Shown: positions 1 through 64,000 of the stretch, piece by piece | Numbering within the stretch: the first letter of the stretch is position 1 | How the letters are laid out: each line of letters begins with the position of its first letter | NCBI GenBank assembly: GCA_016218085.1 | Contig: JACREY010000015.1 | Span: forward strand, 62,001 to 126,000 | Origin: Ignavibacteriota bacterium | Lineage (GTDB): Bacteria; Bacteroidota; Ignavibacteria; Tepidaquicellales; Tepidaquicellaceae | Length of the DNA stretch: 64,000 nt | Reading direction: 5' to 3' | Notes under the pieces: model-generated | The model's database searches: none | The model's input: the letters and a program-made list of their open reading frames with translations, nothing else | Told to the model about the DNA's origin: nothing | Translations under genes and position numbers: made by a program

Positions 1-193
1 GTATCCTGTCAATCTGCTCTTCTTCAAGAAATCCTGTTTTCAGTATCTCTTTTTCGAAATTCAATATACTTTCTATCCGTTTATTAAGCGCAAATACAAA
101 GAATAAATCAACTTTATATATTGAAGACATCGTTTTTGCAAAATGCAGTATTGAATCCGCATGCCCGAAACTAACTATTGCTAACTTCTTCAA
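1..193 (-). CDS. Partial glycosyltransferase-like protein, N-terminus only
   Basis: The first 64 codons of a minus-strand gene that runs off the left edge. The reading frame is open and starts at a TTG (193-191), giving KKLAIVSFGHADSILHFA near the N-terminus, followed by a lysine- and glutamate-rich helix. An in-frame stop lies a few codons upstream of the TTG and no ATG is available, which fixes the start region. It overlaps the 3' end of the GT9 gene by 23 bases, as expected inside this tightly packed operon. A short hydrophobic beta strand followed by G-H-A-D resembles the N-terminal Rossmann strand of GT-B glycosyltransferases, but the visible part is too short to name a family. Confidence 0.5.
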   Translation of the reverse strand, partial: MKKLAIVSFGHADSILHFAKTMSSIYKVDLFFVFALNKRIESILNFEKEILKTGFLEEEQIDRI

Positions 194-1304
194 TTCTTTT
201 AATAACCTTTTTATAAATTAAATTCGGTGTGAGAGTCGTCATGCATTCTTTATTCCGCCTGCATAACGTATCGTAGCAGGCAATGCAGTCTAAAGCATCA
301 TTGTAAACTATTTCCCCGTTGCCATATACATCAAGCTCCCACGGAGATGTGGGACCGACTAGAACAATCGTGTACTTTCCCAGCGCAACGCTCATGTGGA
401 AACCAAGACTATCCGGGGTAATGAATATATCCGTCAGGCTGATGATTCCGGCAAATTCCGATATCGAACCGTAACATTCGGCATCATATACTTCCCCCAC
501 CGTTTCTCCCAGAACGTAACTTATTATATTTTTTTCGCTTTCTCCCCCGAATAAAATTATTTTCATTTTTTTATCATAATTCTGCAATCCTGAAATGAGT
601 TCAGGGTAATATTCCCTTATCCATTTCTTGCATTCCCATCTGCTTCCGCCTCCTGTATTAAGACCTATTACAAAATCATCCTTCCCAATCCGGTGCTTTT
701 CTGCAAACGCTTTCGAATAATTAACGGTTTTATCATCGGGAAACAACTGAGGACTGAATATTTCTCCGCTCAAGCCGCTGATTTCATATATAATCTGCTG
801 ATATGTTTTCCTGTTTCTCTTTTTTAGATTATCGTTCAGTCCCATTAAATATAAATCTTCAGATTCCTTTCCTGAAGGGTAAAGCAATCCTTTTTTATCT
901 GTCTGAAATCCTGATTTCTGTTTGCAATCTGCAATTGAAAGAATTGTTGCTCCTGCGTTATCGGCATCAAGACAAATGCCAATATCGAATTCCTCATTCA
1001 GAATATAACCGAGGTAATTATTTTCAAAGTTAAGCACTCTGTCTATGTGTCCGTTATTTCTCAGCAAAGCAGCTGCATTTGCCTTTGTAATCCAGGTGAT
1101 ATGTGAATCGGGGAATTTTTTCTTCAGAGCAGGCAATATGATGGTAGTTCTCAGCACATCACCCAGTGCATCAAGCTTTATTATTAAAATCCTCTCCTTT
1201 ATTTTCCTGTAATCAAGGCATCCTTCACAGACTCTGCCATCCTGTTTATGATATTTGCAAGGTTTATTTCCGGAATAAAATTTACAGTCCCTGTTTATAA
1301 GCAT
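171..1304 (-). CDS. Glycosyltransferase family 9 (heptosyltransferase-like)
   Basis: A 377-residue GT9 enzyme that probably transfers a heptose or related sugar to a lipid-linked or core oligosaccharide on the cytoplasmic face. Seen: the GT9 N-terminal motif IIKLDALGDVLRTT (about residues 41-54), the phosphate-binding region GLNTGGGSRW near 216, and the C-terminal donor-site segment DSLGFHMSVALGK near 300. A Cys-rich N-terminal extension (Cys 7, 16, 26, 29 with a histidine) precedes the catalytic fold, and a second Cys cluster (DCIACYDTLCRRNKEC) lies near the C-terminus; together they could bind a metal. Its start abuts the stop of the upstream GT4 gene at 1304. Acceptor and donor are not deducible. 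Confidence 0.88.
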   Translation of the reverse strand: MLINRDCKFYSGNKPCKYHKQDGRVCEGCLDYRKIKERILIIKLDALGDVLRTTIILPALKKKFPDSHITWITKANAAALLRNNGHIDRVLNFENNYLGYILNEEFDIGICLDADNAGATILSIADCKQKSGFQTDKKGLLYPSGKESEDLYLMGLNDNLKKRNRKTYQQIIYEISGLSGEIFSPQLFPDDKTVNYSKAFAEKHRIGKDDFVIGLNTGGGSRWECKKWIREYYPELISGLQNYDKKMKIILFGGESEKNIISYVLGETVGEVYDAECYGSISEFAGIISLTDIFITPDSLGFHMSVALGKYTIVLVGPTSPWELDVYGNGEIVYNDALDCIACYDTLCRRNKECMTTLTPNLIYKKVIKRIEEVSNS

Positions 1305-2593
1305 TATTTATAAAATTTATCCAATAAATTATCGTAAATGTTAATTAAGTTTTGCATTGTAATATCCTTATCATAATATTTTCTTGTGATTTCCCTGCAG
1401 TTTTCGAATTCCTGAATATTATCAAGCATGTATGCTGCTTTATGGTATAGATCTTCATTCGAGCCGAATGTTCTTCCTATCCTGTTTATTTCTTCCATCG
1501 GAGCAGGAAGATGGATTATGTTGTAGCTAAGTGCTGGTATCCCGCAAGCCAGTGCCTGGATTGTTGCCGTACCAAAACCTCCGAAAGTTCGGTATAAATA
1601 ATCATCGATTGCCAGCGAATAAATATCAGCAGACTGGTAATAATCAAGCAGTTTCTGTTCCTGAACCCTCTCAACCAGTATTGCCCCTGCCTGTTTTGCC
1701 TTTTCATAAGATGAATTGTGCTTATATCCCCCCACAAGCAGAAGTTCGACATTATAATTGTTCTCTTTTAAACGTTTAAAAGTGCTCAGCAGATTATCCA
1801 CACCGTTAAACGAATCAAATCTCCCGACGTAAAGAATAATTTTTTTATCAACAGGCAATCCGAGCTTTTTCCTTATTTCAGTCTTATTCCCGGGCCTGAA
1901 ATAATTAAAGTCGACTCCATCCATATAATAAGATACACTTTTCAGTTTTAAATCATCTTTCAGAAAATCGTATTCGAATTTCGAACCGGATAAATAATGT
2001 GTAATATATTTAAATATTTCTTTTTGCTTCTTGTATGTTATCAGCGAAACCGGATTTTTCTTCCTGAATTTGTAATCGAAGTTCGAAAACCATCCCCCCC
2101 TGTGTTGATACAGAACAGGAACGTTCAGCGGTTTCAACTTTAAAAGTAACCAGGTAATAAAATTCGAATGTCCGTCGTGAATATGGATAAGGACTTTCTT
2201 TTTCGATTCGATTATTTTCTTTATTTCCTCAAAATAACTTTTAGACCAAAGCCAGCTCATGAATCTTGGTACTTTAAAAAATCTCGATGGAAAGGCTTTG
2301 TGCAGTACACCCTCGAACATTTTTTCATAGCTTCTCCCAATACTGTTCCAGTAAGGCCTCCAGCATTCAATATTATATTTGTCTGTTCTGTTTAATGTAT
2401 CAACTGCAATTTTATGATCAAAATCCTCGAAGAAACCTACCCAGTAAGGAAATTTGTCTATTCTGATGAATTCTGCATTATCGTGCCTGCTGATATATTC
2501 TTCCGGAGTTTTGTAATTAAGACACACCGGGTTCGGCCTGTGAGAAAGCAGATGAATTATTGTCGGCTTGTTTTTGTCTTCTGCTGTTTCCAT
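1304..2593 (-). CDS. Glycosyltransferase family 4
   Basis: A 429-residue GT-B retaining glycosyltransferase. The C-terminal half carries the typical GT4 block: KKIILYVGRFDSFNGVDNL (about 251-269), a VELLLVGG strand, and the acidic nucleotide-sugar region around FGGFGTATIQALACGIPALS near residue 370, where the family's usual E-x7-E is degenerate. The N-terminal half has the looser acceptor domain with HIHDGHSNF near 137. Its ATG overlaps the last base of the wbpG stop codon, so translation is probably coupled. It adds one sugar to the repeat unit of the cluster's polysaccharide; which sugar is not visible. Confidence 0.87.
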   Translation of the reverse strand: METAEDKNKPTIIHLLSHRPNPVCLNYKTPEEYISRHDNAEFIRIDKFPYWVGFFEDFDHKIAVDTLNRTDKYNIECWRPYWNSIGRSYEKMFEGVLHKAFPSRFFKVPRFMSWLWSKSYFEEIKKIIESKKKVLIHIHDGHSNFITWLLLKLKPLNVPVLYQHRGGWFSNFDYKFRKKNPVSLITYKKQKEIFKYITHYLSGSKFEYDFLKDDLKLKSVSYYMDGVDFNYFRPGNKTEIRKKLGLPVDKKIILYVGRFDSFNGVDNLLSTFKRLKENNYNVELLLVGGYKHNSSYEKAKQAGAILVERVQEQKLLDYYQSADIYSLAIDDYLYRTFGGFGTATIQALACGIPALSYNIIHLPAPMEEINRIGRTFGSNEDLYHKAAYMLDNIQEFENCREITRKYYDKDITMQNLINIYDNLLDKFYK

Positions 2594-3732
2594 TATTTTA
2601 ACTTCCTTGTATATTTATCATAAAAACTTTTTGGGATTCTATCAAGTTTGTACATGAGCCAGAAAAACGGTCTCATTATTTCGAATGTTTTCTTGTATGT
2701 CCTGAAATCCCTGAATGTCTTATGCGGCATTGTCATCAACCTTTCAAATTCATCGTCACTGAAACCAAGGCGCTTTTTTATCAAGCTGATAATTTCATCC
2801 TCAAGATAAGGCGGTTCTTTCAGCAATTTCAGGCCTTTCTCCCTGTCAAGCTGCCCGCTTCTGATAAGTGCCGAAAATCCGTTTATCCTTGAATCAATTC
2901 CGAATCTTCTGGGCATAAAATAACTGTGGTAAAACGCAGTAAACCTGTTTTCAAGATGATGTCCGCCGTACCACTTCCAGTCAAAATCCTTTTCCAGGAA
3001 TTTCATTACCTCATCTTTATCATATTCAACATAATACAACGGCCTTATCATTTTTATGTTTGAAAATATCAGCCATTTAATAAATCTTCCCAGTTTCATA
3101 TTCGGATAAGTCCGCAGCTTCATTGTTCCGTGTTTTTTCTGAACGGATTCAATATATTTACCGTCCATATACAGCATCCCAAGGGGGGAAATTCCCTCCG
3201 TTCTGAAATTATGACCCTCAAGTATGTATTTAATTTTGAATTTTTCCGCAGCAATCCTTAAAGTTGCTGCATATGCTATGTCAGTCGGTGCTTCAATATC
3301 CTTTACGCCTGATTTTAAAAAGGACCTGTATATGTCATCATATTCTTTATTGTCAACTACGAGAGTATATAAATCCACATCCAGTTTCTTCAGAACCTTT
3401 TTAATATTCTCTGTTGCAATAGTCGAATTCCACGTGTTATCAAAATGCACAGCCAGCGGTCTAAGCCCCAATTCCTTCATTTTGTAAACCATGAATGATG
3501 AATCACATCCCCCGCTTACTCCAATCATGCAATCATATTTCTTATTTCTTCCGTCGTGCTTTATCCTGGTTATGATACCTTTGAGGATTTTTTCGCCTCT
3601 TTCATCGTTCGGATATTCCTGCTCCATCTTCTCAATGTTCCTGCAGTAATTACATATCCCTTCTTCATCAAATGATATTCCAGGTACATTTCCATCATAA
3701 ATGCACCTTTTACAAATTTTTATATTTTCCAT
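2593..3732 (-). CDS. wbpG: N-acetyl sugar amidotransferase (WbpG/PseA family)
   Basis: A 379-residue adenylating amidotransferase of the PP-loop superfamily. Seen: an N-terminal zinc-binding Cys set (CKRCIYDG and CNYC, residues 7-29), the PP-loop GVSGGCDSSF near 70, and an ILEGHN motif near 165. In Pseudomonas, WbpG works with dedicated HisH and HisF paralogues to turn a sugar N-acetyl group into an acetamidino group; HisH frees ammonia from glutamine and HisF channels it. Both partners lie nearby at 5425-6838, separated from this gene by a formyltransferase-like and a deacetylase-like gene. The product is probably an acetamidino-modified aminosugar or aminouronic acid. The family call is firm; the exact substrate is inference. 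Confidence 0.9.
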   Translation of the reverse strand: MENIKICKRCIYDGNVPGISFDEEGICNYCRNIEKMEQEYPNDERGEKILKGIITRIKHDGRNKKYDCMIGVSGGCDSSFMVYKMKELGLRPLAVHFDNTWNSTIATENIKKVLKKLDVDLYTLVVDNKEYDDIYRSFLKSGVKDIEAPTDIAYAATLRIAAEKFKIKYILEGHNFRTEGISPLGMLYMDGKYIESVQKKHGTMKLRTYPNMKLGRFIKWLIFSNIKMIRPLYYVEYDKDEVMKFLEKDFDWKWYGGHHLENRFTAFYHSYFMPRRFGIDSRINGFSALIRSGQLDREKGLKLLKEPPYLEDEIISLIKKRLGFSDDEFERLMTMPHKTFRDFRTYKKTFEIMRPFFWLMYKLDRIPKSFYDKYTRKLK

Positions 3733-3747
3733 TTTAGCAGTTGTGAA

Positions 3748-4686
3748 TTAAGATTTCCTTATACTATTAAGTTTCCCCCTCAAGAAAATCTTGCCAGTAT
3801 AATTTAAGACAAGTAATAATCCCATATTGCATTTAATAATAAAATTACCGTTGTCGAAGACTTCCACAATTTCTCCGGTTACAGCATTTTTGTATACTAT
3901 CCGTGTATCAAAAGGCTGAGCTTTCCATATCGTAATTTTTTTACCGCCCAGGAAAGTAAATGCTCCCGGATATGGCTTTGTAATAGCCCTTATAAAATTA
4001 TATATTTCAAAAACATTTTTATTCCAATCTATCAAACCGTCTTCAGCTGTCCTTTTCGGATAATATGTCGGTTTTCCTTTTTGCTGTCTGAATTTTACAT
4101 TTCCTACAAATAATTTCGGAATCCATTCGAGCAGCACCCTTTTTGTGATAATTGAGTTTTTATAATAAAGCGTTTTGCAATCATCCCAGTCGTTAATATC
4201 AAAGATTTCATAATAAAAAATGTCCCCGTCATCTATTCCGTTTTTTATCAGGAAGTACTGAATTATAAATCTTTTCTTCCCTTCTATTAAAGACCAGTTT
4301 ATCGGTGACCTGCCTCTGCCCTTTGGAAGAAATTCCGAGCTCCCGTGAACACCGACAGCCCCGATTTTAATTGTCTCAAGCACTTCAGACGGAAAAAGTC
4401 TCTGCCATCCACCCTGAATAAGCAAGTCAAATTTCATTTTCCTGAAAAACGCTGTATCCTCCGGCGCGGTCAGGGAATATTTTTTTGCATAATAAACAGG
4501 TACTGAGTATTTCTTTGCAAGGTCCTCGAAAGATTTATATCCGGATACTTTCGCCTTCTTTGCTTTCTCCTTTGTTAACGTAACAAAATGACTGATTCCG
4601 ATGCCGCTCTCCAGCAGAAATTTTATAACTTCCCATCCGGATTCGTGGCATCCGCACATTACTATTTTCTTGTTTTTCATTTTCAC
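3748..4686 (-). CDS. Formyltransferase-family protein (sugar N-formyltransferase-like)
   Basis: A 312-residue protein of the Fmt/ArnA formyltransferase fold, which uses 10-formyl-tetrahydrofolate. Seen: the N-terminal strand KIVMCGCHESGWEVIKFL, then VGVHGSSEFLPKGRGRSPIN (about residues 112-131), and the catalytic Asp in GIDDGDIF near 152. The classical catalytic Asn of the N-x-H motif is Gly here (GVHGS), as I recall for some sugar-cluster homologues, so activity needs testing. A C-terminal OB-like domain follows (KPYPGAFTF onward). The GTG start at 4686 overlaps the upstream stop; an ATG at 4680 is an equally good start. Placed inside the amidino-sugar cassette, it probably N-formylates an aminosugar in the same polysaccharide. 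Confidence 0.78.
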   Translation of the reverse strand: MKMKNKKIVMCGCHESGWEVIKFLLESGIGISHFVTLTKEKAKKAKVSGYKSFEDLAKKYSVPVYYAKKYSLTAPEDTAFFRKMKFDLLIQGGWQRLFPSEVLETIKIGAVGVHGSSEFLPKGRGRSPINWSLIEGKKRFIIQYFLIKNGIDDGDIFYYEIFDINDWDDCKTLYYKNSIITKRVLLEWIPKLFVGNVKFRQQKGKPTYYPKRTAEDGLIDWNKNVFEIYNFIRAITKPYPGAFTFLGGKKITIWKAQPFDTRIVYKNAVTGEIVEVFDNGNFIIKCNMGLLLVLNYTGKIFLRGKLNSIRKS

Positions 4687-5432
4687 CAGTCTATGTGGTT
4701 TCTTTTAAACTTTCTCAGTACAGCAAGGTATTTATCTCGTGTCTTTGATGCTCTTCCGTCTATACACCGCCAGACACGCTCTTTAGGCGACATAACTTTA
4801 TCCTGCCACCATTCGGGGTGAAGGAGTATCTGAATTGAGTTTTCTTTTGCAGACATCAATACTTCCTGAAGCCTGTTATGCCTCCAGTATCCGTTAGAAT
4901 CCGATATATACGAAACTTTATTTTTAAAAAACTCTGCATAAGTATTTACCATTCCGGTATATCTGTATTTTGTACAGCTAAGTGCAAACTTATCAGGATT
5001 GTGAAAAGAAAAAACCTGAATTCGTGTATCAAATAAATTCTCAAAAAATTTTTTTTCCGATTTCAGTCTTCTGACCAGTTCAGATTCGTCCTTAATACGG
5101 TAATAATGACAATCAAAATGCAGTCCTATCCTGTGTCCAAGCTTGATGATTCTCCTGACTATTCCGGTAATTTCAGGCTCGAGAAGATTGTAAAAATCGC
5201 TGTGAGGCAAAATAAAATATGTGGATTTGATATTAAGTTTCTTTTCGATTTTTGCAAGTGCAAGTGCAGAGTTCATCGAGAAATCCACATCATGCCTTAG
5301 ATATATCGTCTTGCTTAAAACTCTCTGACTGCCGTAAAATACAAACCTGTAATTCATGCGTGCAGTCCTTAGAATCTTCAAATAATTCTTTCTTGTAAAA
5401 TCATTAAAATGATATTTTATAGAATTATCCAA
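4683..5432 (-). CDS. Polysaccharide deacetylase-like (NodB fold) protein
   Basis: About 250 residues with NodB-like signatures: YLRHDVDFSMNSALALA (metal-binding Asp pair), STYFILP, then GHRIGLHFDCHYY and SFHNPDKF, and a late histidine in LLHPEWW. These match a distant branch of carbohydrate esterase family 4 found in O-antigen clusters, likely removing N-acetyl groups or acting as a sugar hydrolase. No signal peptide is seen, so it probably acts in the cytoplasm on a precursor. The start is uncertain: TTG at 5432 just overlaps the end of the hisF-like gene and keeps the conserved YHFNDFTRKNY segment; an upstream TTG at 5474 is also open but would overlap by about 50 bases. It lies between the hisF-like and formyltransferase-like genes. 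Confidence 0.72.
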   Translation of the reverse strand: MDNSIKYHFNDFTRKNYLKILRTARMNYRFVFYGSQRVLSKTIYLRHDVDFSMNSALALAKIEKKLNIKSTYFILPHSDFYNLLEPEITGIVRRIIKLGHRIGLHFDCHYYRIKDESELVRRLKSEKKFFENLFDTRIQVFSFHNPDKFALSCTKYRYTGMVNTYAEFFKNKVSYISDSNGYWRHNRLQEVLMSAKENSIQILLHPEWWQDKVMSPKERVWRCIDGRASKTRDKYLAVLRKFKRNHIDW

Positions 5433-6216
5433 TGTAATATTCTTTATTATTATTAAAATTAAGTACGCCTTCAAGTTCCTGCCTTGTGGGATAGTTTACA
5501 AGTACTCCAAGGTCTTTACCCTGATAAACAAACATACTGCCTGCTGCAACGGCAGAAGCTCCGCCCTCATAAACAGCATTATGAAAATCGTTTATTTTTC
5601 CTGCCCCGCCCGAAGCTATTAGCGGAATTGATATCCTGTCTGTAATTTTTTTTATAAAATCTATATCATAACCACTCCAGGTACCGTCCCTGTCAACCGA
5701 ATTAAGAAGAATTTCACCCGCACCGTAATCTTCAGCCATCAGAATAAATTCCATAGGGTCTGCCTTTTTTATTTTCTTCTTCCCCTGATAATAAATTTCA
5801 AGCTTTCCAAGCAGATTCTTTTTAACGTCGACAGAAACAATCACACTCTGGCTACCGAATAAATCTGATGCAATTTTTATAAATTCTGGATTTTCAAGTG
5901 CATATGAATTAATAGCAATTTTCTCAACACCGATTTTATGAATTTTATATATTTCCTCTATATTCCTTATTCCGCCTCCGTACGTAAACGGCATAAAACA
6001 TTCATTTGCAATATCCTCGATTATCGAAAAATCCGGATTTAATCCCTGTTTCGACGCTGCAATATCCAGGAATATAAGTTCATCAACTTCCATCTGATTG
6101 AATATTCTTACAGTATTAATCGCATCACCAATGTAATTAAACTTTTTAAACCTTACGGTTTTTACAAGCGACTGATTGTGTAAAAGAAGACATGGTATTA
6201 CCCGGATGTTAACCAT
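5425..6216 (-). CDS. hisF: HisF-like ammonia-channel partner of WbpG
   Basis: A 263-residue (beta-alpha)8 barrel homologous to imidazole glycerol phosphate synthase subunit HisF. Seen: RVIPCLLLHNQSLVKTVRF at the N-terminus, FTYGGGIRNIEEI near 77, VSVDVKK near 127, LNSVDRDGTWSGYD near 170 and PLIASGGAGK near 198. In true HisF the first motif carries the catalytic Asp (CLDV); here it is Leu, while the later Asp residues are kept. The same loss is known for HisF2-type paralogues linked to WbpG. No other histidine gene is in the window, so it most likely passes ammonia from the HisH-like protein to WbpG and does not make histidine. It overlaps hisH by 8 bases. Confidence 0.88.
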   Translation of the reverse strand: MVNIRVIPCLLLHNQSLVKTVRFKKFNYIGDAINTVRIFNQMEVDELIFLDIAASKQGLNPDFSIIEDIANECFMPFTYGGGIRNIEEIYKIHKIGVEKIAINSYALENPEFIKIASDLFGSQSVIVSVDVKKNLLGKLEIYYQGKKKIKKADPMEFILMAEDYGAGEILLNSVDRDGTWSGYDIDFIKKITDRISIPLIASGGAGKINDFHNAVYEGGASAVAAGSMFVYQGKDLGVLVNYPTRQELEGVLNFNNNKEYYIG

Positions 6217-6838
6217 TATTTACTTTATATTCTATAAAATTTTTTAAGAGTTGTAATCCGTACTTATGACTTTTCTCAGGATGGAACTGAACACCGAAAA
6301 TATTATTTCTCTGCAATGCAGACGTAAACTCTATTCCATAAAGTGTTTTTAGTATTACGTCTTCTTCATTTTCACAAACAACATGATAAGAATGGACAAA
6401 ATAGAATCTCGATTCGCTGTACATATTTTCAAGCAGTTCGGACTCTCTGATTTTCTTTACATAATTCCAGCCCATATGCGGAATCTTCAGGTTATTGTTA
6501 TTTTCCTTGAACCGGAATTTTATTGTCTCGCCACTTATCCAATTCAGGCCTTCCTGAGTTCCTTCCTCGCTTCTGCTTGAAAGGAGCTGCATCCCGAGAC
6601 AAATTCCCAGAACCGGTATTTTATCCTCAAGAACCCGCCTGTTAAGCAAATCTATAATATTTAGGTGATGAAGATTCTTCATTCCTGCATCAAATGAACC
6701 CACTCCGGGAAGTATCAGCTTTTCGGCATTTTCAATATCCTTTATTTCAGATGAAATGATTACATCCTTTGTGAATTTTCGTATCATGTTCCGAATCGAC
6801 CCGACATTCCCCATCCCATAATTAATAATAACAATCAT
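6209..6838 (-). CDS. hisH: HisH-like glutamine amidotransferase
   Basis: A 209-residue class I glutamine amidotransferase. Seen: N-terminal INYGMGNVGSI, the nucleophile elbow PVLGICLGMQLL (Cys near residue 80) and the His-Glu pair in GVQFHPEKS near 188, so the catalytic triad is complete. It hydrolyses glutamine to ammonia. In histidine synthesis HisH pairs with HisF; here the overlapping HisF-like gene has lost the cyclase Asp and wbpG lies 2.5 kb downstream, so the likely job is ammonia supply for sugar amidination. The start overlaps the stop of the hexapeptide acyltransferase gene. Confidence 0.9.
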   Translation of the reverse strand: MIVIINYGMGNVGSIRNMIRKFTKDVIISSEIKDIENAEKLILPGVGSFDAGMKNLHHLNIIDLLNRRVLEDKIPVLGICLGMQLLSSRSEEGTQEGLNWISGETIKFRFKENNNNLKIPHMGWNYVKKIRESELLENMYSESRFYFVHSYHVVCENEEDVILKTLYGIEFTSALQRNNIFGVQFHPEKSHKYGLQLLKNFIEYKVNNG

Positions 6839-7413
6839 TTCTGCTTTTTATCGTAAATAAATTTAGCTTTACCTTTAAATATTTTCACGCTTCCGATTTT
6901 TTTTGCAGGATTCCCTGCCATAATAGAAAATGGCTCAACATCTTTATTAACGAAACTTAAAGCACCCACAACTGAATGATTACCGATTTTGACTCCGTTT
7001 TTAATAACTGAATTCGGACCGATAAAACAATAACTGCCTACTTTTACCGGCTTTCTTTCGTACCGGGACTTGCCTTTCGTCACTGCCCAGCTTACTGAAT
7101 TATGCGAATATATATGCACCCCAGAGGAAATACTGCAATTGTCACCTATCTCCAGACCGCCTGTTCCGTCAAGGATTGTGAATGGACCAATCCACGTGTT
7201 CTTACCGACTTTCACATCACCGTAAACATAACTGCTCTGATAAATGCTTGTGTCTTTCCCGAATCCGAGTTCGCGTGCCCTTTCCCACCTGTCTGATAAG
7301 TATTCCTGAAATGGCAAGTCACGCTTCCATTTTTTACGGTATTCGGTCTTGAGTTTTTTGAAAAGATTTTTTAAATCTTCCTCCTGAGTTCCCGAATCTG
7401 TATTTTTTTTCAT
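6835..7413 (-). CDS. Hexapeptide-repeat (left-handed beta-helix) acetyltransferase
   Basis: A 192-residue protein whose residues 60-170 show the hexapeptide pattern of a left-handed beta helix (VGKNTWIGPFTILDG, IGDNCSISSG, VGSYCFIGPNSVI, IGNHSVVGALSFV) followed by AGNPAKKIG, the usual end of acetyltransferases of the WbpD/PglD/NodL group. The first 55 residues are charged and helical. It probably uses acetyl-CoA to N-acetylate the amino group of a nucleotide-linked aminosugar, which would give the N-acetyl group that WbpG later amidinates. The order (acetyltransferase just before hisH and hisF) supports this. It overlaps hisH by 4 bases. Confidence 0.86.
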   Translation of the reverse strand: MKKNTDSGTQEEDLKNLFKKLKTEYRKKWKRDLPFQEYLSDRWERARELGFGKDTSIYQSSYVYGDVKVGKNTWIGPFTILDGTGGLEIGDNCSISSGVHIYSHNSVSWAVTKGKSRYERKPVKVGSYCFIGPNSVIKNGVKIGNHSVVGALSFVNKDVEPFSIMAGNPAKKIGSVKIFKGKAKFIYDKKQK

Positions 7414-7415
7414 AT

Positions 7416-9293
7416 CTATTTATTGAATATTTTATTCCACCATTCGAAGCAAACCAGCGACCAGATGAAAAGCCTGTGATTGACCCTGCCGTCGAAATGC
7501 TGCTTCATCAGCTTCTGCGCTGTCTCAGGCTGTATATAATCATAAATGTATGCTTTTTTGTCAAACAAAAGCTTCATAATATATTCTATGCTTTCGCCCT
7601 TGAACCAGCTTGCATCCGGAGCAGAAAATCCCTGCTTGGAATTCTTCAGGTACATCTTCGGGACATAATCCGACAGAACTTTCCTCAGTATGTTCTTCCC
7701 GCCGTTATTTTCCTGATAGAACTTGTTTTCCTTCGAGCTTAAATCATTCTCATTAAGCCTTGCCATTTTCGTCAGGCTTTTCAGTTTGTATTTAACCGGT
7801 ATCCTCATTGCAAAATCGACAAGCTCATTATCCAGAAAAGGCACCCGCGTTTCTAGGCTGTGTGCCATGCTGAGCTTATCTTCCACAACCAGCAGACCGT
7901 GAAGGAATGTTTTTATTTCAAAATACAGTGAACGGTTCACGTATTCTTCAGGAGTTTTTACCTCGCGGGGATTTTCGTTTATTACATTTCTGAAAATGTC
8001 TTTTGTGCTGTGTCCCTTTAATAAACGGTTTACCTCCGGAGTGAAGAATCTTCTTTTCTCATTGTCATTAATCAGTCTCTGCCAGTAATCATAATATTTA
8101 TCGACATAATTATTTCTGTCGGTGTTTTTGACAGCCCTGTAATACCTCCACGGATAGCCTGCAAAAAGTTCGTCACCGCCTATGCCTGACAATGTTACTT
8201 TTACAAATTTACTTGCCAGTCTTGAAACATAAAAGTTTGGATAAGATTGTCCCACCCTCAGGTCTTCAAGATGTCGTATGAGCTTACTCATCACTCTTTC
8301 CATATCCCCTGCTTTCAGAACAATCTCATAATGCTCGGTCTTGTATAGGTTGGAAAGATATTCAGCCCTTACCCTTTCATCAAAAGCAAGCTCTAGTCCG
8401 CTCGCTGAAGATAAATCAAAACCACAGGTAAAAGTTTTTATGCTCGGGAAATTTTTCGCCGCAATACATGTAATCGAACCGGAATCCAATCCTCCGCTAA
8501 GATATGAACCTATTTCCACATCACTTTGAAGCTGTCTTTCTACTGCCTGTTGAAAAAGCCTTTTCACTTCCGTTATGCAATCATCTTCTTTAAGATTATT
8601 GTCATCTTCAAAATTATAATCCCAGTACTTTTGAATATGCACTTTTTTCTTCCTGCTGTAATTTATTTCCAGAGTTGTTGCAGGCGGAAGAATTTTAATA
8701 TTCCTGAATAGGGTCAGGTCAGTGAAAATATTCTGAAATGAAAAATATTCATTTAAAGCTTCGAGTGAAACTCCGAAATTATATTTAGGGTGTTTTAGAA
8801 TCGCCTTTATCTCTGATGCAAAAAGAAACAGGCCTTTATCATAATAATAATAAAGGGGTTTTATACCGTAACGGTCCCTGGCAATGAATAACCTTTTTTC
8901 TTTTTTATCCCAGATGGCAAAAGCAAACATGCCGTTGAATTTCTTTACGCATTCCTTACCCCATTCAGCATAAGCATTCAACACCACTTCGGTATCGCTT
9001 TTTGATATAAATTTATAGCCAAGGGATTTCAACTCAACCTTTAAATTTCCGAAATTATACAATTCTCCGTTATATGTAATTATATACCTTCCATCTTCAG
9101 TCTGCATCGGCTGATTTCCGAGAGATGAAGTATCTATGATAGAGAGTCTCCTGTGTCCGAAGCCGATAAATGAATTCACCCAGAATCCTTCTGCATCGGG
9201 ACCTCTGTGGCTGATAACATTAGTTATCTGCTTCAGCAGATTGATTGATATCGGTTCTTCGTTAAGGTTATATATTCCGGTTATTCCGCACAT
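7416..9293 (-). CDS. asnB: Asparagine synthase (glutamine-hydrolysing) family protein
   Basis: A 625-residue AsnB-type enzyme. The N-terminal Ntn domain begins MCGITGIYN (Cys2 nucleophile) with HRGPDAEG and YNGELYN; the synthetase domain has the PP-loop SGGLDSGSITCIAA near 270, GIGGDELFAGYPWRYY near 385 and ETRVPFLDNELVDFAMRIP near 490. It uses glutamine nitrogen to amidate a carboxylate through an adenylate. Inside polysaccharide clusters, AsnB relatives such as WbpS are thought to amidate uronic acids, and that is as likely here as free asparagine synthesis. It sits 2 bases from its neighbours on both sides, so it belongs to the operon. Confidence 0.93.
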   Translation of the reverse strand: MCGITGIYNLNEEPISINLLKQITNVISHRGPDAEGFWVNSFIGFGHRRLSIIDTSSLGNQPMQTEDGRYIITYNGELYNFGNLKVELKSLGYKFISKSDTEVVLNAYAEWGKECVKKFNGMFAFAIWDKKEKRLFIARDRYGIKPLYYYYDKGLFLFASEIKAILKHPKYNFGVSLEALNEYFSFQNIFTDLTLFRNIKILPPATTLEINYSRKKKVHIQKYWDYNFEDDNNLKEDDCITEVKRLFQQAVERQLQSDVEIGSYLSGGLDSGSITCIAAKNFPSIKTFTCGFDLSSASGLELAFDERVRAEYLSNLYKTEHYEIVLKAGDMERVMSKLIRHLEDLRVGQSYPNFYVSRLASKFVKVTLSGIGGDELFAGYPWRYYRAVKNTDRNNYVDKYYDYWQRLINDNEKRRFFTPEVNRLLKGHSTKDIFRNVINENPREVKTPEEYVNRSLYFEIKTFLHGLLVVEDKLSMAHSLETRVPFLDNELVDFAMRIPVKYKLKSLTKMARLNENDLSSKENKFYQENNGGKNILRKVLSDYVPKMYLKNSKQGFSAPDASWFKGESIEYIMKLLFDKKAYIYDYIQPETAQKLMKQHFDGRVNHRLFIWSLVCFEWWNKIFNK

Positions 9294-9294
9294 T

Positions 9295-10236
9295 TTATTT
9301 TTTCCTTGCTATCACTGTAAATCCTGCTTCCTGTTTATTAAAAAGTTCAATTTCCAGATTAGCTTTCCGGCAATATTCCCTTATCTCATCCTCAGTATGC
9401 CTTCTGCAGTTCAGAGGCCTGAACCAGTCAAAGTTCAGATGATTCATTTCATCGAGGGTATATTCCGGCCTGTAATAAGCTTTGAAAATGTTCCAGTATA
9501 TAAATCTCTGAAGGTCAACCTCACCCCTCTTAATGCCTAAAAACGGAATATCGTCCGGTACATTTAATTTTACATTCAGCCTGCCCATTTCCTGACCCAG
9601 CTTCGTTAGCGGTTTTAATGCTTCCCAGGCCTCTTCATCGGTCATAGTACTTAGCTTTTCTCTGATGTAATCATCGGTAAACTCCCTGATTACAGATTTT
9701 TTTGCATACACATAGAACATGAAAATCCCGCCCTTCTTCAGTTTCCTACTAAGATAAATAAGTGCATCTTCTGTGCTGTCAGTATGGTGAAGTACTCCTT
9801 CGGAAAAAATTATATCCACAGTTTCATCTGCAAACGGTAAATCAAGTATGCTTGCCTGCAGAAATTCACCTTTTATTCCTTCTTCTTTAAATCTTTCTTC
9901 CGCTACCCCAACAGAATCCGATATATCAACTCCGAGATAATTATTATAGTTCAGCTCTTTACCGAATAAAAGCAACGCCGATAATCCGCTCCCGCAGCCG
10001 GCATCCAAAATAATTTTATCACCTCCCACAAGCCAGTCTTTAACAGCCTCCTCCTTATTATCGCAATATCTTTCGATGAGCCAGTCCTTTACCCTCTTTT
10101 TTGCAGCGTCCGAATCATACGAATCCCTTATTGCCCACTTGAATCCGAATGTGTTTTTCGTCTGCTCCTGATTATCAGAATATCCTGCTTTCTGATAACG
10201 CTTTTCCTCTATACCTAGTTTTTTAAGTGCCGGCAT
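9295..10236 (-). CDS. Class I SAM-dependent methyltransferase
   Basis: A 313-residue methyltransferase. Motif I is IILDAGCGSGLSALLLFG near residue 75; GVDISDSVGVAEERF follows, then DIIFSEGVLHHTDSTEDAL near 135, the post-motif segment typical of type 11 methyltransferases, and LKKGGIFMFYVYAKK near 165. The C-terminal region RPLNCRRHTEDEIREYC is often seen in methyltransferases of sugar clusters. The target could be a sugar hydroxyl or carboxyl; the sequence does not say. It lies between asnB and a DegT aminotransferase with gaps of 1-2 bases. Confidence 0.88.
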   Translation of the reverse strand: MPALKKLGIEEKRYQKAGYSDNQEQTKNTFGFKWAIRDSYDSDAAKKRVKDWLIERYCDNKEEAVKDWLVGGDKIILDAGCGSGLSALLLFGKELNYNNYLGVDISDSVGVAEERFKEEGIKGEFLQASILDLPFADETVDIIFSEGVLHHTDSTEDALIYLSRKLKKGGIFMFYVYAKKSVIREFTDDYIREKLSTMTDEEAWEALKPLTKLGQEMGRLNVKLNVPDDIPFLGIKRGEVDLQRFIYWNIFKAYYRPEYTLDEMNHLNFDWFRPLNCRRHTEDEIREYCRKANLEIELFNKQEAGFTVIARKK

Positions 10237-11405
10237 TATTTTATCTTAAAATTTTTTATGTATTCGATTATGTAATCCGATTCTTCTTCCTTTAAAGAAG
10301 GAAAAACGGGAAATGCAATACTGCATTTATCTGCTATCAGTGAATTCATATAGCTTTCTGATTTTATGCAGTATTTTTCATTATAATAAGCAAGGTTGTG
10401 AACTGCATGGGTTCCCGGTCTTGTCGAAATTCCTTTTTCAAAAAGGTAGTCCATAAATTCATTTCGCATCAAATTCACTTTATCGAGATTTCCTGAATTA
10501 ATTTCCTCAGGTTTGAACAAGCATACATATGACTGATACCCGTGAACATAGTCTTTTCCAACAAATGGCTTTACCAGCCAGTCAATATCACTTAATTCCC
10601 TTGAATACTTATCGGCAATCTTTTTTCTTGATTCATAAATCTCAACTGCCCTTTCCATCTGAGAAGAACCAATTGATGCCTGAATATCGGTCATTCTGTA
10701 ATTATAACCGAGATACGGAAATTCGGGAAGTAAATAAGGCTTATTCTGTAAATGCCTCTGCAGATCTGACATTGCGGCACCGTGATCTCTCAGAGAACGA
10801 AGCTTTTCATATAATTCGCCGTTATTAGTTGTAATCATCCCTCCTTCACCGGTAGTAATTGCTTTTCTTGGATGGAAACTGAAACAGCCTGTATCACCGA
10901 AATTACCGACGTGTATATTCCTGTACTTAGCGGCAAATCCGCAAGCCGCATCTTCAATAACAAAAAGACTATTTTTTTCTGCAATATATTTTATTGCATC
11001 CATATCAGAAGGCAATCCGAAAAGATGCACGGGAATTACTGCTTTAGTTTTTTTTGTTATCAGTTTTTCAAATTTTTTTACATCTAAATTGAAAGTGGAA
11101 AGCTCAATATCACAAAATACGGGTTTAGCACCTGTATACTCGACTGAATTTGCCGTAGCAATCCAGGTAAAAGCGGGAACTATTACCTCATTTCCCTCCT
11201 TCACGCCTAAAGCCGCTAGCGACAGATGCAGTCCTGTTGTACAGCTTGTCACTGCAACCGAATTTGCCGCTCCCGTAAACTTACACCATTTATCCTCGAA
11301 TTCCTTAACAAAAGGTCCCTGAACCACCCATCCTGATTCAAGCGGTTTTCTTATATTTTCAAAATCCGCATCTGTGAATTCTGTTTTTGCTATGGGAATC
11401 TTCAC
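10236..11405 (-). CDS. DegT/DnrJ/EryC1/StrS-family sugar aminotransferase
   Basis: A 389-residue PLP enzyme. Seen: TSCTTGLHLSLAALG near residue 53, VIPVHLFGLPSDMDAI, VIEDAACGFAAKYRN and the Schiff-base lysine in CFSFHPRKAITTGEGGMI near 185. The Lys is present, so it should be a true transaminase and not a dehydratase of the ColD/RfbH type. It converts a nucleotide-linked keto-sugar (made by an SDR) to an aminosugar. The start is GTG at 11405, overlapping the TAG stop of the upstream SDR by one base. The upstream SDR at 11405-12376 is the natural partner. Confidence 0.92.
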   Translation of the reverse strand: MKIPIAKTEFTDADFENIRKPLESGWVVQGPFVKEFEDKWCKFTGAANSVAVTSCTTGLHLSLAALGVKEGNEVIVPAFTWIATANSVEYTGAKPVFCDIELSTFNLDVKKFEKLITKKTKAVIPVHLFGLPSDMDAIKYIAEKNSLFVIEDAACGFAAKYRNIHVGNFGDTGCFSFHPRKAITTGEGGMITTNNGELYEKLRSLRDHGAAMSDLQRHLQNKPYLLPEFPYLGYNYRMTDIQASIGSSQMERAVEIYESRKKIADKYSRELSDIDWLVKPFVGKDYVHGYQSYVCLFKPEEINSGNLDKVNLMRNEFMDYLFEKGISTRPGTHAVHNLAYYNEKYCIKSESYMNSLIADKCSIAFPVFPSLKEEESDYIIEYIKNFKIK

Positions 11406-12376
11406 TATTCGCTCCTGTTGAATTTATGGTTTTTTCTCCATTCTATCAGCTTCAGCAATCCCTCTTTTAACCCGGTTTTATATCTGAAGCCAAGATCTTT
11501 CTCTGCGAGTTCGGTGCTTCCGATTCTGTTAGTTACAAAGGTCAGTCCGGCAGGTTCATACTGAATTTTCAGATCAGAACCTGTCAGCTCAAGAAGCATT
11601 TCGCAAACCTCCTTTATTGATGTTGATATTCCGCTTCCTACATTGTAAAATCTGTCATTAGCATTGCTCTTCAGTGCCTTAATATTTGCATCCGCAACAT
11701 CCGATACGTAAATAAAATCATAACTCTGGCTTCCGTCTCCGTAGACAATCGGCGGCAGACCATTATCAATCCTGTCAAGTATTTTCATAATTACTGCTAT
11801 GTATGTTCCCTTATAGTCCTGTCTTGCTCCATAAACATTCATATATCTTAATCCCACATAAGGCAGTCCATATCTTTCATTAAAAGCCCTGCACATTGCT
11901 TCACCTGCAATTTTTGTTGCTCCGTAAAATGTCCTGTTATTAAAAGGATGATCTTCGGACATCGGGAGTTCTACCGCATCTCCGTAAACAGATGCGGATG
12001 ATGAATATACAAGTCTTTCGATATTGTTGTTTCTGCATGCTTCCAGTACGTTGAATGTTCCTCTTATATTCACATCAAAAGCTGACCTTGGATATTCATA
12101 ACATTGAAGAAGCCATAATGCAGCAAGATGAACAACCGTGTCACTTTCTTTTACTGCCTTTTCAAGAATGTCAGTCTGTTGAATGTCACCTCCGATTTCA
12201 AAAACCCTTACCCTGCTGTCTTTCAGAGCATCCTCAATGTTTTCCCGGGTTCCTCTGCAGAAGTTATCATAAACTATGACACTCTTAACATCCTCAGCAA
12301 GTAAACCGTCTACAACGTGTGAACCGATAAATCCGGCTCCGCCGATTACCAGAACGTTTTTACCTTTAATATCCAA
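11405..12376 (-). CDS. NAD-dependent nucleotide-sugar epimerase/dehydratase (extended SDR)
   Basis: A 323-residue extended SDR. The Rossmann motif VLVIGGAGFIGSHVVDGLL is at residues 8-26, VVHLAALWLLQ near 86, and the active-site set YSSSASVYG plus FYGATKIAGEAM (Tyr-x-x-x-Lys) near 122-160. A strong ribosome site AAGGAG lies 7 bases before the TTG start at 12376, which settles this unusual start. The fold fits UDP-glucose/UDP-GlcNAc 4-epimerases and related dehydratases; the substrate is not clear. It follows the flippase gene with an 11-base gap and precedes a DegT aminotransferase. Confidence 0.9.
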   Translation of the reverse strand: MDIKGKNVLVIGGAGFIGSHVVDGLLAEDVKSVIVYDNFCRGTRENIEDALKDSRVRVFEIGGDIQQTDILEKAVKESDTVVHLAALWLLQCYEYPRSAFDVNIRGTFNVLEACRNNNIERLVYSSSASVYGDAVELPMSEDHPFNNRTFYGATKIAGEAMCRAFNERYGLPYVGLRYMNVYGARQDYKGTYIAVIMKILDRIDNGLPPIVYGDGSQSYDFIYVSDVADANIKALKSNANDRFYNVGSGISTSIKEVCEMLLELTGSDLKIQYEPAGLTFVTNRIGSTELAEKDLGFRYKTGLKEGLLKLIEWRKNHKFNRSE

Positions 12377-12387
12377 TTTAAAACTCC

Positions 12388-13878
12388 TTATTTAATTTTA
12401 AGTTCTGTATTAACATAATTATACATTTTTTTTACATTAATTATTTCAAGCGTCATTTTCCAGTCTTCAATGGTGATTAGCCTGAATAATAAAGCAAATC
12501 CGAAATATCCGGCAAAATAAACAGCGCTTGAAATAATTTTACCGATAAGACCAAGGGAAAACATATTATAAATATAATAAGCAGCTATAGAGTATATAAT
12601 TCCGTACAACATCAGATATTTGCCCTGGAATATGATAATTGAATTCAGTTCTTTTTTGGAATATATCATAAACACAACACCGAAAAATATATTCGTGCAC
12701 AGAAGTGATAATGCAATGCCGATACCTTTCAGTCCAAGCAGGAATGGAGATACAAGTAAAAATGAAAATATCAGAAAAAATACCGTGCCAATAACATATA
12801 CAGTTGCCGACTGCTTGAATAATCCTTTTCCTGAAATTATATTAATATATGGAAGATTTATTAATGAAATAAACATTGAAATTGTAATAACAGCAAGCAT
12901 AGGGGGAGTTTTTGCAAACTTAGGCCCGAGAGCGATAGACACTACAAACTCCGAAAATATCATAATGTAAAAAACCAAAGGAAGAACGAAAGACAAATTG
13001 AACCTCTCGTATTTCTTAATGCTTGAATTAATTTTTCCGAATTCACCTTCCGTAATATTTTTCGAAAAGAACGGAAAGAATAGAATTCCGGCTGATGATT
13101 CTATCAGTCTTACAAACTGGCTTATGCTAAATCCTGCCGCATAATACCCAACTTCATCCGAGTTCGTTAAATACTGCAGAATCACCCTGTCCGTTGAATA
13201 AATCACAGTCTGCGCAATCAATACAATGAAAACAGGAACGGAAATATTAAAATATAATTTTGCAAGCTTCTTATCATACTGACCTACCGGGTAGCCTCTG
13301 AATAAATACCAATAAATGGGAAACACTAAAATAACCGCGGCAAGGTTTGACAGCGACTGGGCTATTGCTTTATAACCGAGAAATGCAACTATCACCCTTA
13401 GTACTTGATAAATAAATAACTGAATAAACGCAGGAATATCCTGCTTTGCCTGTTCTGTTTTTGCCGCAAATGTAGTAGTAGGAATGAAATACAACTGGTT
13501 CACGGCAACAAGCACAAGGTAAATCAAAATTACATAATCGTGATCCGGACTTTCAAAAGTCACTCCGAATATGAATTTTTGTGCAGCATAAAATCCTAAA
13601 ACTACTAATACGTAAACCCCCGTCAAAAGTAATTTCAGCCTTGCAAAAGTACCGTTGCATTTTGACTCATCCTGCCCCTCCGAAATCAGTTTTATATGTG
13701 CCGAACTTAAACCAAAATCAGATATGAACAAAAACATTGAAACGAATGCCAGTCCGAAAGCTACTGTTCCTGTAACACTCGGACCGAGTATTCTTGCAAC
13801 AATCAGCATTCCAAGCATCTGCAGTACCTGAGAAACGATTCTTGATGAATAACCGAGTATCAATTTCTGTGCAATCAA
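12388..13878 (-). CDS. Wzx-type oligosaccharide flippase
   Basis: A 496-residue integral membrane protein of the MOP/PST flippase family with roughly 12-14 hydrophobic segments spread along its length. The N-terminus IAQKLILGYSSRIVSQVLQM and the segment GPSVTGTVAFGLAFVSMF are typical of Wzx/RfbX proteins. It should move the undecaprenyl-diphosphate-linked repeat unit from the inner to the outer leaflet of the cytoplasmic membrane, before Wzy polymerisation (candidate at 24700-26226). The start is a TTG at 13878, four bases after the previous stop. Its presence says the polysaccharide is made by a Wzx/Wzy route. Confidence 0.86.
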   Translation of the reverse strand: MIAQKLILGYSSRIVSQVLQMLGMLIVARILGPSVTGTVAFGLAFVSMFLFISDFGLSSAHIKLISEGQDESKCNGTFARLKLLLTGVYVLVVLGFYAAQKFIFGVTFESPDHDYVILIYLVLVAVNQLYFIPTTTFAAKTEQAKQDIPAFIQLFIYQVLRVIVAFLGYKAIAQSLSNLAAVILVFPIYWYLFRGYPVGQYDKKLAKLYFNISVPVFIVLIAQTVIYSTDRVILQYLTNSDEVGYYAAGFSISQFVRLIESSAGILFFPFFSKNITEGEFGKINSSIKKYERFNLSFVLPLVFYIMIFSEFVVSIALGPKFAKTPPMLAVITISMFISLINLPYINIISGKGLFKQSATVYVIGTVFFLIFSFLLVSPFLLGLKGIGIALSLLCTNIFFGVVFMIYSKKELNSIIIFQGKYLMLYGIIYSIAAYYIYNMFSLGLIGKIISSAVYFAGYFGFALLFRLITIEDWKMTLEIINVKKMYNYVNTELKIK

Positions 13879-13882
13879 GAGG

Positions 13883-14527
13883 CTACGGATTTATTTTTTT
13901 TATAAATTTTGCCGGGACTCCTCCAACCATTGTGTAGGGCTCTACATCTTTGTTAACAACACTGTTCGGTGTTACAACCGAATGATGATGTATTACAACA
14001 CCGGGATAAATTGTGCAGTTGCCTCCTATGTATACGTTGTCCTCAACCCGTATAGGTAATGTTTCTCTGTCTACTTTATTCTGTTCAAAAAGCGGAATAT
14101 TCTTTAATACCATTTTCACACTCGAATGAGTCCATAAACCTGTCGAAGGACCTGCAATATGAACATAGCTACCGATTTCGATATTATCACTCCAGTCAAG
14201 AATATTATTAATTCCTATATAAGTTTCTTTTCCGATCTTTATTTTACCTTCACCTGACCCGGAGCAAATAACACCGCTTTCAACAAAAGAATTTTCTCCA
14301 ACCTCTATGTTTGAGAGCACTGCTCTTACTCCGACTTTTGCTTTCCTGTCCAGTTTAACATTTTCGCTTATTAGTGTAAAATCGCCTATACTGTTTTCAC
14401 CTCCGAATATGCAGTCTTTTGATATTACGCATTTTTTGCCAATATAATTACTGCTGTCTATTCTGATTTTTATGAAAAACTGCCGCATAACATTTTTTAC
14501 AGAGCTGATTATAAAAGAAATATTCAT
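13883..14527 (-). CDS. Hexapeptide-repeat acyltransferase
   Basis: A 214-residue left-handed beta-helix transferase. Hexapeptide turns run from about residue 30 to 195 (IGKKCVISKDCIFGG, VGVRAVLSNIEVG, IGSYVHIAGPSTGLW, VEDNVYIGGNCTIYPG) and end in MVGGVPAKFIKKI, the standard C-terminus of this family. The IHHHSVVTPNSVV segment holds the histidines likely used in catalysis. A sugar O- or N-acetyltransferase role in the repeat unit is probable. The gene abuts the FemAB-like gene (stop at 14527) and the flippase. Confidence 0.84.
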   Translation of the reverse strand: MNISFIISSVKNVMRQFFIKIRIDSSNYIGKKCVISKDCIFGGENSIGDFTLISENVKLDRKAKVGVRAVLSNIEVGENSFVESGVICSGSGEGKIKIGKETYIGINNILDWSDNIEIGSYVHIAGPSTGLWTHSSVKMVLKNIPLFEQNKVDRETLPIRVEDNVYIGGNCTIYPGVVIHHHSVVTPNSVVNKDVEPYTMVGGVPAKFIKKINP

Positions 14528-15483
14528 CAGAATAATTTTTGAATTTTGTTTATGGCTCTGAATAATAAAGGTTTGTAAATCAAATTTAATACAGAAATAA
14601 CTTTTCGCGAATAATCTGTCTTGAATTTGTATATATTCGGCAGCCTGTCTTTTTCAATATAACATAAATCATAAAAGCTGCATCCGTTTTGCTTTGCTTT
14701 TTTTATTGCTTCCCACTGCAACAAATCGAAATAACCGTTATTAGGCGCACTTTCCAGTCTTGTACCAATCCAGTATATCGAATAGGATTTATCAGATACA
14801 ATGACAACAGCTCCCAATAAAACCGAATCCGCAGATGCTACAAGCACATCAGTTTTGAAATTTTTCTGAACAGAAAATAAATCTTCAAAAAAGGCTTTGC
14901 TTAAATTTTTCAATCCGTAAGCAGGATTTGTAAGATTGTAAAAATCGTAAAAATTATCAATTCCTGTTTCGCTTAAATCTGATATTTTTACGTTTTGCTT
15001 AATTGCTTTTCTTATTTTATTCCTTCTCTGTGAAGGAAGACTATCCCAAATATCATCTTCAGTCCTGCTAAGATCGATAACAGCCGTTTCATACATCTTC
15101 AGCAACTTATAATTTTCATACTCCACATTAAAATTATTTAACAGCGGAAGAGAAAAAAGCTCAAAACTTTCGTTTTCTTTCATTATTAGATTTGATTTTT
15201 CGAATCTGGATAATTTCGAGAAAATCCAACCGCCGTACGGTATGCTGAATTCTTTGGGACCGGAAACCAATCTGTGATTCAGTTTATTCTTTATACTGTG
15301 AACCGGGCATATACCAATAATTTCATTGTCATCTTCAATTGCAAAGTAAAAAAAATCGGTATTAAAATATCTGCTGGCTAGTATATTCCAGTCAGTCCAA
15401 TGTGTAGGACTGGAAAAATTATTTTCCAGAAATTCCTCTGCCCTGTAAAATTCTTTTTCATATAGTCTTATTGCTTTTTTCAA
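14527..15483 (-). CDS. FemAB/GNAT-like acyltransferase
   Basis: A 318-residue protein with the FemAB-like double GNAT layout seen in many exopolysaccharide clusters (BioF2/acetyltransferase-6 type). Seen: ISIPYGGWIFSK-like substrate region near 85, SQRRNKIRKAIKQNVKISDL near 150 (basic RNKIRKA motif), VLLGAVVIVSDKSYSIYWIG near 225 and NGYFDLLQWEAIKKAKQNG near 258. These resemble proteins that transfer acyl or aminoacyl groups to a sugar or peptide. No membrane segment is seen. The start is TTG at 15483, directly after the GT2 gene stop. The exact acyl donor is unknown. Confidence 0.75.
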   Translation of the reverse strand: MKKAIRLYEKEFYRAEEFLENNFSSPTHWTDWNILASRYFNTDFFYFAIEDDNEIIGICPVHSIKNKLNHRLVSGPKEFSIPYGGWIFSKLSRFEKSNLIMKENESFELFSLPLLNNFNVEYENYKLLKMYETAVIDLSRTEDDIWDSLPSQRRNKIRKAIKQNVKISDLSETGIDNFYDFYNLTNPAYGLKNLSKAFFEDLFSVQKNFKTDVLVASADSVLLGAVVIVSDKSYSIYWIGTRLESAPNNGYFDLLQWEAIKKAKQNGCSFYDLCYIEKDRLPNIYKFKTDYSRKVISVLNLIYKPLLFRAINKIQKLF

Positions 15484-15484
15484 A

Positions 15485-16411
15485 TCAGAAAATATGCTTA
15501 AGTGTAATTCTTTTATTCTTAATTCCCCACATCAACGCTGAAAAAAATCCCTGCCATATTTTAAAACTGATACCGGGTTTGAAACTCTTTAAATAGACAA
15601 GAGACGACCTGACTGTTCCTTTCCAAAACTGCCACCAGAAAAACTTTTTAAAATACTCCGCTGGTTTATGCTTTAGTATTACCAGCATAGGATTCTTTGC
15701 ATCATAATATGCCTTGAATGCTGATACTTTGCCTATTGTCATGCTGTCTTTATGCCATATCTTAGCATTCGGAGTGTAAAAAATTTTAAACCCTGCTTCC
15801 TTTGCCCTCACCTGCCAGTCGAATTCCTCACATTGAAACTGAAAAAGTGTATCATAACCTCCAACCTTTTCATACAATGATTTCTTTACAAGAGTATAAA
15901 TGTCATCCGCAAAATACCTTTCGCAGATTTCTTCATATTGACCGCAATCCTTCTCCCTGTTTCCTATGTGGCCGCCGTTCCATAATACAGGATGCTCTTT
16001 TTTCCCTACTGTCTGCAAAACGTCCGGATTATCGTAATAAAAAACTTTACCCGTTACAAATCCAATTTCAGTTTTCATTTCGGCTACACTTACAAGCGAA
16101 CTTATTACTTTGCTGTCAACTTTTACATCATTATTTGTTATTAAAGCGTAATCTGCTTTCTTCTCCCCGAATGCATATTTAAGTCCTTCATTTAAACCAC
16201 CTGAATAACCGAGATTTTTTTCAAGCCTTAAAGTAAATACGGAAGGAAATTTTTTCGAAACAAATTCTTCCGTACCGTCTGTCGATCCATTATCCACAAC
16301 ACATATGCTGAAATTTGAATAATCATTATTCAAATAAGTCGATACCGAATCATCGAGTAAATGTTTGCCGTTGTAGCTTAATATTAAAACCACGACTCCC
16401 GGCTCAGGCAT
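15485..16411 (-). CDS. Glycosyltransferase family 2
   Basis: A 308-residue GT-A inverting glycosyltransferase. Seen: VVVLILSYNGKHLLDDSV (residues 5-22), CVVDNGSTDGTEEFV near 36, the DxD equivalent ALITNNDVKVDS near 90, and CEEFDWQVRAKEAGFKIFYT near 192 followed by WHKDS, the usual ED and H motifs of rhamnosyl/GT2 enzymes. It belongs to the WcaE/rhamnosyltransferase-like subgroup. It overlaps the upstream methyltransferase by 8 bases. It adds one sugar of the repeat unit. Confidence 0.9.
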   Translation of the reverse strand: MPEPGVVVLILSYNGKHLLDDSVSTYLNNDYSNFSICVVDNGSTDGTEEFVSKKFPSVFTLRLEKNLGYSGGLNEGLKYAFGEKKADYALITNNDVKVDSKVISSLVSVAEMKTEIGFVTGKVFYYDNPDVLQTVGKKEHPVLWNGGHIGNREKDCGQYEEICERYFADDIYTLVKKSLYEKVGGYDTLFQFQCEEFDWQVRAKEAGFKIFYTPNAKIWHKDSMTIGKVSAFKAYYDAKNPMLVILKHKPAEYFKKFFWWQFWKGTVRSSLVYLKSFKPGISFKIWQGFFSALMWGIKNKRITLKHIF

Positions 16412-17525
16412 TTCTTTCCATCCTCTTTCGCCAAACCGGTTTTACAGATTCATTGGAAAGCTTTATATTGATTTCGGGTATCTTAAGACAAGCACTGCAA
16501 ACCTTTTTTTCAAATCCGTAATCTTCAAATATGTCACTTGATTCAGAATCCTTGCCGCAAAAATTACAAATAAATTTTTCTCCTTTTTTTACCGGCGGGT
16601 TGATGATGTAAGGAGCGCAGTATCTTGCCACGGAATCTTTTTTGTAATATTTTGATTCATCCCTGCATTCGCATTCACTGCAGACAGGCACATCAAACCT
16701 GCTTAATGATTCCTGATTTGATTTCAGTTCACCGCAAAAAAAACAGAACATCTTTTCGGCTGCCTTTACCGAAACCGTAATTGACTGTGCTCCGATAAAA
16801 TTCAGGATACCGTTTTCATGCTTATTGGAAAATTTGTACCCGAATGTTCCTTCTTTTATATATTTTTCCGTGTAATTTCCGGCTTCGCAAAAAGCAAATA
16901 ATAAATCCGCACTTCCGTATCTTGTAATATGAAGGCCGGAACCTTCAATAAATTTTTTAAGCTTTCCGGGTCTGTACCAATATTGATAAAATTTTTCCGT
17001 AATAACTTTTCTAAACAGTGTTCTTTTTACTATATTTTTAACTTTTTTCCTGATTTTCTGATAAAGAATATAAAAAGAAACTGACGGAGTCGAAATTATT
17101 GCGATTCCTCCGGGTCTCAATACTCTGTAAGCCTCTGCCAGGGCATTCTGAGGACCTTCAATAAAATGCTCTATTACACCAAGAGAAATATATCCGCTTA
17201 ACGAGTTATCAGGATATTCCAGATTCAGTATGTTGCCTTTTTTAAATACTGCATCATATCTGTTTTTCAATTTCCATTCGTTCAGATAATCAATTGTAGG
17301 CTGTGAAAAATCAACCCCCTCTATATTAATTCCCATTTCCGAGAAATAAAACACATATCTTCCCAGTCCGCATCCTGCCTCAATTGTCTTTCCTTTTCTG
17401 GGAATGAACTTTGCTATCCAGTGCCTGAGTCCGTAGAAATCCCACATCCTTATTTCGGATTCGGGGGTGAGCTGGTCCCATTCATCTGACCAAACGTTTT
17501 CGTCCTGTCCTATGCTTTCTGCCAT
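16404..17525 (-). CDS. SAM methyltransferase with two C-terminal zinc-ribbon modules
   Basis: About 373 residues. The N-terminal two thirds are a class I methyltransferase: KTIEAGCGLGRYVFYFSEMG (motif I, about 48-67), GVDFSQPTIDYLNEW, GYISLGVIEHFIEGP and LRPGGIAIISTPS. After residue 260 come two Cys4 modules, CFFCGE...CSEC and CNFCGK...CSAC, that look like zinc ribbons; this tail is unusual for a sugar methyltransferase. The ATG at 17525, one base after the upstream stop and 9 bases after AGGA, is preferred to a TTG at 17543. Neighbours are a DegT aminotransferase and a GT2. Confidence 0.84.
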   Translation of the reverse strand: MAESIGQDENVWSDEWDQLTPESEIRMWDFYGLRHWIAKFIPRKGKTIEAGCGLGRYVFYFSEMGINIEGVDFSQPTIDYLNEWKLKNRYDAVFKKGNILNLEYPDNSLSGYISLGVIEHFIEGPQNALAEAYRVLRPGGIAIISTPSVSFYILYQKIRKKVKNIVKRTLFRKVITEKFYQYWYRPGKLKKFIEGSGLHITRYGSADLLFAFCEAGNYTEKYIKEGTFGYKFSNKHENGILNFIGAQSITVSVKAAEKMFCFFCGELKSNQESLSRFDVPVCSECECRDESKYYKKDSVARYCAPYIINPPVKKGEKFICNFCGKDSESSDIFEDYGFEKKVCSACLKIPEINIKLSNESVKPVWRKRMERNA

Positions 17526-17526
17526 C

Positions 17527-18666
17527 CTAATATTTCCTGTCAAATTCCTTTAATGATTCCAAAACGTAATCTATTTCCTCATTTTTTAAATCAGCAAATA
17601 ATGGTAATGTAATAAATTCTTTCCAAATTCTTTTTGATATGCTGCATCCGTTATCCCATCTTTTAAAAAACGGGAACAGCATCAGGGGAACATAATGCAC
17701 TCCGGTTGCTATTCCTTTCGATTTGAGATGAATAATCAATTCGTCTCTTTTTTCGCAGCGGACACCGAAAAGCCAGTAGCTGTTTTTATCAGGACTGAAC
17801 GGAAGCAATGGTTTAATATTCTTCAAATCCCTGATTCCTTCCATATACCTTTCAATATGCCTGCTTCTGTCCGCATTCATCCTGTCCAGCTTCTTCAGCT
17901 GAGCAAGCCCTATCGAAGCCGATAAATCATTCATGTTATATTTGAAACCAAGTGATGCAATTTCATAATACCAGTGCATGGCATCGAGTGCTTTTGTATC
18001 CGTATATCCTTCCACCCTTTTCCAGGTATCCTTGTCTATGCCTACCCATCTGCAGGCTTTCATCGGTGCAATCAGTTCTTCATCATCAGAGCACATCATC
18101 CCGCCGTCTCCTGTGGTCATCGCTTTCTTTTCTTCAAAACTGAAACAACCTATGTCGCCCCAGGTACCAAGCTTCTTCCCTTTATAAGAACTGCCTGCTG
18201 TGTGTGCGCAGTCCTCCACAACCTTAAGTTTTTTTGATTTGGCAAAATCAATAATCATATCCATATTAGCAGGGTGTCCGCCGAAGTGAACCGGCATAAC
18301 AGCGACACAGTCTTTTGAAAACTTTCTCTCTAGGTCCTCCATGGATATTGAGACAGTGTCTTCATCAACATCCACAAAAACAGGTTCAAGCCTGTTGTAA
18401 ACAGGGGCAAATGCTGTTGATGCAAAAGTTATCGCAGGCACCAGAACTTTTTGTCCTTCCCTGAATCCGAATGATGTCAAAGCCAGATGAAGCGCTGCAG
18501 TAGCTGAATTTAAGCCAATGGATGATTTACAGCCGATGTATCCGCACCACTCTTTTTCAAACCGGGCAACCTTTGGTCCAAGACCAATCCACGCTTTATC
18601 AAATGAATCTTTAATGTTATTTAATTCTTCCTCGCCAAGCGATGGCTTGAACAGTCTTACATTCAT
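17527..18666 (-). CDS. DegT/DnrJ/EryC1/StrS-family sugar aminotransferase
   Basis: A 379-residue PLP enzyme, paralogous to the one at 10236-11405. Seen: LNSATAALHLALTSFGF near residue 53, VMPVHFGGHPANMDMI, VVEDCAHTAGSSYKGK and the Schiff-base region CFSFEEKKAMTTGDGGMM near 180 with Lys present, so transamination is expected. The C-terminal GVHYVPLMLFPF motif is usual in PseC/ArnB-type enzymes. It overlaps the rfbC-like gene by 4 bases. It probably aminates the keto-sugar produced by the rfbF, SDR and rfbC route upstream. Confidence 0.92.
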   Translation of the reverse strand: MNVRLFKPSLGEEELNNIKDSFDKAWIGLGPKVARFEKEWCGYIGCKSSIGLNSATAALHLALTSFGFREGQKVLVPAITFASTAFAPVYNRLEPVFVDVDEDTVSISMEDLERKFSKDCVAVMPVHFGGHPANMDMIIDFAKSKKLKVVEDCAHTAGSSYKGKKLGTWGDIGCFSFEEKKAMTTGDGGMMCSDDEELIAPMKACRWVGIDKDTWKRVEGYTDTKALDAMHWYYEIASLGFKYNMNDLSASIGLAQLKKLDRMNADRSRHIERYMEGIRDLKNIKPLLPFSPDKNSYWLFGVRCEKRDELIIHLKSKGIATGVHYVPLMLFPFFKRWDNGCSISKRIWKEFITLPLFADLKNEEIDYVLESLKEFDRKY

Positions 18667-19223
18667 ACTTCTATTCCTTTGTATTTGGAAATAAATTCCT
18701 TTAGAGTTATATTTTTTCTGTCTTTTTCTGATAATACCGGTTTTTCTATGCCCCAGTCAATATTTAAATCACTGTCGTTCCAGATTAAACCGACTTCATA
18801 TTCAGGCTTGTATATGCTGTCTACCTTGTACAGGACTTCTGATATGTCTGTCAGCGTGCAGAATCCATGGGCAAATCCTCTCGGTACATATGCATATTTC
18901 CTATTCTCCTCTGACAGGACTACTGAATCCCAATGACCGAAAGTTGGAGAGTTTAAACGCAAGTCTACAAAAACATCGAGTACCGACCCCTTTATGCATC
19001 TGATTAGCTTTGTTTCGGAAAAAGGCGGCATTTGAAAATGAAGACCCCTGATGGTTCCTTTTTGCTCCGAGCGGGAATGATTTTCCTGCACCCAGTCCCT
19101 GTCAAGCCCTTGCTTCGCAAATATTCCCTTGTCAAAAGCACGCATGAAAAAACCTCTTGAATCAATAATAGGCTTCATCTCGATTACATATGTGCCTTCT
19201 ATCTTCCCTTTTATAAAATTCAT
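18663..19223 (-). CDS. rfbC: dTDP-4-dehydrorhamnose 3,5-epimerase family (RfbC-like)
   Basis: A 186-residue cupin epimerase of normal length. Seen: MKPIIDSRGFFMRAF, the core QENHSRSEQKGTIRGLHFQ with the catalytic His of GLHFQ (near residue 61), SVLDVFVDLRLNSPTFG and YVPRGFAHGFCTL. It epimerises C3 and/or C5 of a 4-keto-6-deoxy nucleotide sugar. No rfbA/rfbB pair for dTDP-rhamnose is in the window; the nearby nucleotidyltransferase is RfbF (CDP-glucose), so the substrate may be a CDP-sugar. It overlaps the SGNH gene and the DegT gene by 4 bases each. Confidence 0.9.
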   Translation of the reverse strand: MNFIKGKIEGTYVIEMKPIIDSRGFFMRAFDKGIFAKQGLDRDWVQENHSRSEQKGTIRGLHFQMPPFSETKLIRCIKGSVLDVFVDLRLNSPTFGHWDSVVLSEENRKYAYVPRGFAHGFCTLTDISEVLYKVDSIYKPEYEVGLIWNDSDLNIDWGIEKPVLSEKDRKNITLKEFISKYKGIEV

Positions 19224-20188
19224 TGTTTGTCAGTAATTTTCAGATTTTCCAATGTATCTTTTAAAATCCTGCTGAAAAGGTTTGCTCCGCTTCCTTTTAA
19301 ATGGTCATAGTCGTAATAATCCGTCATGCAGAACCGCTTATCGTAAAAATAATTTAAGTAAAATACATCCTTACCGTCTGCAAAACTACCTGCTTTCTCT
19401 GTGAACTCAATGTATATGTTTTTATCGATATATTTTGCATAAGCAAATGAAACGGGAGTAGTGACAAATACAAGCTTTATATTATTTTCCTTCAAATATT
19501 TTGCAAAATTACCGAGAATGCTTATGTTACTCTCGAAATTTTTTCTGATAACCAGTGTATTGGTAAACTCCACCCTTTCCTTGCCTCTTAAGATTGTTGC
19601 TTCAGTGGAATCAAGCACATTTCCTGTCGTATCCGTATTCCAGCCCAATGAATTCATTTTTGTTCCGAAAGAAAACATCTTAGGATTTATCATTCCCAAC
19701 AATGTATTTTCAATTCTGTATAGGAATGCAAAACTGTATGTTTTTATATCTGTATAATCCGATAATGAATATGATGACCTTGCAGGAAGATTAAAATATT
19801 CTTTGTAAAAATATTTCCTCCACTTTTCATGAGCTTCGTTCAGGTCATACCAAAGGGAAAAATACGAGACTGAAACTATGATGCACTTTAAATTCTTCAG
19901 ATTGTTTTTGTATTTTTCAAAAAGCAGATTATCATAATAAAGATCCTGGCTGTAATATGCAAGATTTACCGAATTATGGTTCAGTATATCCGGATTAATG
20001 CTGAAATAACCGTGAGAAGAACCAAGTATTAGAATATTAATGTCACTTATTTTGTTTTCGATTACTTTCTTTTTAAGAGTAAATCCGTTCTCAAGCCCTC
20101 TTGCCCTGACTTCAAAAAATAAAATCAGCACAATTACAGGAATAATAATAATTAGTAATTTTTTATAAAGCTTTATCTGTCCCTGCAT
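19220..20188 (-). CDS. Membrane-anchored SGNH-like protein paired with MBOAT
   Basis: 322 residues from the ATG at 20188, which overlaps the MBOAT stop as TGATG; a longer frame opens upstream but would run 85 bases into the MBOAT gene. Seen: a short cytoplasmic start, one membrane segment (LLIIIIPVIVLILFF, about 10-24), then INILILGSSHGYFSINPD with the block-I Ser and a C-terminal YDHLKGSGANLF that fits the Asp-x-x-His block of SGNH esterases. Such proteins partner MBOAT acyltransferases (AlgJ/AlgX, DltD, PatB types) and pass acyl groups to the exported sugar in the periplasm. No close family name is recognised. Confidence 0.78.
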   Translation of the reverse strand: MQGQIKLYKKLLIIIIPVIVLILFFEVRARGLENGFTLKKKVIENKISDINILILGSSHGYFSINPDILNHNSVNLAYYSQDLYYDNLLFEKYKNNLKNLKCIIVSVSYFSLWYDLNEAHEKWRKYFYKEYFNLPARSSYSLSDYTDIKTYSFAFLYRIENTLLGMINPKMFSFGTKMNSLGWNTDTTGNVLDSTEATILRGKERVEFTNTLVIRKNFESNISILGNFAKYLKENNIKLVFVTTPVSFAYAKYIDKNIYIEFTEKAGSFADGKDVFYLNYFYDKRFCMTDYYDYDHLKGSGANLFSRILKDTLENLKITDKQ

Positions 20189-21636
20189 CAGAAATTTGCA
20201 TAAATAAATGTTGCGGAATCGAATCTTCCGAAAATCAGTATGATAAAAATAAAGAAATAATAGAAACCCCATCTCTGCCAGACTGGTCTGGAATTAATAA
20301 AATTCAATATGCCGTATTTCTTCTGGACAAAATGAATCAGCTCAAGCAAAATCAGAAGTGAAAGAACAACAATTAGCTCATACCTTGAAGAGAATATCTT
20401 CATTACAGTCAATAAGCTGAATCCTGAAAAAATATTACTCACAAAGTAATAGCCTGCGCTGATGCTTTCGGACTTAAAGAAAACCCAAGCCAGTGTTACC
20501 AAAGAAAAAGTAAAAGATGTTTTGAAAATTGAACTGATAATGCTTTTCTCAAGACCCGACTTTCTTAATATCCTTTTCCTGATTTTTTTTGTCAGGAATC
20601 CAATCACCAGGTATAAAGCGTGCAGTAATCCCCAAACAATAAAAGTCCAGTTTGCCCCGTGCCATAAACCACAAACAAGCATTGTGAATGATATGCCTGC
20701 AAGATAGGACCAGTTTTCGGATTTCATTCCCAAGAAAGGTTTATTATTCAGTTTTCTTGTTATTAAATATGCAATGGGAAGAAATAAATAATCCCTTAGC
20801 CAGGTTGAGAGCGATATGTGCCACCTTGCCCAGAAATCCTGAATGCTCTTTGCATAATAAGGAAGATTGAAATTTTCCATTACTTTGAATCCCATAATCG
20901 ATGCAATACCTATTGCAATATCTGTATACCCTGAAAAATCACAGTAAATCTGAATCGAGAACAATACAGCTCCTGCTATCAGAGCTATGCCTTTGTATTC
21001 CTGAGGATTTGAAAAAACCTTCTCCGAAAGGTCGGCAATCCTGTCTGCGATTACAATTTTTTTAAAGAAACCCAGGGTAACTAAAATCAATCCCTTTTTA
21101 ACCGAATCATAATCGAAATTCTTTTCTTCTCTGAGCTGCGGCAAAATATTATAAGGCCTTTCAATCGGTCCGGAAACTACAAGCGGGAAAAAAGTTATAA
21201 ACTGCGCCAGATAAAAAATGTTTTTCTCCGCTTTAATTCTTTTTCTGTAAACTTCAATAACATAACTCAACCCTGCAAATGTATAAAATGACAAGCCGAC
21301 AGGTGATGCAGTTTTTAATAACGGAAGATTTAATGCACCGGGTAAGGCATCAGTAAAGAAATTGTAATATTTAAATACAAATAAGAATGAAAGCACAATC
21401 ACAATAGAAATCCAAAAAATTCCTTTTCTTTCCTCCGACCTTTCAACAGCAATTCCCGATATGTAAACAACTGTCAGAACAGAAACCATTATGACTAATC
21501 CCGTCAGACCAAAGCTTGAATAAAAAAGTAAACTGCAAATCAGCAGCAGTGTTTTCCTGTTGTTATTCTTTAAAATATAATAAAGAAAAATAAATATTGA
21601 GAAAGCGACAAGAAATATTAATGAATTAAACTGCAC
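20188..21636 (-). CDS. MBOAT-family membrane O-acyltransferase (AlgI-like)
   Basis: A 482-residue polytopic protein with about 10-12 membrane segments. It carries the AlgI signatures: FPLVVSGPIERP near 160, CDFSGYTDIAIGIA near 238, DFWARWHISLSTWLRDYLF near 270 and LWHGANWTFIVWGLLHALYL near 325, which holds the invariant catalytic His. It moves acyl groups from a cytoplasmic donor across the membrane for polysaccharide O-acylation. Its stop overlaps the start of the SGNH-like partner by one base, the usual pairing. It abuts the SDR gene at 21636. Confidence 0.93.
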   Translation of the reverse strand: MQFNSLIFLVAFSIFIFLYYILKNNNRKTLLLICSLLFYSSFGLTGLVIMVSVLTVVYISGIAVERSEERKGIFWISIVIVLSFLFVFKYYNFFTDALPGALNLPLLKTASPVGLSFYTFAGLSYVIEVYRKRIKAEKNIFYLAQFITFFPLVVSGPIERPYNILPQLREEKNFDYDSVKKGLILVTLGFFKKIVIADRIADLSEKVFSNPQEYKGIALIAGAVLFSIQIYCDFSGYTDIAIGIASIMGFKVMENFNLPYYAKSIQDFWARWHISLSTWLRDYLFLPIAYLITRKLNNKPFLGMKSENWSYLAGISFTMLVCGLWHGANWTFIVWGLLHALYLVIGFLTKKIRKRILRKSGLEKSIISSIFKTSFTFSLVTLAWVFFKSESISAGYYFVSNIFSGFSLLTVMKIFSSRYELIVVLSLLILLELIHFVQKKYGILNFINSRPVWQRWGFYYFFIFIILIFGRFDSATFIYANF

Positions 21637-22634
21637 TATGAAATCAAGTCAAGTCTGTTTTTTATGGTTTTTAGCCTTACAAATCTCGAAGAATTGAAAT
21701 CTTCTATCGAGAATTTTTTTTCAACAAGGTGCTTATGCAGTTCTTCCATTCCTGAATCGAGACTGTAATCAAGCCGAAAGTCCGGAGCAAGTTCATTTAG
21801 ATAATCGAATTTCACTCTATAATTTCTCGGATCCTCTCCTATTTCACCCGTAAATACAACTTCAGAATCCTTTACAAATTTCTTTACCTTATCCGCGACA
21901 TCCTTCACCTGATAGTTTTCTATGTTTGCACCAACATTCACCGCGGCAAAAAACCTGTCGTTTATATCCAGATTTGCAAAATGCACAAATGCCTTTGCTA
22001 TATCGGAGCAGTGAATAAGCGGACGCCAAGGGGTTCCGTCACTCATCACCCTGATTTGCTTTTTTGTGAAAGCACAGGTGAGCAAATTGTTTACAACAAG
22101 GTCTATCCTGAACATCGGGGAGAAACCGTAAGCAGTGGAATTCCTTAAGCAAATTGCAGTAAAATGACTGTCTGCAAGTTCTTTCAAAGCGCTTTCAGTT
22201 GCGATTTTGGATTCGGCATATGCGGAAACCGGATTTAATGCCGAATGCTCATCAAGGTCAAGCTTTTCACCTTTTCCGTAAATCGAACAACTTGATGAAA
22301 AAATAAACCTGGGTATGCCTGCCTTCTTTGCAAGATTTGCCAGGTAAATCGAACCGTCACGGTTTATACTGTATGTCAGTTCGGGAATTAAATCTCCCAT
22401 CGGGTCGTTTGAAATTGCAGCCAGATGCATTATACAGTCATATCCCCTTATATCATCAATGCTCAATTCCCTTATATCCTTTACTAGCTCGAGATCGGGA
22501 TATACAAACTCATCCCATTCACAGCCTTCAAATAAATTCAGGTCGCAACCCTTTACAAAATGTCCGGCTTCTTTAAGCCGTTTTACAAGATGAACGCCAA
22601 TGTACCCTCTGTGTCCGGTTACAAAAATTTTCAT
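21636..22634 (-). CDS. NAD-dependent epimerase/dehydratase (extended SDR)
   Basis: A 332-residue extended SDR: MKIFVTGHRGYIGVHLVKRL at the N-terminus (G-x-x-G-x-x-G), CIMHLAAISNDPMG near 67, FSSSCSIYG near 112 and the YAESK Tyr-x-x-x-Lys pair near 135, then GTPWRPLIHCSDIAKAF. It follows rfbF by one base, so it probably acts on the CDP-sugar made by RfbF, as a dehydratase, epimerase or reductase. Genes of this type often sit beside rfbF in clusters for deoxy or branched sugars. The exact reaction cannot be read from the sequence. Confidence 0.88.
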   Translation of the reverse strand: MKIFVTGHRGYIGVHLVKRLKEAGHFVKGCDLNLFEGCEWDEFVYPDLELVKDIRELSIDDIRGYDCIMHLAAISNDPMGDLIPELTYSINRDGSIYLANLAKKAGIPRFIFSSSCSIYGKGEKLDLDEHSALNPVSAYAESKIATESALKELADSHFTAICLRNSTAYGFSPMFRIDLVVNNLLTCAFTKKQIRVMSDGTPWRPLIHCSDIAKAFVHFANLDINDRFFAAVNVGANIENYQVKDVADKVKKFVKDSEVVFTGEIGEDPRNYRVKFDYLNELAPDFRLDYSLDSGMEELHKHLVEKKFSIEDFNSSRFVRLKTIKNRLDLIS

Positions 22635-22635
22635 T

Positions 22636-23418
22636 TTAATCCCATACCTTCCATTCGGGTTTTGTTTTCCAAAGATTGTTTAAATACTGATTGTCCCTGT
22701 ATGTATCCATGCACTGCCAGAATCCATTGTGCCTGTAAACAGAAAGCTGCTTTTTCCCTACAAGCAGATTCATTGGTTCGGTTTCCAGCACAAGGTCACT
22801 TCTCTTGTCAAGAGTGTCGAAAAACTCTTTCTTAAATACGAAAAAACCTCCGTTTATAGGTGTCTGATTTTCTATGTCAGGAATTTTTTCCTTAAACCTG
22901 ACAACATAATCTCCATCCACATTTAAATCGCCGAACCGTGACGGGGGAAAAACACCTGTAACCGTTCCGGTTGTATTTTGCTTTTTATGGAATTTTACAA
23001 GCTCGCCTATGTTTACACTGCTTACTGCATCTCCGTAGGTAAGCATAAAATCATCCTCATGAATATATTTTTCGCACAGCTTTGTCCTGTGCCCCGTCAT
23101 TGATTCTGCTCCTGTTTCAACAAGAGTTACCGTCCAGTCCTTTTCATCGTTGTTGGAATGAAAAATGACGTCGCTTTCATTACCCAGTTTTACCGTAAAA
23201 TCATTATTGTAAAACTTGTATTTAAGAAAATAGTCCCTGATTACATCGCCTTTATAACCGAGCGCAAGAATGAACTCCCTGTATCCGTAATGTGAATATA
23301 ATTTCATTATATGCCAGAGAATTGGTTTCCCGCCGATTTCTACCATCGGCTTTGGCTTGAATTCGGTTTCCTCACGAAGACGCGTTCCCTGTCCTCCGCA
23401 TAAAATTATTACTTTCAT
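22636..23418 (-). CDS. rfbF: Glucose-1-phosphate cytidylyltransferase
   Basis: A 260-residue sugar nucleotidyltransferase of normal RfbF length. Seen: KVIILCGGQGTRLREETEF (residues 2-20), PMVEIGGKPILWHIMKLYS, LALGYKGDVIRDYFLKY near 53, LTYGDAVSSVNI near 128 and GGFFVFKKEFFDTL near 188. It makes CDP-glucose from CTP and glucose-1-phosphate, the entry to CDP-linked 3,6-dideoxy or other deoxy sugars. No clear CDP-glucose 4,6-dehydratase (RfbG) is recognised unless the adjacent SDR does that job. It lies 4 bases after the GT-C membrane protein gene. Confidence 0.93.
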   Translation of the reverse strand: MKVIILCGGQGTRLREETEFKPKPMVEIGGKPILWHIMKLYSHYGYREFILALGYKGDVIRDYFLKYKFYNNDFTVKLGNESDVIFHSNNDEKDWTVTLVETGAESMTGHRTKLCEKYIHEDDFMLTYGDAVSSVNIGELVKFHKKQNTTGTVTGVFPPSRFGDLNVDGDYVVRFKEKIPDIENQTPINGGFFVFKKEFFDTLDKRSDLVLETEPMNLLVGKKQLSVYRHNGFWQCMDTYRDNQYLNNLWKTKPEWKVWD

Positions 23419-23422
23419 TATT

Positions 23423-24703
23423 TTAAACTTTAGATTTTTTTAAAAAGAAAAAAGAATAAATTCTGTAAACGGTAACTGATGCCAGAATTACAAAAAGAGG
23501 ATCCAGATAAGGTATTCTGTATCTTATTAATGCAGCAGTCATCAGACCTATTGCTGTAAACAAAATACAGGATAACAGAACGTATACTGCAAAATATTTT
23601 TTTTCACTTTGCTTCCATAAAATAAAAAATCCGGGAATCGCAAGAAAAAAGTCCCAGTTCAGTTTTACTATTTTAAAAATTTTTGCCGCAATGCTGGTTG
23701 AAGAATATAAATCGAAGAATCCCCAGGTATCCAGTATTTTAAAATATGCGATCTTTAATGATTCCAGAGGATACTTTACTATGAAATTAATTGCTTCATT
23801 TAAAAACCAAAAAGATGATTTAATCGGCAGGTATGTACCTATCATATCATCATTAATAAAACCTGTATCCCAGGTGCTGTTCCAAACAGGGTATTTCTGC
23901 TCCAGTACGACTAGCGGAGACCATCCCCACCATACGGATAATGCCCCCTGTGAAGAAATAAAAATTAATAAATCTGCGGAAATGTAAGCGTAAAATGACC
24001 ATAAAAATATCGGAATTAAAACGAAACCAAACCAGATTAAAAATTTAGTTACTCTCGCCTTTATTCCATCTCCTGCATACAAATAAAAAAACAGGATATA
24101 AAGTATGGAATAAAAGAAAAACTGACCTCGTGTAAGAGAAGCAAGACCGGTAAATATACCGCTGAGAATAAGAAGTTTAACTGAAAACACTCCTGATTTG
24201 TAAGCCCTTAATATGAAAAACAGCGCAGAAAGTCCAAGATACATTGAAAGCAATTCACTGTTAACAACCATAGCATCATTCCACATCGGATAGTATAAAT
24301 TCGCAAGAACAGCTGATACAACTGCTGTCTTTTCATCAAAAATCAATCTTGCAATCAGAAAAATTTCCAGTACAATCAGCGATGCAATAATAAGCTGGAC
24401 AATTATTATCGCTTTAAATGAAACACCAAATATCAAGAATATCAAAGCTAAAAAAAAAGGATAAACCGGTGGTCTGAAAAAAGCAACAACGGGAGCGCTT
24501 TCACACCCGGCATAATAATGCCTGCCCTGCGATATGGCGAGTCCCCTGTCAAAAAAATTCTTCGAATCACCTTCCTGCAATTCAATAATGTTCCAGGCAG
24601 ATTTTTTTTCTCCTGTCTTATTTTCGTAATAATTACGCCCGAATAAAATAAAAAAACCTACTATCAAGCTAATGAAAAAAACTAATAGTGATTTTCTATT
24701 CAT
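23423..24703 (-). CDS. GT-C (GT39/PMT-like) membrane glycosyltransferase
   Basis: A 426-residue protein with about 10-11 hydrophobic segments. It has the GT-C layout: a short N-terminal anchor, an acidic GDSKNFFDRG loop near 45 and FFRPPVYPFFLALIFLIFG near 76, then LASLTRGQFFFYS near 190, as in dolichyl-phosphate-mannose-type or ArnT-like enzymes. These use polyprenyl-phosphate sugars as donor on the outer side of the membrane. It probably adds a side sugar to the polymer or lipid-linked unit after flipping. The start overlaps the Wzy-like gene stop by 4 bases. Confidence 0.8.
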   Translation of the reverse strand: MNRKSLLVFFISLIVGFFILFGRNYYENKTGEKKSAWNIIELQEGDSKNFFDRGLAISQGRHYYAGCESAPVVAFFRPPVYPFFLALIFLIFGVSFKAIIIVQLIIASLIVLEIFLIARLIFDEKTAVVSAVLANLYYPMWNDAMVVNSELLSMYLGLSALFFILRAYKSGVFSVKLLILSGIFTGLASLTRGQFFFYSILYILFFYLYAGDGIKARVTKFLIWFGFVLIPIFLWSFYAYISADLLIFISSQGALSVWWGWSPLVVLEQKYPVWNSTWDTGFINDDMIGTYLPIKSSFWFLNEAINFIVKYPLESLKIAYFKILDTWGFFDLYSSTSIAAKIFKIVKLNWDFFLAIPGFFILWKQSEKKYFAVYVLLSCILFTAIGLMTAALIRYRIPYLDPLFVILASVTVYRIYSFFFLKKSKV

Positions 24704-26226
24704 GCAACTTTTGCCGTTGAAATTCTTTCGACTGCTTTTTTCTTAATAATCTGTTCACGGACTGCCAAATTAATAAAAAATGATGCAATTACCAGATGAA
24801 TAAAAATATCCTGAGGAAGTGTAGAGGAATTCAAAACATAAATCGGGTCAACTGTAAGGTTAACAATTAAATATCCTGCAAAACTAAGTGTAAAAACTTT
24901 AATTATACCTAAAACAGAATTGTCAGCTGGTAATCTCTTTATATACCAGAAACATTTTCTGAAAATATTTACAATGAAAATAGCGTACATAGTAAATCCG
25001 AATATACCCACTTGTAATAAGCCAATGAGCACACCTCCCAGGTGCCCATCGTAATTAATAAAATACTTATCCGAAAAACCGTATCCAATAAAAATGCTTC
25101 TGCTGATACTTTCCCACAGTACAGGAAATCTGTTTGAAATCCTGTTGTCAAAAGTATCTTCAGCAACAACAGTACCCTCTTCCACACTTACGGCACCCAC
25201 GAATCGTTTATATGAAGAGCCGATAATACTGTTAAAATCAACGAGGTTTAAAGCATCCATCAACATCAGGAAAACAGCCGCTGAAACAAAAACCTGCAGA
25301 AAAAGATTCGGCTTTTTCTTGGCAATTAAAATAAAATAAAATATAAAAATAAATAAAAGCATAATAATCGCTGATCTAGTGGCAGATATAAGAACAGAAG
25401 ACAAGGAAATAAAAATTACAAAATAAGAATAAAATTTTGGGACAATATTTTCCTTGCTTTCAAGAAGTACAAATGCAAAAACAAAAGCAAGACGCATATT
25501 TATATAACCGGTCGGAATTGCTCTAATATCACCAGAAACTGAATTCATTATCTCTGAAATTGAACCGGGATTAAAAATATTAGCAAATTCCAAGCCGAAT
25601 CTTAAAGTATATATTTGCGAGATTAATTCAAGTAATACAAAAGGGAAAAATATTGTCATGAATTTATATACTTCTTTTCTGTTGTACACCAATGCGGGAA
25701 AAGAAAAAAGCAATGTATAGAAAAAAAGACCTCGAACAGCACCGTTAAGAAATATTTTCAAAGTAACACCGTGAAAAATTGAAACGACCAAAATATACGG
25801 CAAAATATAAGCAATATATTTCAATTTGAATACGTCTTTGATTTTTGTTTTTTTTCCCTTTGCAAAAGCTTTTATAAGAGCAACAATCAGAAAAAGATCC
25901 ATTAACGAAAATGAAATTTTCGGTACGGGAGAATATATTGGTAATCTCCGCAAAGCATTAAATGTATTTTCTGAAAATAATCCTCCGGGAAAAGCTGAAA
26001 TTATAATAAAAAATGCAAACCAGAAATAATCGGATTTCGAATACCAGAAAACAAAAAGTAAAACAGCACCAAATAGCTTATCAGTTCCTATTGGGGCATA
26101 ATATACAAAATATATTGTCAGGATAAACAAAAGGATTATTGCTGCCGTCCTGTAAAGCAACAGCATACCTTCCGAACTGTTCTTTAATTTTCCTGCGAGA
26201 TTCTGATATATCTTGAATTCAGTCAA
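24700..26226 (-). CDS. O-antigen polymerase/ligase-like membrane protein (Wzy/WaaL fold)
   Basis: A 508-residue polytopic protein with about 11-12 membrane segments and a large periplasmic loop (about residues 320-390) before the last helices. Seen: SATRSAIIMLLFIFIFYFI near 280 and a loop with RFPVLWESISRSIFIGYGFS near 360, in the place where Wzy/WaaL proteins carry the H/R-rich active loop. It most likely polymerises the flipped repeat unit; a ligase cannot be excluded. It comes 20 bases after the tyrosine kinase gene, the usual Wzx/Wzy/Wzc grouping. Confidence 0.82.
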   Translation of the reverse strand: MTEFKIYQNLAGKLKNSSEGMLLLYRTAAIILLFILTIYFVYYAPIGTDKLFGAVLLFVFWYSKSDYFWFAFFIIISAFPGGLFSENTFNALRRLPIYSPVPKISFSLMDLFLIVALIKAFAKGKKTKIKDVFKLKYIAYILPYILVVSIFHGVTLKIFLNGAVRGLFFYTLLFSFPALVYNRKEVYKFMTIFFPFVLLELISQIYTLRFGLEFANIFNPGSISEIMNSVSGDIRAIPTGYINMRLAFVFAFVLLESKENIVPKFYSYFVIFISLSSVLISATRSAIIMLLFIFIFYFILIAKKKPNLFLQVFVSAAVFLMLMDALNLVDFNSIIGSSYKRFVGAVSVEEGTVVAEDTFDNRISNRFPVLWESISRSIFIGYGFSDKYFINYDGHLGGVLIGLLQVGIFGFTMYAIFIVNIFRKCFWYIKRLPADNSVLGIIKVFTLSFAGYLIVNLTVDPIYVLNSSTLPQDIFIHLVIASFFINLAVREQIIKKKAVERISTAKVA

Positions 26227-26246
26227 TTAAAATAACTTAAATTAAA

Positions 26247-28502
26247 CTATTTTGTGTTTTTAATATTTCTTTTTTTATCATCAGGTTTTGAATAGTAATA
26301 GTAATAATTGTAATAATAACCGTAAGAACTTTTGAATGAGAAATTATTCAGTACACACCCCAGTAAATTATGAGGATTAATCTTGTGCAGTCTTTTATAT
26401 GTTTTTATAAATGCATCGATAGGGGTCATATTGGCCCTGCAAACTAAAAGTGTTCCGTCAATAATATTAAAAAGAATTTCCGAATCGGTAACCGATATAA
26501 AGGGAGGTGAGTCTATTACCAGCATATCATACATTCCTTTAAGTTTTTCAAGAAAATTCTTGAACTGCATTGAACCTAACAGCTCTGACGGATTAGGAGG
26601 AATTGTACCGCTCGTAATAAAATCAAGATTCGCAATCTTTGTAGGCCTGATAATCTCATTTAGTTCAACATTTGCAAACAGAAAATCACTAAGACCGGGA
26701 TATCTTTCCATTTTAAAAATATTATGAACTCTGGGTTTTCTAAGGTCACAATCAAGCAGTAAGGTTCTTTTTCCCGCCTGTGCAAAACAACCTGCAAGAT
26801 TTACCGACACAATGGTTTTTCCTTCAACCGGAATAGTGCTGGTCACTAGCATAGTTTTTAAAGGAATATCTTCAAGCCTGGAGTACTGAATCCTGGTTCT
26901 TAAAGCTTTGAATGCTTCCGATACTGATGATGTAGGTTTTAACTCAACAACAAAATCAGTTTCGGGAGAATGAACGTCCAGCAGTTCTTTAAAACTCGGA
27001 ATCCAGGATAAAACACTTGCTCCCATATTTTCAAGCTGTTCGGGTGATTTAATCGATTTATCCAGAAAATTTCTGATAAACGCGAAACTCAGGCCTAAAA
27101 ACAATCCTAATACAGTACCTGTTAAAAAAATCAGGTTTCTGTTAGGAGCTATCTGTGTTACCGTATCAAAACCCGGTTCCAGCATCGTAGCATTACCAAA
27201 TCTTGTTCTCTCGTTAATAGTTGCTTCCTGATATTTTTCCTCAAGTGTAATGTAAAGCTTTTCATTCATTTTCATGGTTCTCTGAAGTTTTGCAAGTTCC
27301 ATATTATCTGCAGGAAGTTTCGTAATCTCTGATTCGTATTTCCGTATAAACCCTGACAGTATACCGATTTTATTTTTTAATGCTGCGGAATATAAAGATG
27401 CCTCGAAAATTTTCTGTGAAAGATTCCTCTTTTCATCAGGTGTTTGTGCAAGCAGTCCTGACCTCATAATTTCAACTTTTTCATCCAGATTTTTTATTAA
27501 GCTTTCCACCTTAGCCGCCGTCGTGCTTACAATCTTTTCCTTAACTTTTTGATCTGTAATATTTGCAATTTCGATATCCCTTTTTACCTCAAGCTCGGCA
27601 ATCTGCTTTTGCAACTGCTGGATATATGGTTCTGCTATTTGCCCTTCAATATATTTGGCAAGCTTGGGATCATAATTTGCAGATTCCTGTTTAAGAGAAT
27701 TGAGATTATTCTCGTTCATTCTTAGTTCGATTTCTGCGGTATTTTTTTCAGCATCATATCTCGATGTATTCTCAATAAGAAGCTTCGCCTGTTCATCAAG
27801 TACAATATAACCTGCTCTTTTCTGAAAATCCTGAAGCGAAGCCTCGGAATTCGTTAAATCATTCATCTTCTTCTGGCGTTCATCTTCAAGGAATTTTTTT
27901 ACATTTGTAATATCCTGCCTGTTAAGTTCTCTTGAATAATTTACATATACTTCAGAATATGTATTTGTAATCAATAACAACTCTTCAGCATTGTATCCTT
28001 CAGAAGAAAGCGAAACAGCATCAACACTCTTTTTTACTTCAATTTTTACAATGGAATTAAGCTTCCTTCTTAATTCCTCCTGTGTTAAAGGAACTACATC
28101 TCTGTCGGAAACACTCCTTACAAGTAAAAAAAGGTTTTTGGGTTCCTTTATGTTTTTTAAAGAGTCAAGGAGGGAACGGGCTACAACGTCCCGTATATAA
28201 TAGCTTTTCATCATTTCTATCTGATTGGAAAGAACCCTTTCAGACATGGCAACCTGCATAAAAATATTATCTGACTTATCAAGTATACTCTGAGGCTTAT
28301 CTATTTTTAACGTAGAAACAGAACGGTAAACAGTTCTGTAATTCCTTATATAAATCACGGTCACTAATAATGAGATAGCAAAGATTAAAATAATCGGTAG
28401 AAGATTCGTCCTGATTAAATTCAAATAATCAGTTATTTTCTTTGATTCAGGCTCAAACTCCATTTCGAATATTTCTTTGTCAATTTGATCTAATTTTCCC
28501 AT
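26247..28502 (-). CDS. Polysaccharide co-polymerase with tyrosine autokinase (Wzc/BY-kinase)
   Basis: A 751-residue inner-membrane protein. The N-terminal Wzz domain has a membrane helix near 35-52 and a second near 455-475, with a long periplasmic coiled coil between. The cytoplasmic kinase follows: Walker A VTSTIPVEGKTIVSVNLAG near 550, Walker A' LLLDCDLRKPRVHN near 575, and Walker B DMLVIDSPPF near 660. The C-terminus has a tyrosine cluster (YGYYYNYYYYYSK), the usual autophosphorylation site. It controls polymer length and export together with the SLBB protein upstream, 25 bases away. Confidence 0.94.
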   Translation of the reverse strand: MGKLDQIDKEIFEMEFEPESKKITDYLNLIRTNLLPIILIFAISLLVTVIYIRNYRTVYRSVSTLKIDKPQSILDKSDNIFMQVAMSERVLSNQIEMMKSYYIRDVVARSLLDSLKNIKEPKNLFLLVRSVSDRDVVPLTQEELRRKLNSIVKIEVKKSVDAVSLSSEGYNAEELLLITNTYSEVYVNYSRELNRQDITNVKKFLEDERQKKMNDLTNSEASLQDFQKRAGYIVLDEQAKLLIENTSRYDAEKNTAEIELRMNENNLNSLKQESANYDPKLAKYIEGQIAEPYIQQLQKQIAELEVKRDIEIANITDQKVKEKIVSTTAAKVESLIKNLDEKVEIMRSGLLAQTPDEKRNLSQKIFEASLYSAALKNKIGILSGFIRKYESEITKLPADNMELAKLQRTMKMNEKLYITLEEKYQEATINERTRFGNATMLEPGFDTVTQIAPNRNLIFLTGTVLGLFLGLSFAFIRNFLDKSIKSPEQLENMGASVLSWIPSFKELLDVHSPETDFVVELKPTSSVSEAFKALRTRIQYSRLEDIPLKTMLVTSTIPVEGKTIVSVNLAGCFAQAGKRTLLLDCDLRKPRVHNIFKMERYPGLSDFLFANVELNEIIRPTKIANLDFITSGTIPPNPSELLGSMQFKNFLEKLKGMYDMLVIDSPPFISVTDSEILFNIIDGTLLVCRANMTPIDAFIKTYKRLHKINPHNLLGCVLNNFSFKSSYGYYYNYYYYYSKPDDKKRNIKNTK

Positions 28503-28527
28503 TTGAATATAATTTTAAAATCTTTTA

Positions 28528-29070
28528 TTAATTATTCCTGAAAACTGTTATTAGTAATACTGCTACCGAAGTAAGCGTAGTTATTGCGGTTAATACCAAA
28601 GAGAAATTTTCTTTAAATTCCGATTTGGATTTTCCCGGAATTAATATAATATCACCGGGATATAATACCGGATTTGTTTTTGAAACATTCTGGATTTTAT
28701 CTTCCCAGAGATAATCATGGTAATCAAGAACAAAAACCTTATCTTCCTCAACTTTGAGTGAATCATTTTTAAGCCTTACAATACGGATATTGTTCAATTT
28801 AGCTTCGTTTTGAGGTCCACCACTCAGTGTAAATAAATCCACGAAAGTTGAGCCCATAGGGATTAAATATTTACCGGGTGATTTCACAAATCCCCATACG
28901 CTTACCTCTATGTTCACTTTATCTTTATCTGAATAATTGTAATAATTTGTACCGTATTTTGTAATATCTTCCTCGCCTATTCTTTCATTTTTTACTTGGC
29001 TGAAAAGATTAGCTGATAAAAATAATACCAGCAAAAATGCCAATAATGTTTTTAATACTTTTGTTTTCAT
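28528..29070 (-). CDS. Short SLBB-domain polysaccharide export protein
   Basis: 180 residues, first gene of the cluster. Seen: a signal peptide (KTLLAFLLVLFLSANLFS, residues 8-25), one SLBB domain (VWGFVKSPGKYLIPMGST near 58 and TLSGGPQNEAKLN near 83), ending PVLYPGDIILIPGKSK near 138, and a C-terminal hydrophobic helix (about 155-175). The usual N-terminal polysaccharide-export (PES) motif of Wza-type channels is not seen and the protein is about half of their length. It is either a reduced partner of an outer-membrane channel coded elsewhere, or a periplasmic connector. It starts at ATG 29070. Confidence 0.82.
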   Translation of the reverse strand: MKTKVLKTLLAFLLVLFLSANLFSQVKNERIGEEDITKYGTNYYNYSDKDKVNIEVSVWGFVKSPGKYLIPMGSTFVDLFTLSGGPQNEAKLNNIRIVRLKNDSLKVEEDKVFVLDYHDYLWEDKIQNVSKTNPVLYPGDIILIPGKSKSEFKENFSLVLTAITTLTSVAVLLITVFRNN

Positions 29071-29377
29071 TTTTATTGATTTTATACTTTTTTTGAATAT
29101 AGCTCCGCTTATTAACCCACATTTAAGTTATTATTTTCTCCTATATTTCGTATATGCAATCTTATAAAATAGTCAATAATAATCTTTAATTCAAGATTCT
29201 AATTATATTAAAATTTCAATTAATAACTTGCCTTAAAATATAGACAAAGAATGTATATGATTAAAAAAATACTTTAAGGTAAATCTCGGATTTTAATCGT
29301 ATTGATAGGACTTAATAATCCAAGATTAAAATATTAACATATATTGTTGATGATTTAACAAATTTTAATAATTAACT
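29071..29377. other. Gene-free leader of the polysaccharide operon
   Basis: 307 very AT-rich bases between the operon's first gene and a separate methyltransferase gene. On the minus strand a sigma70-like pair TTGACT (29176-29171) and TATACG (29154-29149), spaced 16, could be a promoter; this is weak because FCB bacteria use another consensus. Two inverted repeats are seen: 29228-29240 with 29270-29282 (12 of 13 pairs) and 29290-29298 with 29324-29332 (9 of 9). They may act in the leader of the operon. No JUMPstart or ops sequence is seen. Confidence 0.4.
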
Positions 29378-30322
29378 TCACTTTTTTGCCTGAATATATG
29401 CATTCTTTATAAACAGATCACTCTCGGTGAATAACTCTGCAATTTCTTTATTTTTTATTTTTAATTTTGAATTAAAGTCTTCGGTTTTAATTTCTAAAAT
29501 ATTTCTGAACCCTGCTTTCCCTATTAATTTAATATGTAAAGAATGCGGAATTCTGTTAATGTCATAAGGTCTTCCATGCATAATAATTTTCCATATAATT
29601 TTTCCAAAATTTAAATGACCATTCCATTTTTCATGAGTTTCATGTGAAGAATAGTCAATTTCGTGTGAAATAAAACCGCCTTGCTTTAATACTGAATACA
29701 TGATTTCATAAGCTTCTTTAAGGTTATTTAAATGCTCCAAAACAGCTTGTGTAAATATCAGATCAATTTTACCGGTAACTTTGTAAAACTCAGTATCCCA
29801 GGGAATCAAATATTTCATTTCAATTTCACCTGATTTTTCATTAATAATAGCTTCCTTGATTCTATTTATCCTTGAATTATCAGTTAATAACTCAAAATTT
29901 TCCTTAAAAATATACTCTGGAAAATCATATTTATTAAGTTTAGGTTCTATCATTGGAAATTCATTATTACCGGGAATTTTTTCTTTATTAATAAATAGTT
30001 TAACAAGTTCATCAAAAATTTGTAAATTTTTTTCTGTATTTATGCACTTTTGTACTTCAAATACATAATATTTTTCTGATCCGGTCAACAAAGCCATAAT
30101 ACCCATCCCTAACGAATCACCCGGACCAATTTCAGCAACTGTATTTATATTAATTTTGCCGTAATTCTCGTTGAGTTTCACCAGATGCCTTAACCAAATG
30201 CTGTAGCAATAGCGGGCTGAATCCGTACCTCCGCATATATTTTTTCCTCTTGCTTTCTTTAAAATTTTCAATAAACCCGGAATGTAACTTATTAATCCCC
30301 TTATGACAGGTTTTGCTTTCAT
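29378..30322 (-). CDS. SAM-dependent methyltransferase domain protein
   Basis: A 314-residue protein. Motif I is VAEIGPGDSLGMGIMAL near residue 64; IDLIFTQAVLEHLNNLKEAY near 190 and LKQGGFISHEIDYSSHET near 215 follow the pattern of type 11/23 methyltransferases. The C-terminal part (PYDINRIPHSLHIKLIGKAGF) is conserved in methyltransferases near glycan loci. It stands alone, separated from the polysaccharide operon by 307 bases and from xerD by 135, so it may have its own promoter. The substrate is unknown; a sugar is a reasonable guess because of position. Confidence 0.75.
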   Translation of the reverse strand: MKAKPVIRGLISYIPGLLKILKKARGKNICGGTDSARYCYSIWLRHLVKLNENYGKININTVAEIGPGDSLGMGIMALLTGSEKYYVFEVQKCINTEKNLQIFDELVKLFINKEKIPGNNEFPMIEPKLNKYDFPEYIFKENFELLTDNSRINRIKEAIINEKSGEIEMKYLIPWDTEFYKVTGKIDLIFTQAVLEHLNNLKEAYEIMYSVLKQGGFISHEIDYSSHETHEKWNGHLNFGKIIWKIIMHGRPYDINRIPHSLHIKLIGKAGFRNILEIKTEDFNSKLKIKNKEIAELFTESDLFIKNAYIQAKK

Positions 30323-30457
30323 ATTATTATGTTATTACATTATTTTTTATAAACTTAATGAAAATTACATATTTTTTCCGTAACATTAAATATCATTAAA
30401 GTTAATTTACAATTTATTACAAAATATCAATTTTTTAATAATTCAGGTAAGTTACTT

Positions 30458-31378
30458 TTATGCCCTCGGGTGAAATGTTTTGTGAATTTCGATAAGGTAC
30501 TCCTTATCTATGTGTGTATAAATCTGTGTAGTCGATATATCTGAATGTCCGAGCATTTCCTGAATTATCCTGATATCAGCCCCGCCCTCGAGAAGATGTG
30601 TAGCAAAAGTATGCCTTAATGTATGAGGATGAATTTCTTTCTTTATTCCGGCGGTTGCGCTGTACTTTTTAACAATATTCCATACCGCCATCCTTGACAT
30701 CCTTTTTCCTCTGAAATTAAGAAAGACATAATTCTGTGAATCCCGGTTTTTAATCAGGTTTCGTTCGCTGTTAAAGTATTTTTCAAGATAATTAAGAGCT
30801 GTCAGTCCGATCGGGACAATCCTTTCCTTCGAGCCTTTTCCGAATATCCTGAGAAATCCTTCCTCAAAGAAAATGCTGCTTATTTCAAGATTAATTAATT
30901 CGCTGACTCTCAATCCTGATGCATACATTGTTTCAAGCAATGCCCTGTCCCTTAAACCTGATTTATACGATAAGTTTACTGAATCAAAGATTTTATTTAC
31001 CTCGTCTATCGTCAGAACAGATGGAAGAGTTCTTGAAACTTTCGGTGAATCAAGATTTTCGGCGGGATTATCGGTTATGATATCTTCGATTGCAAGATAT
31101 TTAAAAAATGATTTTAAAACTGATATAAGACGGTAAATTGATTTTTCCGAATATTTTTTTTCACGCTTACTTTGCATATTTCCGGCATGAGTGATGAAAT
31201 TTATCAGGTGATTCTCACTGATTTCTTCCGTCGATTTTATGCTTTTTTCATTTTGCAGATAGGTACTCAGGAGTTTCAGGTCAAAAATATAAGAACTGAT
31301 TGTATTATCCGAAAGGGACTTTTCTAATTTCAGATAATTAATAAATAATTTTATATTATTTTCTAAATCTGTTGTCAC
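30458..31378 (-). CDS. xerD: Site-specific tyrosine recombinase XerD/XerC
   Basis: A 306-residue recombinase of normal Xer length. The N-terminal SAM-like domain (LEKSLSDNTISSYIFDLKLL) binds the core site. The catalytic set is complete: Arg in ETMYASGLRVSELINLE near 153, HPHTLRHTFATHLLEGG near 247 (His-x-x-Arg), HSDISTTQIYTHI near 275 (His and the Tyr nucleophile). It resolves chromosome dimers at dif. The GTG start overlaps the TGA of the 7TM-HD gene, so the two are co-transcribed. XerC versus XerD cannot be settled from one gene; XerD is favoured by wording of the motifs. Confidence 0.93.
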   Translation of the reverse strand: MTTDLENNIKLFINYLKLEKSLSDNTISSYIFDLKLLSTYLQNEKSIKSTEEISENHLINFITHAGNMQSKREKKYSEKSIYRLISVLKSFFKYLAIEDIITDNPAENLDSPKVSRTLPSVLTIDEVNKIFDSVNLSYKSGLRDRALLETMYASGLRVSELINLEISSIFFEEGFLRIFGKGSKERIVPIGLTALNYLEKYFNSERNLIKNRDSQNYVFLNFRGKRMSRMAVWNIVKKYSATAGIKKEIHPHTLRHTFATHLLEGGADIRIIQEMLGHSDISTTQIYTHIDKEYLIEIHKTFHPRA

Positions 31379-33639
31379 TCCTGATTTTTAATATCTTCTG
31401 GATATTTTATTCTCTGATGGTGAATTCCTATTAATATTTTAAGAAAACTCTTTTTAATTAATGTAAGGTCTTTTAAAGTTAAATCGCATTCGTCAAGTTC
31501 CCCTTCCATGAATCTGCTTTTTATTACCTCGTCTATCTTTTCCTCAAGTTTTTTGGGGGAAGGGTCTTCAATAGCTTTTGTCGAAGCTTCTACTGTGTCT
31601 GCAAGCATTGCAATGCCTGTTTCCTTTGTCTGCGGCTTTGGACCGGGATACCTGAATATGTATTCTGAAAAATCTTCTTTATCCTCGTTTACAAGGCTCT
31701 TTGCCTTGCTGTAAAAATATTTTACTAGCGTAGTCCCGTGATGCATTGGAATAAAATCTATTATTTCCTGGGGAAGCTTGTTTCTTCTGGCAAGCTCTAT
31801 CCCTTCTTTTACATGAGAAATTATTATCTTCGCGCTTAGATTCGGATTCAGAGTCTCATGCCTGTTATATTTTTCTATCTGGTTTTCTACAAAAAATGAC
31901 GGCTGAGCAGTTTTTCCGATATCGTGATAATAACATCCTACTCTCGCCAGTATCCTGTTGGCCTTGATTGAGGCTGCTGCCTCTTCCGCAAGATTGCCCA
32001 TTACAATGCTGTGATGAAATGTTCCCGGTGCTTTTGTAGAAAGTTCCTTCAGCAGCGGCTGATTGAAATCCGCTAGCTCAAGCAGTGTAAGATCCGTGGT
32101 AATTTTAAACACTTTTTCGTAAAATATTAAAAGTCCGTATGCAATTATAGGAGACATTATCGCGTTTATTCCGCCGTAAAGAAGGTTAACCGTTACCTTC
32201 TGCAAATTTTCAAACCTGTCGAATCCTACTGCAAGAATTGCTATAGTGTAACCGGCAAGAATAAAGAAAAATGAACGGAATATCTGAGACCTGTTTTTAA
32301 TATCGCGTACACTAAATATTGCCAGTACCGAACCGCAGAATGAAACAAATACAACAGTAAAATCACCTCCCCTAATCGCAGCTATCAGCAGGCACACTAT
32401 TACTATTGCAAAAAATGCAAGCCTTGAATCAAAAATTATTGTAAGCAGGATAGAAGCAACGGATACAAAAATCAACAGTTCTACCGGAGCATTTATTGTC
32501 AGCTTAAGACTTAAAAATGAAATAAAACTCACCAAAATCAAAAGTGATGAAAGAAGGGCAAGTTTTAAATTATTGTTGTAAATGTCAAATCGTATGTAAT
32601 AAAGAAAGAATGAAAGTATCAGCAGCAATATGAAAATTGTCATCACCTTTCCTACTACCTGCTTGAAATAATCCTGTACGCCGACATTTTCCAGTCTTAC
32701 TTTTTTGTACGAATCCAGCTTCAGCTTAGTAAAATTTGTTATCGGGTCGTGCTTGCTTACTATTCTTTCATTTTCTCTCACTATTCCTATTGTCTTTGGT
32801 ATCTGCTCGATCCTGTTCTGAATTTCAAGATCGGTAAGTTCCTTGTTGAATATTAGATTTTCCTTTACGTAGATATTAGCAATCTGGTAAGCTATATCGG
32901 TTAATACAGAATCCCTGAAAACCTGATTGAATTTTCCCCTCGCTTCAGTCAGAATCTGCGGTTTATCATAAACTTTGTCAAGAGTTTCGATTCCGAATAA
33001 TTTCTCTTTGTTTGCTTTTACTGTAATTTCCCGTATACCAATTCTGCTTTTTTCCAGATTAATTATTTTGTCATTGGAAAAATCAATTATATTCTGCTTG
33101 ACAGAATTTTTAAAACTCTGGTATGTTATACTGTTTGCCGTTTTGTAATCATTCCTGTAAAACTTCTGAAACTTAACCCAAAAATCCGGCGAAAGCTGAA
33201 GCCCGGTTGCATCTCTGTCAGCTGCAAGTTTCTCGGATATTATTCCTGAATCACTTCCCTTTTCAAGATTAATCGATTTTGAGAAAAGACCTTCCACAGA
33301 TGTAAAAAAGGCGTTAAGGCTGTCACGGATTTCCTGTATATTAATTTCAACTGCTGAAAACACAGGCGGTACGCTGCTCTCAACCTCTTTTTTTTCTTTG
33401 TTGAATTCATTTTCGTCCCTGTATATCGGAAACGAGAAGGGTGCTATCAGATCTTCACTCGACCATACTGTTCCGACTTCAATGTCAGTTTCTATACTTT
33501 TGTAATTCGGAAGAAATAGACTAATGCTGACAAGCGTTATTAGTCCGATAAAGACTTTGATTAAAATGTTCTCGTTTAATTTTACATCGTCTTTATTACC
33601 TTCTAGTTTATTCTGTATTTTTCTGAAGATTAGTTTCAT
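31375..33639 (-). CDS. 7TM-HD metal-dependent phosphohydrolase (PgpH family)
   Basis: A 754-residue inner-membrane protein. One N-terminal helix (near 30-48), an extracytoplasmic 7TMR-HDED domain to about residue 335, seven membrane helices (about 340-515), then a cytoplasmic HD domain with TFHHSIVMGNLAEEA, the HD pair in GCYYHDIGKTAQP near 572 and MHHGTTLVKYFY near 630. In Listeria the relative PgpH degrades cyclic di-AMP; the same role is likely here. A hairpin with a T-run lies just upstream of the start. It overlaps xerD by 4 bases. Confidence 0.92.
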   Translation of the reverse strand: MKLIFRKIQNKLEGNKDDVKLNENILIKVFIGLITLVSISLFLPNYKSIETDIEVGTVWSSEDLIAPFSFPIYRDENEFNKEKKEVESSVPPVFSAVEINIQEIRDSLNAFFTSVEGLFSKSINLEKGSDSGIISEKLAADRDATGLQLSPDFWVKFQKFYRNDYKTANSITYQSFKNSVKQNIIDFSNDKIINLEKSRIGIREITVKANKEKLFGIETLDKVYDKPQILTEARGKFNQVFRDSVLTDIAYQIANIYVKENLIFNKELTDLEIQNRIEQIPKTIGIVRENERIVSKHDPITNFTKLKLDSYKKVRLENVGVQDYFKQVVGKVMTIFILLLILSFFLYYIRFDIYNNNLKLALLSSLLILVSFISFLSLKLTINAPVELLIFVSVASILLTIIFDSRLAFFAIVIVCLLIAAIRGGDFTVVFVSFCGSVLAIFSVRDIKNRSQIFRSFFFILAGYTIAILAVGFDRFENLQKVTVNLLYGGINAIMSPIIAYGLLIFYEKVFKITTDLTLLELADFNQPLLKELSTKAPGTFHHSIVMGNLAEEAAASIKANRILARVGCYYHDIGKTAQPSFFVENQIEKYNRHETLNPNLSAKIIISHVKEGIELARRNKLPQEIIDFIPMHHGTTLVKYFYSKAKSLVNEDKEDFSEYIFRYPGPKPQTKETGIAMLADTVEASTKAIEDPSPKKLEEKIDEVIKSRFMEGELDECDLTLKDLTLIKKSFLKILIGIHHQRIKYPEDIKNQE

Positions 33640-33646
33640 AAATAAA

Positions 33647-33674
33647 AAAGTAGCCTTTGTGCGGCTACTTTAAT
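33647..33674 (-). terminator. Rho-independent terminator
   Basis: On the minus strand the stem AAGTAGCC / GGCTACTT with a 7-base loop is followed by a run of six T. It ends transcription of the small gene at 33718-34017, and lies only about 8 bases before the ATG of the 7TM-HD gene, so it could also act as an attenuator for that gene. Confidence 0.75.
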
Positions 33675-33717
33675 TTAAAATCGTGTATTCTATACACTCA
33701 TATTGGTTATAGTATTT

Positions 33718-34017
33718 TTATACTTCTTCTTTTGTAATGTAATTCACCTTCTTTTCCATTACATACGTGTTAATAATACTGTTCATCATCTCTTTTATTT
33801 TATCGTCCTGCATATCCTCGAAATTGTCAAATTCCTCATTGGATTCGAAAAATATTACTTCGGAAAAATTATTCTTCTTTTTAGAATCTTCGTAAATAAA
33901 ATAATCCTTCTGTGTAACTTCTTTTATATAACTTTTTAATTCATTAATGCTTTTCAGGTAACTTTCACGTTTACCGGGATAAATGTTATAGTTTACTTCA
34001 AATAATATTTTTGCCAT
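33718..34017 (-). CDS. Small protein, ABM/ferredoxin-like fold suspected
   Basis: 99 residues: AKILFEVNYNIYPGKRESYLK, a helix, then FIYEDSKKKNNFSEVIFF and FESNEEFDNFEDMQDDKI. The alternation of strands and helices, with the YxIxPGKxxxYL start, resembles dimeric alpha-beta barrel (ABM) or NIPSNAP-like stress proteins. No catalytic residue is seen. It is a single gene followed by a terminator; its ATG faces the DUF255 gene across a 140-base AT-rich spacer that must hold both promoters. Function unknown. Confidence 0.7.
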   Translation of the reverse strand: MAKILFEVNYNIYPGKRESYLKSINELKSYIKEVTQKDYFIYEDSKKKNNFSEVIFFESNEEFDNFEDMQDDKIKEMMNSIINTYVMEKKVNYITKEEV

Positions 34018-34157
34018 TAGTTATACTTTAATTTGTTATACAATATAAAAAAGCGTTTTTACAAAAAAAAGATATTCTTTTTACCAATTTTTCGAATTTA
34101 AAAAGTCATTAAATTGTTGTAAATATTAAATATTATGAATTAACTAAATGCTTTAGA

Positions 34158-36251
34158 ATGAATACTAACAACCTCATAAACGAAAAAAGTCCGTATCTGC
34201 TTCAGCATGCGGGCAATCCCGTTAACTGGTATGCATGGAATGACAAATCCCTGGAACTTGCAAAAAAACAAAACAAACCCATTTTTTTATCTGTAGGGTA
34301 TTCAACTTGCTACTGGTGCCACGTAATGGAAAGGGAAAGTTTTGAAAATGAAAACATCGCTTCTTTATTAAACAAATATTTTATCAACATTAAAGTTGAC
34401 CGCGAAGAAAGGCCTGATATTGACAGGGTCTATATGACGGCACTGCAATCCATGACCGGCTCGGGTGGATGGCCAATGAATATGTTTCTAACTCCCGATT
34501 TGAAACCGTTTTACGGCGCAACCTATATTCCTCCGAAAGCAAAATATGGCAGGTCGGGTTTTGAAGATGTAATTGAGCAGATTAATAACCTCTGGATAAC
34601 AAAAAAAGATGATTTGATTAACAGCGGTGAAAAAATATTTTCAATCCTTAATTCGAGATTGAAAATCAAAAGTAATTCGGAAATTAACATAGATGAATCT
34701 GTTTTTGAAAAATCTTTTGAAACGATAAAAAATATTTTTGACTATGATAACGGCGGATTTGGTATCGGCAATAAATTCCCTAGGCCTGTGGTTTTGAATT
34801 ACCTCCTTTCGCTTTACCATAAAGAAAAAAATCCTGAATCGCTTGATATGGTAATTTTCACACTTAAAAAAATGTGCGATGGCGGATTATATGACCACAT
34901 CGGTGGCGGATTCCACCGCTATTCCGTGGATCTTTACTGGCGGGTTCCGCATTTTGAGAAAATGCTATATGACCAGGCTCAGATAGTTAATACTTTGCTT
35001 GATACATATTCGATTACCGGAAAAAAATATTTTCTTGATTATGCTGAAGATACTCTTGATTATGTTCTTAATAATTTAACGGATAAATCCGGTGGATTTT
35101 ATTCCGCAGAAGATGCAGAAAGCGCAATCGAAGATTCAATCCCGGGTTACAAGGAAGAAGGATTCTATTACCTGTGGGAAAAGAACCAGATAGATGAAAT
35201 TCTGGGGAATGAATATTCACAGATATTTTCATATATGTTCGGAATAAAACATGAAGGAAACACAATTTCAGACCCTCATGATGTTTTTAAAAATAGAAAT
35301 GTTCTTTACATTTCAAGTGATGCCTATGAAACTGCCAAAAAATTCAATCAGACACCCGAAGAAATTGAATTAATTGTTTCTGAATGCAAAAACATATTAA
35401 GGAATAAAAGGGATAAAAGACCGCGTCCGCACCTCGATGACAAAATCCTTACATCCTGGAACAGCCTTATGATAAGTGCCTTTGCCAGGGCTTATAACAT
35501 AACTAATGATTCCAGATACCTGGAAGCCGCTGTAAAATCAATAGACTTCATCATCGGAAAAATGTGGGACAGCAATAGCAAAACACTGTATCACCGCTAC
35601 AGAGACAGCGAAGTGAAATTCAAATCCGGACTCGAAGGTTATGCGTTCTTTATTAAAGCTCTCATTGATATGTACGAAACTACTTTCGATGATTATTATC
35701 TTGCGATTTCTCTTACAATAGCCGATTCCGCTTTGTATAAATTTTACGATAAAGAAAATTATGGTTTTTTTGATTCAGAAACTGATTCTTCAGACATTAT
35801 TATACAAACAAAGGAAATATACGACGGAGCCGAACCATCCGGTAATGCAGTTATTGTCGAGGATTTATTGCGTTTATATTACTTTTCAGGAAATAAAAGT
35901 TATCTCGAAGCCGCTGAAAAGAGCATAAAATATTTCTTTCCCGAACTTCAAAATCTGCCTTTCTCAAGTCCGTATATGCTGAATAATCTATTCTTTCTGC
36001 TCGGCAGCCCGAAAGAAATTATTTTTACCGGCGACTTTCAGGATGAAAATTTATTGAGCATGGTAAAATATATTCATGGAAAATATGTTCCATTTAAGAT
36101 ATTATTACACGCTGATGAAAAAACGGAGGAGATATCAGCATTTATAAAAGATATAATCACGGATTATAAACCTGCTAAGTTTTATGTTTGCGAAAATAAA
36201 AGTTGCAAATTGCCTGTTGATAATCCGGACGAACTGAAAAAAATTATTTGA
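34158..36251 (+). CDS. DUF255 thioredoxin-domain protein (YyaL/SSP411 family)
   Basis: A 697-residue protein typical for the family. The N-terminal thioredoxin-like domain has [19 protein letters not shown] and the CxxC in [17 protein letters not shown] (near 50), then [13 protein letters not shown] and [14 protein letters not shown]. The rest is an (alpha/alpha)6 barrel as in N-acylglucosamine epimerases ([20 protein letters not shown] near 253, [20 protein letters not shown] near 425). Its biochemical role is not known. It starts a plus-strand group that continues with aconitase 24 bases later. Confidence 0.93.
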
Positions 36252-36275
36252 ATTAAATTTATAGGAGAAACCGCA

Positions 36276-38531
36276 ATGCTTTTTGATTTAAATCTGACTC
36301 AAAAAGTTTACAGAAATTTCAAGAACAAAGTCGATGAAGCAAAAAAACTTCTCGGACGCCCGATGACCTATGCAGAAAAAATTCTTTATGCTCATCTTAG
36401 CGGAAAAACAGACAGAGCTTTTTCAGGCGGAACCGATTTCGTCGATTTCCACCCTGACAGGGTTGCTATGCAGGATGCAACTGCTCAAATGGCTCTCCTG
36501 CAGTTTATGTCCGCAGGTATTCCGAAAGTTGCGGTACCCTCTACAGTCCATTGCGACCACCTTATTCAGGCAGAAACAGGAGCCGTAAATGACCTGCTCC
36601 GTGCAAATACAGACAATAAAGAAGTTTATGACTTCCTTGCCTCAGTTTCTCAGAAATACGGAATCGGCTTCTGGAAACCTGGTGCGGGAATAATACACCA
36701 GGTCGTTATCGAAAATTATGCATTCCCCGGCGGGATGATGATTGGCACTGATTCGCATATACCAAACGCAGGAGGTCTCGGAATGATTGCAATCGGAGTC
36801 GGAGGCGCCGATGCAGTGGATGTTATGGCAGGTCTTCCCTGGGAACTGAAATTCCCGAAAATACTCGGAGTGAAACTCACGGGTAAAATGAACGGCTGGA
36901 CTTCCCCAAAAGACATTATTCTCAAGCTCGCCGGAATCCTTACCGTTAAAGGCGGAACAGGTTATATTGTTGAATATTTCGGAGAAGGTACAAAAAATAT
37001 TTCCTGCACCGGCAAGGCAACTATCTGCAATATGGGAGCAGAAATCGGTGCAACAACTTCCCTGTTCCCGTATGATGAGCGTATGAATAATTATCTGTCT
37101 GCTACCGGCAGAAATGAAATTTCCGAACTTGCAAACGGACTCAAAGAATATCTGACAGCCGATAGTGGAAGTGATAAATATTATGACAATGTAATTGAAA
37201 TCAATCTGGATGAACTCGAACCGCATATTAACGGACCCTTTACTCCTGATCTCTCCCATCCTATTTCTAAATTCAGAGATGCGGTTATTGAGAACGGTTA
37301 TCCAGAAGAACTGAAAGTCGGATTAATCGGAAGCTGCACAAATTCTTCTTACGAAGACATGGAGCGCTCCGCATCAATTGCAAAACAGGCAATCGAAAAA
37401 GGCATTAAGGTAAAATCTGAATTCGTGATTACTCCCGGCTCCGAGCAAATCCGCGCCACGATTGAAAAAGACGGACAGATGGAAATCTTTACAAAAGTCG
37501 GCGGAATGGTCCTCGCCAACGCCTGCGGACCCTGCATCGGACAATGGAAAAGACACGACATAAAGGAAGGCGAAAAGAATTCTATTATTACTTCTTACAA
37601 CAGGAATTTCATAAAACGCAACGACGGCAACCCGGGCACTCATTCATTTGTAGCTTCGCCGGAAATTGTTACCGCTCTCGCTATCGCAGGCAGACTGACT
37701 TTTAACCCTTTAACTGATTTTATCGAAAATGATAAGGGCGATAAAATTAAATTCGATATCCCCGAAGGCAATGAACTCCCGGAACACGGATTCCTTCAGG
37801 GCGAAAGCGGCTATATTGCTCCTGCTGATAAAGGTGATTCGGTAAACGTTATCGTAGATTCAAAAAGTACCAGGCTGCAGGCTCTTTCAGCTTTCAAAGC
37901 CCCTGACCTGAAAAACGATTTCAATAACCTCGCGCTTCTTCTGAAAGTAAAAGGTAAATGCACTACCGACCACATCTCGATGGCAGGTCCCTGGCTTAAA
38001 TACAGAGGCCACCTTGATAATATATCAAATAACATGTTTATAGGTGCGGTTAATTACTTTAACGATAAAATGAATTCTGTTAAGAATAAGCTGAAAAATA
38101 ATTACGACGAAGTTCCGAAAGTCGCAAGGGACTATAAAGCAAATAATACCGGCTGGGTTGTTATCGGCGAAGAAAATTACGGTGAAGGGTCTTCACGAGA
38201 ACACGCTGCTATGGAACCCCGCTACCTCGGCGGCAAGGCTATCATTGTGAAATCTTTCGCAAGGATCCATGAAACAAACCTGAAAAAACAGGGAATGCTT
38301 CCTTTAACTTTCGCGAATCTCGCGGATTATGATAAAATAAAGGAAGATGATACATTCAGCCTGAACGCTGATGCAATTGCTCCAGGCAACCAGCTGAAAC
38401 TTTCTGTTATTCACAGCGATAACTCCATAGTTGAAATTATTTTGAATCATACTTTCAACGAACAGCAGATTGAATGGTTCAAAGCCGGCTCCGCTCTTAA
38501 TTTAATTTCAAAAAATAAGGGAAAAAAATAA
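36276..38531 (+). CDS. acn: Aconitate hydratase
   Basis: A 751-residue aconitase of the mitochondrial-like type. It interconverts citrate and isocitrate in the TCA cycle. The three [4Fe-4S] cysteines are seen in [13 protein letters not shown] near 350 and in [14 protein letters not shown] near 413; active-site regions [10 protein letters not shown] near 90, [14 protein letters not shown] near 155, and [18 protein letters not shown] near 640 (swivel domain Ser-Arg) are all present. A clear ribosome site AGGAGA lies 8 bases before the ATG. The rhodanese gene follows without a gap. Confidence 0.96.
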
Positions 38532-38864
38532 ATGTTTGGTTTTGGTAAAAAATATTCAATCGATGCGGATGAGTTCGAGAAATTAATGAATGAAGGTTAC
38601 AGCTTAATCGATGTGAGAACTCCTGCAGAATACAGGGAAGCCAGAATTCAAAACTGCACGCTTGCCGATATCTATACACACGAATTCAAAAAGGTAATCG
38701 ACGGTCTAGATAAAAACGGCAGGTATCTTATTTACTGCCGGACGGGCAGCAGAAGCAAAACCGCCTGCAGCTTTCTTGCAAAATGGGGATTCGCAGATGT
38801 TAAGGATTTATCCGGCGGCATAATTTCATGGGTAAACTCAGGCAGAGAAATTTTAAGAAATTGA
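38532..38864 (+). CDS. Rhodanese-domain protein
   Basis: A 110-residue single-domain rhodanese. Seen: LIDVRTPAEYREARIQN near 25-41 and the active-site loop YLIYCRTGSRSKTACSFL near 71, with the catalytic Cys in CRTGSR. It handles sulfane sulfur or persulfide transfer. The ATG follows the aconitase stop directly, so it is co-translated; supply of sulfur for the aconitase Fe-S cluster is a tempting but unproved link. No signal peptide is seen, so it acts in the cytoplasm. The following M23 gene starts within its stop codon. Confidence 0.92.
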   Translation: MFGFGKKYSIDADEFEKLMNEGYSLIDVRTPAEYREARIQNCTLADIYTHEFKKVIDGLDKNGRYLIYCRTGSRSKTACSFLAKWGFADVKDLSGGIISWVNSGREILRN

Positions 38865-38994
38865 AAATATTATTTTACGTAATATTTTTTTTGTATCGCT
38901 TGGCAATGCACTCCCGGATAGTTCCGATGTATTTGAGAAATGGAATATTCTGGATAAAAAAATTGCATTAAAACAAATTCCCGAAGAAGATGCC
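38861..38994 (+). other. Out-of-frame signal-peptide segment of the M23 gene, with T8 run
   Basis: A TTG at 38861 overlapping the rhodanese TGA opens KILFYVIFF, a good signal-peptide core, then loses frame at a run of eight T (38885-38892). Adding one T would join it in frame to VSLGNALPDSSDVFEKWN and on into the M23 domain, whose frame is open from just after a stop near 38855. So the 5' end of the M23 gene is split by one base: a sequencing or assembly error, a phase-variable tract or a true lesion. Confidence 0.7.
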
Positions 38995-39588
38995 GTGCTT
39001 TTAATTGAAAAATATGCACTCGAGGCATCCCGTTATTACTTCAAAAATGGCGGAATTATTATCCCTGTAACTGACTGGGTATTCCCTCTAAAGAATTTTT
39101 CTTATATTACATACAACAAAAACGGGCAAGATTATAACGATAAAAAATACAATTACTTCGACGGCAATTCCTCCTGGAATCACCCCGCAAATGATTTATG
39201 CATTGCGGATACAAATAATGACTGCCTTGATGATTTCACCGGAATGCCTGTCGACGTGGTAAGCATGTCAGGAGGAATGGTAATTGCTGCGGATACGGCC
39301 TGGGAACCCGGCTCTATCCTGCGTGCAGGAAAATACATAAGAGTCTTCGATGTTTCTAACAACTGCCTTTTATATTATTCACATCTTAATTCTGTAAATA
39401 AAAAACCCGGTGACATTGTCAGACCGGGTGATAAAATCGGTGAAGTTGGAAGAACTGGGAGAAGTATGATTTTATCCGACGCACAATCTCATCTTCACAT
39501 TGCCCTCCTTAAAATCGAAAACGGTCATCCATTTCCAAAGCCGCTTATAAGAGAGTTGAAAAGAACTGAAGAAAAGCTGAAGAAATAA
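38995..39588 (+). CDS. M23 family (LytM-like) metallopeptidase, N-terminus out of frame
   Basis: The intact frame can start at GTG 38995 (197 residues), but coding continues upstream to about 38858 without a stop, so this start is probably too late. The peptidase domain has the zinc ligands of M23: the H-x3-D pair in SWNHPANDLC near residue 61, a glycine-rich VVSMSGGMVIAAD strand, YYSHLNS near 129, and the H-x-H in SHLHIAL near 169. Such enzymes cut peptidoglycan cross-bridges in the periplasm, which requires the signal peptide found upstream in the other frame. Its stop touches the convergent queD stop. Confidence 0.83.
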   Translation: MLLIEKYALEASRYYFKNGGIIIPVTDWVFPLKNFSYITYNKNGQDYNDKKYNYFDGNSSWNHPANDLCIADTNNDCLDDFTGMPVDVVSMSGGMVIAADTAWEPGSILRAGKYIRVFDVSNNCLLYYSHLNSVNKKPGDIVRPGDKIGEVGRTGRSMILSDAQSHLHIALLKIENGHPFPKPLIRELKRTEEKLKK

Positions 39589-40014
39589 TTACCTTAATTC
39601 AATTTCTTTCTCCGCATATGAATTTGGGGTTTCCTGAATCTTTACCGTGACCTTAAATATGTTGCTGAACTTTTTATCTTTAAGTTTTGCGGATATTTTA
39701 TATAAAAAGTCCGTGCAGATGTTCTCAACTGTTGAATGATAATTTGCTATCACATGCTTCATCCTGTTTTTTACTAAAAAATTCCTCACAACCCTGTCAT
39801 TCTCCCAGCACAGAAATGCGTGGTCGTACTTTTCTATTATCGGTTTTATTATCTTTCCCATGTCGTAAAAATCAATTACCATTCCGTTTTTCATCGGCTC
39901 ACCTTCCACCTCTACAACCATCTTGTATGAATGCCCGTGAAAATTCTTGCATAACCCGTTATGAAACGGAAGCCTGTGCCCCATTTCCCACCTGAATTCC
40001 TTTGCTATCTTCAT
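39589..40014 (-). CDS. queD: 6-carboxy-tetrahydropterin synthase QueD
   Basis: A 141-residue PTPS/QueD-family enzyme. Zinc ligands are seen as His in MGHRLPFHNG near residue 12 and FHGHSYKM near 25; the catalytic Cys is in LCKNFHGH, and YDHAFLCWEND and STVENICTDF complete the active site. The C-x3-H-x-H spacing favours QueD (preQ0/queuosine synthesis) over a true pterin synthase. It overlaps nothing and lies 2 bases after the acyl-CoA synthetase gene. Its stop abuts the convergent M23 stop. Confidence 0.9.
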   Translation of the reverse strand: MKIAKEFRWEMGHRLPFHNGLCKNFHGHSYKMVVEVEGEPMKNGMVIDFYDMGKIIKPIIEKYDHAFLCWENDRVVRNFLVKNRMKHVIANYHSTVENICTDFLYKISAKLKDKKFSNIFKVTVKIQETPNSYAEKEIELR

Positions 40015-40016
40015 TT

Positions 40017-42122
40017 TTATAATTTTATTTTTATTCTTGCATCCAAAATCTTGCTCCTGTCTGCCTGATGAGAAAAAACAAACGGATTTAAATCTAACTC
40101 TTCTATTTCAGGAAAATCCGATATGAGTTGTGAAAGCTTGAGAATATTTCCTTTTACAAACTCGATATCTACAGGAGGATTTCCTCTCACACCTTTAAGA
40201 ATCCTGTATGCATTTACTGATTTAATTAACTCTTCCGCCTCCATATCATTCACGGGAAGCAACTTAAATTTCACATCCTTCATTACCTCCACCATCACAC
40301 CACCCATTCCAAATGCAACAAGATGCCCTGCTTTTGCATCTTTCATTACTCCAAGAATAGTCTCAGTTCCGCCTTTTATGAACGGCTGTATCGTAAATCC
40401 TTCGAGCTGATTGTCTATCCCCTTTTCCTTTAATCCCGCTATAATCTTGTTCTCCGCCTGTATAAGCTCTTCGAGGTTTTTTATGTTAACAATTACTCCG
40501 CCTACATCGGATTTGTGAACAAGTTTCTTTCCCGCAACTTTTATCACAACCGGATAACCGATTTTATCTGCTATATCAACTGACTGCTGAACATTAACTG
40601 CAAAAAACGACTCCACTATCGGAAGCTCATATGCTTTTAATATTTCAACCACATCATCGAATGCAATATATGTCTCGCCTCCTTTGTATTTTTTCAGAAT
40701 GTCATTGACAATTTTTTTCTTGCCTGTGTATTTTATATATTTTCCTTCCGCCTTTTCTTTGTAAAGCTTGTATTTATACATCTGCCCTATTGCTTTTGCA
40801 GCTGCTTCGCAGTTGTTGAATATCGGCGGATGACCGGGAACTGCTTCGGCAAGTTTCGGAATTATATCATCCTGCGACATCAGAACAACCGTTGAGCATT
40901 TACCGGATTTCATTACTGCCTCGCATATATGCTTTCCGATTTCAAGAGTGTCATGCATAAGCGGTGGCCCGAGAATAATTATTCCGGCATCTATATTTTC
41001 ATCCGACATCATTATCTCCGTTGCTTTCCCGTAAATTTCTGCAGTTGCTGGCGGCAACACGTCCACGGGATTTGAGAAAGCCGCTTCGGGTACACAAATT
41101 TCTTTCAATTTGTTTTGTGTTGCTTCGGATAATACAGGTACATTGAGTCCGGAATTCTGAGCCTCATCAACCGTCAAAATCGCAGGTCCGCCTGCATTAG
41201 TCAGTATTCCTACCCTCTTTCCTTCCGGAAGAATCGTCCTGTCAAATGATTTTGCAAGGTCAAAAAGCTCATCAACCGATGCAACCCTTATTACTCCGCT
41301 CTGCTCGAATATTGCATCCACAACAGTATCCGCTGATGCAAGAGCTCCCGTATGTGATGATGCCGCCTTCATTCCGGCCGCTGTCCTGGCTGCCTTAATC
41401 GAAATCACAGGCTTTTTCTTAGTTACTGTTTTCGCCGTTTCCATGAATTTCCTTGCATCCCCAAAACTTTCTAAATAAAGTGTAATCACTTTCACATCAT
41501 CATTGTCTCTCCAGTATTCCAGCATACCGGTTTCATCTATATCCGCCTTGTTACCTATGCTCAAAAATTGTGCAAACCCGACATCTTTCAATTTCAATAT
41601 TTTTAAAACCGCCGCTCCCAGTGCTCCGCTTTGTGATACAAATCCTATTCCTCCGGGATTCGGCTCACCCTGCACAAATGTTCCGTTCATCATCACGCCT
41701 TCTTTCGTATTTATTATTCCCATGCAGTTCGGTCCAACCATCCGCATCCCGTAATCACTGATTTTTTTCATCAGCAGCTTTTCCATTTCTATGCCTTCTT
41801 CCCCAACTTCCTTGAAGCCCGCAGTTATCACAATAATGTTCCTGATATTCTTCTCCGCACAGTCATCAATCGAGGATATTATAAACTGCTTAGATACCAT
41901 TATTATTGCAAGATCAATGCTATCTTCAATTGCAGTAACTGCAGGATATGCCTTGACATCCAATATCATATCTGCTTTCGGATTAATCGGATAAATCTTT
42001 CCGTTGTATCCGAAGTTTAAAAGGTTTTTCATCAGCTCCCGGCCTAAAGTCTTCTCCTTCGATGAAGCACCGACTATTGCGATTGATTTCGGGTAAAAAA
42101 ATCCGTCAAAATTATGAGCCAT
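40017..42122 (-). CDS. ADP-forming acetate/acyl-CoA ligase (fused alpha-beta)
   Basis: About 701 residues from the ATG at 42122 (AHNFDGFFYPKSIAIVG); a longer frame to 42173 is open but lacks the family's start. Domains: CoA-binding (SIAIVGASSKEKTLGRELMK), two succinyl-CoA-synthetase-like domains with the phosphohistidine in SSHTGALASADTVV near 260, and a C-terminal ATP-grasp (VKVAGKKLVHKSDVGGVIV near 560). It couples acyl-CoA cleavage to ATP formation or the reverse, mostly with acetyl-CoA. All parts look intact. A second, GNAT-fused paralogue lies at 43485-46187. Confidence 0.9.
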   Translation of the reverse strand: MAHNFDGFFYPKSIAIVGASSKEKTLGRELMKNLLNFGYNGKIYPINPKADMILDVKAYPAVTAIEDSIDLAIIMVSKQFIISSIDDCAEKNIRNIIVITAGFKEVGEEGIEMEKLLMKKISDYGMRMVGPNCMGIINTKEGVMMNGTFVQGEPNPGGIGFVSQSGALGAAVLKILKLKDVGFAQFLSIGNKADIDETGMLEYWRDNDDVKVITLYLESFGDARKFMETAKTVTKKKPVISIKAARTAAGMKAASSHTGALASADTVVDAIFEQSGVIRVASVDELFDLAKSFDRTILPEGKRVGILTNAGGPAILTVDEAQNSGLNVPVLSEATQNKLKEICVPEAAFSNPVDVLPPATAEIYGKATEIMMSDENIDAGIIILGPPLMHDTLEIGKHICEAVMKSGKCSTVVLMSQDDIIPKLAEAVPGHPPIFNNCEAAAKAIGQMYKYKLYKEKAEGKYIKYTGKKKIVNDILKKYKGGETYIAFDDVVEILKAYELPIVESFFAVNVQQSVDIADKIGYPVVIKVAGKKLVHKSDVGGVIVNIKNLEELIQAENKIIAGLKEKGIDNQLEGFTIQPFIKGGTETILGVMKDAKAGHLVAFGMGGVMVEVMKDVKFKLLPVNDMEAEELIKSVNAYRILKGVRGNPPVDIEFVKGNILKLSQLISDFPEIEELDLNPFVFSHQADRSKILDARIKIKL

Positions 42123-42284
42123 TATTAAAATTTTATATTTATAGGAATTCTTAAAATTATGCAAATAAAACACAACTTTAAATTGATTTCATACTGCCCT
42201 GTCCCATTTATTTTTATGCATTTTAGATGTATTTGATAATAATAAAAATTTATCATATTATTAATAAAACAAAATATTATACCA

Positions 42285-42521
42285 ATGATTAAACTTTACA
42301 ACAACGAAACGGGTGATTTAATCGGAGAAATCACAGAATCACAACTTCAGTTTTTAATTGATAATCTTGAAGAGGAATCAGATGATGATGTGGATTATTA
42401 TATTAATATTCCTACTATCGATTCTTTTGTAGAACTTGGAGCAGAAGCAGGTCTTATTGATGTTCTTAAAAAAGGTCTCGGAAGCAATGAGGATATGGAA
42501 ATCAGATACGAAAAAGAATAA
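42285..42521 (+). CDS. Small acidic protein of unknown function
   Basis: 78 residues, strongly acidic, without membrane segment. Seen: KLYNNETGDLIGEITESQLQ, an acidic loop NLEEESDDDVDYY, and SFVELGAEAGLIDVLKKGLG. The composition, the beta-hairpin-like start and the absence of frameshift-like stops support a real gene. It has no ribosome site of note. It faces away from the acyl-CoA ligase and precedes the exported nitroreductase by 49 bases. I do not recognise a family. Confidence 0.7.
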   Translation: MIKLYNNETGDLIGEITESQLQFLIDNLEEESDDDVDYYINIPTIDSFVELGAEAGLIDVLKKGLGSNEDMEIRYEKE

Positions 42522-42570
42522 CGTTTAACTTAGTCATTAATAATTCTTTTTGAAAACTATATAATTTTTT

Positions 42571-43152
42571 ATGAAAAAATATTTTATATTTTTCTTTATA
42601 TTTCTTTTTATCTCAGGTGTTGCATATTCCCAGGATAACGAAACAATAAAAACCATCAAAAACAGGAAAAGCGTCAGGCACTTCACCGGTGATGTTGTAA
42701 GCAAGGATGACCTGAAAAAAATTCTCGAAGCTGGAATGTGTGCTCCTACTGCAGTTAACAAGCAACCTTGGAATTTTATTGCCGTTACAGACAGAAAAAT
42801 CCTGGATGAGCTCGCCGATAAGCTGCCTTCTGCAAAAATGCTCTTTCAGGCAGGTGCCGCTATAATTATTTGCGCATTGCCGGAGAAAGCATATAACAAC
42901 TTAACCGAATTTGCCATAATAGATTGCTCACTTGCGGGTGAGAATATACTGCTTGCGGTTGAATCCCTCGGTCTGGGCGGAATCTGGACAGCCGCATATC
43001 CCGATAACGACAGGATGAATACAGTAAGAAAGATTCTGAATATTCCGGATAATATTATTCCCCTGTGCGTTATGCCGATCGGCAAGCCAACAGGCGAGGA
43101 TAAGCCAAAAGAAAAATTCGACGAAAAGAATATCCACTGGGATAAGTGGTAA
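42571..43152 (+). CDS. Exported nitroreductase-family flavoprotein
   Basis: A 193-residue nitroreductase-fold protein. After a signal peptide (KKYFIFFFIFLFISGVAYS, residues 2-20) come the FMN-binding motifs KNRKSVRHFTGDVV near 32, EAGMCAPTAVNKQPW near 52 and GLGGIWTAAYPDN near 131, and VMPIGKPTGEDKP near 168. Nitroreductases are normally cytoplasmic NAD(P)H enzymes, so the signal peptide is odd: folding with FMN would need Tat or periplasmic flavin, and no twin-arginine is seen. It ends just before the heptamer array. Confidence 0.88.
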   Translation: MKKYFIFFFIFLFISGVAYSQDNETIKTIKNRKSVRHFTGDVVSKDDLKKILEAGMCAPTAVNKQPWNFIAVTDRKILDELADKLPSAKMLFQAGAAIIICALPEKAYNNLTEFAIIDCSLAGENILLAVESLGLGGIWTAAYPDNDRMNTVRKILNIPDNIIPLCVMPIGKPTGEDKPKEKFDEKNIHWDKW

Positions 43153-43484
43153 TCTTAATAGAAATTAAGAATTCTGAATTTTGAATTATAAATAAGTCCA
43201 ATAAATATTTAGAATTTCTCAGTACCGCTCAGTGATTCTCTATGTCTCTCTGTGAAATAATATTTTATTCTTAGGCTTCAAGATCTTACGTTTTACGTTT
43301 TACGTTTTACGTTTTACTATTGACGATTCACGGTTGACTATTCACGATTCACGATTTACGATTCACGATTGACTATTCACGATTCACGATTGACTATTCA
43401 CGATTGACTATTCACGATTCACGATTCACGATTCATAATTCAAGATTCACGATTGTTCGCTCTTACAATTTACTATTTACTGTT
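43153..43484. other. Intergenic region mostly filled by a heptamer array
   Basis: 332 bases between two convergent gene ends. The first 130 bases hold GAATTCTGAATT-like and CTCTGTGAA-like words that recur near 56.95 kb and 60.75 kb; the rest is the 24-unit heptamer array at 43285-43452. No gene, and no clear terminator, is seen. Confidence 0.6.
43285..43452. repeat. Tandem heptamer array, 24 units in unbroken register
   Basis: 168 bases that divide exactly into 24 seven-base units. Units 1-4 are (C/T)TTACGT; the rest are mainly TTCACGA (12 exact copies) alternating with TTGACTA (4), with a few single variants (TTTACTA, TTGACGA, TTCACGG, TTTACGA, TTCATAA, TTCAAGA). The frame of 7 is never broken although units vary. 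It lies 32 bases past the stop of the acyl-CoA ligase/GNAT gene, between convergent genes. Confidence 0.9.
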
Positions 43485-46187
43485 CTAAAGAAGCGGTTTC
43501 ACCACATCCACCATCGAACTCGACGGGTCAACCTCTATTTCAAATCCGCGTTTTTGAAATACCGCTATCATTCTTTGATTATCTGATGTTGTCTGCGCAA
43601 CAATTTTTTTCAATCCCCAGTGTTTTGCAATCTCAAAACAGTAATCAGTCAGTATCCCGCCAATATCCCTGTTCTGCCAGGAATCCGAAATTAATATAGC
43701 ATATTCTACGGTTTCATGGTCGGGATCTGCTATTAATCTTCCTACTCCTATTAATTTCCTTTTATCCCCGTCTTTTATTTCCGCTACGATTGCAATCTCC
43801 CTGTCATAATCTATATAACAGTATCTTGTCGCAACTTCGTGAGACTGCCACTGGAAAAAATACCTGAACCTCGAATAAATAGATTCTCTCGAACAGCTCG
43901 CAAGCAATTCCATCCACAGCGGCTCATCTTCCGGCTTTATCGGCCTGAAAAGCACTTCCGTACCGTCAGGGAGCTTTGTTTCCTTAATGTATTCTTCAGG
44001 ATACGGTTTCATCGCCAAATGCTCATAGGGCCTTGCGGATTTATTCAGCATCGCCGAATCCACTACTATCCTCGCATCCAGTGCTATTGCGCCGGATTGC
44101 GAAATCAGAAGTGGATTTATGTCAAGTTCAATTATTTCAGGATAGTCTGCGGCAAGATACGATAATCTTATCAGTATTTCTATAAGCTTATCAATTTTAA
44201 CGGGCGGTTTGCCCCTGTAACCTTTCAGCAAAGGAAAAATTTTAAGCGATTCAAGCATCTGGTATGCAAGCCTCTCATTCAACGGAGGAAATCCAATTGT
44301 CCTGTCTTTGAAAAGCTCCGCCCCCGTTCCTCCCATCCCGGTAAGAATAACAGTACCGAATGTCGAATCTTTTTTAATCCCGAGAATCATCTCCACTCCG
44401 TCTTTTTTCTTTACCATCTGCTGAATTGTAACTCCTTCAATTACAGCATCCGGTTGTTTTGTCTTTACATTATTCATCATTCTTTTATATGCAGAACTTA
44501 CCATCTCATCATCCTGAAGATTCAATTCCACGCCTCCGACATCAGTCTTGTGAGTTATATCAGGAGAATGTATTTTCATTACAACAGGATAACCTGTCTT
44601 GTTTGAAACCGCAATTGCTTCCTTTTCTGAATTTGCAAAAACTGGATTTGAGACGGGTATACCGTAAGCATCAAGTATCGTTTTTGATATTGATTCTGAA
44701 AGTATTACCGTATCTCCTTCCGCATTTTCCTGTCTGCATAATTTTGTAAAATCTTTTTTCAGCTTTGACCTGTCAATCGGAAATTCAACTGGAATTTCTT
44801 TCGGTGTCTCGTATAAGCTTGATAAATTTCTTGAATAAGAAACCAGTGTCATGAATGACCTCACTGCCTGCTCAGGTGTCTGGTAAACAGGAACTCCTGC
44901 GTCACTTAAAATCTGCATACCCTCTCTCATCCGCTCACCACCCAGCCATGCTGTTAAAATGGGCTTTTTTGTATCAACAGCTAATTTCGCAATCTCTTTT
45001 GCCGTTGCAGTCGGATTTGTCATCGCTTGTGGTGTGAGGATTATCAATACAGCATCAACACCTTTATCAGGTAAAACAATCTGCACCGCTTTCGAGATTC
45101 TCTTTGAATTTGCATCCCCTAAAACATCTACAGGATTTGCTTTTGACCAATATGCAGGAAGATTCGCATTTAACTGGGCTATTGTCTCCTCCGATAATTC
45201 CGATAATTCCCCATCGTGCTCAATCAGGCTGTCAGTAGCCATAACTCCCGGTCCCCCTGCATTGGTTACTATGCAAAGCTTAGGACCTTTTGGAATTTTG
45301 CCGCGTCCAATCAATTCAGTGCAGTCAAATATATCACCTATATCAAAGACTCTTGCAATACCAACCCGCTTGAATGCCGCATCGTAAATTGCATCTTCCG
45401 CAGCCATCGCACCGGTGTGAGATGCGGCAACTTTGGCAGATTCCGGAAAACGACCTGCCTTGTAAGCGACTATCGGCTTGGAGCGTGCAAATGAACGGGC
45501 TGCTGTCATGAATTTTCTTGCCTGTGAAATAGATTCTACATATAAAACTATAGATTTTGTTTTATCGTCTTCTCCGAAAAAATCTATTAAATCCGAAAAA
45601 TCAACATCAAGTGAATTCCCTATCGAGGTGAAATAAGAAAATCCTATTTTCTTTTCGATTGCCCAGTCCAGTACTGAAGTGCAAAGCGCACCCGACTGGG
45701 ATATGAATGCTATGTTCCCGCTCTTAGGCATGCCCGATGCAAAACTGACATTTAAGTTTAAAGACGGAACAATTAGTCCGAGACAGTTCGGACCCATTAC
45801 GCGCATGTCATTATGCTTCTTAATGTACTCTTTTATTTGCTGTTCAAGCTTTATACCTTCTTCCCCTGCTTCCTTAAATCCCGCTGACATTATTATTACA
45901 TTAAAAATACCTGATTCACCGCACTTATCTATGTATTCAGGCACCTGCTCTGCTGCAGTGCAAATCACTGCAAGGTCGGGTGTTTTCGGTAACGACTTTA
46001 AATCCGGATAGCATTGAATTCCGAGCACTGCTTCGAACTTGGGATTAACGGGATATACAACACCCCTGAAACCCCCTCCGACAAGATTGCTCAGGACCTT
46101 TCCGCTTACGCTGTTTGGATTTATCGAAGCTCCTATTAAAGCTATTCTCTTTGGATTGAAAAACGAATCGAGTTTGTGTACTGACAT
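43485..46187 (-). CDS. ADP-forming acyl-CoA ligase fused to a GNAT acetyltransferase
   Basis: About 900 residues from the ATG at 46187 (SVHKLDSFFNPKRIALIG). Domains: CoA-binding, two succinyl-CoA-ligase-like domains with ASHTGAMAAEDAIYDAAF (phospho-His) near 255, ATP-grasp (VMKIHSPDITHKTDVGGVEL near 535) and a C-terminal GNAT domain from about 730 (LPDGTEVLFRPIKPEDEPLW, then SDSWQNRDIGGILTDYCF). The same order is known from Pat/YfiQ-type protein lysine acetyltransferases, where the ligase part is inactive; here the active-site His is present, so it may act as ligase, protein acetylase or both. Confidence 0.9.
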   Translation of the reverse strand: MSVHKLDSFFNPKRIALIGASINPNSVSGKVLSNLVGGGFRGVVYPVNPKFEAVLGIQCYPDLKSLPKTPDLAVICTAAEQVPEYIDKCGESGIFNVIIMSAGFKEAGEEGIKLEQQIKEYIKKHNDMRVMGPNCLGLIVPSLNLNVSFASGMPKSGNIAFISQSGALCTSVLDWAIEKKIGFSYFTSIGNSLDVDFSDLIDFFGEDDKTKSIVLYVESISQARKFMTAARSFARSKPIVAYKAGRFPESAKVAASHTGAMAAEDAIYDAAFKRVGIARVFDIGDIFDCTELIGRGKIPKGPKLCIVTNAGGPGVMATDSLIEHDGELSELSEETIAQLNANLPAYWSKANPVDVLGDANSKRISKAVQIVLPDKGVDAVLIILTPQAMTNPTATAKEIAKLAVDTKKPILTAWLGGERMREGMQILSDAGVPVYQTPEQAVRSFMTLVSYSRNLSSLYETPKEIPVEFPIDRSKLKKDFTKLCRQENAEGDTVILSESISKTILDAYGIPVSNPVFANSEKEAIAVSNKTGYPVVMKIHSPDITHKTDVGGVELNLQDDEMVSSAYKRMMNNVKTKQPDAVIEGVTIQQMVKKKDGVEMILGIKKDSTFGTVILTGMGGTGAELFKDRTIGFPPLNERLAYQMLESLKIFPLLKGYRGKPPVKIDKLIEILIRLSYLAADYPEIIELDINPLLISQSGAIALDARIVVDSAMLNKSARPYEHLAMKPYPEEYIKETKLPDGTEVLFRPIKPEDEPLWMELLASCSRESIYSRFRYFFQWQSHEVATRYCYIDYDREIAIVAEIKDGDKRKLIGVGRLIADPDHETVEYAILISDSWQNRDIGGILTDYCFEIAKHWGLKKIVAQTTSDNQRMIAVFQKRGFEIEVDPSSSMVDVVKPLL

Positions 46188-46317
46188 AAAACTATTAGAT
46201 ATAAAAATTGGTTTACTTTTGTAGTATTCAAAAATACCTTTATTTAACTGCAAATAAAATGACATAATATTTGTATTTAAGTATTTAATATGTTTTTACT
46301 AAATATTATTTTGAAAT

Positions 46318-47094
46318 ATGGATAAAAAATCAATTACCATTTACACGTGGAATGTTAACGGCATCAGGGCCGCTCATAAAAAAGGTTTCCTTGACTGGGT
46401 TAAAAAAGCAAAAGGCGACATCATCTGCCTTCAGGAAACAAAAGCTCAGCCCGACCAGCTTCCCGATGAACTCATAAAAATAAAAGGCTATGAGTCAATC
46501 TGGTTCTCTGCTGAAAAGAAAGGATACTCCGGAGTCGGCACATACACTAAGATAAAGCCAAAGAACATTTTCAAGGGACTGGGTAAAAATGAATTTGATG
46601 TTGAAGGTCGTGTAATCTTTACCGAATATGATAAATTCATTCTTGCAAACGCTTACTTTCCAAACGGAGGTAGAGGACCCGAAAGAGTTGAATATAAACT
46701 CAGATTTTATGACGAACTCTTTGCATACCTGAATAAATACCGTGATAGAAAAGGCGTTATTGTCACCGGGGACTATAACACAGCCCATAAGGAAATTGAC
46801 CTCTCACGCCCTAAGGAAAACGAGAACAATACAGGCTTTCTTCCCGAAGAAAGAGCCTGGATAGATACAATCATAAATCTCGGCTATGTCGATATTTTCA
46901 GAAAGTTCAACAAGAAACCCGAACAATATACATACTGGGATATGTTCACGCGCGCTCGCGAAAGAAATGTCGGATGGAGAATAGATTATTTCATGGTCTC
47001 GGAAGATTTTGCTGGTAATATAACTTCTGCAAAAATTCATCCTGATGTATTCGGAAGCGACCACTGCCCCGTTTCGATAAAAATTAAATTATAA
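46318..47094 (+). CDS. xthA: Exodeoxyribonuclease III (ExoA/XthA family)
   Basis: A 258-residue AP endonuclease/3'-exonuclease. Seen: ITIYTWNVNGIRAAHKKGF (residues 7-25) with the metal Asn, DIICLQETKAQPDQLP near 35 with the metal Glu, YFPNGGRGPERVEYKLRFY near 103, VTGDYNTAHKEIDLSRP near 144 and the C-terminal GSDHCPVSIKI with the catalytic Asp-His pair. All active-site residues are present. It acts in base-excision repair. It is separated from the MDR oxidoreductase by 4 bases, so the two form an operon. Confidence 0.95.
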   Translation: MDKKSITIYTWNVNGIRAAHKKGFLDWVKKAKGDIICLQETKAQPDQLPDELIKIKGYESIWFSAEKKGYSGVGTYTKIKPKNIFKGLGKNEFDVEGRVIFTEYDKFILANAYFPNGGRGPERVEYKLRFYDELFAYLNKYRDRKGVIVTGDYNTAHKEIDLSRPKENENNTGFLPEERAWIDTIINLGYVDIFRKFNKKPEQYTYWDMFTRARERNVGWRIDYFMVSEDFAGNITSAKIHPDVFGSDHCPVSIKIKL

Positions 47095-47098
47095 ATTT

Positions 47099-48112
47099 AT
47101 GAAAGCAGTATTACTGAAACAAACCGGGGAAATCGAAAAATTAAAGGAAAATCTGGTAATAGATGATATACCCATTCAGGAAATAAATGAGAATGAAGTT
47201 TTAGTAAAAATAAATTACGCTGCTCTCAACCACAGAGACCTCTGGATTACAAAAGGCCTGTATGCAGGGATAAAGCTTCCGGTTGTTTTGGGTTCTGATT
47301 GTTCCGGTATCATTGAGTCAATTGGAAAGAATGTAAAAGATTTTTCTGCGGGTGATGAAGTCGTAATTAACCCGGGAATAAATTTCGGCTCCGATGAAAA
47401 TTTTCAAAGCAGGGATTTCAAAATTATTGGACTCCCCGATAACGGCACTCTCGAAGAGTATATTGCAATCGATAAATCCAAAGTTTATAAGAAACCTGCT
47501 CACCTGGATATGATTCAGGCATCAGCTTTGCCGCTTGCAGGTCTTACGGCTTATAGGGCGGTATTCACACGCGGTAAAATTGAAAAAGGAAAAAATGTTC
47601 TTGTCACCGGAATCGGAGGCGGAGTCTCGACATTTGCCTTACTTTTTGCGACAAGTTTCTGCGCAAATGTATACGTAACTTCGGGTTGCGATAGTAAATT
47701 GAGTAAAGCTCTTGAACTTGGAGCTAAAGCCGGTGTTAATTATAAAAACGAGAACTGGGATAAAGAATTAAATTCTTTATGCGGAGGGTTCAACTTTGTT
47801 ATTGACGGAACCGGCGGTGAAACAATATCAAAATGCCTGAACGTACTGAACCAGGGCGGTAAAATTGTGAACTACGGCGCTACAACAGGTATAATTAAAA
47901 ATCTCGATACCAGAAAAATATTCTGGAAACAGGCTTCCATACTCGGCACCACTATGGGCTCTGATTCTGATTTCAAAAATATGATTGATTACATTAATGA
48001 CAAAAAAATAACACCAGTAGTTGATAAAGTATTTGAAATGAAAGATGCTGTCAGTGCTTTTCGGCGAATGCATAAATCCGAACAACTGGGTAAAATTATT
48101 ATCAGTATTTAA
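47099..48112 (+). CDS. MDR-family zinc/quinone-type oxidoreductase
   Basis: A 337-residue medium-chain dehydrogenase/reductase. Seen: VKINYAALNHRDLWITKGLY near 48, LGSDCSGIIESIGKNVKDFS near 83 and the Rossmann motif GKNVLVTGIGGGVSTFALLF near 164, then YVTSGCDSKLSKALELGAKA. Only some of the zinc ligands of classical alcohol dehydrogenases are present (no structural Cys4 lobe), so a quinone-oxidoreductase or crotonyl-type reductase is more likely. It ends in a bidirectional terminator. Confidence 0.86.
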   Translation: MKAVLLKQTGEIEKLKENLVIDDIPIQEINENEVLVKINYAALNHRDLWITKGLYAGIKLPVVLGSDCSGIIESIGKNVKDFSAGDEVVINPGINFGSDENFQSRDFKIIGLPDNGTLEEYIAIDKSKVYKKPAHLDMIQASALPLAGLTAYRAVFTRGKIEKGKNVLVTGIGGGVSTFALLFATSFCANVYVTSGCDSKLSKALELGAKAGVNYKNENWDKELNSLCGGFNFVIDGTGGETISKCLNVLNQGGKIVNYGATTGIIKNLDTRKIFWKQASILGTTMGSDSDFKNMIDYINDKKITPVVDKVFEMKDAVSAFRRMHKSEQLGKIIISI

Positions 48113-48119
48113 AAAACAA

Positions 48120-48152
48120 AAACCCGTGAGCGCTCTCTGCACTTACGGGTTT
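48120..48152. terminator. Terminator between convergent genes
   Basis: Stem AACCCGTGAGCGC / GCACTTACGGGTT (two G-T pairs) with a TCTCT loop. On the minus strand it is followed by TTTTTGTTTTTT, so it ends the YtxH/DUF948-like operon; wait for the plus strand gives only three T, so it is weaker for the oxidoreductase gene that ends at 48112. Because the minus-strand gene stop is at 48182, both strands place it just past a stop codon. Confidence 0.8.
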
Positions 48153-48181
48153 AAAAAAATGTTATTCTACCTTTTTACAGA

Positions 48182-48730
48182 TTATACTCTTTTCATTTCT
48201 TCGAGTTTCTTCCTTACTTCATTAAGCTCCTTGTTGATATCATTATATTCTTCCTTTATTTCGACATCATAATCAATTTTATCATCGAAGAGCAGATTGT
48301 CCGAGGAAAGTTTCTCGTTCCTGGTTGTTTTTAACCGGTCAGTAAAAACTTTAATTCCTTTAACAATCGCAGAGTAAAAATTTATTGTATCATTGATAGG
48401 CGGCTCTATTTTTCTCTGAAGCTTATTCTTGAATTCGTAAATATCCTCGGTTAAGACTCTGACCTTTTCGGTTACCTTCTTAACATTTTCCATGTTATCG
48501 TCTATCTTACCTGAAATAGTATTGAGTTTCTTTACAAGTTCAAGAGTATCATCAATTAATGGGTCCAGCCTCAGTTTGAAATTGTTGAGATCAACTTTCA
48601 GCTCATCGGTCTTTGCGATTAATTTTTTGAGGTAACCGGTAAGAGAAAATATCAATACAATAAACGCAATAAAAAGAATAATCTGAATAATAATCGAAAT
48701 GCTAACTAATATTTGATACGTATCGTTCAA
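48182..48730 (-). CDS. Membrane-anchored coiled-coil protein (DUF948/YtxG-like)
   Basis: 182 residues. One N-terminal membrane helix (SIIIQIILFIAFIVLIFSL, about 12-30) is followed by long heptad-rich helices (LKVDLNNFKLRLDPLIDDTL, then KLNTISGKIDDNMENVKKVT), a pattern of the DUF948 family and of YtxG-like envelope proteins. The C-terminus (EVRKKLEEMKRV) is charged and cytoplasmic or periplasmic. It follows the YtxH-like gene by 37 bases on the same strand, as ytxG and ytxH do in Bacillus. The function is unknown; an envelope-stress or scaffold role is inferred only from context. Confidence 0.8.
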   Translation of the reverse strand: MNDTYQILVSISIIIQIILFIAFIVLIFSLTGYLKKLIAKTDELKVDLNNFKLRLDPLIDDTLELVKKLNTISGKIDDNMENVKKVTEKVRVLTEDIYEFKNKLQRKIEPPINDTINFYSAIVKGIKVFTDRLKTTRNEKLSSDNLLFDDKIDYDVEIKEEYNDINKELNEVRKKLEEMKRV

Positions 48731-48767
48731 TTCTTTATGTGTTTAGTGGTTTATGAAAAAAGAACTT

Positions 48768-49184
48768 TTATGCTTTGTTCTTTTCTTCGTTGTAAGCATC
48801 TATCCCGGCTTTAAAAGCATCTTTTATCCTGTCTGTTTCAACAGAAATCTTTTCTTTCGTATTGCTGAATTTTTCAGAGGCTTTTTCTTTTGCGTCGCTC
48901 AATAATGAGTTAGCATCGTCAATCAGGTTGCTTGCTTTTTTCTTTGCTTCCTGAATTAATTGTTCGGATTTTTTCTTTCCGTCATTTATCAGTTCGGACG
49001 CTTTTTCTTTTGCTATCTGCATGTATTCAGATGTATCATCAAGAAATTCGTCCTTCTTCATCCTGATGTCGTTTCTTAATTCTCTTCCGGATTTGGGCGC
49101 ATATAACAGGGCGATAATTCCACCCACAATGCCGCCAGCTAAAAAACCAACCATTAATCCTTTGGCCATTTTGTTTTCTTCCAT
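48768..49184 (-). CDS. YtxH-domain protein
   Basis: 138 residues. It begins with the YtxH motif: a glycine-rich membrane helix (GLMVGFLAGGIVGGIIALLY, about 9-28) followed directly by APKSGRELRNDI. A long amphipathic, lysine- and glutamate-rich helix with repeated KEKASE- and KKKASNLI-like segments follows, similar to LEA/apolipoprotein-like stress proteins. A strong ribosome site AAGGAG lies 9 bases before the ATG. It is likely expressed with the DUF948-like gene downstream. Confidence 0.9.
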   Translation of the reverse strand: MEENKMAKGLMVGFLAGGIVGGIIALLYAPKSGRELRNDIRMKKDEFLDDTSEYMQIAKEKASELINDGKKKSEQLIQEAKKKASNLIDDANSLLSDAKEKASEKFSNTKEKISVETDRIKDAFKAGIDAYNEEKNKA

Positions 49185-49331
49185 GATTTTTACTCCTTAA
49201 ATAAATGTTAATAAATATTAATCCGTAAATGGAGTAATTACAATGTAATAATTATAATTACTATATTACGAACCAAATTAAAATATTAATATATTAATGA
49301 TAAATCAATTGATAAAAAAATACGCAATTCT

Positions 49332-50738
49332 TTATATGTTTATAGCTTCTCCAAATGCAACTCCTGCCGCTTCCATTATTGATTCTGATAAGGACGGGTG
49401 CGCGTGTATGGTTTTTATCAGCGATTCCCCGGTACCTTCCAGTGACTTCAGTATTACCAACTCGCTAATCAGCTCAGTTGCTTCATTTCCTACAATGTGA
49501 GCACCCAGTAATTCTCCGTATTTCTTGTCAAAAATCAGCTTCACCATCCCAACTGTCTCACCCATTGCCCTGGACTTTCCGTTTGCGGAAAATGGGAATT
49601 TCCCGACGGCAAGTTCGTATCCCTGTGCCCTCGCCTTTTCTTCCGTAAGACCTACCGAAGCTACCTGCGGCTGGCAATACGTGCAACCCGGAATATTTCC
49701 GTAATTAATGTCCTCAACCGGATGACCTTTTATTTTCTCGATGCAGTTCACCGCCTCACCCGATGCCACGTGTGCCAGCCACGGCTTGCCCTTCGGGTCT
49801 ATCAGTGCCGCATCACCTATTGCATAAATACCTTCCACATTAGTCCTGTAATCCGTATCAACTTTTATTGCATTCTTAAATAACTCAACTCCAATATCCT
49901 CAAGCCCGAGATTTTCAATATTTCCGGTTACTCCCACTGCAAGCAAAACACAATCTGATTCAAATGTCTCGTTTGCCTTTCCCGATACAGTCGTGTAAAC
50001 CTTGTCGCCTTTTACCTTTACATCCTCTGTCTTCGTATCAGTATAAATTTTTATTCCGAGTTTCTTAAATTCCCGTGCTACGGTTTCGGATATCTCCTTA
50101 TCCTCTATCGGAAGTATTTGCGGAAGCATTTCTATTATAGTAACCTCTGTTCCGAATGCACTGTAAAAGTATGCAAACTCCATACCTATTGCACCACTAC
50201 CAACTATCAACATTTTTCCCGGAACCTTCTTCTGCAACATTGCTCCGGTCGAAGATAATATTTTTTCTTCATCAAACTTTATGTTTCCCAACGTCCTGGC
50301 CCTTGCACCTGTCGCTACTATAGTATGTTTTGATTTTACTATTTCAATTTCCTTGCCGTCTTTGTCCAATAAACTGATAGTTTTATCCTTCTTGAATTTC
50401 CCTGTCCCCTGAATTACCGTAATATTATTCTTTTTCATTAAATATTGAACACCTTTTTCCGAAGCCGTTGCCACTTTTCTGGAACGATCTATGATTTTTG
50501 AAAGATCAAAACTTATATTTTCAGCACTTATTCCGTGTTCTTTCAGATGTTTGAGCGAATTCATTATTTCGGCATCCTTCAACAGGGACTTAGTCGGTAT
50601 GCATCCCCAGTTAAGGCATACGCCTCCTAATTTATCGCGCTCAATTATTGCTGTTTTAAAACCAAGCTGTGCAGCCCTTATTGCAGCCGTATATCCACCC
50701 GGACCGCTTCCGATTACAGTTAAGTCAAATTCCTTCAT
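49332..50738 (-). CDS. lpdA: Dihydrolipoyl dehydrogenase
   Basis: A 468-residue E3 flavoprotein of normal length. Seen: the FAD Rossmann motif LTVIGSGPGGYTAAIRAAQL (residues 6-25), the redox disulfide GGVCLNWGCIPTKSLL near 39, the NAD motif MLIVGSGAIGMEFAYFYSAFG near 177, YAIGDAALIDPKGKPWLAHV near 310 and the C-terminal catalytic His-Glu in HAHPSLSESIMEAA near 445. It reoxidises lipoyl groups of 2-oxoacid dehydrogenase complexes; the fused E1 at 53418-55478 is a likely partner. No E2 gene is in the window. Confidence 0.96.
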   Translation of the reverse strand: MKEFDLTVIGSGPGGYTAAIRAAQLGFKTAIIERDKLGGVCLNWGCIPTKSLLKDAEIMNSLKHLKEHGISAENISFDLSKIIDRSRKVATASEKGVQYLMKKNNITVIQGTGKFKKDKTISLLDKDGKEIEIVKSKHTIVATGARARTLGNIKFDEEKILSSTGAMLQKKVPGKMLIVGSGAIGMEFAYFYSAFGTEVTIIEMLPQILPIEDKEISETVAREFKKLGIKIYTDTKTEDVKVKGDKVYTTVSGKANETFESDCVLLAVGVTGNIENLGLEDIGVELFKNAIKVDTDYRTNVEGIYAIGDAALIDPKGKPWLAHVASGEAVNCIEKIKGHPVEDINYGNIPGCTYCQPQVASVGLTEEKARAQGYELAVGKFPFSANGKSRAMGETVGMVKLIFDKKYGELLGAHIVGNEATELISELVILKSLEGTGESLIKTIHAHPSLSESIMEAAGVAFGEAINI

Positions 50739-50821
50739 ATTCTTATATTTATTTATATTTATTTATTTATTTTATTGTGTTAATTTAATAATAATGAGTT
50801 TGTAACTCAACATAATATCTA

Positions 50822-51862
50822 ATGTACAAAACAGAAAATATCAAATTAGGATTCAGATATTTTAAAGATACTTTTTTAATTTTTTTACTAATCCTGATAT
50901 GTTTTTCAATTGGTATTGTCGGTTATATGGCAATAGAAGATTTTACTTTTCTTGAAGCTCTGTATATGACTGTTACTACTATTTCGACTGTAGGCTTTCA
51001 GGAAGTTCACCCTCTCTCAGATTCCGGTAGAATTTTCACAATATTTTTAATTGTTTCTAATATTGGATTATTTTTTTACGGCGTTACTTTAATAGCAAAG
51101 TTCATTATTGAAGGCGAATTTAATAATTTTTTTAAACACTACAACGTGAACAAGAAAATAGACAAACTCGAAAACCACGTAGTCGTATGCGGTTACGGCA
51201 GAACAGGAAGACAAATCTGTCTTGAACTGGCTGATGATAATATCCCTTTTATTGTTGTTGAAAGCCGCGAAAACGTTATAGAATACCTTAAACTCGACAA
51301 TCATATTCTTTTCTATGACGGTGATGCTACAGAGGAAGAAACTCTTTTGACTGTTGGAATAAAAAAAGCAAAAGCAATAATCACTACTCTTCCCGAAGAC
51401 CCTGATAACGTTTATGTGGTTCTTACTGCCAGAGAACTTAATCCCGATATTACAATAATAAGCAGAGCATCAAATGAATCCTCCGAAAGCAAACTTAAAA
51501 GAGCCGGAGCAAACAGCGTTATAATGCCTGAAAAAATCGGCGGGGCGCATATGGCTGCTTTGGTGACCAAACCTTTTATTACCGATTTCATTGCCAATCT
51601 TACCGGACAGGGTTCCGATATTAGTCTGACATTTGAAGAATTATCACTGAATAATATATCCGCTAAATTTAAAAATAAAACAATCCGCGAACTTGATATC
51701 AGAAACCGTACCGGAGCCAACCTAATTGGTCTCAGGCTTAACGACGGAAGCTATAAAATTAATCCTTCTCCGGATACGGTAATTGATTCAGATGCAAAAC
51801 TTATTTTACTGGGCTCACAATTCCAAATCCAGGAAATGAGAAAAATGATTTCGGAAGTCTAA
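50822..51862 (+). CDS. Two-TM potassium channel with RCK domains
   Basis: A 346-residue channel of the MthK/Kch layout: two membrane helices (LIFLLILICFSIGIVGYM near 20-37 and IFTIFLIVSNIGLFFYGVTL near 75-94) around the pore loop, then RCK_N with VVVCGYGRTGRQICLELADD near 118 and a TrkA_C domain near 265-346. The selectivity filter reads TVGFQE where TVGYGD is usual. The RCK GxGxxG is intact, so it binds a nucleotide or ligand. It should control K+ flux across the inner membrane. It is alone, with no recognisable operon partner. Confidence 0.92.
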   Translation: MYKTENIKLGFRYFKDTFLIFLLILICFSIGIVGYMAIEDFTFLEALYMTVTTISTVGFQEVHPLSDSGRIFTIFLIVSNIGLFFYGVTLIAKFIIEGEFNNFFKHYNVNKKIDKLENHVVVCGYGRTGRQICLELADDNIPFIVVESRENVIEYLKLDNHILFYDGDATEEETLLTVGIKKAKAIITTLPEDPDNVYVVLTARELNPDITIISRASNESSESKLKRAGANSVIMPEKIGGAHMAALVTKPFITDFIANLTGQGSDISLTFEELSLNNISAKFKNKTIRELDIRNRTGANLIGLRLNDGSYKINPSPDTVIDSDAKLILLGSQFQIQEMRKMISEV

Positions 51863-52060
51863 GACATAATTTATACTTGATTTAAAAGTAAAAAATCCTT
51901 AATCTAACATATCATTCAAAGAGGAAGAAACAACTGATAAATTAAATATTTAATACAGTATCTGATTATTTCTGTTAAGGGATTTGAAATTATCAATACT
52001 GCATTATTTAAGCTTTGATGTTTTGTAAATTTATTTATTTTTTAATATAAATTTTATAAT

Positions 52061-53350
52061 ATGAAAAATTTAATTTACACAGTTCCATTCATTTTTATAC
52101 TGATTATCTTTTTAAATTCCTGCAATAAAAATGACACTGCATCACCGACAGGAGGAACAGGGACTACACCTGTAACACAGACATATTCTTCAACTCCGAA
52201 TAAAACTATCGCACCCAATGACTGGACAAACGATTCCATCAATGCAAATATATCCTTTGGAATAAATGCACAAAATGTGTCAAACGTAAAGCTGAACCTT
52301 GCCAGCCTCGAAGGAATAACCGTGAGCAATCTGAGGTTCGCACTTGTTCACAGGGGTGTCGAAGTTTTCGTCATTGATACACCGATAGTTGCACCGGGAC
52401 CCGGTAACATGACAAATACTGTGCTGAGTGATTCAGGTCATACTAACATAAGCAACGGCACTTATCCGTTCACCGGTACTTTCAAACCTCAGGTGCCGCT
52501 TAGCAATTTCATTAATTCAGACCCATCCGGTTACTGGACACTTAAAATTTACAATTCAGGTTCTTTCAGAACCGGAGTGATAAAATCCTGGAGTATAACA
52601 ATAACATATTCCTCGACTCCCCAGATTCTGACTTTGACCTCAGGTTACTTGCCAATGATAGGTGATGTTCAGAAATATTATTATTGTGATACAAATGTTA
52701 ATCCCGGTCCGGGTGGAGCTAACACAACATGGAATTTTTCTAATATTATTATTGAACCAGTCGAACAGGGAGATGAGTGGGTAGAACCTACCGTATCCCC
52801 AATGTTCTGGCATTTTCCACAGTCCAATATTGCTAACATAAGACTGAATTCTCCGCAACCGCATTATGCATTTTTCAGAATCGATTTGAACCAGCCTCCA
52901 TATTTTCAGGCTTATGGTGATGCGGATTCCATCAACGGACTTCAGTTATATCAATGGCTGCCATCCGTGCAAATGACAAAAGGACCGTTAACCTATAATA
53001 CAATGTATGTTGACAGCGGAAGAACTCATCAGGTCAGACAGTCATCAAATATTACATCCTGGGGAAAATTTATCGATACGGTAGTAGGTGATGGTTACGG
53101 TACAATAATTCTTCCAGGAAATGTCTCATATTCAAATGTATTAAGACAAAAAATTGTCATTTCGGAAATAGATACAATTAACGGAAGCTCAATTTCTTAC
53201 GGAAGCATGATAATTTACAGCTGGTACATACAGGGTTATAAATTCCCTGTATTCAGAATTCAGACTCAACTGACATGGACAGCTGCATCAGGTGCACAAG
53301 GAAGAAAAGTAGTTTACTATACAACTCAGAATGTCCCGATAAGTAAATAA
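52061..53350 (+). CDS. Lipoprotein with proprotein-convertase P-domain
   Basis: 429 residues. An N-terminal signal peptide ends in a lipobox, IFLNSCNKN (Cys near 21). Residues about 45-180 match the P-domain seen at the C-terminus of subtilisin-like convertases: KTIAPNDWTNDSINANI-type start, VSNLRFALVHRGVEVFV and PSGYWTLKIYNSGSF with SWSITITY at the end. No peptidase domain is present. The C-terminal 240 residues have the DTNVNPGPGGANTTWNFSN motif found in Bacteroidota secreted proteins. It is anchored to a membrane by lipid; a T9SS tail is not seen. Confidence 0.85.
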   Translation: MKNLIYTVPFIFILIIFLNSCNKNDTASPTGGTGTTPVTQTYSSTPNKTIAPNDWTNDSINANISFGINAQNVSNVKLNLASLEGITVSNLRFALVHRGVEVFVIDTPIVAPGPGNMTNTVLSDSGHTNISNGTYPFTGTFKPQVPLSNFINSDPSGYWTLKIYNSGSFRTGVIKSWSITITYSSTPQILTLTSGYLPMIGDVQKYYYCDTNVNPGPGGANTTWNFSNIIIEPVEQGDEWVEPTVSPMFWHFPQSNIANIRLNSPQPHYAFFRIDLNQPPYFQAYGDADSINGLQLYQWLPSVQMTKGPLTYNTMYVDSGRTHQVRQSSNITSWGKFIDTVVGDGYGTIILPGNVSYSNVLRQKIVISEIDTINGSSISYGSMIIYSWYIQGYKFPVFRIQTQLTWTAASGAQGRKVVYYTTQNVPISK

Positions 53351-53372
53351 TTTATTTCAAAGAACAAATAAA

Positions 53373-53406
53373 AAGTCCTCCGAAATTCATCGGAGGACTT
53401 TTTTTT
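53373..53406. terminator. Bidirectional Rho-independent terminator
   Basis: A perfect 11-bp stem AAGTCCTCCGA / TCGGAGGACTT with a 6-base loop lies between convergent genes (stops at 53350 plus and 53418 minus). The plus strand has eight T after the stem, the minus strand a T-run of four with TATTTG, so it can end both transcripts. Confidence 0.9.
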
Positions 53407-53417
53407 ATATAATAAAA

Positions 53418-55478
53418 TTAATATGCAGCAATTTCTTCACAAGCTTTCAAAACCCAGTCATCCTGCGGCAGTGCAGCTTTTTCAAGGTTCGGATGGAAAG
53501 GCACGTGCACATTTAATCCCGCTACTCTTTTTATAGGAGCATCAAGATATTCAAATGCCTGCTCAGAAATCTGTGCAACTATTTCCGAGCCGAATCCCAT
53601 AAACCGCGAGTCTTCATAAACTACTATCACTTTGCCTGTCTTCTTCACGGATTTTAAAATTGTTTCTGAGTCGAGAGGAACAATTGTTCTTAAATCAATT
53701 ACTTCCACTCCGACTCCCCTCTTTTCCATTTCCTTGGAAGCGCGGATTCCTTTTTCCACCATTGCTCCGTATGCTACAATCGTGATATCGTCGCCTGCTC
53801 TTTTTATTGCGGCTTTGCCAAACGGCAAATAATAATCCGCATCGGGCTCGGGTGATTTTGCATAGGGCTGGCGGTATAAAAATTTATGTTCCAAAAATAA
53901 TACAGGGTCATTAAGATTAACTGCTGTTTTAAGAAGCCCTTTTGCATCGGCCGCATTAGAAGGATAGGCAATATACATACCCGGGCACTTTGCAAAAATC
54001 GCTTCAATATTCTGAGAGTGGTAATGTCCGCCGCCGATGTATCCGCCGCAAGCCGCGCGGATAGTTACGGGACAGGAAAACTGGTTATTGGAGCGGTAGC
54101 GGTACATTACAAGTTCATCCCTTATTTGCATCATAGCCGGGAAAATATAATCTGCAAACTGGATTTCGACAACAGGTTTTAATCCCGTTAAAGAAAGACC
54201 GATTGCCGTTCCCACGATTGAGGCTTCGGCAAGAGGTGAATTAAAAACCCTTTTCGAGCCGAACTTAGTCGAAAGACCTTTCGTAGCCGTGAATACTCCG
54301 CCCTTGCCGTCTGCAATATCTTCTCCGTAAATCACCATATCGGGATTCTTTTCCATCTCTTCGTGAAGCGCGTGTGTGATTGCATCCACCATAACAACGG
54401 GCGCGCCTTCGGGAGTTGTTTTTTCATACTCGATTTTATTTTGCTCATCATCAGGACAGTACATAAAATCTTCCACTGTTGATGCTTCCGGATTCGGCTG
54501 AGTAAAAACTTCATCAGCTATTCTTAAAATATCATTTGCAATTTCGATTTTCATTTCATCGATTTTATCCTGAGATAAAATATTATGCTCAACCAGAAAC
54601 TTTTCAAGTTTTATAATCGGGTCATTTTTCAAATCCTCTTCGAGCGATTCCTTCGAGCGGTATTTTTCCTGAACGTCCGAAGCCGAGTGGGAGCGCAGTC
54701 TGACCACATCTGCGTAAATCAGGGAAGGACCTTTTCCCTCCCGCGCAAGGCGAACAGCTTCTTTTGCAACGGCATAACTCTGAAGAAAATCCGTGCCGTC
54801 AACCTGGAAGCGGTTAAGGTTTTCGAATCCTGCCGTCAGCTTATAAACCGAGCCGCCCGTATGCTGATGCTCAACCGGTACCGATATTGCAAATTTATTA
54901 TTCTGTATGCAGAAAATCACGGGAAGCATTTCTCTCGATGCCCAGTTAATTGCCTCGTAAAATTCACCTTCTGCAGTTGAACCTTCGCCGCCCGATACAT
55001 AAACTATTTCATCTGTATTCCTGAACTTACAGCTAAGCGCCGTGCCGACTGCCTGCAGGTATTGCGAGCCGGTAGGCGAAGAAGGAATCGGCATTCTGAG
55101 CGACTTGCTTCCCAGGTGCGAGGGCATCTGCCTGCCGCCTGTAAAAGGGCAGGTTGCTTTACCAAGCGTGCTCTGGAAAATATTTTCCACTGTAAGTCCG
55201 AGCGCAAGCGCAAGAGCATCATCACGGTAATAGGTATAAAACCAATCCTTGCCCGGCCTCATTGCCATTGCAGTAGCCACCTGAATTCCCTCGTGTCCCG
55301 AGCCGGAAATCAGAAATCCCGCCTTGCCTTGTTTAATCAGGGTTTCAATCCTGTCATCCGTTAGCCTTGTGGTCAGCATATATTTATACGCTTCGATAAG
55401 CTGGACTTCGGATAATCCGAAGTAATTATCAATGTCTTTTAAATAGTCTTTTTCGCCGTTTACTTTCTTCTTTGCCAT
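53418..55478 (-). CDS. Fused alpha-beta 2-oxoacid dehydrogenase E1
   Basis: A 686-residue single-chain E1. The alpha half has SGSGHEGIQVATAMAM near 54, FYTYYRDDALALALG near 77, and the ThDP motif SGGEGSTAEGEFYEAINWAS (GEG for the usual GDG) with QNNKFAIS near 192; RLRSHSASDVQEKY is the phosphorylation-loop analogue. The beta half starts near 365 with VMVDAITHALHEEMEKNPDM, then GVFTATKGLSTKFG and VVEIQFADYIFPAM near 450. It decarboxylates branched-chain 2-oxoacids or pyruvate and reductively acylates lipoyl-E2. Confidence 0.94.
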   Translation of the reverse strand: MAKKKVNGEKDYLKDIDNYFGLSEVQLIEAYKYMLTTRLTDDRIETLIKQGKAGFLISGSGHEGIQVATAMAMRPGKDWFYTYYRDDALALALGLTVENIFQSTLGKATCPFTGGRQMPSHLGSKSLRMPIPSSPTGSQYLQAVGTALSCKFRNTDEIVYVSGGEGSTAEGEFYEAINWASREMLPVIFCIQNNKFAISVPVEHQHTGGSVYKLTAGFENLNRFQVDGTDFLQSYAVAKEAVRLAREGKGPSLIYADVVRLRSHSASDVQEKYRSKESLEEDLKNDPIIKLEKFLVEHNILSQDKIDEMKIEIANDILRIADEVFTQPNPEASTVEDFMYCPDDEQNKIEYEKTTPEGAPVVMVDAITHALHEEMEKNPDMVIYGEDIADGKGGVFTATKGLSTKFGSKRVFNSPLAEASIVGTAIGLSLTGLKPVVEIQFADYIFPAMMQIRDELVMYRYRSNNQFSCPVTIRAACGGYIGGGHYHSQNIEAIFAKCPGMYIAYPSNAADAKGLLKTAVNLNDPVLFLEHKFLYRQPYAKSPEPDADYYLPFGKAAIKRAGDDITIVAYGAMVEKGIRASKEMEKRGVGVEVIDLRTIVPLDSETILKSVKKTGKVIVVYEDSRFMGFGSEIVAQISEQAFEYLDAPIKRVAGLNVHVPFHPNLEKAALPQDDWVLKACEEIAAY

Positions 55479-55536
55479 TTATAATTTGATTTGAAAATTT
55501 TGATTTACAATTTAAATAACAATAAAAACAATAAAA

Positions 55537-55599
55537 AGATTCGTAATATTCGTAAGATTCGTAAGATTTGTAAGATTCATAAGATTCGTAAGATTAATA
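55537..55599. repeat. Tandem nonamer array, 7 units
   Basis: 63 bases split into seven 9-base units of consensus AGATTCGTA (four exact copies are not consecutive; variants ATATTCGTA, AGATTTGTA, AGATTCATA, AGATTAATA). It lies in the spacer upstream of the fused E1 gene, about 58 bases before its start, and downstream of the HTH-like gene. Confidence 0.85.
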
Positions 55600-55740
55600 A
55601 AAAAATAGAACATTGGTATAAGGAAAAAGTAAAAAATATAACATTTCCAAATCATTCTGATTTTGAGAAATGTACCGGTTTTGAGAGGTACAGGGAATAA
55701 GATAATATATTTTATGAAGTTACTCATTTTCAAAAAAGTA

Positions 55741-56181
55741 CTACAGTTTTGATACAGTTTTAGTACAATCAGTTGAATCCTTAACGGAATCGGTATTTTC
55801 AGCAATATCGGATTGTACTTCGGTATCATTTTGATTAGAATAAGCAATTTGTCTTTGAGTACGGTCGATAGCATCGGAAACTTTGATAGCAAGATTGACA
55901 AGATCTTCATACCGGAGAATGATTTCATTTGTATCGATTTTCTTTTTAATTTTTTGAAGTTCAGCCCGAAGAAAATCGAGACGCGATTTTTTATCCTCAA
56001 GGAGGATAAGACGGAGTTCTTCAAGTTCAGTTTTTTTAATACTTTGAACAACGGAGAAATGTTTTTTATTCCAAGCGACCATTGTAGTTTGTGATTTTGA
56101 AAGCATTTTGGCAATATTGCTAAGGGAAAAGCCAGCGGAGCGGAGTTCAATAAACTTTTTTTCCGAATCTACTTTATTCAT
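55741..56181 (-). CDS. Small HTH plus coiled-coil protein, function unknown
   Basis: 146 residues. Residues 8-45 look like a helix-turn-helix with the pattern FIELRSAGFSLSNIAKMLS then KSQTTMVAWNKKH, as in transposase or terminase small-subunit N-termini. A heptad-rich helix follows (LEELRLILLEDKKSRLDFL near 53) and a polar tail. It is paired with the unknown gene at 56246 on the same strand, 65 bases upstream. Phage or mobile origin is possible, but no large terminase, integrase or transposase is near. I do not recognise a family. Confidence 0.65.
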   Translation of the reverse strand: MNKVDSEKKFIELRSAGFSLSNIAKMLSKSQTTMVAWNKKHFSVVQSIKKTELEELRLILLEDKKSRLDFLRAELQKIKKKIDTNEIILRYEDLVNLAIKVSDAIDRTQRQIAYSNQNDTEVQSDIAENTDSVKDSTDCTKTVSKL

Positions 56182-56245
56182 AATTTATAATATAAATTAA
56201 TTTTTTAAAAACAAAGATTTTAAAAAAGAGAGCAAATTAAATTAT

Positions 56246-56626
56246 CTAATCATCAGCATCATTATCATCTTCTTCATCTTCATCCTGAATTTCATCATCA
56301 TAATTACAATCCTTATCGAGTTTAAGGTCGATTTCAATAATTTCCCGAGTAACGGGCAACATTTGGCTTTCATATACTTTAATTGCGAAATGGGCAGCTT
56401 CTCTGGTAAAAGTTCTGTTTGCCAATCTATATAAAAGTTTTTCAAAAATGGAATCCACGGCAAACTTCATAGCGAGGCAGACATCATCATTTTTTTTGGA
56501 TATACTTACAACTTCTTTAACTGTATAGCCTAGAGAGCGGACATATTTATGGAACCAGAAGTCATCGAAATTTTCAGCCCATTTGCGAATTTCGGCGGGG
56601 AGGCGTTTTACTGATATTTTTTTCAT
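56246..56626 (-). CDS. Small protein with acidic tail, function unknown
   Basis: 126 residues. Seen: KRLPAEIRKWAENFDDFWFH, then YVRSLGYTVKEVVSISKKND near 28, IFEKLLYRLANRTFTREAA near 60 and an acidic tail (DEDEEDDNDADD). The layout, a helical body and acidic end, recalls small DNA-packaging proteins but nothing decisive is seen. A ribosome site AAAAGGAT lies about 8 bases before the ATG. Its gene and the HTH gene form a two-gene unit in a repeat-rich island. Confidence 0.62.
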   Translation of the reverse strand: MKKISVKRLPAEIRKWAENFDDFWFHKYVRSLGYTVKEVVSISKKNDDVCLAMKFAVDSIFEKLLYRLANRTFTREAAHFAIKVYESQMLPVTREIIEIDLKLDKDCNYDDEIQDEDEEDDNDADD

Positions 56627-56744
56627 AATATAATCCTTTTAGCATATTTTAATATTTTTGTTTAAGCTAATTAGATTATATGTAAATGTCAAGGAAGTTT
56701 TTAGTTGTTAGTGATTTGTGATTGGGTAATATTTGCAAATAATG

Positions 56745-56850
56745 CGGCTAAAGCCGGTATTGCTGCGACATATTTATACGTCAGCTTAAGCTGACGGCAA
56801 TATAAAAGATAGTTAAATGTTATGCGTTACCAAGCTGGAGCTTGGTAACG
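56745..56850. repeat. Cluster of REP-like palindromes
   Basis: Three hairpins: CGGCT-AA-AGCCG at 56745-56756, a perfect 18-bp palindrome CGTCAGCTTAAGCTGACG at 56779-56796, and a 12-bp stem CGTTACCAAGCT with two-base loop GG and matching arm at 56825-56850. The CAAGCTGGAGCTTG core is like extragenic palindromes common in many bacterial phyla. No REP-associated transposase is in the window. Confidence 0.8.
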
Positions 56851-56950
56851 AGAAGTAAAACCTTATGGATTTGCTCTGCTGAACAAAAAACGTTTCCAGC
56901 TTGACCCAAAGGGTACCCAGCTAGAATAACAAAATTGTGTGGGGAATTTT

Positions 56951-57006
56951 CCTTCGTGATACTTCGTGAAATGCTCTTCCTTTGTGATACTTCGTGAAAG
57001 GCTCTT
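56951..57006. repeat. 28-bp tandem duplication
   Basis: Two adjacent 28-base copies (56951-56978 and 56979-57006) differing at two positions, built on the words TTCGTGATACTTCGTGAAA and GCTCTT. It ends 28 bases before the dinB stop codon at 57034, so it lies in dinB's 3' flank. Confidence 0.85.
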
Positions 57007-57033
57007 CTCCCTGCCTCTGTGTAAAAAAAGGTT

Positions 57034-58200
57034 TTACTTCTCCTCAAAGTTCTTGCCGAATTTGATTATATCGAAATTATATTTCTTGCGGATTTTATCC
57101 AGGTTGCGGACGACTGTATTCATTTTTTCCTCATCATAGAAAAGATTTTCCTGCACGGCTCCGTCTTCATCGAGCAGTTCATTGAACTTAACGCCAAGCA
57201 GGCGGATTTTTCTGCCTTTTGAAAGCAGTGTTTTCATCAGCACGAGTGCATCTTCATAGAAATCCATTTCCACATTCGAGAAGCGCGTGCGGGTAAATGA
57301 TTTCTGTCCGATGGTGAAATCGGAATATTTCACTTTCACGGTAAGAGTCTTGCCCGTGATTTTATGACGGCGCAGACGGGCGCATGCTTTTTCAAGGAGG
57401 GAGTAGAGTTCGCTTTTCAGAAAATCCATATCATTTGTATCCTCATAAAAAGTATTTTCTTTGGAGAGGGATTTCTGAATGCCGCTGCTTTCGGAATGAA
57501 CTTCCCTGTCGTCCTCGCCGCAGGCAACGCGGTAGAGATAGGAAGAATACACGCCGATTTCATTTTCGAAAAAAGAGACATCGAACTTAAGCAAATCGCC
57601 AATAGTAACGACTCCGTATTTCTGAAGCTTGACAAGGGTTTTCTTGCCCACACCCGGAATGCGCTGTACGGGCAGAGGCGCGAGGAATTCCTTTTCCTTT
57701 CCGAAAGGAACGAGAGTAATGCCGTCGGGCTTATTCTGCTTGGAGCCGATTTTGGAGCAGACTTTTTTCCGCGAGATGCCGACCGAGCAGGTGATTTTCA
57801 GTGTGTTCTTTATATCATCTTTAATGACCTGCGCAAGTTTTACAGGGTCATTATTATAAGAATGCAGTACACCTGAGACTTCGAGGTATGCCTCGTCTAT
57901 GCTGGCGGGCTCGACTTCGGGAGTGTATTTATACAGGATTTCCCTGACACGTTTTGAATAGTCCGAATAAAGTCCGCGTGTGCCGCGAATAAAATTCCCG
58001 TCGGGAGCAAGCCGGAGAGCTTGAGTGTATGGCATTGCGGTTTTAATACCTCGCGCACGGGCAAGATAATTCGGGCATAAGACGATGCTGCGGATATCGG
58101 TTTTCAGTCCGCCGACTATCAGGGGCTTCCCTTTCAGCGCGGGATTCACAGCTTCTTCGCAAGAAGCAAAGAAGGCATCCATATCGATATGGAAAATCAC
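57034..58200 (-). CDS. dinB: DNA polymerase IV (Y-family)
   Basis: A 388-residue Y-family polymerase. Palm residues are seen in IFHIDMDAFFASCEEAVNP (residues 2-20, metal Asp) and PASIDEAYLEVSG near 98 (the catalytic Asp-Glu pair); CSVGISRKKVCSKIGSKQNK near 138, the thumb VQRIPGVGKKTLVKLQKYG near 178, and the little-finger domain from about 235. The start is GTG at 58200, needed to keep the HIDMD motif. The upstream spacer holds three tandem arrays starting only 10 bases from this start. It does translesion synthesis and raises the mutation rate. Confidence 0.95.
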   Translation of the reverse strand: MIFHIDMDAFFASCEEAVNPALKGKPLIVGGLKTDIRSIVLCPNYLARARGIKTAMPYTQALRLAPDGNFIRGTRGLYSDYSKRVREILYKYTPEVEPASIDEAYLEVSGVLHSYNNDPVKLAQVIKDDIKNTLKITCSVGISRKKVCSKIGSKQNKPDGITLVPFGKEKEFLAPLPVQRIPGVGKKTLVKLQKYGVVTIGDLLKFDVSFFENEIGVYSSYLYRVACGEDDREVHSESSGIQKSLSKENTFYEDTNDMDFLKSELYSLLEKACARLRRHKITGKTLTVKVKYSDFTIGQKSFTRTRFSNVEMDFYEDALVLMKTLLSKGRKIRLLGVKFNELLDEDGAVQENLFYDEEKMNTVVRNLDKIRKKYNFDIIKFGKNFEEK

Positions 58201-58209
58201 CCTGTCCAG

Positions 58210-58254
58210 TTTGTAAAGTTTATAAAGTTTGTAAAGTTTGTAAAGTTTGTAAAG
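58210..58254. repeat. Tandem nonamer array, 5 units
   Basis: 45 bases, five copies of TTTGTAAAG (the second has A for G at position 4). On the dinB strand the unit is CTTTACAAA and the array ends 10 bases upstream of the dinB start codon. Confidence 0.9.
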
Positions 58255-58264
58255 TAAATCGTAA

Positions 58265-58329
<65 letters not shown>

Positions 58330-58416
58330 GGTAAAATAATAAAACGGAGGTGATTTATAAAGATAAATTAGAACTTATTAATAAGAATACACTGCTCTAA
58401 TCAATGCAATCTGAGT

Positions 58417-58466
58417 AATCAGGAGAATCAGTGATATGTAATCAGCGGAATCAGTGAAATCAGTGA
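58417..58466. repeat. Degenerate nonamer array
   Basis: Five 9-base units of the form AATCAGTGA (58417-58434 two units, then a 5-base break, then 58440-58466 three units); three copies are exact. It is the third array in the dinB spacer and ends just before the stop of the gene at 58473. Confidence 0.75.
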
Positions 58467-58472
58467 TAGTGA

Positions 58473-58973
58473 TTACAGATACTTTATGCCGATGAGTTTA
58501 TAAACTCCGCCGACTTTGCCGAACATAAGGTTACGGTCAGAGTCTTTGCATATAATAAAAAAATATTCGGGGCTGAACATTTTCTCTTCCGCAGTGAAGC
58601 AGTCCTTTGGCAGATGGTCCGAATAAGTAATCATATCACAGGTTATCGGGAAGTCATACGTGCACATTTCCACAACACTTGCTTTGAATATTTTGCTGTA
58701 AAGCTCCTTAAATTCAGATTCATCGTTTGCGGTAAGAGTAACGCGGTTGTATGCCTTGTTATAATAATCAACGAAAGGAAAATTTGTCATCCTGGTTACA
58801 TTTTCCGCATCACCTGTTTTCACTGCACGGCTGAAGTCTTTCCAGAAATACCAGAATTTTGAGTGAGCGGAAAAATTAATATATGAAGAATCGGGAGATT
58901 CAGACGGGATACTGAATGCAAGATTATTTATTGCGAATAGCACAGCAATTAATAATAAAAATTTTTTTCCCAT
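58473..58973 (-). CDS. Exported protein of unknown function
   Basis: 166 residues. A signal peptide (KKFLLLIAVLFAINNLAFS, residues 3-21) is followed by a compact domain with FWYFWKDFSRAVKTGDAENV near 42, TRMTNFPFVDYYNKAYN near 63 and KVGGVYKLIGIKYL at the end. The pattern, a helix then an AxxTGD turn and a hydrophobic C-terminal strand, is like small periplasmic SnoaL/NTF2-like folds, but I do not recognise a family. It sits 40 bases downstream of the ggt stop on the same strand, so it may be co-transcribed with it. Confidence 0.8.
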   Translation of the reverse strand: MGKKFLLLIAVLFAINNLAFSIPSESPDSSYINFSAHSKFWYFWKDFSRAVKTGDAENVTRMTNFPFVDYYNKAYNRVTLTANDESEFKELYSKIFKASVVEMCTYDFPITCDMITYSDHLPKDCFTAEEKMFSPEYFFIICKDSDRNLMFGKVGGVYKLIGIKYL

Positions 58974-59013
58974 TTTGTTGAATATTATTTATAAAAAAAT
59001 TTAAACCGTTGAA

Positions 59014-60669
59014 TTAGAATCCCATAGCTTTGCCGTAGCCGCGAATGTCTGAATGACCTGACATCGAGCCGTCTTCATTGAAAATAATGGCATCAATTCT
59101 GCCGAAGTCGCCGATATCCTTTATCTTATGTCCGAGCTGAGTGAGCTGGGCTCTGGTATTTCTATCCAGCACGCCGCTTTCCACCTGGATATAGTCGGGA
59201 TACCACTGATGGTGAAGACGCGGAGAATCGATGGCATCTTTCAGGCTCATTTTATAATCAATAATATTGATTATGGTCTGGAAAACTGATGTAATGATTT
59301 TTCCTCCGCCCGGCGAGCCGACAATAAGAAACGGCTTACCGTCTTTCATAACGATAGTCGGAGTCATCGAGCTCAGCATTCTCTTATTCGGAGCGATTGA
59401 ATTTGCTTCGCTGCCCAGCAGTCCGTACATATTCGGTGCACCCGGTTTTGAAGAAAAGTCATCCATTTCATTATTTAGAAGAAATCCAGCACCATCGACC
59501 ACGAGCTTACATCCGAAGTTATCGTTAAGAGTTGTAGTTACCGAAACGCAGTTCCCCCACCTGTCGGCAACTGAATAATGGGTTGTTTCGAGATGTTCGC
59601 GGTAATACGCATTGCCGTGCTTAACATTATCGCTGTTTGATGCTTTATATTCGTCAAAATCTTTAAGTCTTTTTTTAGCATAATTCTTTGAAGTGAGTAT
59701 ATCAACAGGAACAGAAACAAAATCCGCATCGCCCATAAATTCGCTTCTATCGGCATATACACGGCGCATTGCTTCAGCAAAGAGATGAATCACGCCTGCG
59801 GAATGGAAACCCGTACCGGCAAGGTCAAACATTTCAACAATATTCAAAAGATAAAACAGGCACATTCCACCGCTTGCAGGCGGTCCCATTGAAATCAAAT
59901 CATATCCGCGGTATTTTCCTTTTATTACGTCGCGTTCGACGGCATTATAATTCTCGAGGTCTTTATATGAAATTATTCCTCCGCCTCTTTTCATTTCATT
60001 CACAATTAAATCAGCAACCCTACCTTTATAAAATCCGTCTCTGCCATAGTCGCGTATATCTTTAAGGGTATTAGCAAGGTCGCGCTGTACGAGCAAATCG
60101 CCACCCTTGAATTTTTTAACGAAAATATTTTTAGAGCCGGGAAATTTCGAAAAATCGCTCCTGAAGGAATTCAAAGCCGATGCAAGGTGAGAGCTGATTA
60201 CAAATCCGTTTTCTGCAAGGTCGATAGCATATTTCATCACATCTGCGCGGCTCATAGTTCCGTATTTTTCGAGTGCATAGAGCATTCCGGCTACAGAGCC
60301 GGGAACGCCTGCTGCAAGGTGCCCTGTAGTGCTAAGTTCATTTATAACATTTCCGCTTGCATCCAGGTACATATCCCTCGAAGCGAGAAGAGGCGCTTTT
60401 TCACGGTAATCAATCGAAGTGTTTTTTCCGCCGATGAATTGAATAACAATAAATCCTCCGCCGCCGATATTGCCTGCCTGAGGATGAACGACAGCGAGAG
60501 CGAATCCGACTCCGATTGCGGCATCAATTGCATTTCCTCCTTCTTTAAGGATTTTAATGCCGACTTCGGTGGCGAGTTCATCTGCAGATGAAACGCAGCC
60601 GTTTCGATAATTCTGCGTGAATGCATTTGCAAAAACAAATAAAAATATGACTATGAAAATTTTCTTCAA
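59014..60669 (-). CDS. ggt: Gamma-glutamyltransferase
   Basis: A 551-residue Ntn hydrolase, normal length, with signal peptide (KKIFIVIFLFVFANAFT). Seen: GNAIDAAIGVGFALAVVHP near 42, GNIGGGGFIVIQF, IDYREKAP near 84, then the self-cleavage site and nucleophile in HLETTHYSVADRWGN near 362 (Thr of TTHYS), FLLNNEMDDFSSKPG near 400 and GSPGGGKIITSVFQ near 462. It is exported and splits gamma-glutamyl bonds, for example of glutathione. All catalytic positions are as in known enzymes. Confidence 0.95.
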   Translation of the reverse strand: MKKIFIVIFLFVFANAFTQNYRNGCVSSADELATEVGIKILKEGGNAIDAAIGVGFALAVVHPQAGNIGGGGFIVIQFIGGKNTSIDYREKAPLLASRDMYLDASGNVINELSTTGHLAAGVPGSVAGMLYALEKYGTMSRADVMKYAIDLAENGFVISSHLASALNSFRSDFSKFPGSKNIFVKKFKGGDLLVQRDLANTLKDIRDYGRDGFYKGRVADLIVNEMKRGGGIISYKDLENYNAVERDVIKGKYRGYDLISMGPPASGGMCLFYLLNIVEMFDLAGTGFHSAGVIHLFAEAMRRVYADRSEFMGDADFVSVPVDILTSKNYAKKRLKDFDEYKASNSDNVKHGNAYYREHLETTHYSVADRWGNCVSVTTTLNDNFGCKLVVDGAGFLLNNEMDDFSSKPGAPNMYGLLGSEANSIAPNKRMLSSMTPTIVMKDGKPFLIVGSPGGGKIITSVFQTIINIIDYKMSLKDAIDSPRLHHQWYPDYIQVESGVLDRNTRAQLTQLGHKIKDIGDFGRIDAIIFNEDGSMSGHSDIRGYGKAMGF

Positions 60670-60890
60670 TAGTGGTTTTTCTATTATTAATTCAAGTGTA
60701 TAAATACTAAAGAATTATTAAAGAATAAAGGAGAAATTAAATGCAGAATTCTGAATTATGAATTCTGAATGAAGAGCGAAAGCGTAAAGAATGCTGAATT
60801 ATGAATTTAGAATTCTGAATGAAGAGCTATTACTTTTAATCTTCAATCTTCAATCTTTAATCTTCAATCTTATGAATCTTACAAATCGAA
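60670..60890. repeat. Repeat-rich spacer: duplicated word and heptamers
   Basis: Between the ggt start and the nadE stop. The word CTGAATTATGAATT...GAATGAAGAGC occurs twice (60751-60777 and 60794-60827). Five heptamers of AATCTTC (with AATCTTT and AATCTTA) follow at 60838-60872. The GAATTCTGAATT word also appears near 43.17 kb. No gene is seen. Confidence 0.75.
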
Positions 60891-61709
60891 TTACGTATTC
60901 CAGTCGCGGTTATATCGGAAGTCTACATTTACAGTTCTGTTTGATACTTTTGCTATAATCGGCGGAACGCGCTTGAACTGATTGCGATAAATCATCCTGT
61001 CGATTCTATCCATATACTCTTTTGAATATCCCATCAGAAGAAGCTCTTCGTGTGATTTTCTTTCATCAACTTTTTCAAAAAGGTATTTATCGACTTCAGC
61101 GTACGTGATTCCCATTTCCTGTTCATCGGTTTGACCTTCCCAAAGGTCGGCAGAAGGTTTTTTATCAATTAGTGGTTTCGGGATATTAAGATGTTTTGCA
61201 AGATCGAATATCTGAGTTTTATAGAGGTCGCCAAGCGGATTCAGAGCACACGCTGAATCTCCGAAAAGCGTGGAATATCCGAGTAGAATTTCGGTTTTAT
61301 TACCCGTACCGATTACGAGAGCATTTTCCTTTGCGGATTCATCATACAGCACAATCATTCTCATTCTCGCCATCAGGTTTCCCTTTCTCACGTTTGAGAT
61401 ATTATCGTCTTTAAGTTTTGCAATGTATGCATCCACCATATCGGTAATTTCGACTTTTTTGCTTCTGACACCGAGGTCTTTTATAACGAGTTCGGCATCG
61501 GTAATACTTTCCCTGCTGCTGGTTTTATAAGGCAACATTATGCAGAGGAGGTTTTCTTTTCCGAGAGCTTTTGCAGTCAGGTATGCGGAAACAGCAGAGT
61601 CAATTCCGCCGGAAAGACCGATAACTGTCTTTGTTATTCCGATTCTCCGAGTTTCATTTTGAAGGAAACCTACGAGGAGATTTTCGACAACTTCATAATC
61701 GTATTTCAT
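60891..61709 (-). CDS. nadE: NAD(+) synthase, ammonia-dependent type
   Basis: A 272-residue NadE of the short type without a glutaminase domain. Seen: the PP-loop IGLSGGIDSAVSAYLTAKAL near 29, YKTSSRESITDAELV near 61, NVRKGNLMARMRMIVLYD near 106, VIGTGNKTEILLGYSTLFG near 132 and KKPSADLWEGQTDEQEMG near 183. It amidates deamido-NAD to NAD using free ammonia or ammonia passed from a partner. A terminator lies directly upstream, so it has its own promoter or is read through. Confidence 0.95.
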   Translation of the reverse strand: MKYDYEVVENLLVGFLQNETRRIGITKTVIGLSGGIDSAVSAYLTAKALGKENLLCIMLPYKTSSRESITDAELVIKDLGVRSKKVEITDMVDAYIAKLKDDNISNVRKGNLMARMRMIVLYDESAKENALVIGTGNKTEILLGYSTLFGDSACALNPLGDLYKTQIFDLAKHLNIPKPLIDKKPSADLWEGQTDEQEMGITYAEVDKYLFEKVDERKSHEELLLMGYSKEYMDRIDRMIYRNQFKRVPPIIAKVSNRTVNVDFRYNRDWNT

Positions 61710-61726
61710 ATTTTTAGTAAAAAAAA

Positions 61727-61745
61727 AGCCCGCTTGAGGCGGGCT
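61727..61745 (-). terminator. Rho-independent terminator
   Basis: On the minus strand AGCCCGC / GCGGGCT with a 5-base loop (CTCAA) is followed by nine T. It ends the small gene at 61764-62018 and lies 18 bases before the nadE start at 61709. Confidence 0.88.
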
Positions 61746-61763
61746 AAAAATTCCGGTTTTAAA

Positions 61764-62018
61764 TTATTTGGATACCTGATAAACTATTTTTCTTATTGTA
61801 TCGAATTGCAGATACGGGAATAATTCCTGAATTTTATCGATTGCTTCACCGGCACTCATTTCTCTTCTCATATCCTTATACATCTGCCTTATTTTATAAT
61901 CCCTGATTGCTTTTTCATCAAGCAGTTTGTATTTTTTAAGAGTATTGAATACTTCATCATCAATCAATTCACTCAACGGGTTGTCACTTTTGGTCTTTGT
62001 TTTTATTGTTGGTTTCAA
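61764..62018 (-). CDS. Small basic/acidic helical protein of unknown function
   Basis: 84 residues: MKPTIKTKTKSDNPLSELID, then VFNTLKKYKLLDEKAIRDYK near 24, MYKDMRREMSAGEAIDKI near 46 and FPYLQFDTIRKIVYQVSK at the end. It looks like a short helical protein; the last part resembles a small HTH. A strong ribosome site AAAGGAGA lies 7 bases before the TTG start (62018), which fixes this unusual start codon. It has its own terminator. I do not recognise a family. Confidence 0.78.
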   Translation of the reverse strand: MKPTIKTKTKSDNPLSELIDDEVFNTLKKYKLLDEKAIRDYKIRQMYKDMRREMSAGEAIDKIQELFPYLQFDTIRKIVYQVSK

Positions 62019-62209
62019 ATTTATTCTCCTTTATTAGTTAATAATAATTTTGTTTTAAATGAGAAAGTAAATTATTATTAATACAATATCCTCTTTTATT
62101 TAATGAATATATGTTTTATATACAAAAATAACTTAAAATCAAGAGAAAATCAAGCATGAGATTTTTACCTGAAAATGCATAAATCTTTCGAAAATCACAA
62201 TTTTTTATA

Positions 62210-62240
62210 TTGCATTTGGTTATTATCCCTTATAAGTTTG
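62210..62240 (+). promoter_or_regulatory. Bacteroidota-type promoter for dsbD
   Basis: TTG at 62210-62212 and TAAGTTTG at 62233-62240, spaced 20, match the TTG-N19-23-TAnnTTTG consensus of Bacteroidota sigma factors. Transcription would start near 62247, 23 bases before the dsbD ATG. The rest of the 251-base gap from 62019 holds nothing else of note. Confidence 0.45.
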
Positions 62241-62269
62241 AAAATATCCAAATATTAAACAATTTTTTT

Positions 62270-64000
62270 ATGAAAATTTTCAGACATATATTAGTAATTC
62301 TTTTTTTAATAAACGGATTTTCTGCATTTTCTCAGGAAACCGACCATTTAAGCATAAAAGTATATTCGAATAAAGAGGCATACTCGGCAAAAGACACTGT
62401 AAGTATTGCATTAAAGCTTAATATTAAAGAAAAATTCCATATAAATTCATATATGGTAGATGACCCGACATTAATAAAAACGACTGTAGAATTTGAAAAA
62501 GGTGAATTCAGTCTTTTAAACTCATTTTTTCCATCAGATAAATTATTGAAATTCGAGTTTTCGGAAAGCAAGATAAGGGTATATGAGGGTGAAAATATAA
62601 TCGGATTCAGGCTTCTGCCATCAGGTAACCCGGCAGATGGTGAATACACAGTGAAATTGAATTTTAATTACCAGGCATGTGATAATGCCGTTTGTTATCC
62701 ACCGAAAACTGTGCCCGTGGATATCAAACTGAAAATCAACAATTCAAAACCTTCGAATGCAATATCCAATAAAGACATATTTGCGAAAATTGATTTTACA
62801 AAACCTACCGAAACAGGCAAGAAAGATGAGACAAAGCAGAACCTGACAGAAAATACAAGAATCGAAGGTCAGAATCCTGATGAGAATAAAGTATCAAATT
62901 TCATAGAAGAGAGAGGGATGTTCCTTGGATTATTATTCATATTTTTAGGCGGACTGGCACTTAATCTTACTCCGTGTATTTATCCGCTTATCCCGATAAC
63001 AATCAGCTTTTTCGGCGCTCAGTCAAGCGGTAATAAAATGCAAAGCATTATGATGGGTGTATTTTATGCCCTTGGTATGGCAGTAACATACACCGGACTC
63101 GGGCTGTTTGCGGCATTAACAGGAAGCCTTCTCGGTACAGCATTGCAAAATCCGATTGTCATTATTGGTGTAGCATTGATACTTGCCGCACTTGCGACCA
63201 GTATGTTCGGACTCTGGGAAATAAGGGTTCCTCAAAAGCTGGCACTTGCAGGAAACAAGAACCGCTCAGGATTTCTCGGTTCATTGCTGATGGGATTCCT
63301 GGTCGGATTCATAGCTGCACCCTGCATAGGACCTTTTGTATTGAGTTTACTGGTTTATGTAGGAAAGCTTGGAAATCCATTTATGGGATTCCTGTTATTC
63401 TTTGTTCTTTCAATGGGACTTGGCTTGCCATACATTTTCCTCGCAGCATTTTCGAGCGCAATCAATAAATTACCCCGCTCGGGTGAATGGATGATTGGAG
63501 TTAAGATAATTTTCGGATTTGTACTGGTAGGAATGGCAATAAATACACTCGAACCTATAATTCCAAAAGATGTTTTTATGTACCTGTATCCGCTTTTCAT
63601 AATATTTGCAGGTGTTTACCTTATTGTTTTTGACAAAAAAGGACAGAATGCACCAATATTTACAAGAATAAAATATATTCTGGCTATTGCTGCAGTTGCA
63701 TACGGCACCTGGATATTAAAACCTGAAAGCCACAGTGCAGAAGTGAACTGGCAAATGATGAATTCCGTTGAATCAATTGAGAGTTCCATAAAAAACAAGA
63801 ACACGCCAGTAATGATAGATTTCTATGCGGACTGGTGCGCGCAGTGCAAGGAGCTCGATAAATTCACTTATACGGATAAGGATGTTTCCGATTTATCAAA
63901 ATCATTCAACAATATTAAAATTGATTTAACAAAAGAAAACAAAGCAATTTCAGATAAATTCAACATTAAAGGTCTTCCTGTTGTTATATTTATGAATGCA
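62270..64000 (+). CDS. dsbD: Thiol:disulfide interchange protein DsbD, 3' end cut off
   Basis: 577 codons are visible before the window ends. Seen: a signal peptide (IFRHILVILFLINGFSAFS), an N-terminal DsbD-alpha domain with the redox pair in YQACDNAVCYPPKT near 135, a membrane domain of about 8 helices starting LFIFLGGLALNLTPCIYPLI near 225 with the membrane Cys pair (PCIYP near 235 and APCIGPF near 350), and a C-terminal thioredoxin domain with DFYADWCAQCKELDKF near 522. It carries electrons from cytoplasmic thioredoxin to periplasmic targets. All three redox pairs are present. Confidence 0.93.
   Translation, partial: MKIFRHILVILFLINGFSAFSQETDHLSIKVYSNKEAYSAKDTVSIALKLNIKEKFHINSYMVDDPTLIKTTVEFEKGEFSLLNSFFPSDKLLKFEFSESKIRVYEGENIIGFRLLPSGNPADGEYTVKLNFNYQACDNAVCYPPKTVPVDIKLKINNSKPSNAISNKDIFAKIDFTKPTETGKKDETKQNLTENTRIEGQNPDENKVSNFIEERGMFLGLLFIFLGGLALNLTPCIYPLIPITISFFGAQSSGNKMQSIMMGVFYALGMAVTYTGLGLFAALTGSLLGTALQNPIVIIGVALILAALATSMFGLWEIRVPQKLALAGNKNRSGFLGSLLMGFLVGFIAAPCIGPFVLSLLVYVGKLGNPFMGFLLFFVLSMGLGLPYIFLAAFSSAINKLPRSGEWMIGVKIIFGFVLVGMAINTLEPIIPKDVFMYLYPLFIIFAGVYLIVFDKKGQNAPIFTRIKYILAIAAVAYGTWILKPESHSAEVNWQMMNSVESIESSIKNKNTPVMIDFYADWCAQCKELDKFTYTDKDVSDLSKSFNNIKIDLTKENKAISDKFNIKGLPVVIFMNA

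Follow-up and report, generated by a model that had tools for sequence, protein, structure and literature searches.

A pair of genes of histidine type, hisH and hisF, lies within a glycan gene cluster in the window analyzed here (64,000 nucleotides of one contig of an Ignavibacteriota bacterium), and this raises the question of whether the two proteins serve histidine biosynthesis or a different route. The earlier note had described wbpG, a HisF-like and a HisH-like gene as one operon, in which wbpG and hisF are separated by two genes, one formyltransferase-like and the other NodB-like, and had interpreted them as a WbpG/HisH2/HisF2 amidination cassette for an aminosugar of a polysaccharide. 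All five open reading frames (5/5) were found where it had placed them; they are transcribed from the minus strand in the order hisH, hisF, NodB-like, formyltransferase-like, wbpG, and the proposed role is supported. The five genes and their neighbors are the following:

11405..12376, minus strand: NAD-dependent nucleotide-sugar epimerase/dehydratase (Pfam Epimerase 195 bits; GalE/LegB-like, below the curated cut-offs)
10236..11405, minus strand: DegT/PseC-like sugar aminotransferase (Pfam DegT_DnrJ_EryC1 359 bits; PseC 287 bits, below its cut-off)
9295..10236, minus strand: SAM methyltransferase, optional module member (Pfam Methyltransf_11)
7416..9293, minus strand: AsnB-like glutamine amidotransferase (TIGR01536 460 bits; N-terminal MCGI; PP-loop SGGLDS)
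6835..7413, minus strand: hexapeptide-repeat acetyltransferase, likely N-acetyl donor step (Pfam Hexapep)
6209..6838, minus strand: hisH2 glutaminase (TIGR01855 246 bits, cut-off 105; matches to HisH in the PDB; Cys/His/Glu triad)
5425..6216, minus strand: hisF2, AglZ/HisF2 family (NF038364 354 bits, cut-off 310; Asp11 replaced by Leu)
4683..5432, minus strand: NodB/CE4-like putative sugar deacetylase, 249 aa (start by comparison with locus L114; predicted fold CE4)
3748..4686, minus strand: formyltransferase-like protein, ArnA/FMT fold (Pfam Formyl_trans_N and Formyl_trans_C; alignment to ArnA; structure model)
2593..3732, minus strand: wbpG/wbuX-like N-acetyl sugar amidotransferase (TIGR03573 258 bits, cut-off 203; motifs as in PMC10607449)

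Genes resembling those for Wzx, Wzy, Wzc and Wza are found further along the same cluster (for Wzy the match falls short of the cut-off), and none of the nucleotide-sugar enzymes reached a named equivalog at its curated cut-off. Chance or an assembly error as the source of the arrangement can be ruled out by its gene-for-gene recurrence in L114, a locus of another Ignavibacteriae genome.

HisF and HisH could in principle form the imidazole glycerol phosphate synthase with which the cell makes its histidine. HisH does score far above the cut-off of the histidine-pathway model, and an orphan HisA-like gene, the lone histidine-pathway gene found besides the HisF/HisH pair, is located on contig 3. 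However, the pair is embedded in a glycan cluster, HisF falls under the cut-off of the true hisF model TIGR00735 (222 against 294.6 bits) and does not possess Asp11, the residue that true HisF uses as the general acid of the cyclase (PMC11350729), and family searches in the genome (98% complete, 22 contigs) found no hisG, no hisD and no true hisF. A histidine operon without its own hisF and hisH, which according to the earlier note would have spoken against the cassette, is likewise not present. Since hisG, hisD and true hisF are absent from this genome, we conclude that the pair is not there for histidine synthesis, and we regard the opposite view as extremely improbable. In the sister genome of L114, too, there is no true hisF over the cut-off.

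What, then, is the significance of the missing aspartate? As the earlier note had observed, HisF has CLLL in place of CLDV: the window protein reads ...RVIPCLLLHNQSL... where true HisF has ...CLDV.... In the alignment, position 11 is thus Leu, while Asp130 and the ammonia-gate residues Arg5, Glu46, Lys99 and Glu167 are retained; the numbering is that of Thermotoga HisF, fits a collinear alignment to 1gpw (residues 4-243 on 4-241) and agrees with the names D11 and D130 used in PMC11350729. The same pattern was found in the 36 HisF-like proteins of 35 loci, where Asp130 is kept in 35, Arg5 in 35 and each of Glu46, Lys99 and Glu167 in all 36; Asp11 occurs in a single one, which falls outside the AglZ/HisF2 family. 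The special meaning that the earlier note had given to this loss is therefore not borne out, because it is the rule for a named family, and its interpretation as a peculiarity or a sign of decay was rejected. A HisF devoid of Asp11 is the normal state of AglZ/HisF2 (NF038364) and no lesion; the window protein shares with that family the HisF fold, the loss of Asp11 and a score above the curated cut-off, and no essential difference was found between the two. This form of HisF is already named and serves sugar amidination in many bacteria and archaea.

The company of HisF2 points in the same direction. In the window it forms one operon with HisH and a WbpG-type amidotransferase, a linkage that is usual in its relatives, and HisH lies within about 10 kb in 71 of the 79 WbpG loci. 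In six loci, each belonging to a different genome, HisF2 is fused to the N-terminus of WbpG, with examples in Opitutia and Microbacterium, and these fusions are also without Asp11; they support the idea that HisF2 is an ammonia conduit from HisH to WbpG. Seven genomes have no HisF2 in the locus, and in six of them it was found elsewhere in the genome. The Chitinophagaceae loci L177-L188, apparently without HisF, were considered as a different system, an idea abandoned when HisF2 turned up elsewhere in five of the six genomes.

HisH retains its triad (GICLGMQ and FHPE), as previously noted. WbpG carries the PP-loop SGGCDS and a tetracysteine site, CKRC...GICNYC, whose cysteines are invariant in the WbpG alignment; these correspond to the motifs SGGxDS and CxxC...[GN]xCxxC (zinc site) by which this type of amidotransferase has been defined (PMC10607449), and a phmmer search matched the protein with LpNASAT (8wex). 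The same work assigns to WbpG the formation of the acetamidino group at C-3 of ManNAc3NAmA. We suggest that the cassette very probably amidinates an N-acetyl (or N-formyl) amino sugar bound for a Wzx/Wzy-type surface polysaccharide, with HisF2 acting as the ammonia conduit. The catalytic steps, the substrate and the polymer are proposed from gene content, gene order, families and residue states. HisH2 would release ammonia from glutamine, and this would pass through the barrel of HisF2, for which Asp11 would not be needed, since HisF2 would perform no cyclase chemistry of its own. WbpG, a PP-loop ATPase, would use ATP to activate the N-acyl amide of the sugar, and ammonia would replace the oxygen to give an acetamidino sugar. 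Once the epimerase/dehydratase has acted, the DegT aminotransferase would probably introduce the amino group, which the hexapeptide acetyltransferase would probably acetylate. As a guess, the AsnB-like enzyme may form a uronamide or take part in the amidation, and the NodB-like and formyltransferase-like proteins may together replace the N-acetyl group of this sugar, or of one next to it, by N-formyl.

Among the nearest known systems are those of Pseudomonas aeruginosa O5 (WbpG/HisH2/HisF2, ManNAc3NAmA) and Escherichia coli O145 (WbuX, L-FucNAm), whose polysaccharide loci likewise combine a PP-loop tetracysteine amidotransferase with a glutaminase of HisH type and a HisF2 barrel. Unlike these, the window has epimerase, DegT, AsnB, acetyltransferase and methyltransferase neighbors, and NodB-like and formyltransferase-like genes between hisF and wbpG. 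It adds one member to the already known amidination gene sets. For Sphingomonas sp. LM7 a Wzx/Wzy locus has been described whose genes include WbuX, HisF2 and HisH, together with an aminotransferase and an amidotransferase of the exosortase-associated type, as in the window; the passages describing it mention no NodB/FMT pair, and the likeness is drawn from this description. According to the same passages, WbuX, HisF2 and HisH genes belong to a cell-associated polysaccharide cluster and were hit repeatedly in a colony-morphology screen (PMC11340318).

A further question concerns the two genes inserted between hisF and wbpG. The NodB-like gene probably starts at the TTG at 5432 and not at 5474, the start of the longest reading frame, because with the former the gene overlaps the hisF stop by 8 bases and encodes 249 aa, both exactly as in L114. 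Its product scores 16.2 bits with Polysacc_deac_1 (PF01522), under the Pfam cut-off of 23.1, and its model, of modest confidence (pLDDT 61), shows a NodB/CE4 fold; all 11 of the best Foldseek matches are CE4-type deacetylases or the related ChbG. Fold-match Z values reach 11.8 for CE4 deacetylases and 9.5 for WbmS (BB0128, 3hft), a deacetylase-like protein of the same fold from the Bordetella O-antigen locus, but the resemblance to WbmS is one of fold only (about 11% identity), and many CE4 proteins score at least as high. Asp48, Asp50 and His105 are invariant in the alignment; the second metal-binding His (HxxxH) is present in the window and replaced by Gln in L114. The intact HxxxH was dropped as a sign of activity, the second His not being conserved in relatives, and, judging from these residues, the protein may be altered or inactive. 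The formyltransferase-like protein scores 43.9 bits with Formyl_trans_N (cut-off 26.1), and the top fold match of its model (pLDDT 89.5) is the formyltransferase domain of ArnA (2bln, E 1.7e-28), which formylates UDP-L-Ara4N. The two share the overall fold and the active-site His and Asp, whereas the window protein has no dehydrogenase domain and has Gly for the catalytic Asn (GAVGVHGS versus GAFNLHGS in ArnA; Gly-His-Asp), so that it may be altered or inactive as well. Most of its relatives likewise have Gly there, and the absence of the Asn extends across phyla; the relative in L170 is of the Asn type.

Two other interpretations bear on these genes. It is conceivable that the formyltransferase-like protein supplies an N-formyl group from which WbpG/HisF2/HisH2 then make a formamidino (N-formimidoyl) sugar, either in place of the acetamidino sugar or in addition to it. 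Such a gene lies directly upstream of wbpG, on the same strand and with gaps of 6-126 bases, in seven loci from several phyla (the window, L114, L135, L142, L162, L170 and L192), and the modules of L070, L133 and L170 contain it without a recognized acetyltransferase. Nevertheless, an acetyltransferase is also present in the window and in L114, Gly occupies the position of the catalytic Asn, and neither formimidoyl nor formamidino occurs as a word in the 15 papers listed by a full-text search on polysaccharides; to our knowledge, no formamidino sugar has been described from bacterial polysaccharides. We therefore consider it unlikely that the loci with this gene directly before wbpG act on an N-formyl sugar. 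The concomitant absence of Asp11 in HisF and of Asn in the formyltransferase-like protein might instead be read as steps of a decaying cassette toward loss of function. This appears very improbable, since both losses are common to most homologs across phyla, the reading frames are all intact, with overlaps of the kind seen in a working operon, and L114 has retained the same gene set, its WbpG being 84% identical to that of the window.

As to distribution, the idea that such a polymer is uncommon in this phylum was partly right: HisF2 was found in 32 of the 395 sampled genomes, and an acetamidino sugar has already been documented in Tannerella forsythia (PMC6120980). The gene order had also been called unusual, and this holds for the exact succession hisH-hisF-nodB-fmt-wbpG, found in one other genome only (L114), but not for its parts, as partial adjacencies recur elsewhere, among them fmt-wbpG and a NodB-like gene adjoining hisF, hisH or wbpG. 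Around them a wider module can be recognized, consisting of epimerase, DegT, AsnB-like protein, acetyl- or formyltransferase, WbpG, HisF and HisH, in 33 loci. Cultured carriers of the module include Aquimarina sp. Aq78 (L160) and Pedobacter nyackensis DSM 19625 (L165). Homologs of the AsnB-like protein scoring at least 580 bits occur in 33 WbpG-carrying loci, window included, and form a subfamily linked to WbpG. Eleven of the 33 modules, that of the window among them, possess a SAM methyltransferase homolog of at least 150 bits. The surveyed loci show 23 places where wbpG directly follows a homolog of the hexapeptide acetyltransferase.

The recurring module around wbpG represents a clear target for finding its predicted amidinated sugar. 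Two experimental handles are ready at hand: the natural HisF2-WbpG fusion proteins, and this genome itself, where, in the absence of a histidine pathway, HisF and HisH can serve only the glycan. More generally, the missing aspartate of HisF marks a whole family that reuses a histidine enzyme as an ammonia pipe.

All five open reading frames described in the earlier note (hisH, hisF, NodB-like, FMT-like and wbpG) were recovered in the window, where they belong to the following cluster, given in order of transcription.

Genes of the window cluster (coordinates, strand, product)
12376-11405, minus, epimerase/dehydratase (1st)
11405-10236, minus, DegT aminotransferase (2nd)
10236-9295, minus, methyltransferase (3rd)
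9293-7416, minus, AsnB-like glutamine amidotransferase (4th)
7413-6835, minus, hexapeptide acetyltransferase (5th)
6838-6209, minus, hisH (6th)
6216-5425, minus, hisF (7th)
5432-4683, minus, NodB-like, starting at TTG 5432 (8th)
4686-3748, minus, formyltransferase-like (FMT-like) (9th)
3732-2593, minus, wbpG (10th)

The start of the NodB-like gene was reset to this TTG because the copy in L114, the sister locus from another Ignavibacteriae genome, begins at the equivalent place and likewise overlaps the hisF stop by 8 bases. Neighboring genes share a few bases or are at most about 20 bases apart, as in one operon, and two glycosyltransferase genes lie downstream of wbpG.

In profile searches the window HisF scored above the cut-off of NF038364 (AglZ/HisF2 family acetamidino modification protein), a family found above cut-off in 32 of 395 sampled genomes of the phylum, and below that of true hisF. 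We aligned 36 HisF-like proteins from 35 phylum loci, including the window, with the true HisF of eight genomes of the same phylum. At position 11 all true HisF sequences extending to it carry Asp, whereas the HisF-like proteins have Leu (31), Gln (2), Thr (1), a gap (1) or Asp (1); the Thr and the gap come from copies (L060 or L072, L063) for which the mechanical ORF list gave a misread or truncated N-terminus, and the sole Asp from a divergent copy in L073, whose genome yields no match above the family cut-off. Thus the loss of this Asp, which had been regarded as a special feature of the window protein, is ordinary, since it runs through the whole AglZ/HisF2 family. Arg5 (35/36) and Glu46, Lys99 and Glu167 (36/36 each), the known residues of the ammonia gate, are retained, as is Asp130 (35/36). 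Cyclase catalysis uses Asp11 as its general acid and Asp130 as its general base (PMC11350729). Since Asp130 and the gate residues are kept and Asp11 is absent, the HisF2 barrel is predicted, from the alignment, to be retained as a conduit that has lost the cyclase acid.

The earlier note had also considered that a histidine operon lacking its own hisF/hisH might exist elsewhere in the genome. No such operon was found in the window genome (98.3% complete), in which neither hisG, hisD nor a hisF above cut-off was detected; it harbors only an orphan HisA-like gene (contig 3, L003:9176-9940; 205 bits vs. a cut-off of 229), whose neighbors are not histidine genes. Searches of the three other sampled genomes of the same family and order gave nothing beyond HisA-level matches, and no true hisF above cut-off was found in the L114 genome.

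The search for the five-gene order returned one exact match, hisH-hisF-NodB-FMT-wbpG in the MAG locus L114 (WbpG identity 84%), where genes for the epimerase, DegT, AsnB and acetyltransferase are present as well and the methyltransferase is missing. An FMT-like gene lies immediately upstream of wbpG in seven loci, and a NodB-like gene adjoins hisF, hisH or wbpG in eight, including the window and L114. By our estimate, which assumes two or three FMT-like genes per ~3,500 genes and ignores their joint gathering in glycan clusters, chance would give ~0.1 FMT-like/wbpG neighbors in ~114 loci. WbpG and an AsnB-like protein (at least 580 bits to the window copy) co-occur in 33 loci, window included, and most of these loci also hold counterparts of the epimerase, DegT and acetyltransferase genes; according to record titles, these derive from Bacteroidota, Vampirovibrio, Kiritimatiellae, Opitutia, Alpha- and Gammaproteobacteria, Myxococcales and Blastocatellia.

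The FMT-like protein has an ArnA formyltransferase domain-like fold (model pLDDT 89.5; E 1.7e-28 to 2bln), in which the active-site His and Asp are present and the catalytic Asn is replaced by Gly, a replacement common to most surveyed relatives of this putative formyltransferase. These Gly-type proteins (window 3748-4686 and loci L104-L109, L112, L122, L133, L142, L162 and L192, several beside wbpG) possibly represent a separate subfamily. The NodB-like protein adopts a CE4 fold in a structure model of modest confidence; Asp48, Asp50 and His105 are invariant in its family, but the second His ligand of the classic metal-binding motif is variable. Judging from the company of their genes, the pair could swap an N-acetyl for an N-formyl group; amidination of an N-formyl sugar appears improbable. 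A second, more distant NodB-like gene of the window genome (L097:8108-8878) lies ~36 kb off, 3 bases from an AsnB-like gene.

In a survey of 79 WbpG loci from named genomes, HisF2 and WbpG form a single polypeptide in six, from one Opitutia MAG and five actinobacteria (three Microbacterium, one Aeromicrobium, one Leucobacter); Asp11 is absent from all six.

HisF2-WbpG fusions, 658-789 aa
L140:5766-7820
L143:9161-11146
L145:8777-11146
L150:8777-11146
L167:9158-11134
L190:9161-11149

These fusions lend direct support to the proposal that HisF2 passes its ammonia to WbpG. Split arrangements also occur: six loci of Chitinophagaceae and related bacteria (L177, L179, L180, L181, L185, L188) have wbpG and hisH with no hisF within 10 kb, and in five of these six genomes HisF2 is located elsewhere. 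In L053 (genome G026) and L060 (G239), two wbpG genes flank hisF2 and an AsnB-like gene; hisH was not detected within these stretches, and a second hisF2 and one hisH lie farther along the clusters (L058, L070).

Amidination is documented in several systems. In P. aeruginosa O5, WbpG forms the acetamidino group at C-3 of ManNAc3NAmA, and L-FucNAc is the WbuX substrate in E. coli O145 (PMC10607449); the acetamidino group of M. maripaludis requires the WbpG homologue MMP1081 (PMC2952790), and a Sphingomonas cell-associated polysaccharide is made by a locus with WbuX, HisF2 and HisH (PMC11340318). Acetamidino pseudaminic acid is known from Tannerella forsythia, a member of this phylum if broadly defined, and an AsnB-like protein was proposed for the acetamidino group there (PMC6120980). 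The window cassette belongs to this known kind, with a recurring module around it.

Follow-up and report, generated by a model that had tools for sequence, protein, structure and literature searches.

The locus

The window, a stretch of 64,000 nucleotides, is part of contig 6 of a 3.31-Mb Ignavibacteriota genome in 22 contigs (the host genome). At 43153-43484 it holds an intergenic region of 332 bp between two convergent genes. The upstream neighbour is a nitroreductase-family gene (PF00881; 42571-43152, plus strand), and the convergent neighbour (43485-46265, minus strand) encodes an acyl-CoA synthetase (NDP-forming)-like protein with a C-terminal GNAT domain, the closest named protein relative of which is from a metagenome-assembled 'Ignavibacteriae bacterium' (86%). 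On the synthetase side lies the main heptamer array (43273-43457, minus strand), with units TCGTGAA, TAGTCAA and ACGTAAA (NGTNAAN) on that strand. The first-pass annotation described 24 heptamers of unbroken length, and this description holds: 24 consecutive heptads without a single indel occupy 43285-43452, and lag-7 identity is 0.775 (43281-43460) against 0.14-0.25 at lags that are not multiples of 7. The unit variation that it reported is also present and reaches ten types, namely TTCACGA (10 copies), TTGACTA (4), TTTACGT (3) and seven singletons on the plus strand. Most change falls at unit positions 3, 6 and 7, whereas every one of the 24 units has T at position 2 and A at position 4. The bounds of the array had been drawn too narrowly: 43285-43452 stands as the 24-unit core, but the periodic tract is 43273-43457 and more heptads lie beyond. 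This outer continuation (43458-43484, minus strand) begins 4 bp past the synthetase stop codon and comprises two or three heptads (GTAAATA, GTAAATT) and AAGAGCG; past AAGAGCG (minus strand), out-of-register heptads run on to the synthetase stop codon.

A chance or low-complexity origin of the array is ruled out by the number of 63-base segments with at least 40 lag-7 matches, which is 274 in the window and 0 in each of three dinucleotide shuffles. Two-unit words in the main array repeat 9 times compared with 5.3 in unit shuffles (p 0.002). This excess is absent when the mixed zone of the array is taken alone, and higher-order block duplication within the array was rejected for that reason.

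A short array (43157-43197, plus strand) of five or six units (GAATTCT, GAATTTT, GAATTAT) starts 4 bp after the nitroreductase stop codon. Aligned by eye in inverted orientation, it matches the outer end of the main array at 14 of 15 bases. The purine-rich strand of the main array is the minus strand, reading downstream from the synthetase, and both arrays carry their purine-rich strand when read inwards from their own gene; the two therefore face inwards, and the 332-bp gap between the convergent genes holds an asymmetric, inward-pointing pair. Repeats of the type CACAGAGA / CACTGAG adjoin heptads both here (43222-43256) and in a sister species (L073, 6418-6455).

Heptamer arrays in the host genome

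The main array is one of dozens of heptamer arrays in this genome. A genome-wide search for its relatives, proposed by the first-pass annotation, returned 27 places at E <= 1e-3 among the 40 of 55 candidates scored, the main array itself included, and the reversed-letter control returned 0 (5 candidates scored). At least 20 other loci use its unit family, NGTNAAN on the minus strand, and the matched arrays are built from such units as CGTGAAT, AGTCAAT, AGTAAAT, CGTAAAA and others. In 444 kb of the genome (the window and 19 stretches picked blind) there are 15 lag-7, 5 lag-8 and 11 lag-9 tracts, and other lags from 4 to 13 account for 0 to 3 tracts each. A second sample, drawn from 12 genomes, contains 45 lag-7 tracts and 10, 5, 15, 2 and 2 tracts at lags 6, 8, 9, 10 and 11. 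The constancy of length seven at the locus is thus real, but it is the rule for such arrays in the whole genome and is not special to the main array.

When unit consensus was compared across the 15 lag-7 tracts of the host genome, no sharing within the genome was seen (the mean nearest distance was 1.47, and 1.25 after shuffling), whereas 8-mers and 9-mers did share units, at 0.8 against 2.2 and 1.2 against 2.6 shuffled. For 7-mers the test is probably blunt, in that flanks are included in the consensus units and 7-mers saturate; it still counts against the reading preferred below.

Several other repeats were seen in passing. Some matches to the main array are intragenic (L033 twice, L035 and L036), coding and in frame in paralogues, and three further in-frame cases occur in L009 (11743, 14740, 16838); the coding sequence around the heptads of L009, L033, L035 and L036 is presumably a T9SS C-terminal sorting domain. 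Arrays of 8 and 9 bases of the types AAGATTCGT, AAGTTTGTA, GTTATAAG and ACTCTACAC recur at several loci with a near-identical unit, closer to one another than shuffled units are (window 55512-55607 and 58195-58269; L010 18152, L011 18155, L014 15882, L020 2710, L025 9577). In intergenic islands (L030 1266-1500, L034, L031, L004, L008), AAGAGC or AAGAAC links heptads, 9-mers and palindromes of the CCGCCACGGCGG type, and in L030 a composite module is repeated about four times. Of four genes for Y1 transposases (PF01797; L148-L151, G000 contigs 16, 12, 21 and 12), three are intact and one is interrupted by an internal stop; they are flanked by short palindromic repeats such as CCCCGTAGGGG and resemble REP-associated transposases.

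Position and polarity at gene ends

Heptamer arms lie beside stop codons in one orientation. With codon-scored gene calls, family-oriented arms starting at most 25 bp from a stop codon in sense number 9 in the host genome, 21 in genome G329 and 9 in genome G119, and antisense arms ending at most 25 bp from a stop codon number 0, 1 and 0, respectively. The same orientation emerges from a motif-free rule that considers only the strand with more purines and the closest gene end, up to a distance of 60 bp. Of 54 arrays at gene 3' ends, 52 have the purine-rich strand reading away from the gene, irrespective of unit sequence, and at 5' ends the split is 16 to 5; 46 purine-balanced arrays, 23 too far from a gene and 11 internal to ORFs were left out. 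The unselected host-genome sample alone gives 9 to 0 at 3' ends and 3 to 0 at 5' ends. Array-free flanks have no such bias, as 24 of 122 host-genome 3' flanks are purine-rich and 28 purine-poor.

The rule was then fixed before 40 new, unselected stretches (800 kb from the 12 genomes of the second sample) were scored. The purine-rich strand reads away from all 15 gene 3' ends, 10 of which come from G329, and the split at 5' ends is 8 to 5; the remaining lag-7 tracts of this sample include 5 within ORFs, 10 balanced and 2 far from genes. Pooled, the two samples show the polarity in 67 of 69 arrays at 3' ends. The gene calls are simple ORF calls, the errors of which are expected to dilute the rule and not to create it. 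In the host and sister samples polarity is weaker among lag-9 arrays (9 inward, 3 outward) and absent among lag-8 arrays (3 inward, 3 outward).

It is this polarity of the purine-rich strand at gene 3' ends that is new here. In the literature searched, in which subscription journals are little covered, neither a purine polarity rule for AT-rich heptamers nor heptamer arrays of Ignavibacteriota were found.

Comparison with other genomes

In the sister genome (L044 and L073, which by sequence are one contig) only 1 bp separates the two stop codons at the orthologous site, against 332 bp here, and both the main array and the whole intergenic region are missing. A repeat cluster of another type lies in the sister beyond the nitroreductase gene, on its opposite side, and the one same-genus genome compared has no array at the window site. 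Arrays differ from those of the sister at all six orthologous sites compared (the window site and five more): opposite arrays of the host genome, the sister shows an additional gene, another repeat or no repeat at all. The arrays thus appear to turn over fast, to judge from the contrast of 332 bp with 1 bp and from the different arrays at six orthologous sites. The outgroup loci examined lack the nitroreductase gene, so that the difference at the window site may be a gain here or a loss in the sister. In the sister, an extra gene of about 1 kb (L089, 167-1263) lies opposite two heptamer arrays of the window (60602-60889), and a shortened gene has its stop codon within a GAATTAT heptamer array (L101 3440-3540, compared with L037).

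Among 12 genomes the main array is matched at 27 places in the host genome, 5 in the same-genus genome and 28 in one genome of another family; some of the 12 were chosen for earlier matches, and the other-family genome was picked because it matched. An array of G119 is matched at 26 places at home and 12 in the host genome; the sister has 8 matches, and five other genomes have none. On these match counts, the loci of one genome share unit sequences, but the sharing does not follow the tree. In a search of 296 genomes from the phylum, with only 2 candidates scored per genome for the real array, that array was matched in 12 (the host included) and its reversed-letter control in 6. Shared vocabulary across families was accordingly rejected as proof of homology for the main array: as the control also finds matches across the phylum, single matches in distant genomes are no evidence of descent, and by the same comparison any AT-rich heptamer array apparently finds some partners in the phylum.

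A phage origin was considered and rejected. A search of plasmids and phages that masks low complexity found no array match, and viral contigs held no exact match to a 24-base heptad pattern. A 20-base pattern, GTAAATAGTAAATTGTAAAA, has exact copies in two viral contigs (L152, L153).

Relation to known heptamer repeats

Heterocystous cyanobacteria carry STRR heptamers, degenerate tandem units between genes, reported by Mazel et al. in 1990; their unit sequences probably differ from those of the main array. The likeness to cyanobacterial heptamers drawn in the first-pass annotation is fair, but the kind is wider, with examples in print from Xanthomonas, Nostoc, Beggiatoaceae and Bacteroidetes (PMC4692102, PMC4679880). 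The main array is a further member of the heptameric long simple sequence repeats, in an Ignavibacteriota host: its tandem 7-bp units run longer than chance, and the arrays are intergenic and occupy many loci per genome, though some matches lie within coding sequence resembling a T9SS C-terminal domain. The repeats of Mrazek 2007, as described in passages citing that work (PMC4692102, PMC4679880), are similarly tandem heptamers, the most abundant length class, mostly extragenic and patchy by lineage; unlike the present case, those passages name no NGTNAAN-type unit, Ignavibacteriota host or gene-end polarity.

The closest parallel in geometry is found in passages of Rehm 2015 (PMC4692102) on the GGGAATC and GGGGA(C/T)T repeats of Xanthomonas and Nostoc. 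There, arrays of degenerate heptamers occupy from dozens up to hundreds of loci; those on the coding strand lie near stop codons, those on the non-coding strand near start codons, and facing inverted pairs occur. The present arrays likewise lie near stop codons on the coding strand and form facing pairs, and by geometry the main array is of the same kind. In composition the two differ, since Rehm's repeats are G-rich and quadruplex-forming, whereas the units here are AT-rich and there is no GGG or CCC in 43285-43452. Passages of MacGregor 2015 (PMC4679880) describe intergenic TAACTGA arrays in Beggiatoaceae, Cyanobacteria and Bacteroidetes. As at the present locus, relatives that lack the repeats have shorter intergenic regions. 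In that study 7-nt indels also separate two Cyanothece strains. These arrays consist of one fixed unit and lie mostly just upstream of start codons in BOGUAY, unlike the main array, which lies between two stop codons and has no TAACTGA among its 24 units.

Alternative explanations

The arrays could be a dispersed mobile element, copied as bordered pieces with (A)AGAGC(G) as the border motif. In the 30 bp to either side of GTNAAN arrays, RGAGC is found 26 times on the array strand and never on the opposite one (1.86 expected per strand), and is present at 14 of 25 arrays of the hit loci; this count leaves out L036 and the T9SS-like arrays, and its overlapping L030 flanks are not fully independent. 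Modules of several kinds are also strung together by AAGAGC or AAGAAC, and loci within one genome have unit sequences in common. In a random sample, however, the motif is found at only 2 of 7 arrays (2 to 0 by strand), no transposase is seen next to arrays, the Y1 transposases of the host genome are flanked by other palindromes, and neither a target-site duplication nor a constant border could be established. Mobility of this type is thus unlikely, and the (A)AGAGC beside arrays may be a trace of how pieces spread.

Two inward-facing heptamer arms might alternatively form a 3'-end stem-loop, serving as a terminator or a protector of mRNA 3' ends. Such pairing is best developed in G329, where both arm orientations are present at 18 of the 20 loci examined and 8 of 9 cut-out pairs fold far better than shuffles (z -4.8 to -10.4); the ninth, L155, is missing most of its second arm. 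Four pairs of the host genome also fold better than shuffles (z -3.2 to -6.7), and in passages of Rehm 2015 (PMC4692102) convergent facing pairs number 70 in one Xanthomonas genome and 75 in a second. The folded cut-outs were, however, selected for being pairs, folding at the window locus does not surpass that of shuffles (z +0.8 and +0.9), the main array has no T-run terminator, and the G119 loci are mostly single arms. Both terminator-like hits at the locus lie within the two gene ends and none in the array, and Rfam gives 0 matches at the gathering threshold across 42000-45000. Arms within a pair are also no more alike than arms from different loci (mean rank 7.7, 8 expected, 17 pairs), by which result fold-back copying of one arm from its partner was rejected. 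As the partners are not mutual copies, the pairs look like two arms, each obeying the gene-end rule, rather than a palindrome, and for the window locus a stem-loop element is improbable.

A further proposal is that arrays are kept, or filtered by orientation, for the stop codon in each 7-nt unit, with three units closing all three frames after a gene. The synthetase-side arm does close all three frames within 22 bases (mononucleotide-shuffle median 59; the other strand within 88), the stop codon of the gene itself is in register with the array TGA in 13 of 21 cases in G329, and the stop-codon point was made for TAACTGA in MacGregor 2015 (PMC4679880). Arrays of 9-mers, however, could not close all frames, and the GGGAATC and GGGGATT arrays of Xanthomonas and Nostoc (PMC4692102), are likewise arranged, although by our own reading neither of their strands contains a stop codon. 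That stop-free units (Rehm) and stop-bearing ones (here) have the same polarity speaks against a stop-codon filter being the whole cause, and as an account of the arrays such a filter is very unlikely. That the array is a set of regulatory binding sites, as its two fixed unit positions (T at 2 and A at 4) might suggest, is scarcely credible: it sits where two genes end, the sister lacks it, and at the six sites compared the arrays do not go with particular genes.

Proposed origin and implications

The main array, a heptameric long simple sequence repeat and one half of an asymmetric pair facing inwards, has probably grown by 7-bp duplication and is probably mostly non-functional. The observations made directly on it are its 7-bp register, its family, its position on the stop-codon side of the synthetase gene, its strand polarity and its absence from the sister. 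Growth would occur by repeated duplication of 7-bp units, that is, by replication slippage in a 7-bp register, an idea put forward for heptamers by Mrazek 2007 as cited in PMC4692102 and PMC4679880. It would start beside the stop codon, where ribosomes no longer cover the transcript. The purine-rich strand is the RNA-like one, and transcription-linked (R-loop type) instability would be a fitting source of the polarity. The array itself would do little; lying outside both genes, it would be tolerated and soon lost again. The first-pass annotation had called for either selection or a copying mechanism that preserves unit length. Copying of this type fits the dominance of lag 7 among intergenic arrays; selection on the main array is not needed, because the sister lacks the array, the fold is no better than shuffled and arrays differ at six orthologous sites. 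Pure local slippage from random seeds leaves unexplained the sharing of units across dozens of loci of the host genome, and the 5 matches in the same-genus genome and 28 in the other-family genome count against it.

A wider and more doubtful possibility is that the heptamer arrays of unrelated bacteria form one class of polar gene-end element, in which a sequence-independent 7-nt ruler works outward from the gene boundary, the purine-rich strand is RNA-like after the stop codon, and each genome has its own unit vocabulary. The simplest such process would be transcription-coupled copying or slippage on ribosome-free RNA:DNA hybrids. Passages of Rehm 2015 (PMC4692102) cite a suggestion from 2007 that seven bases correspond to the stretch of DNA that the polymerase holds.

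Why bacterial tandem repeats favour a length of seven has been asked since 2007. Polarity across many unit sequences, seen by Rehm 2015 for one G-rich family, strongly constrains any mechanism. It points to transcription or the gene boundary, and not to replication alone, and is testable in culturable Bacteroidota.
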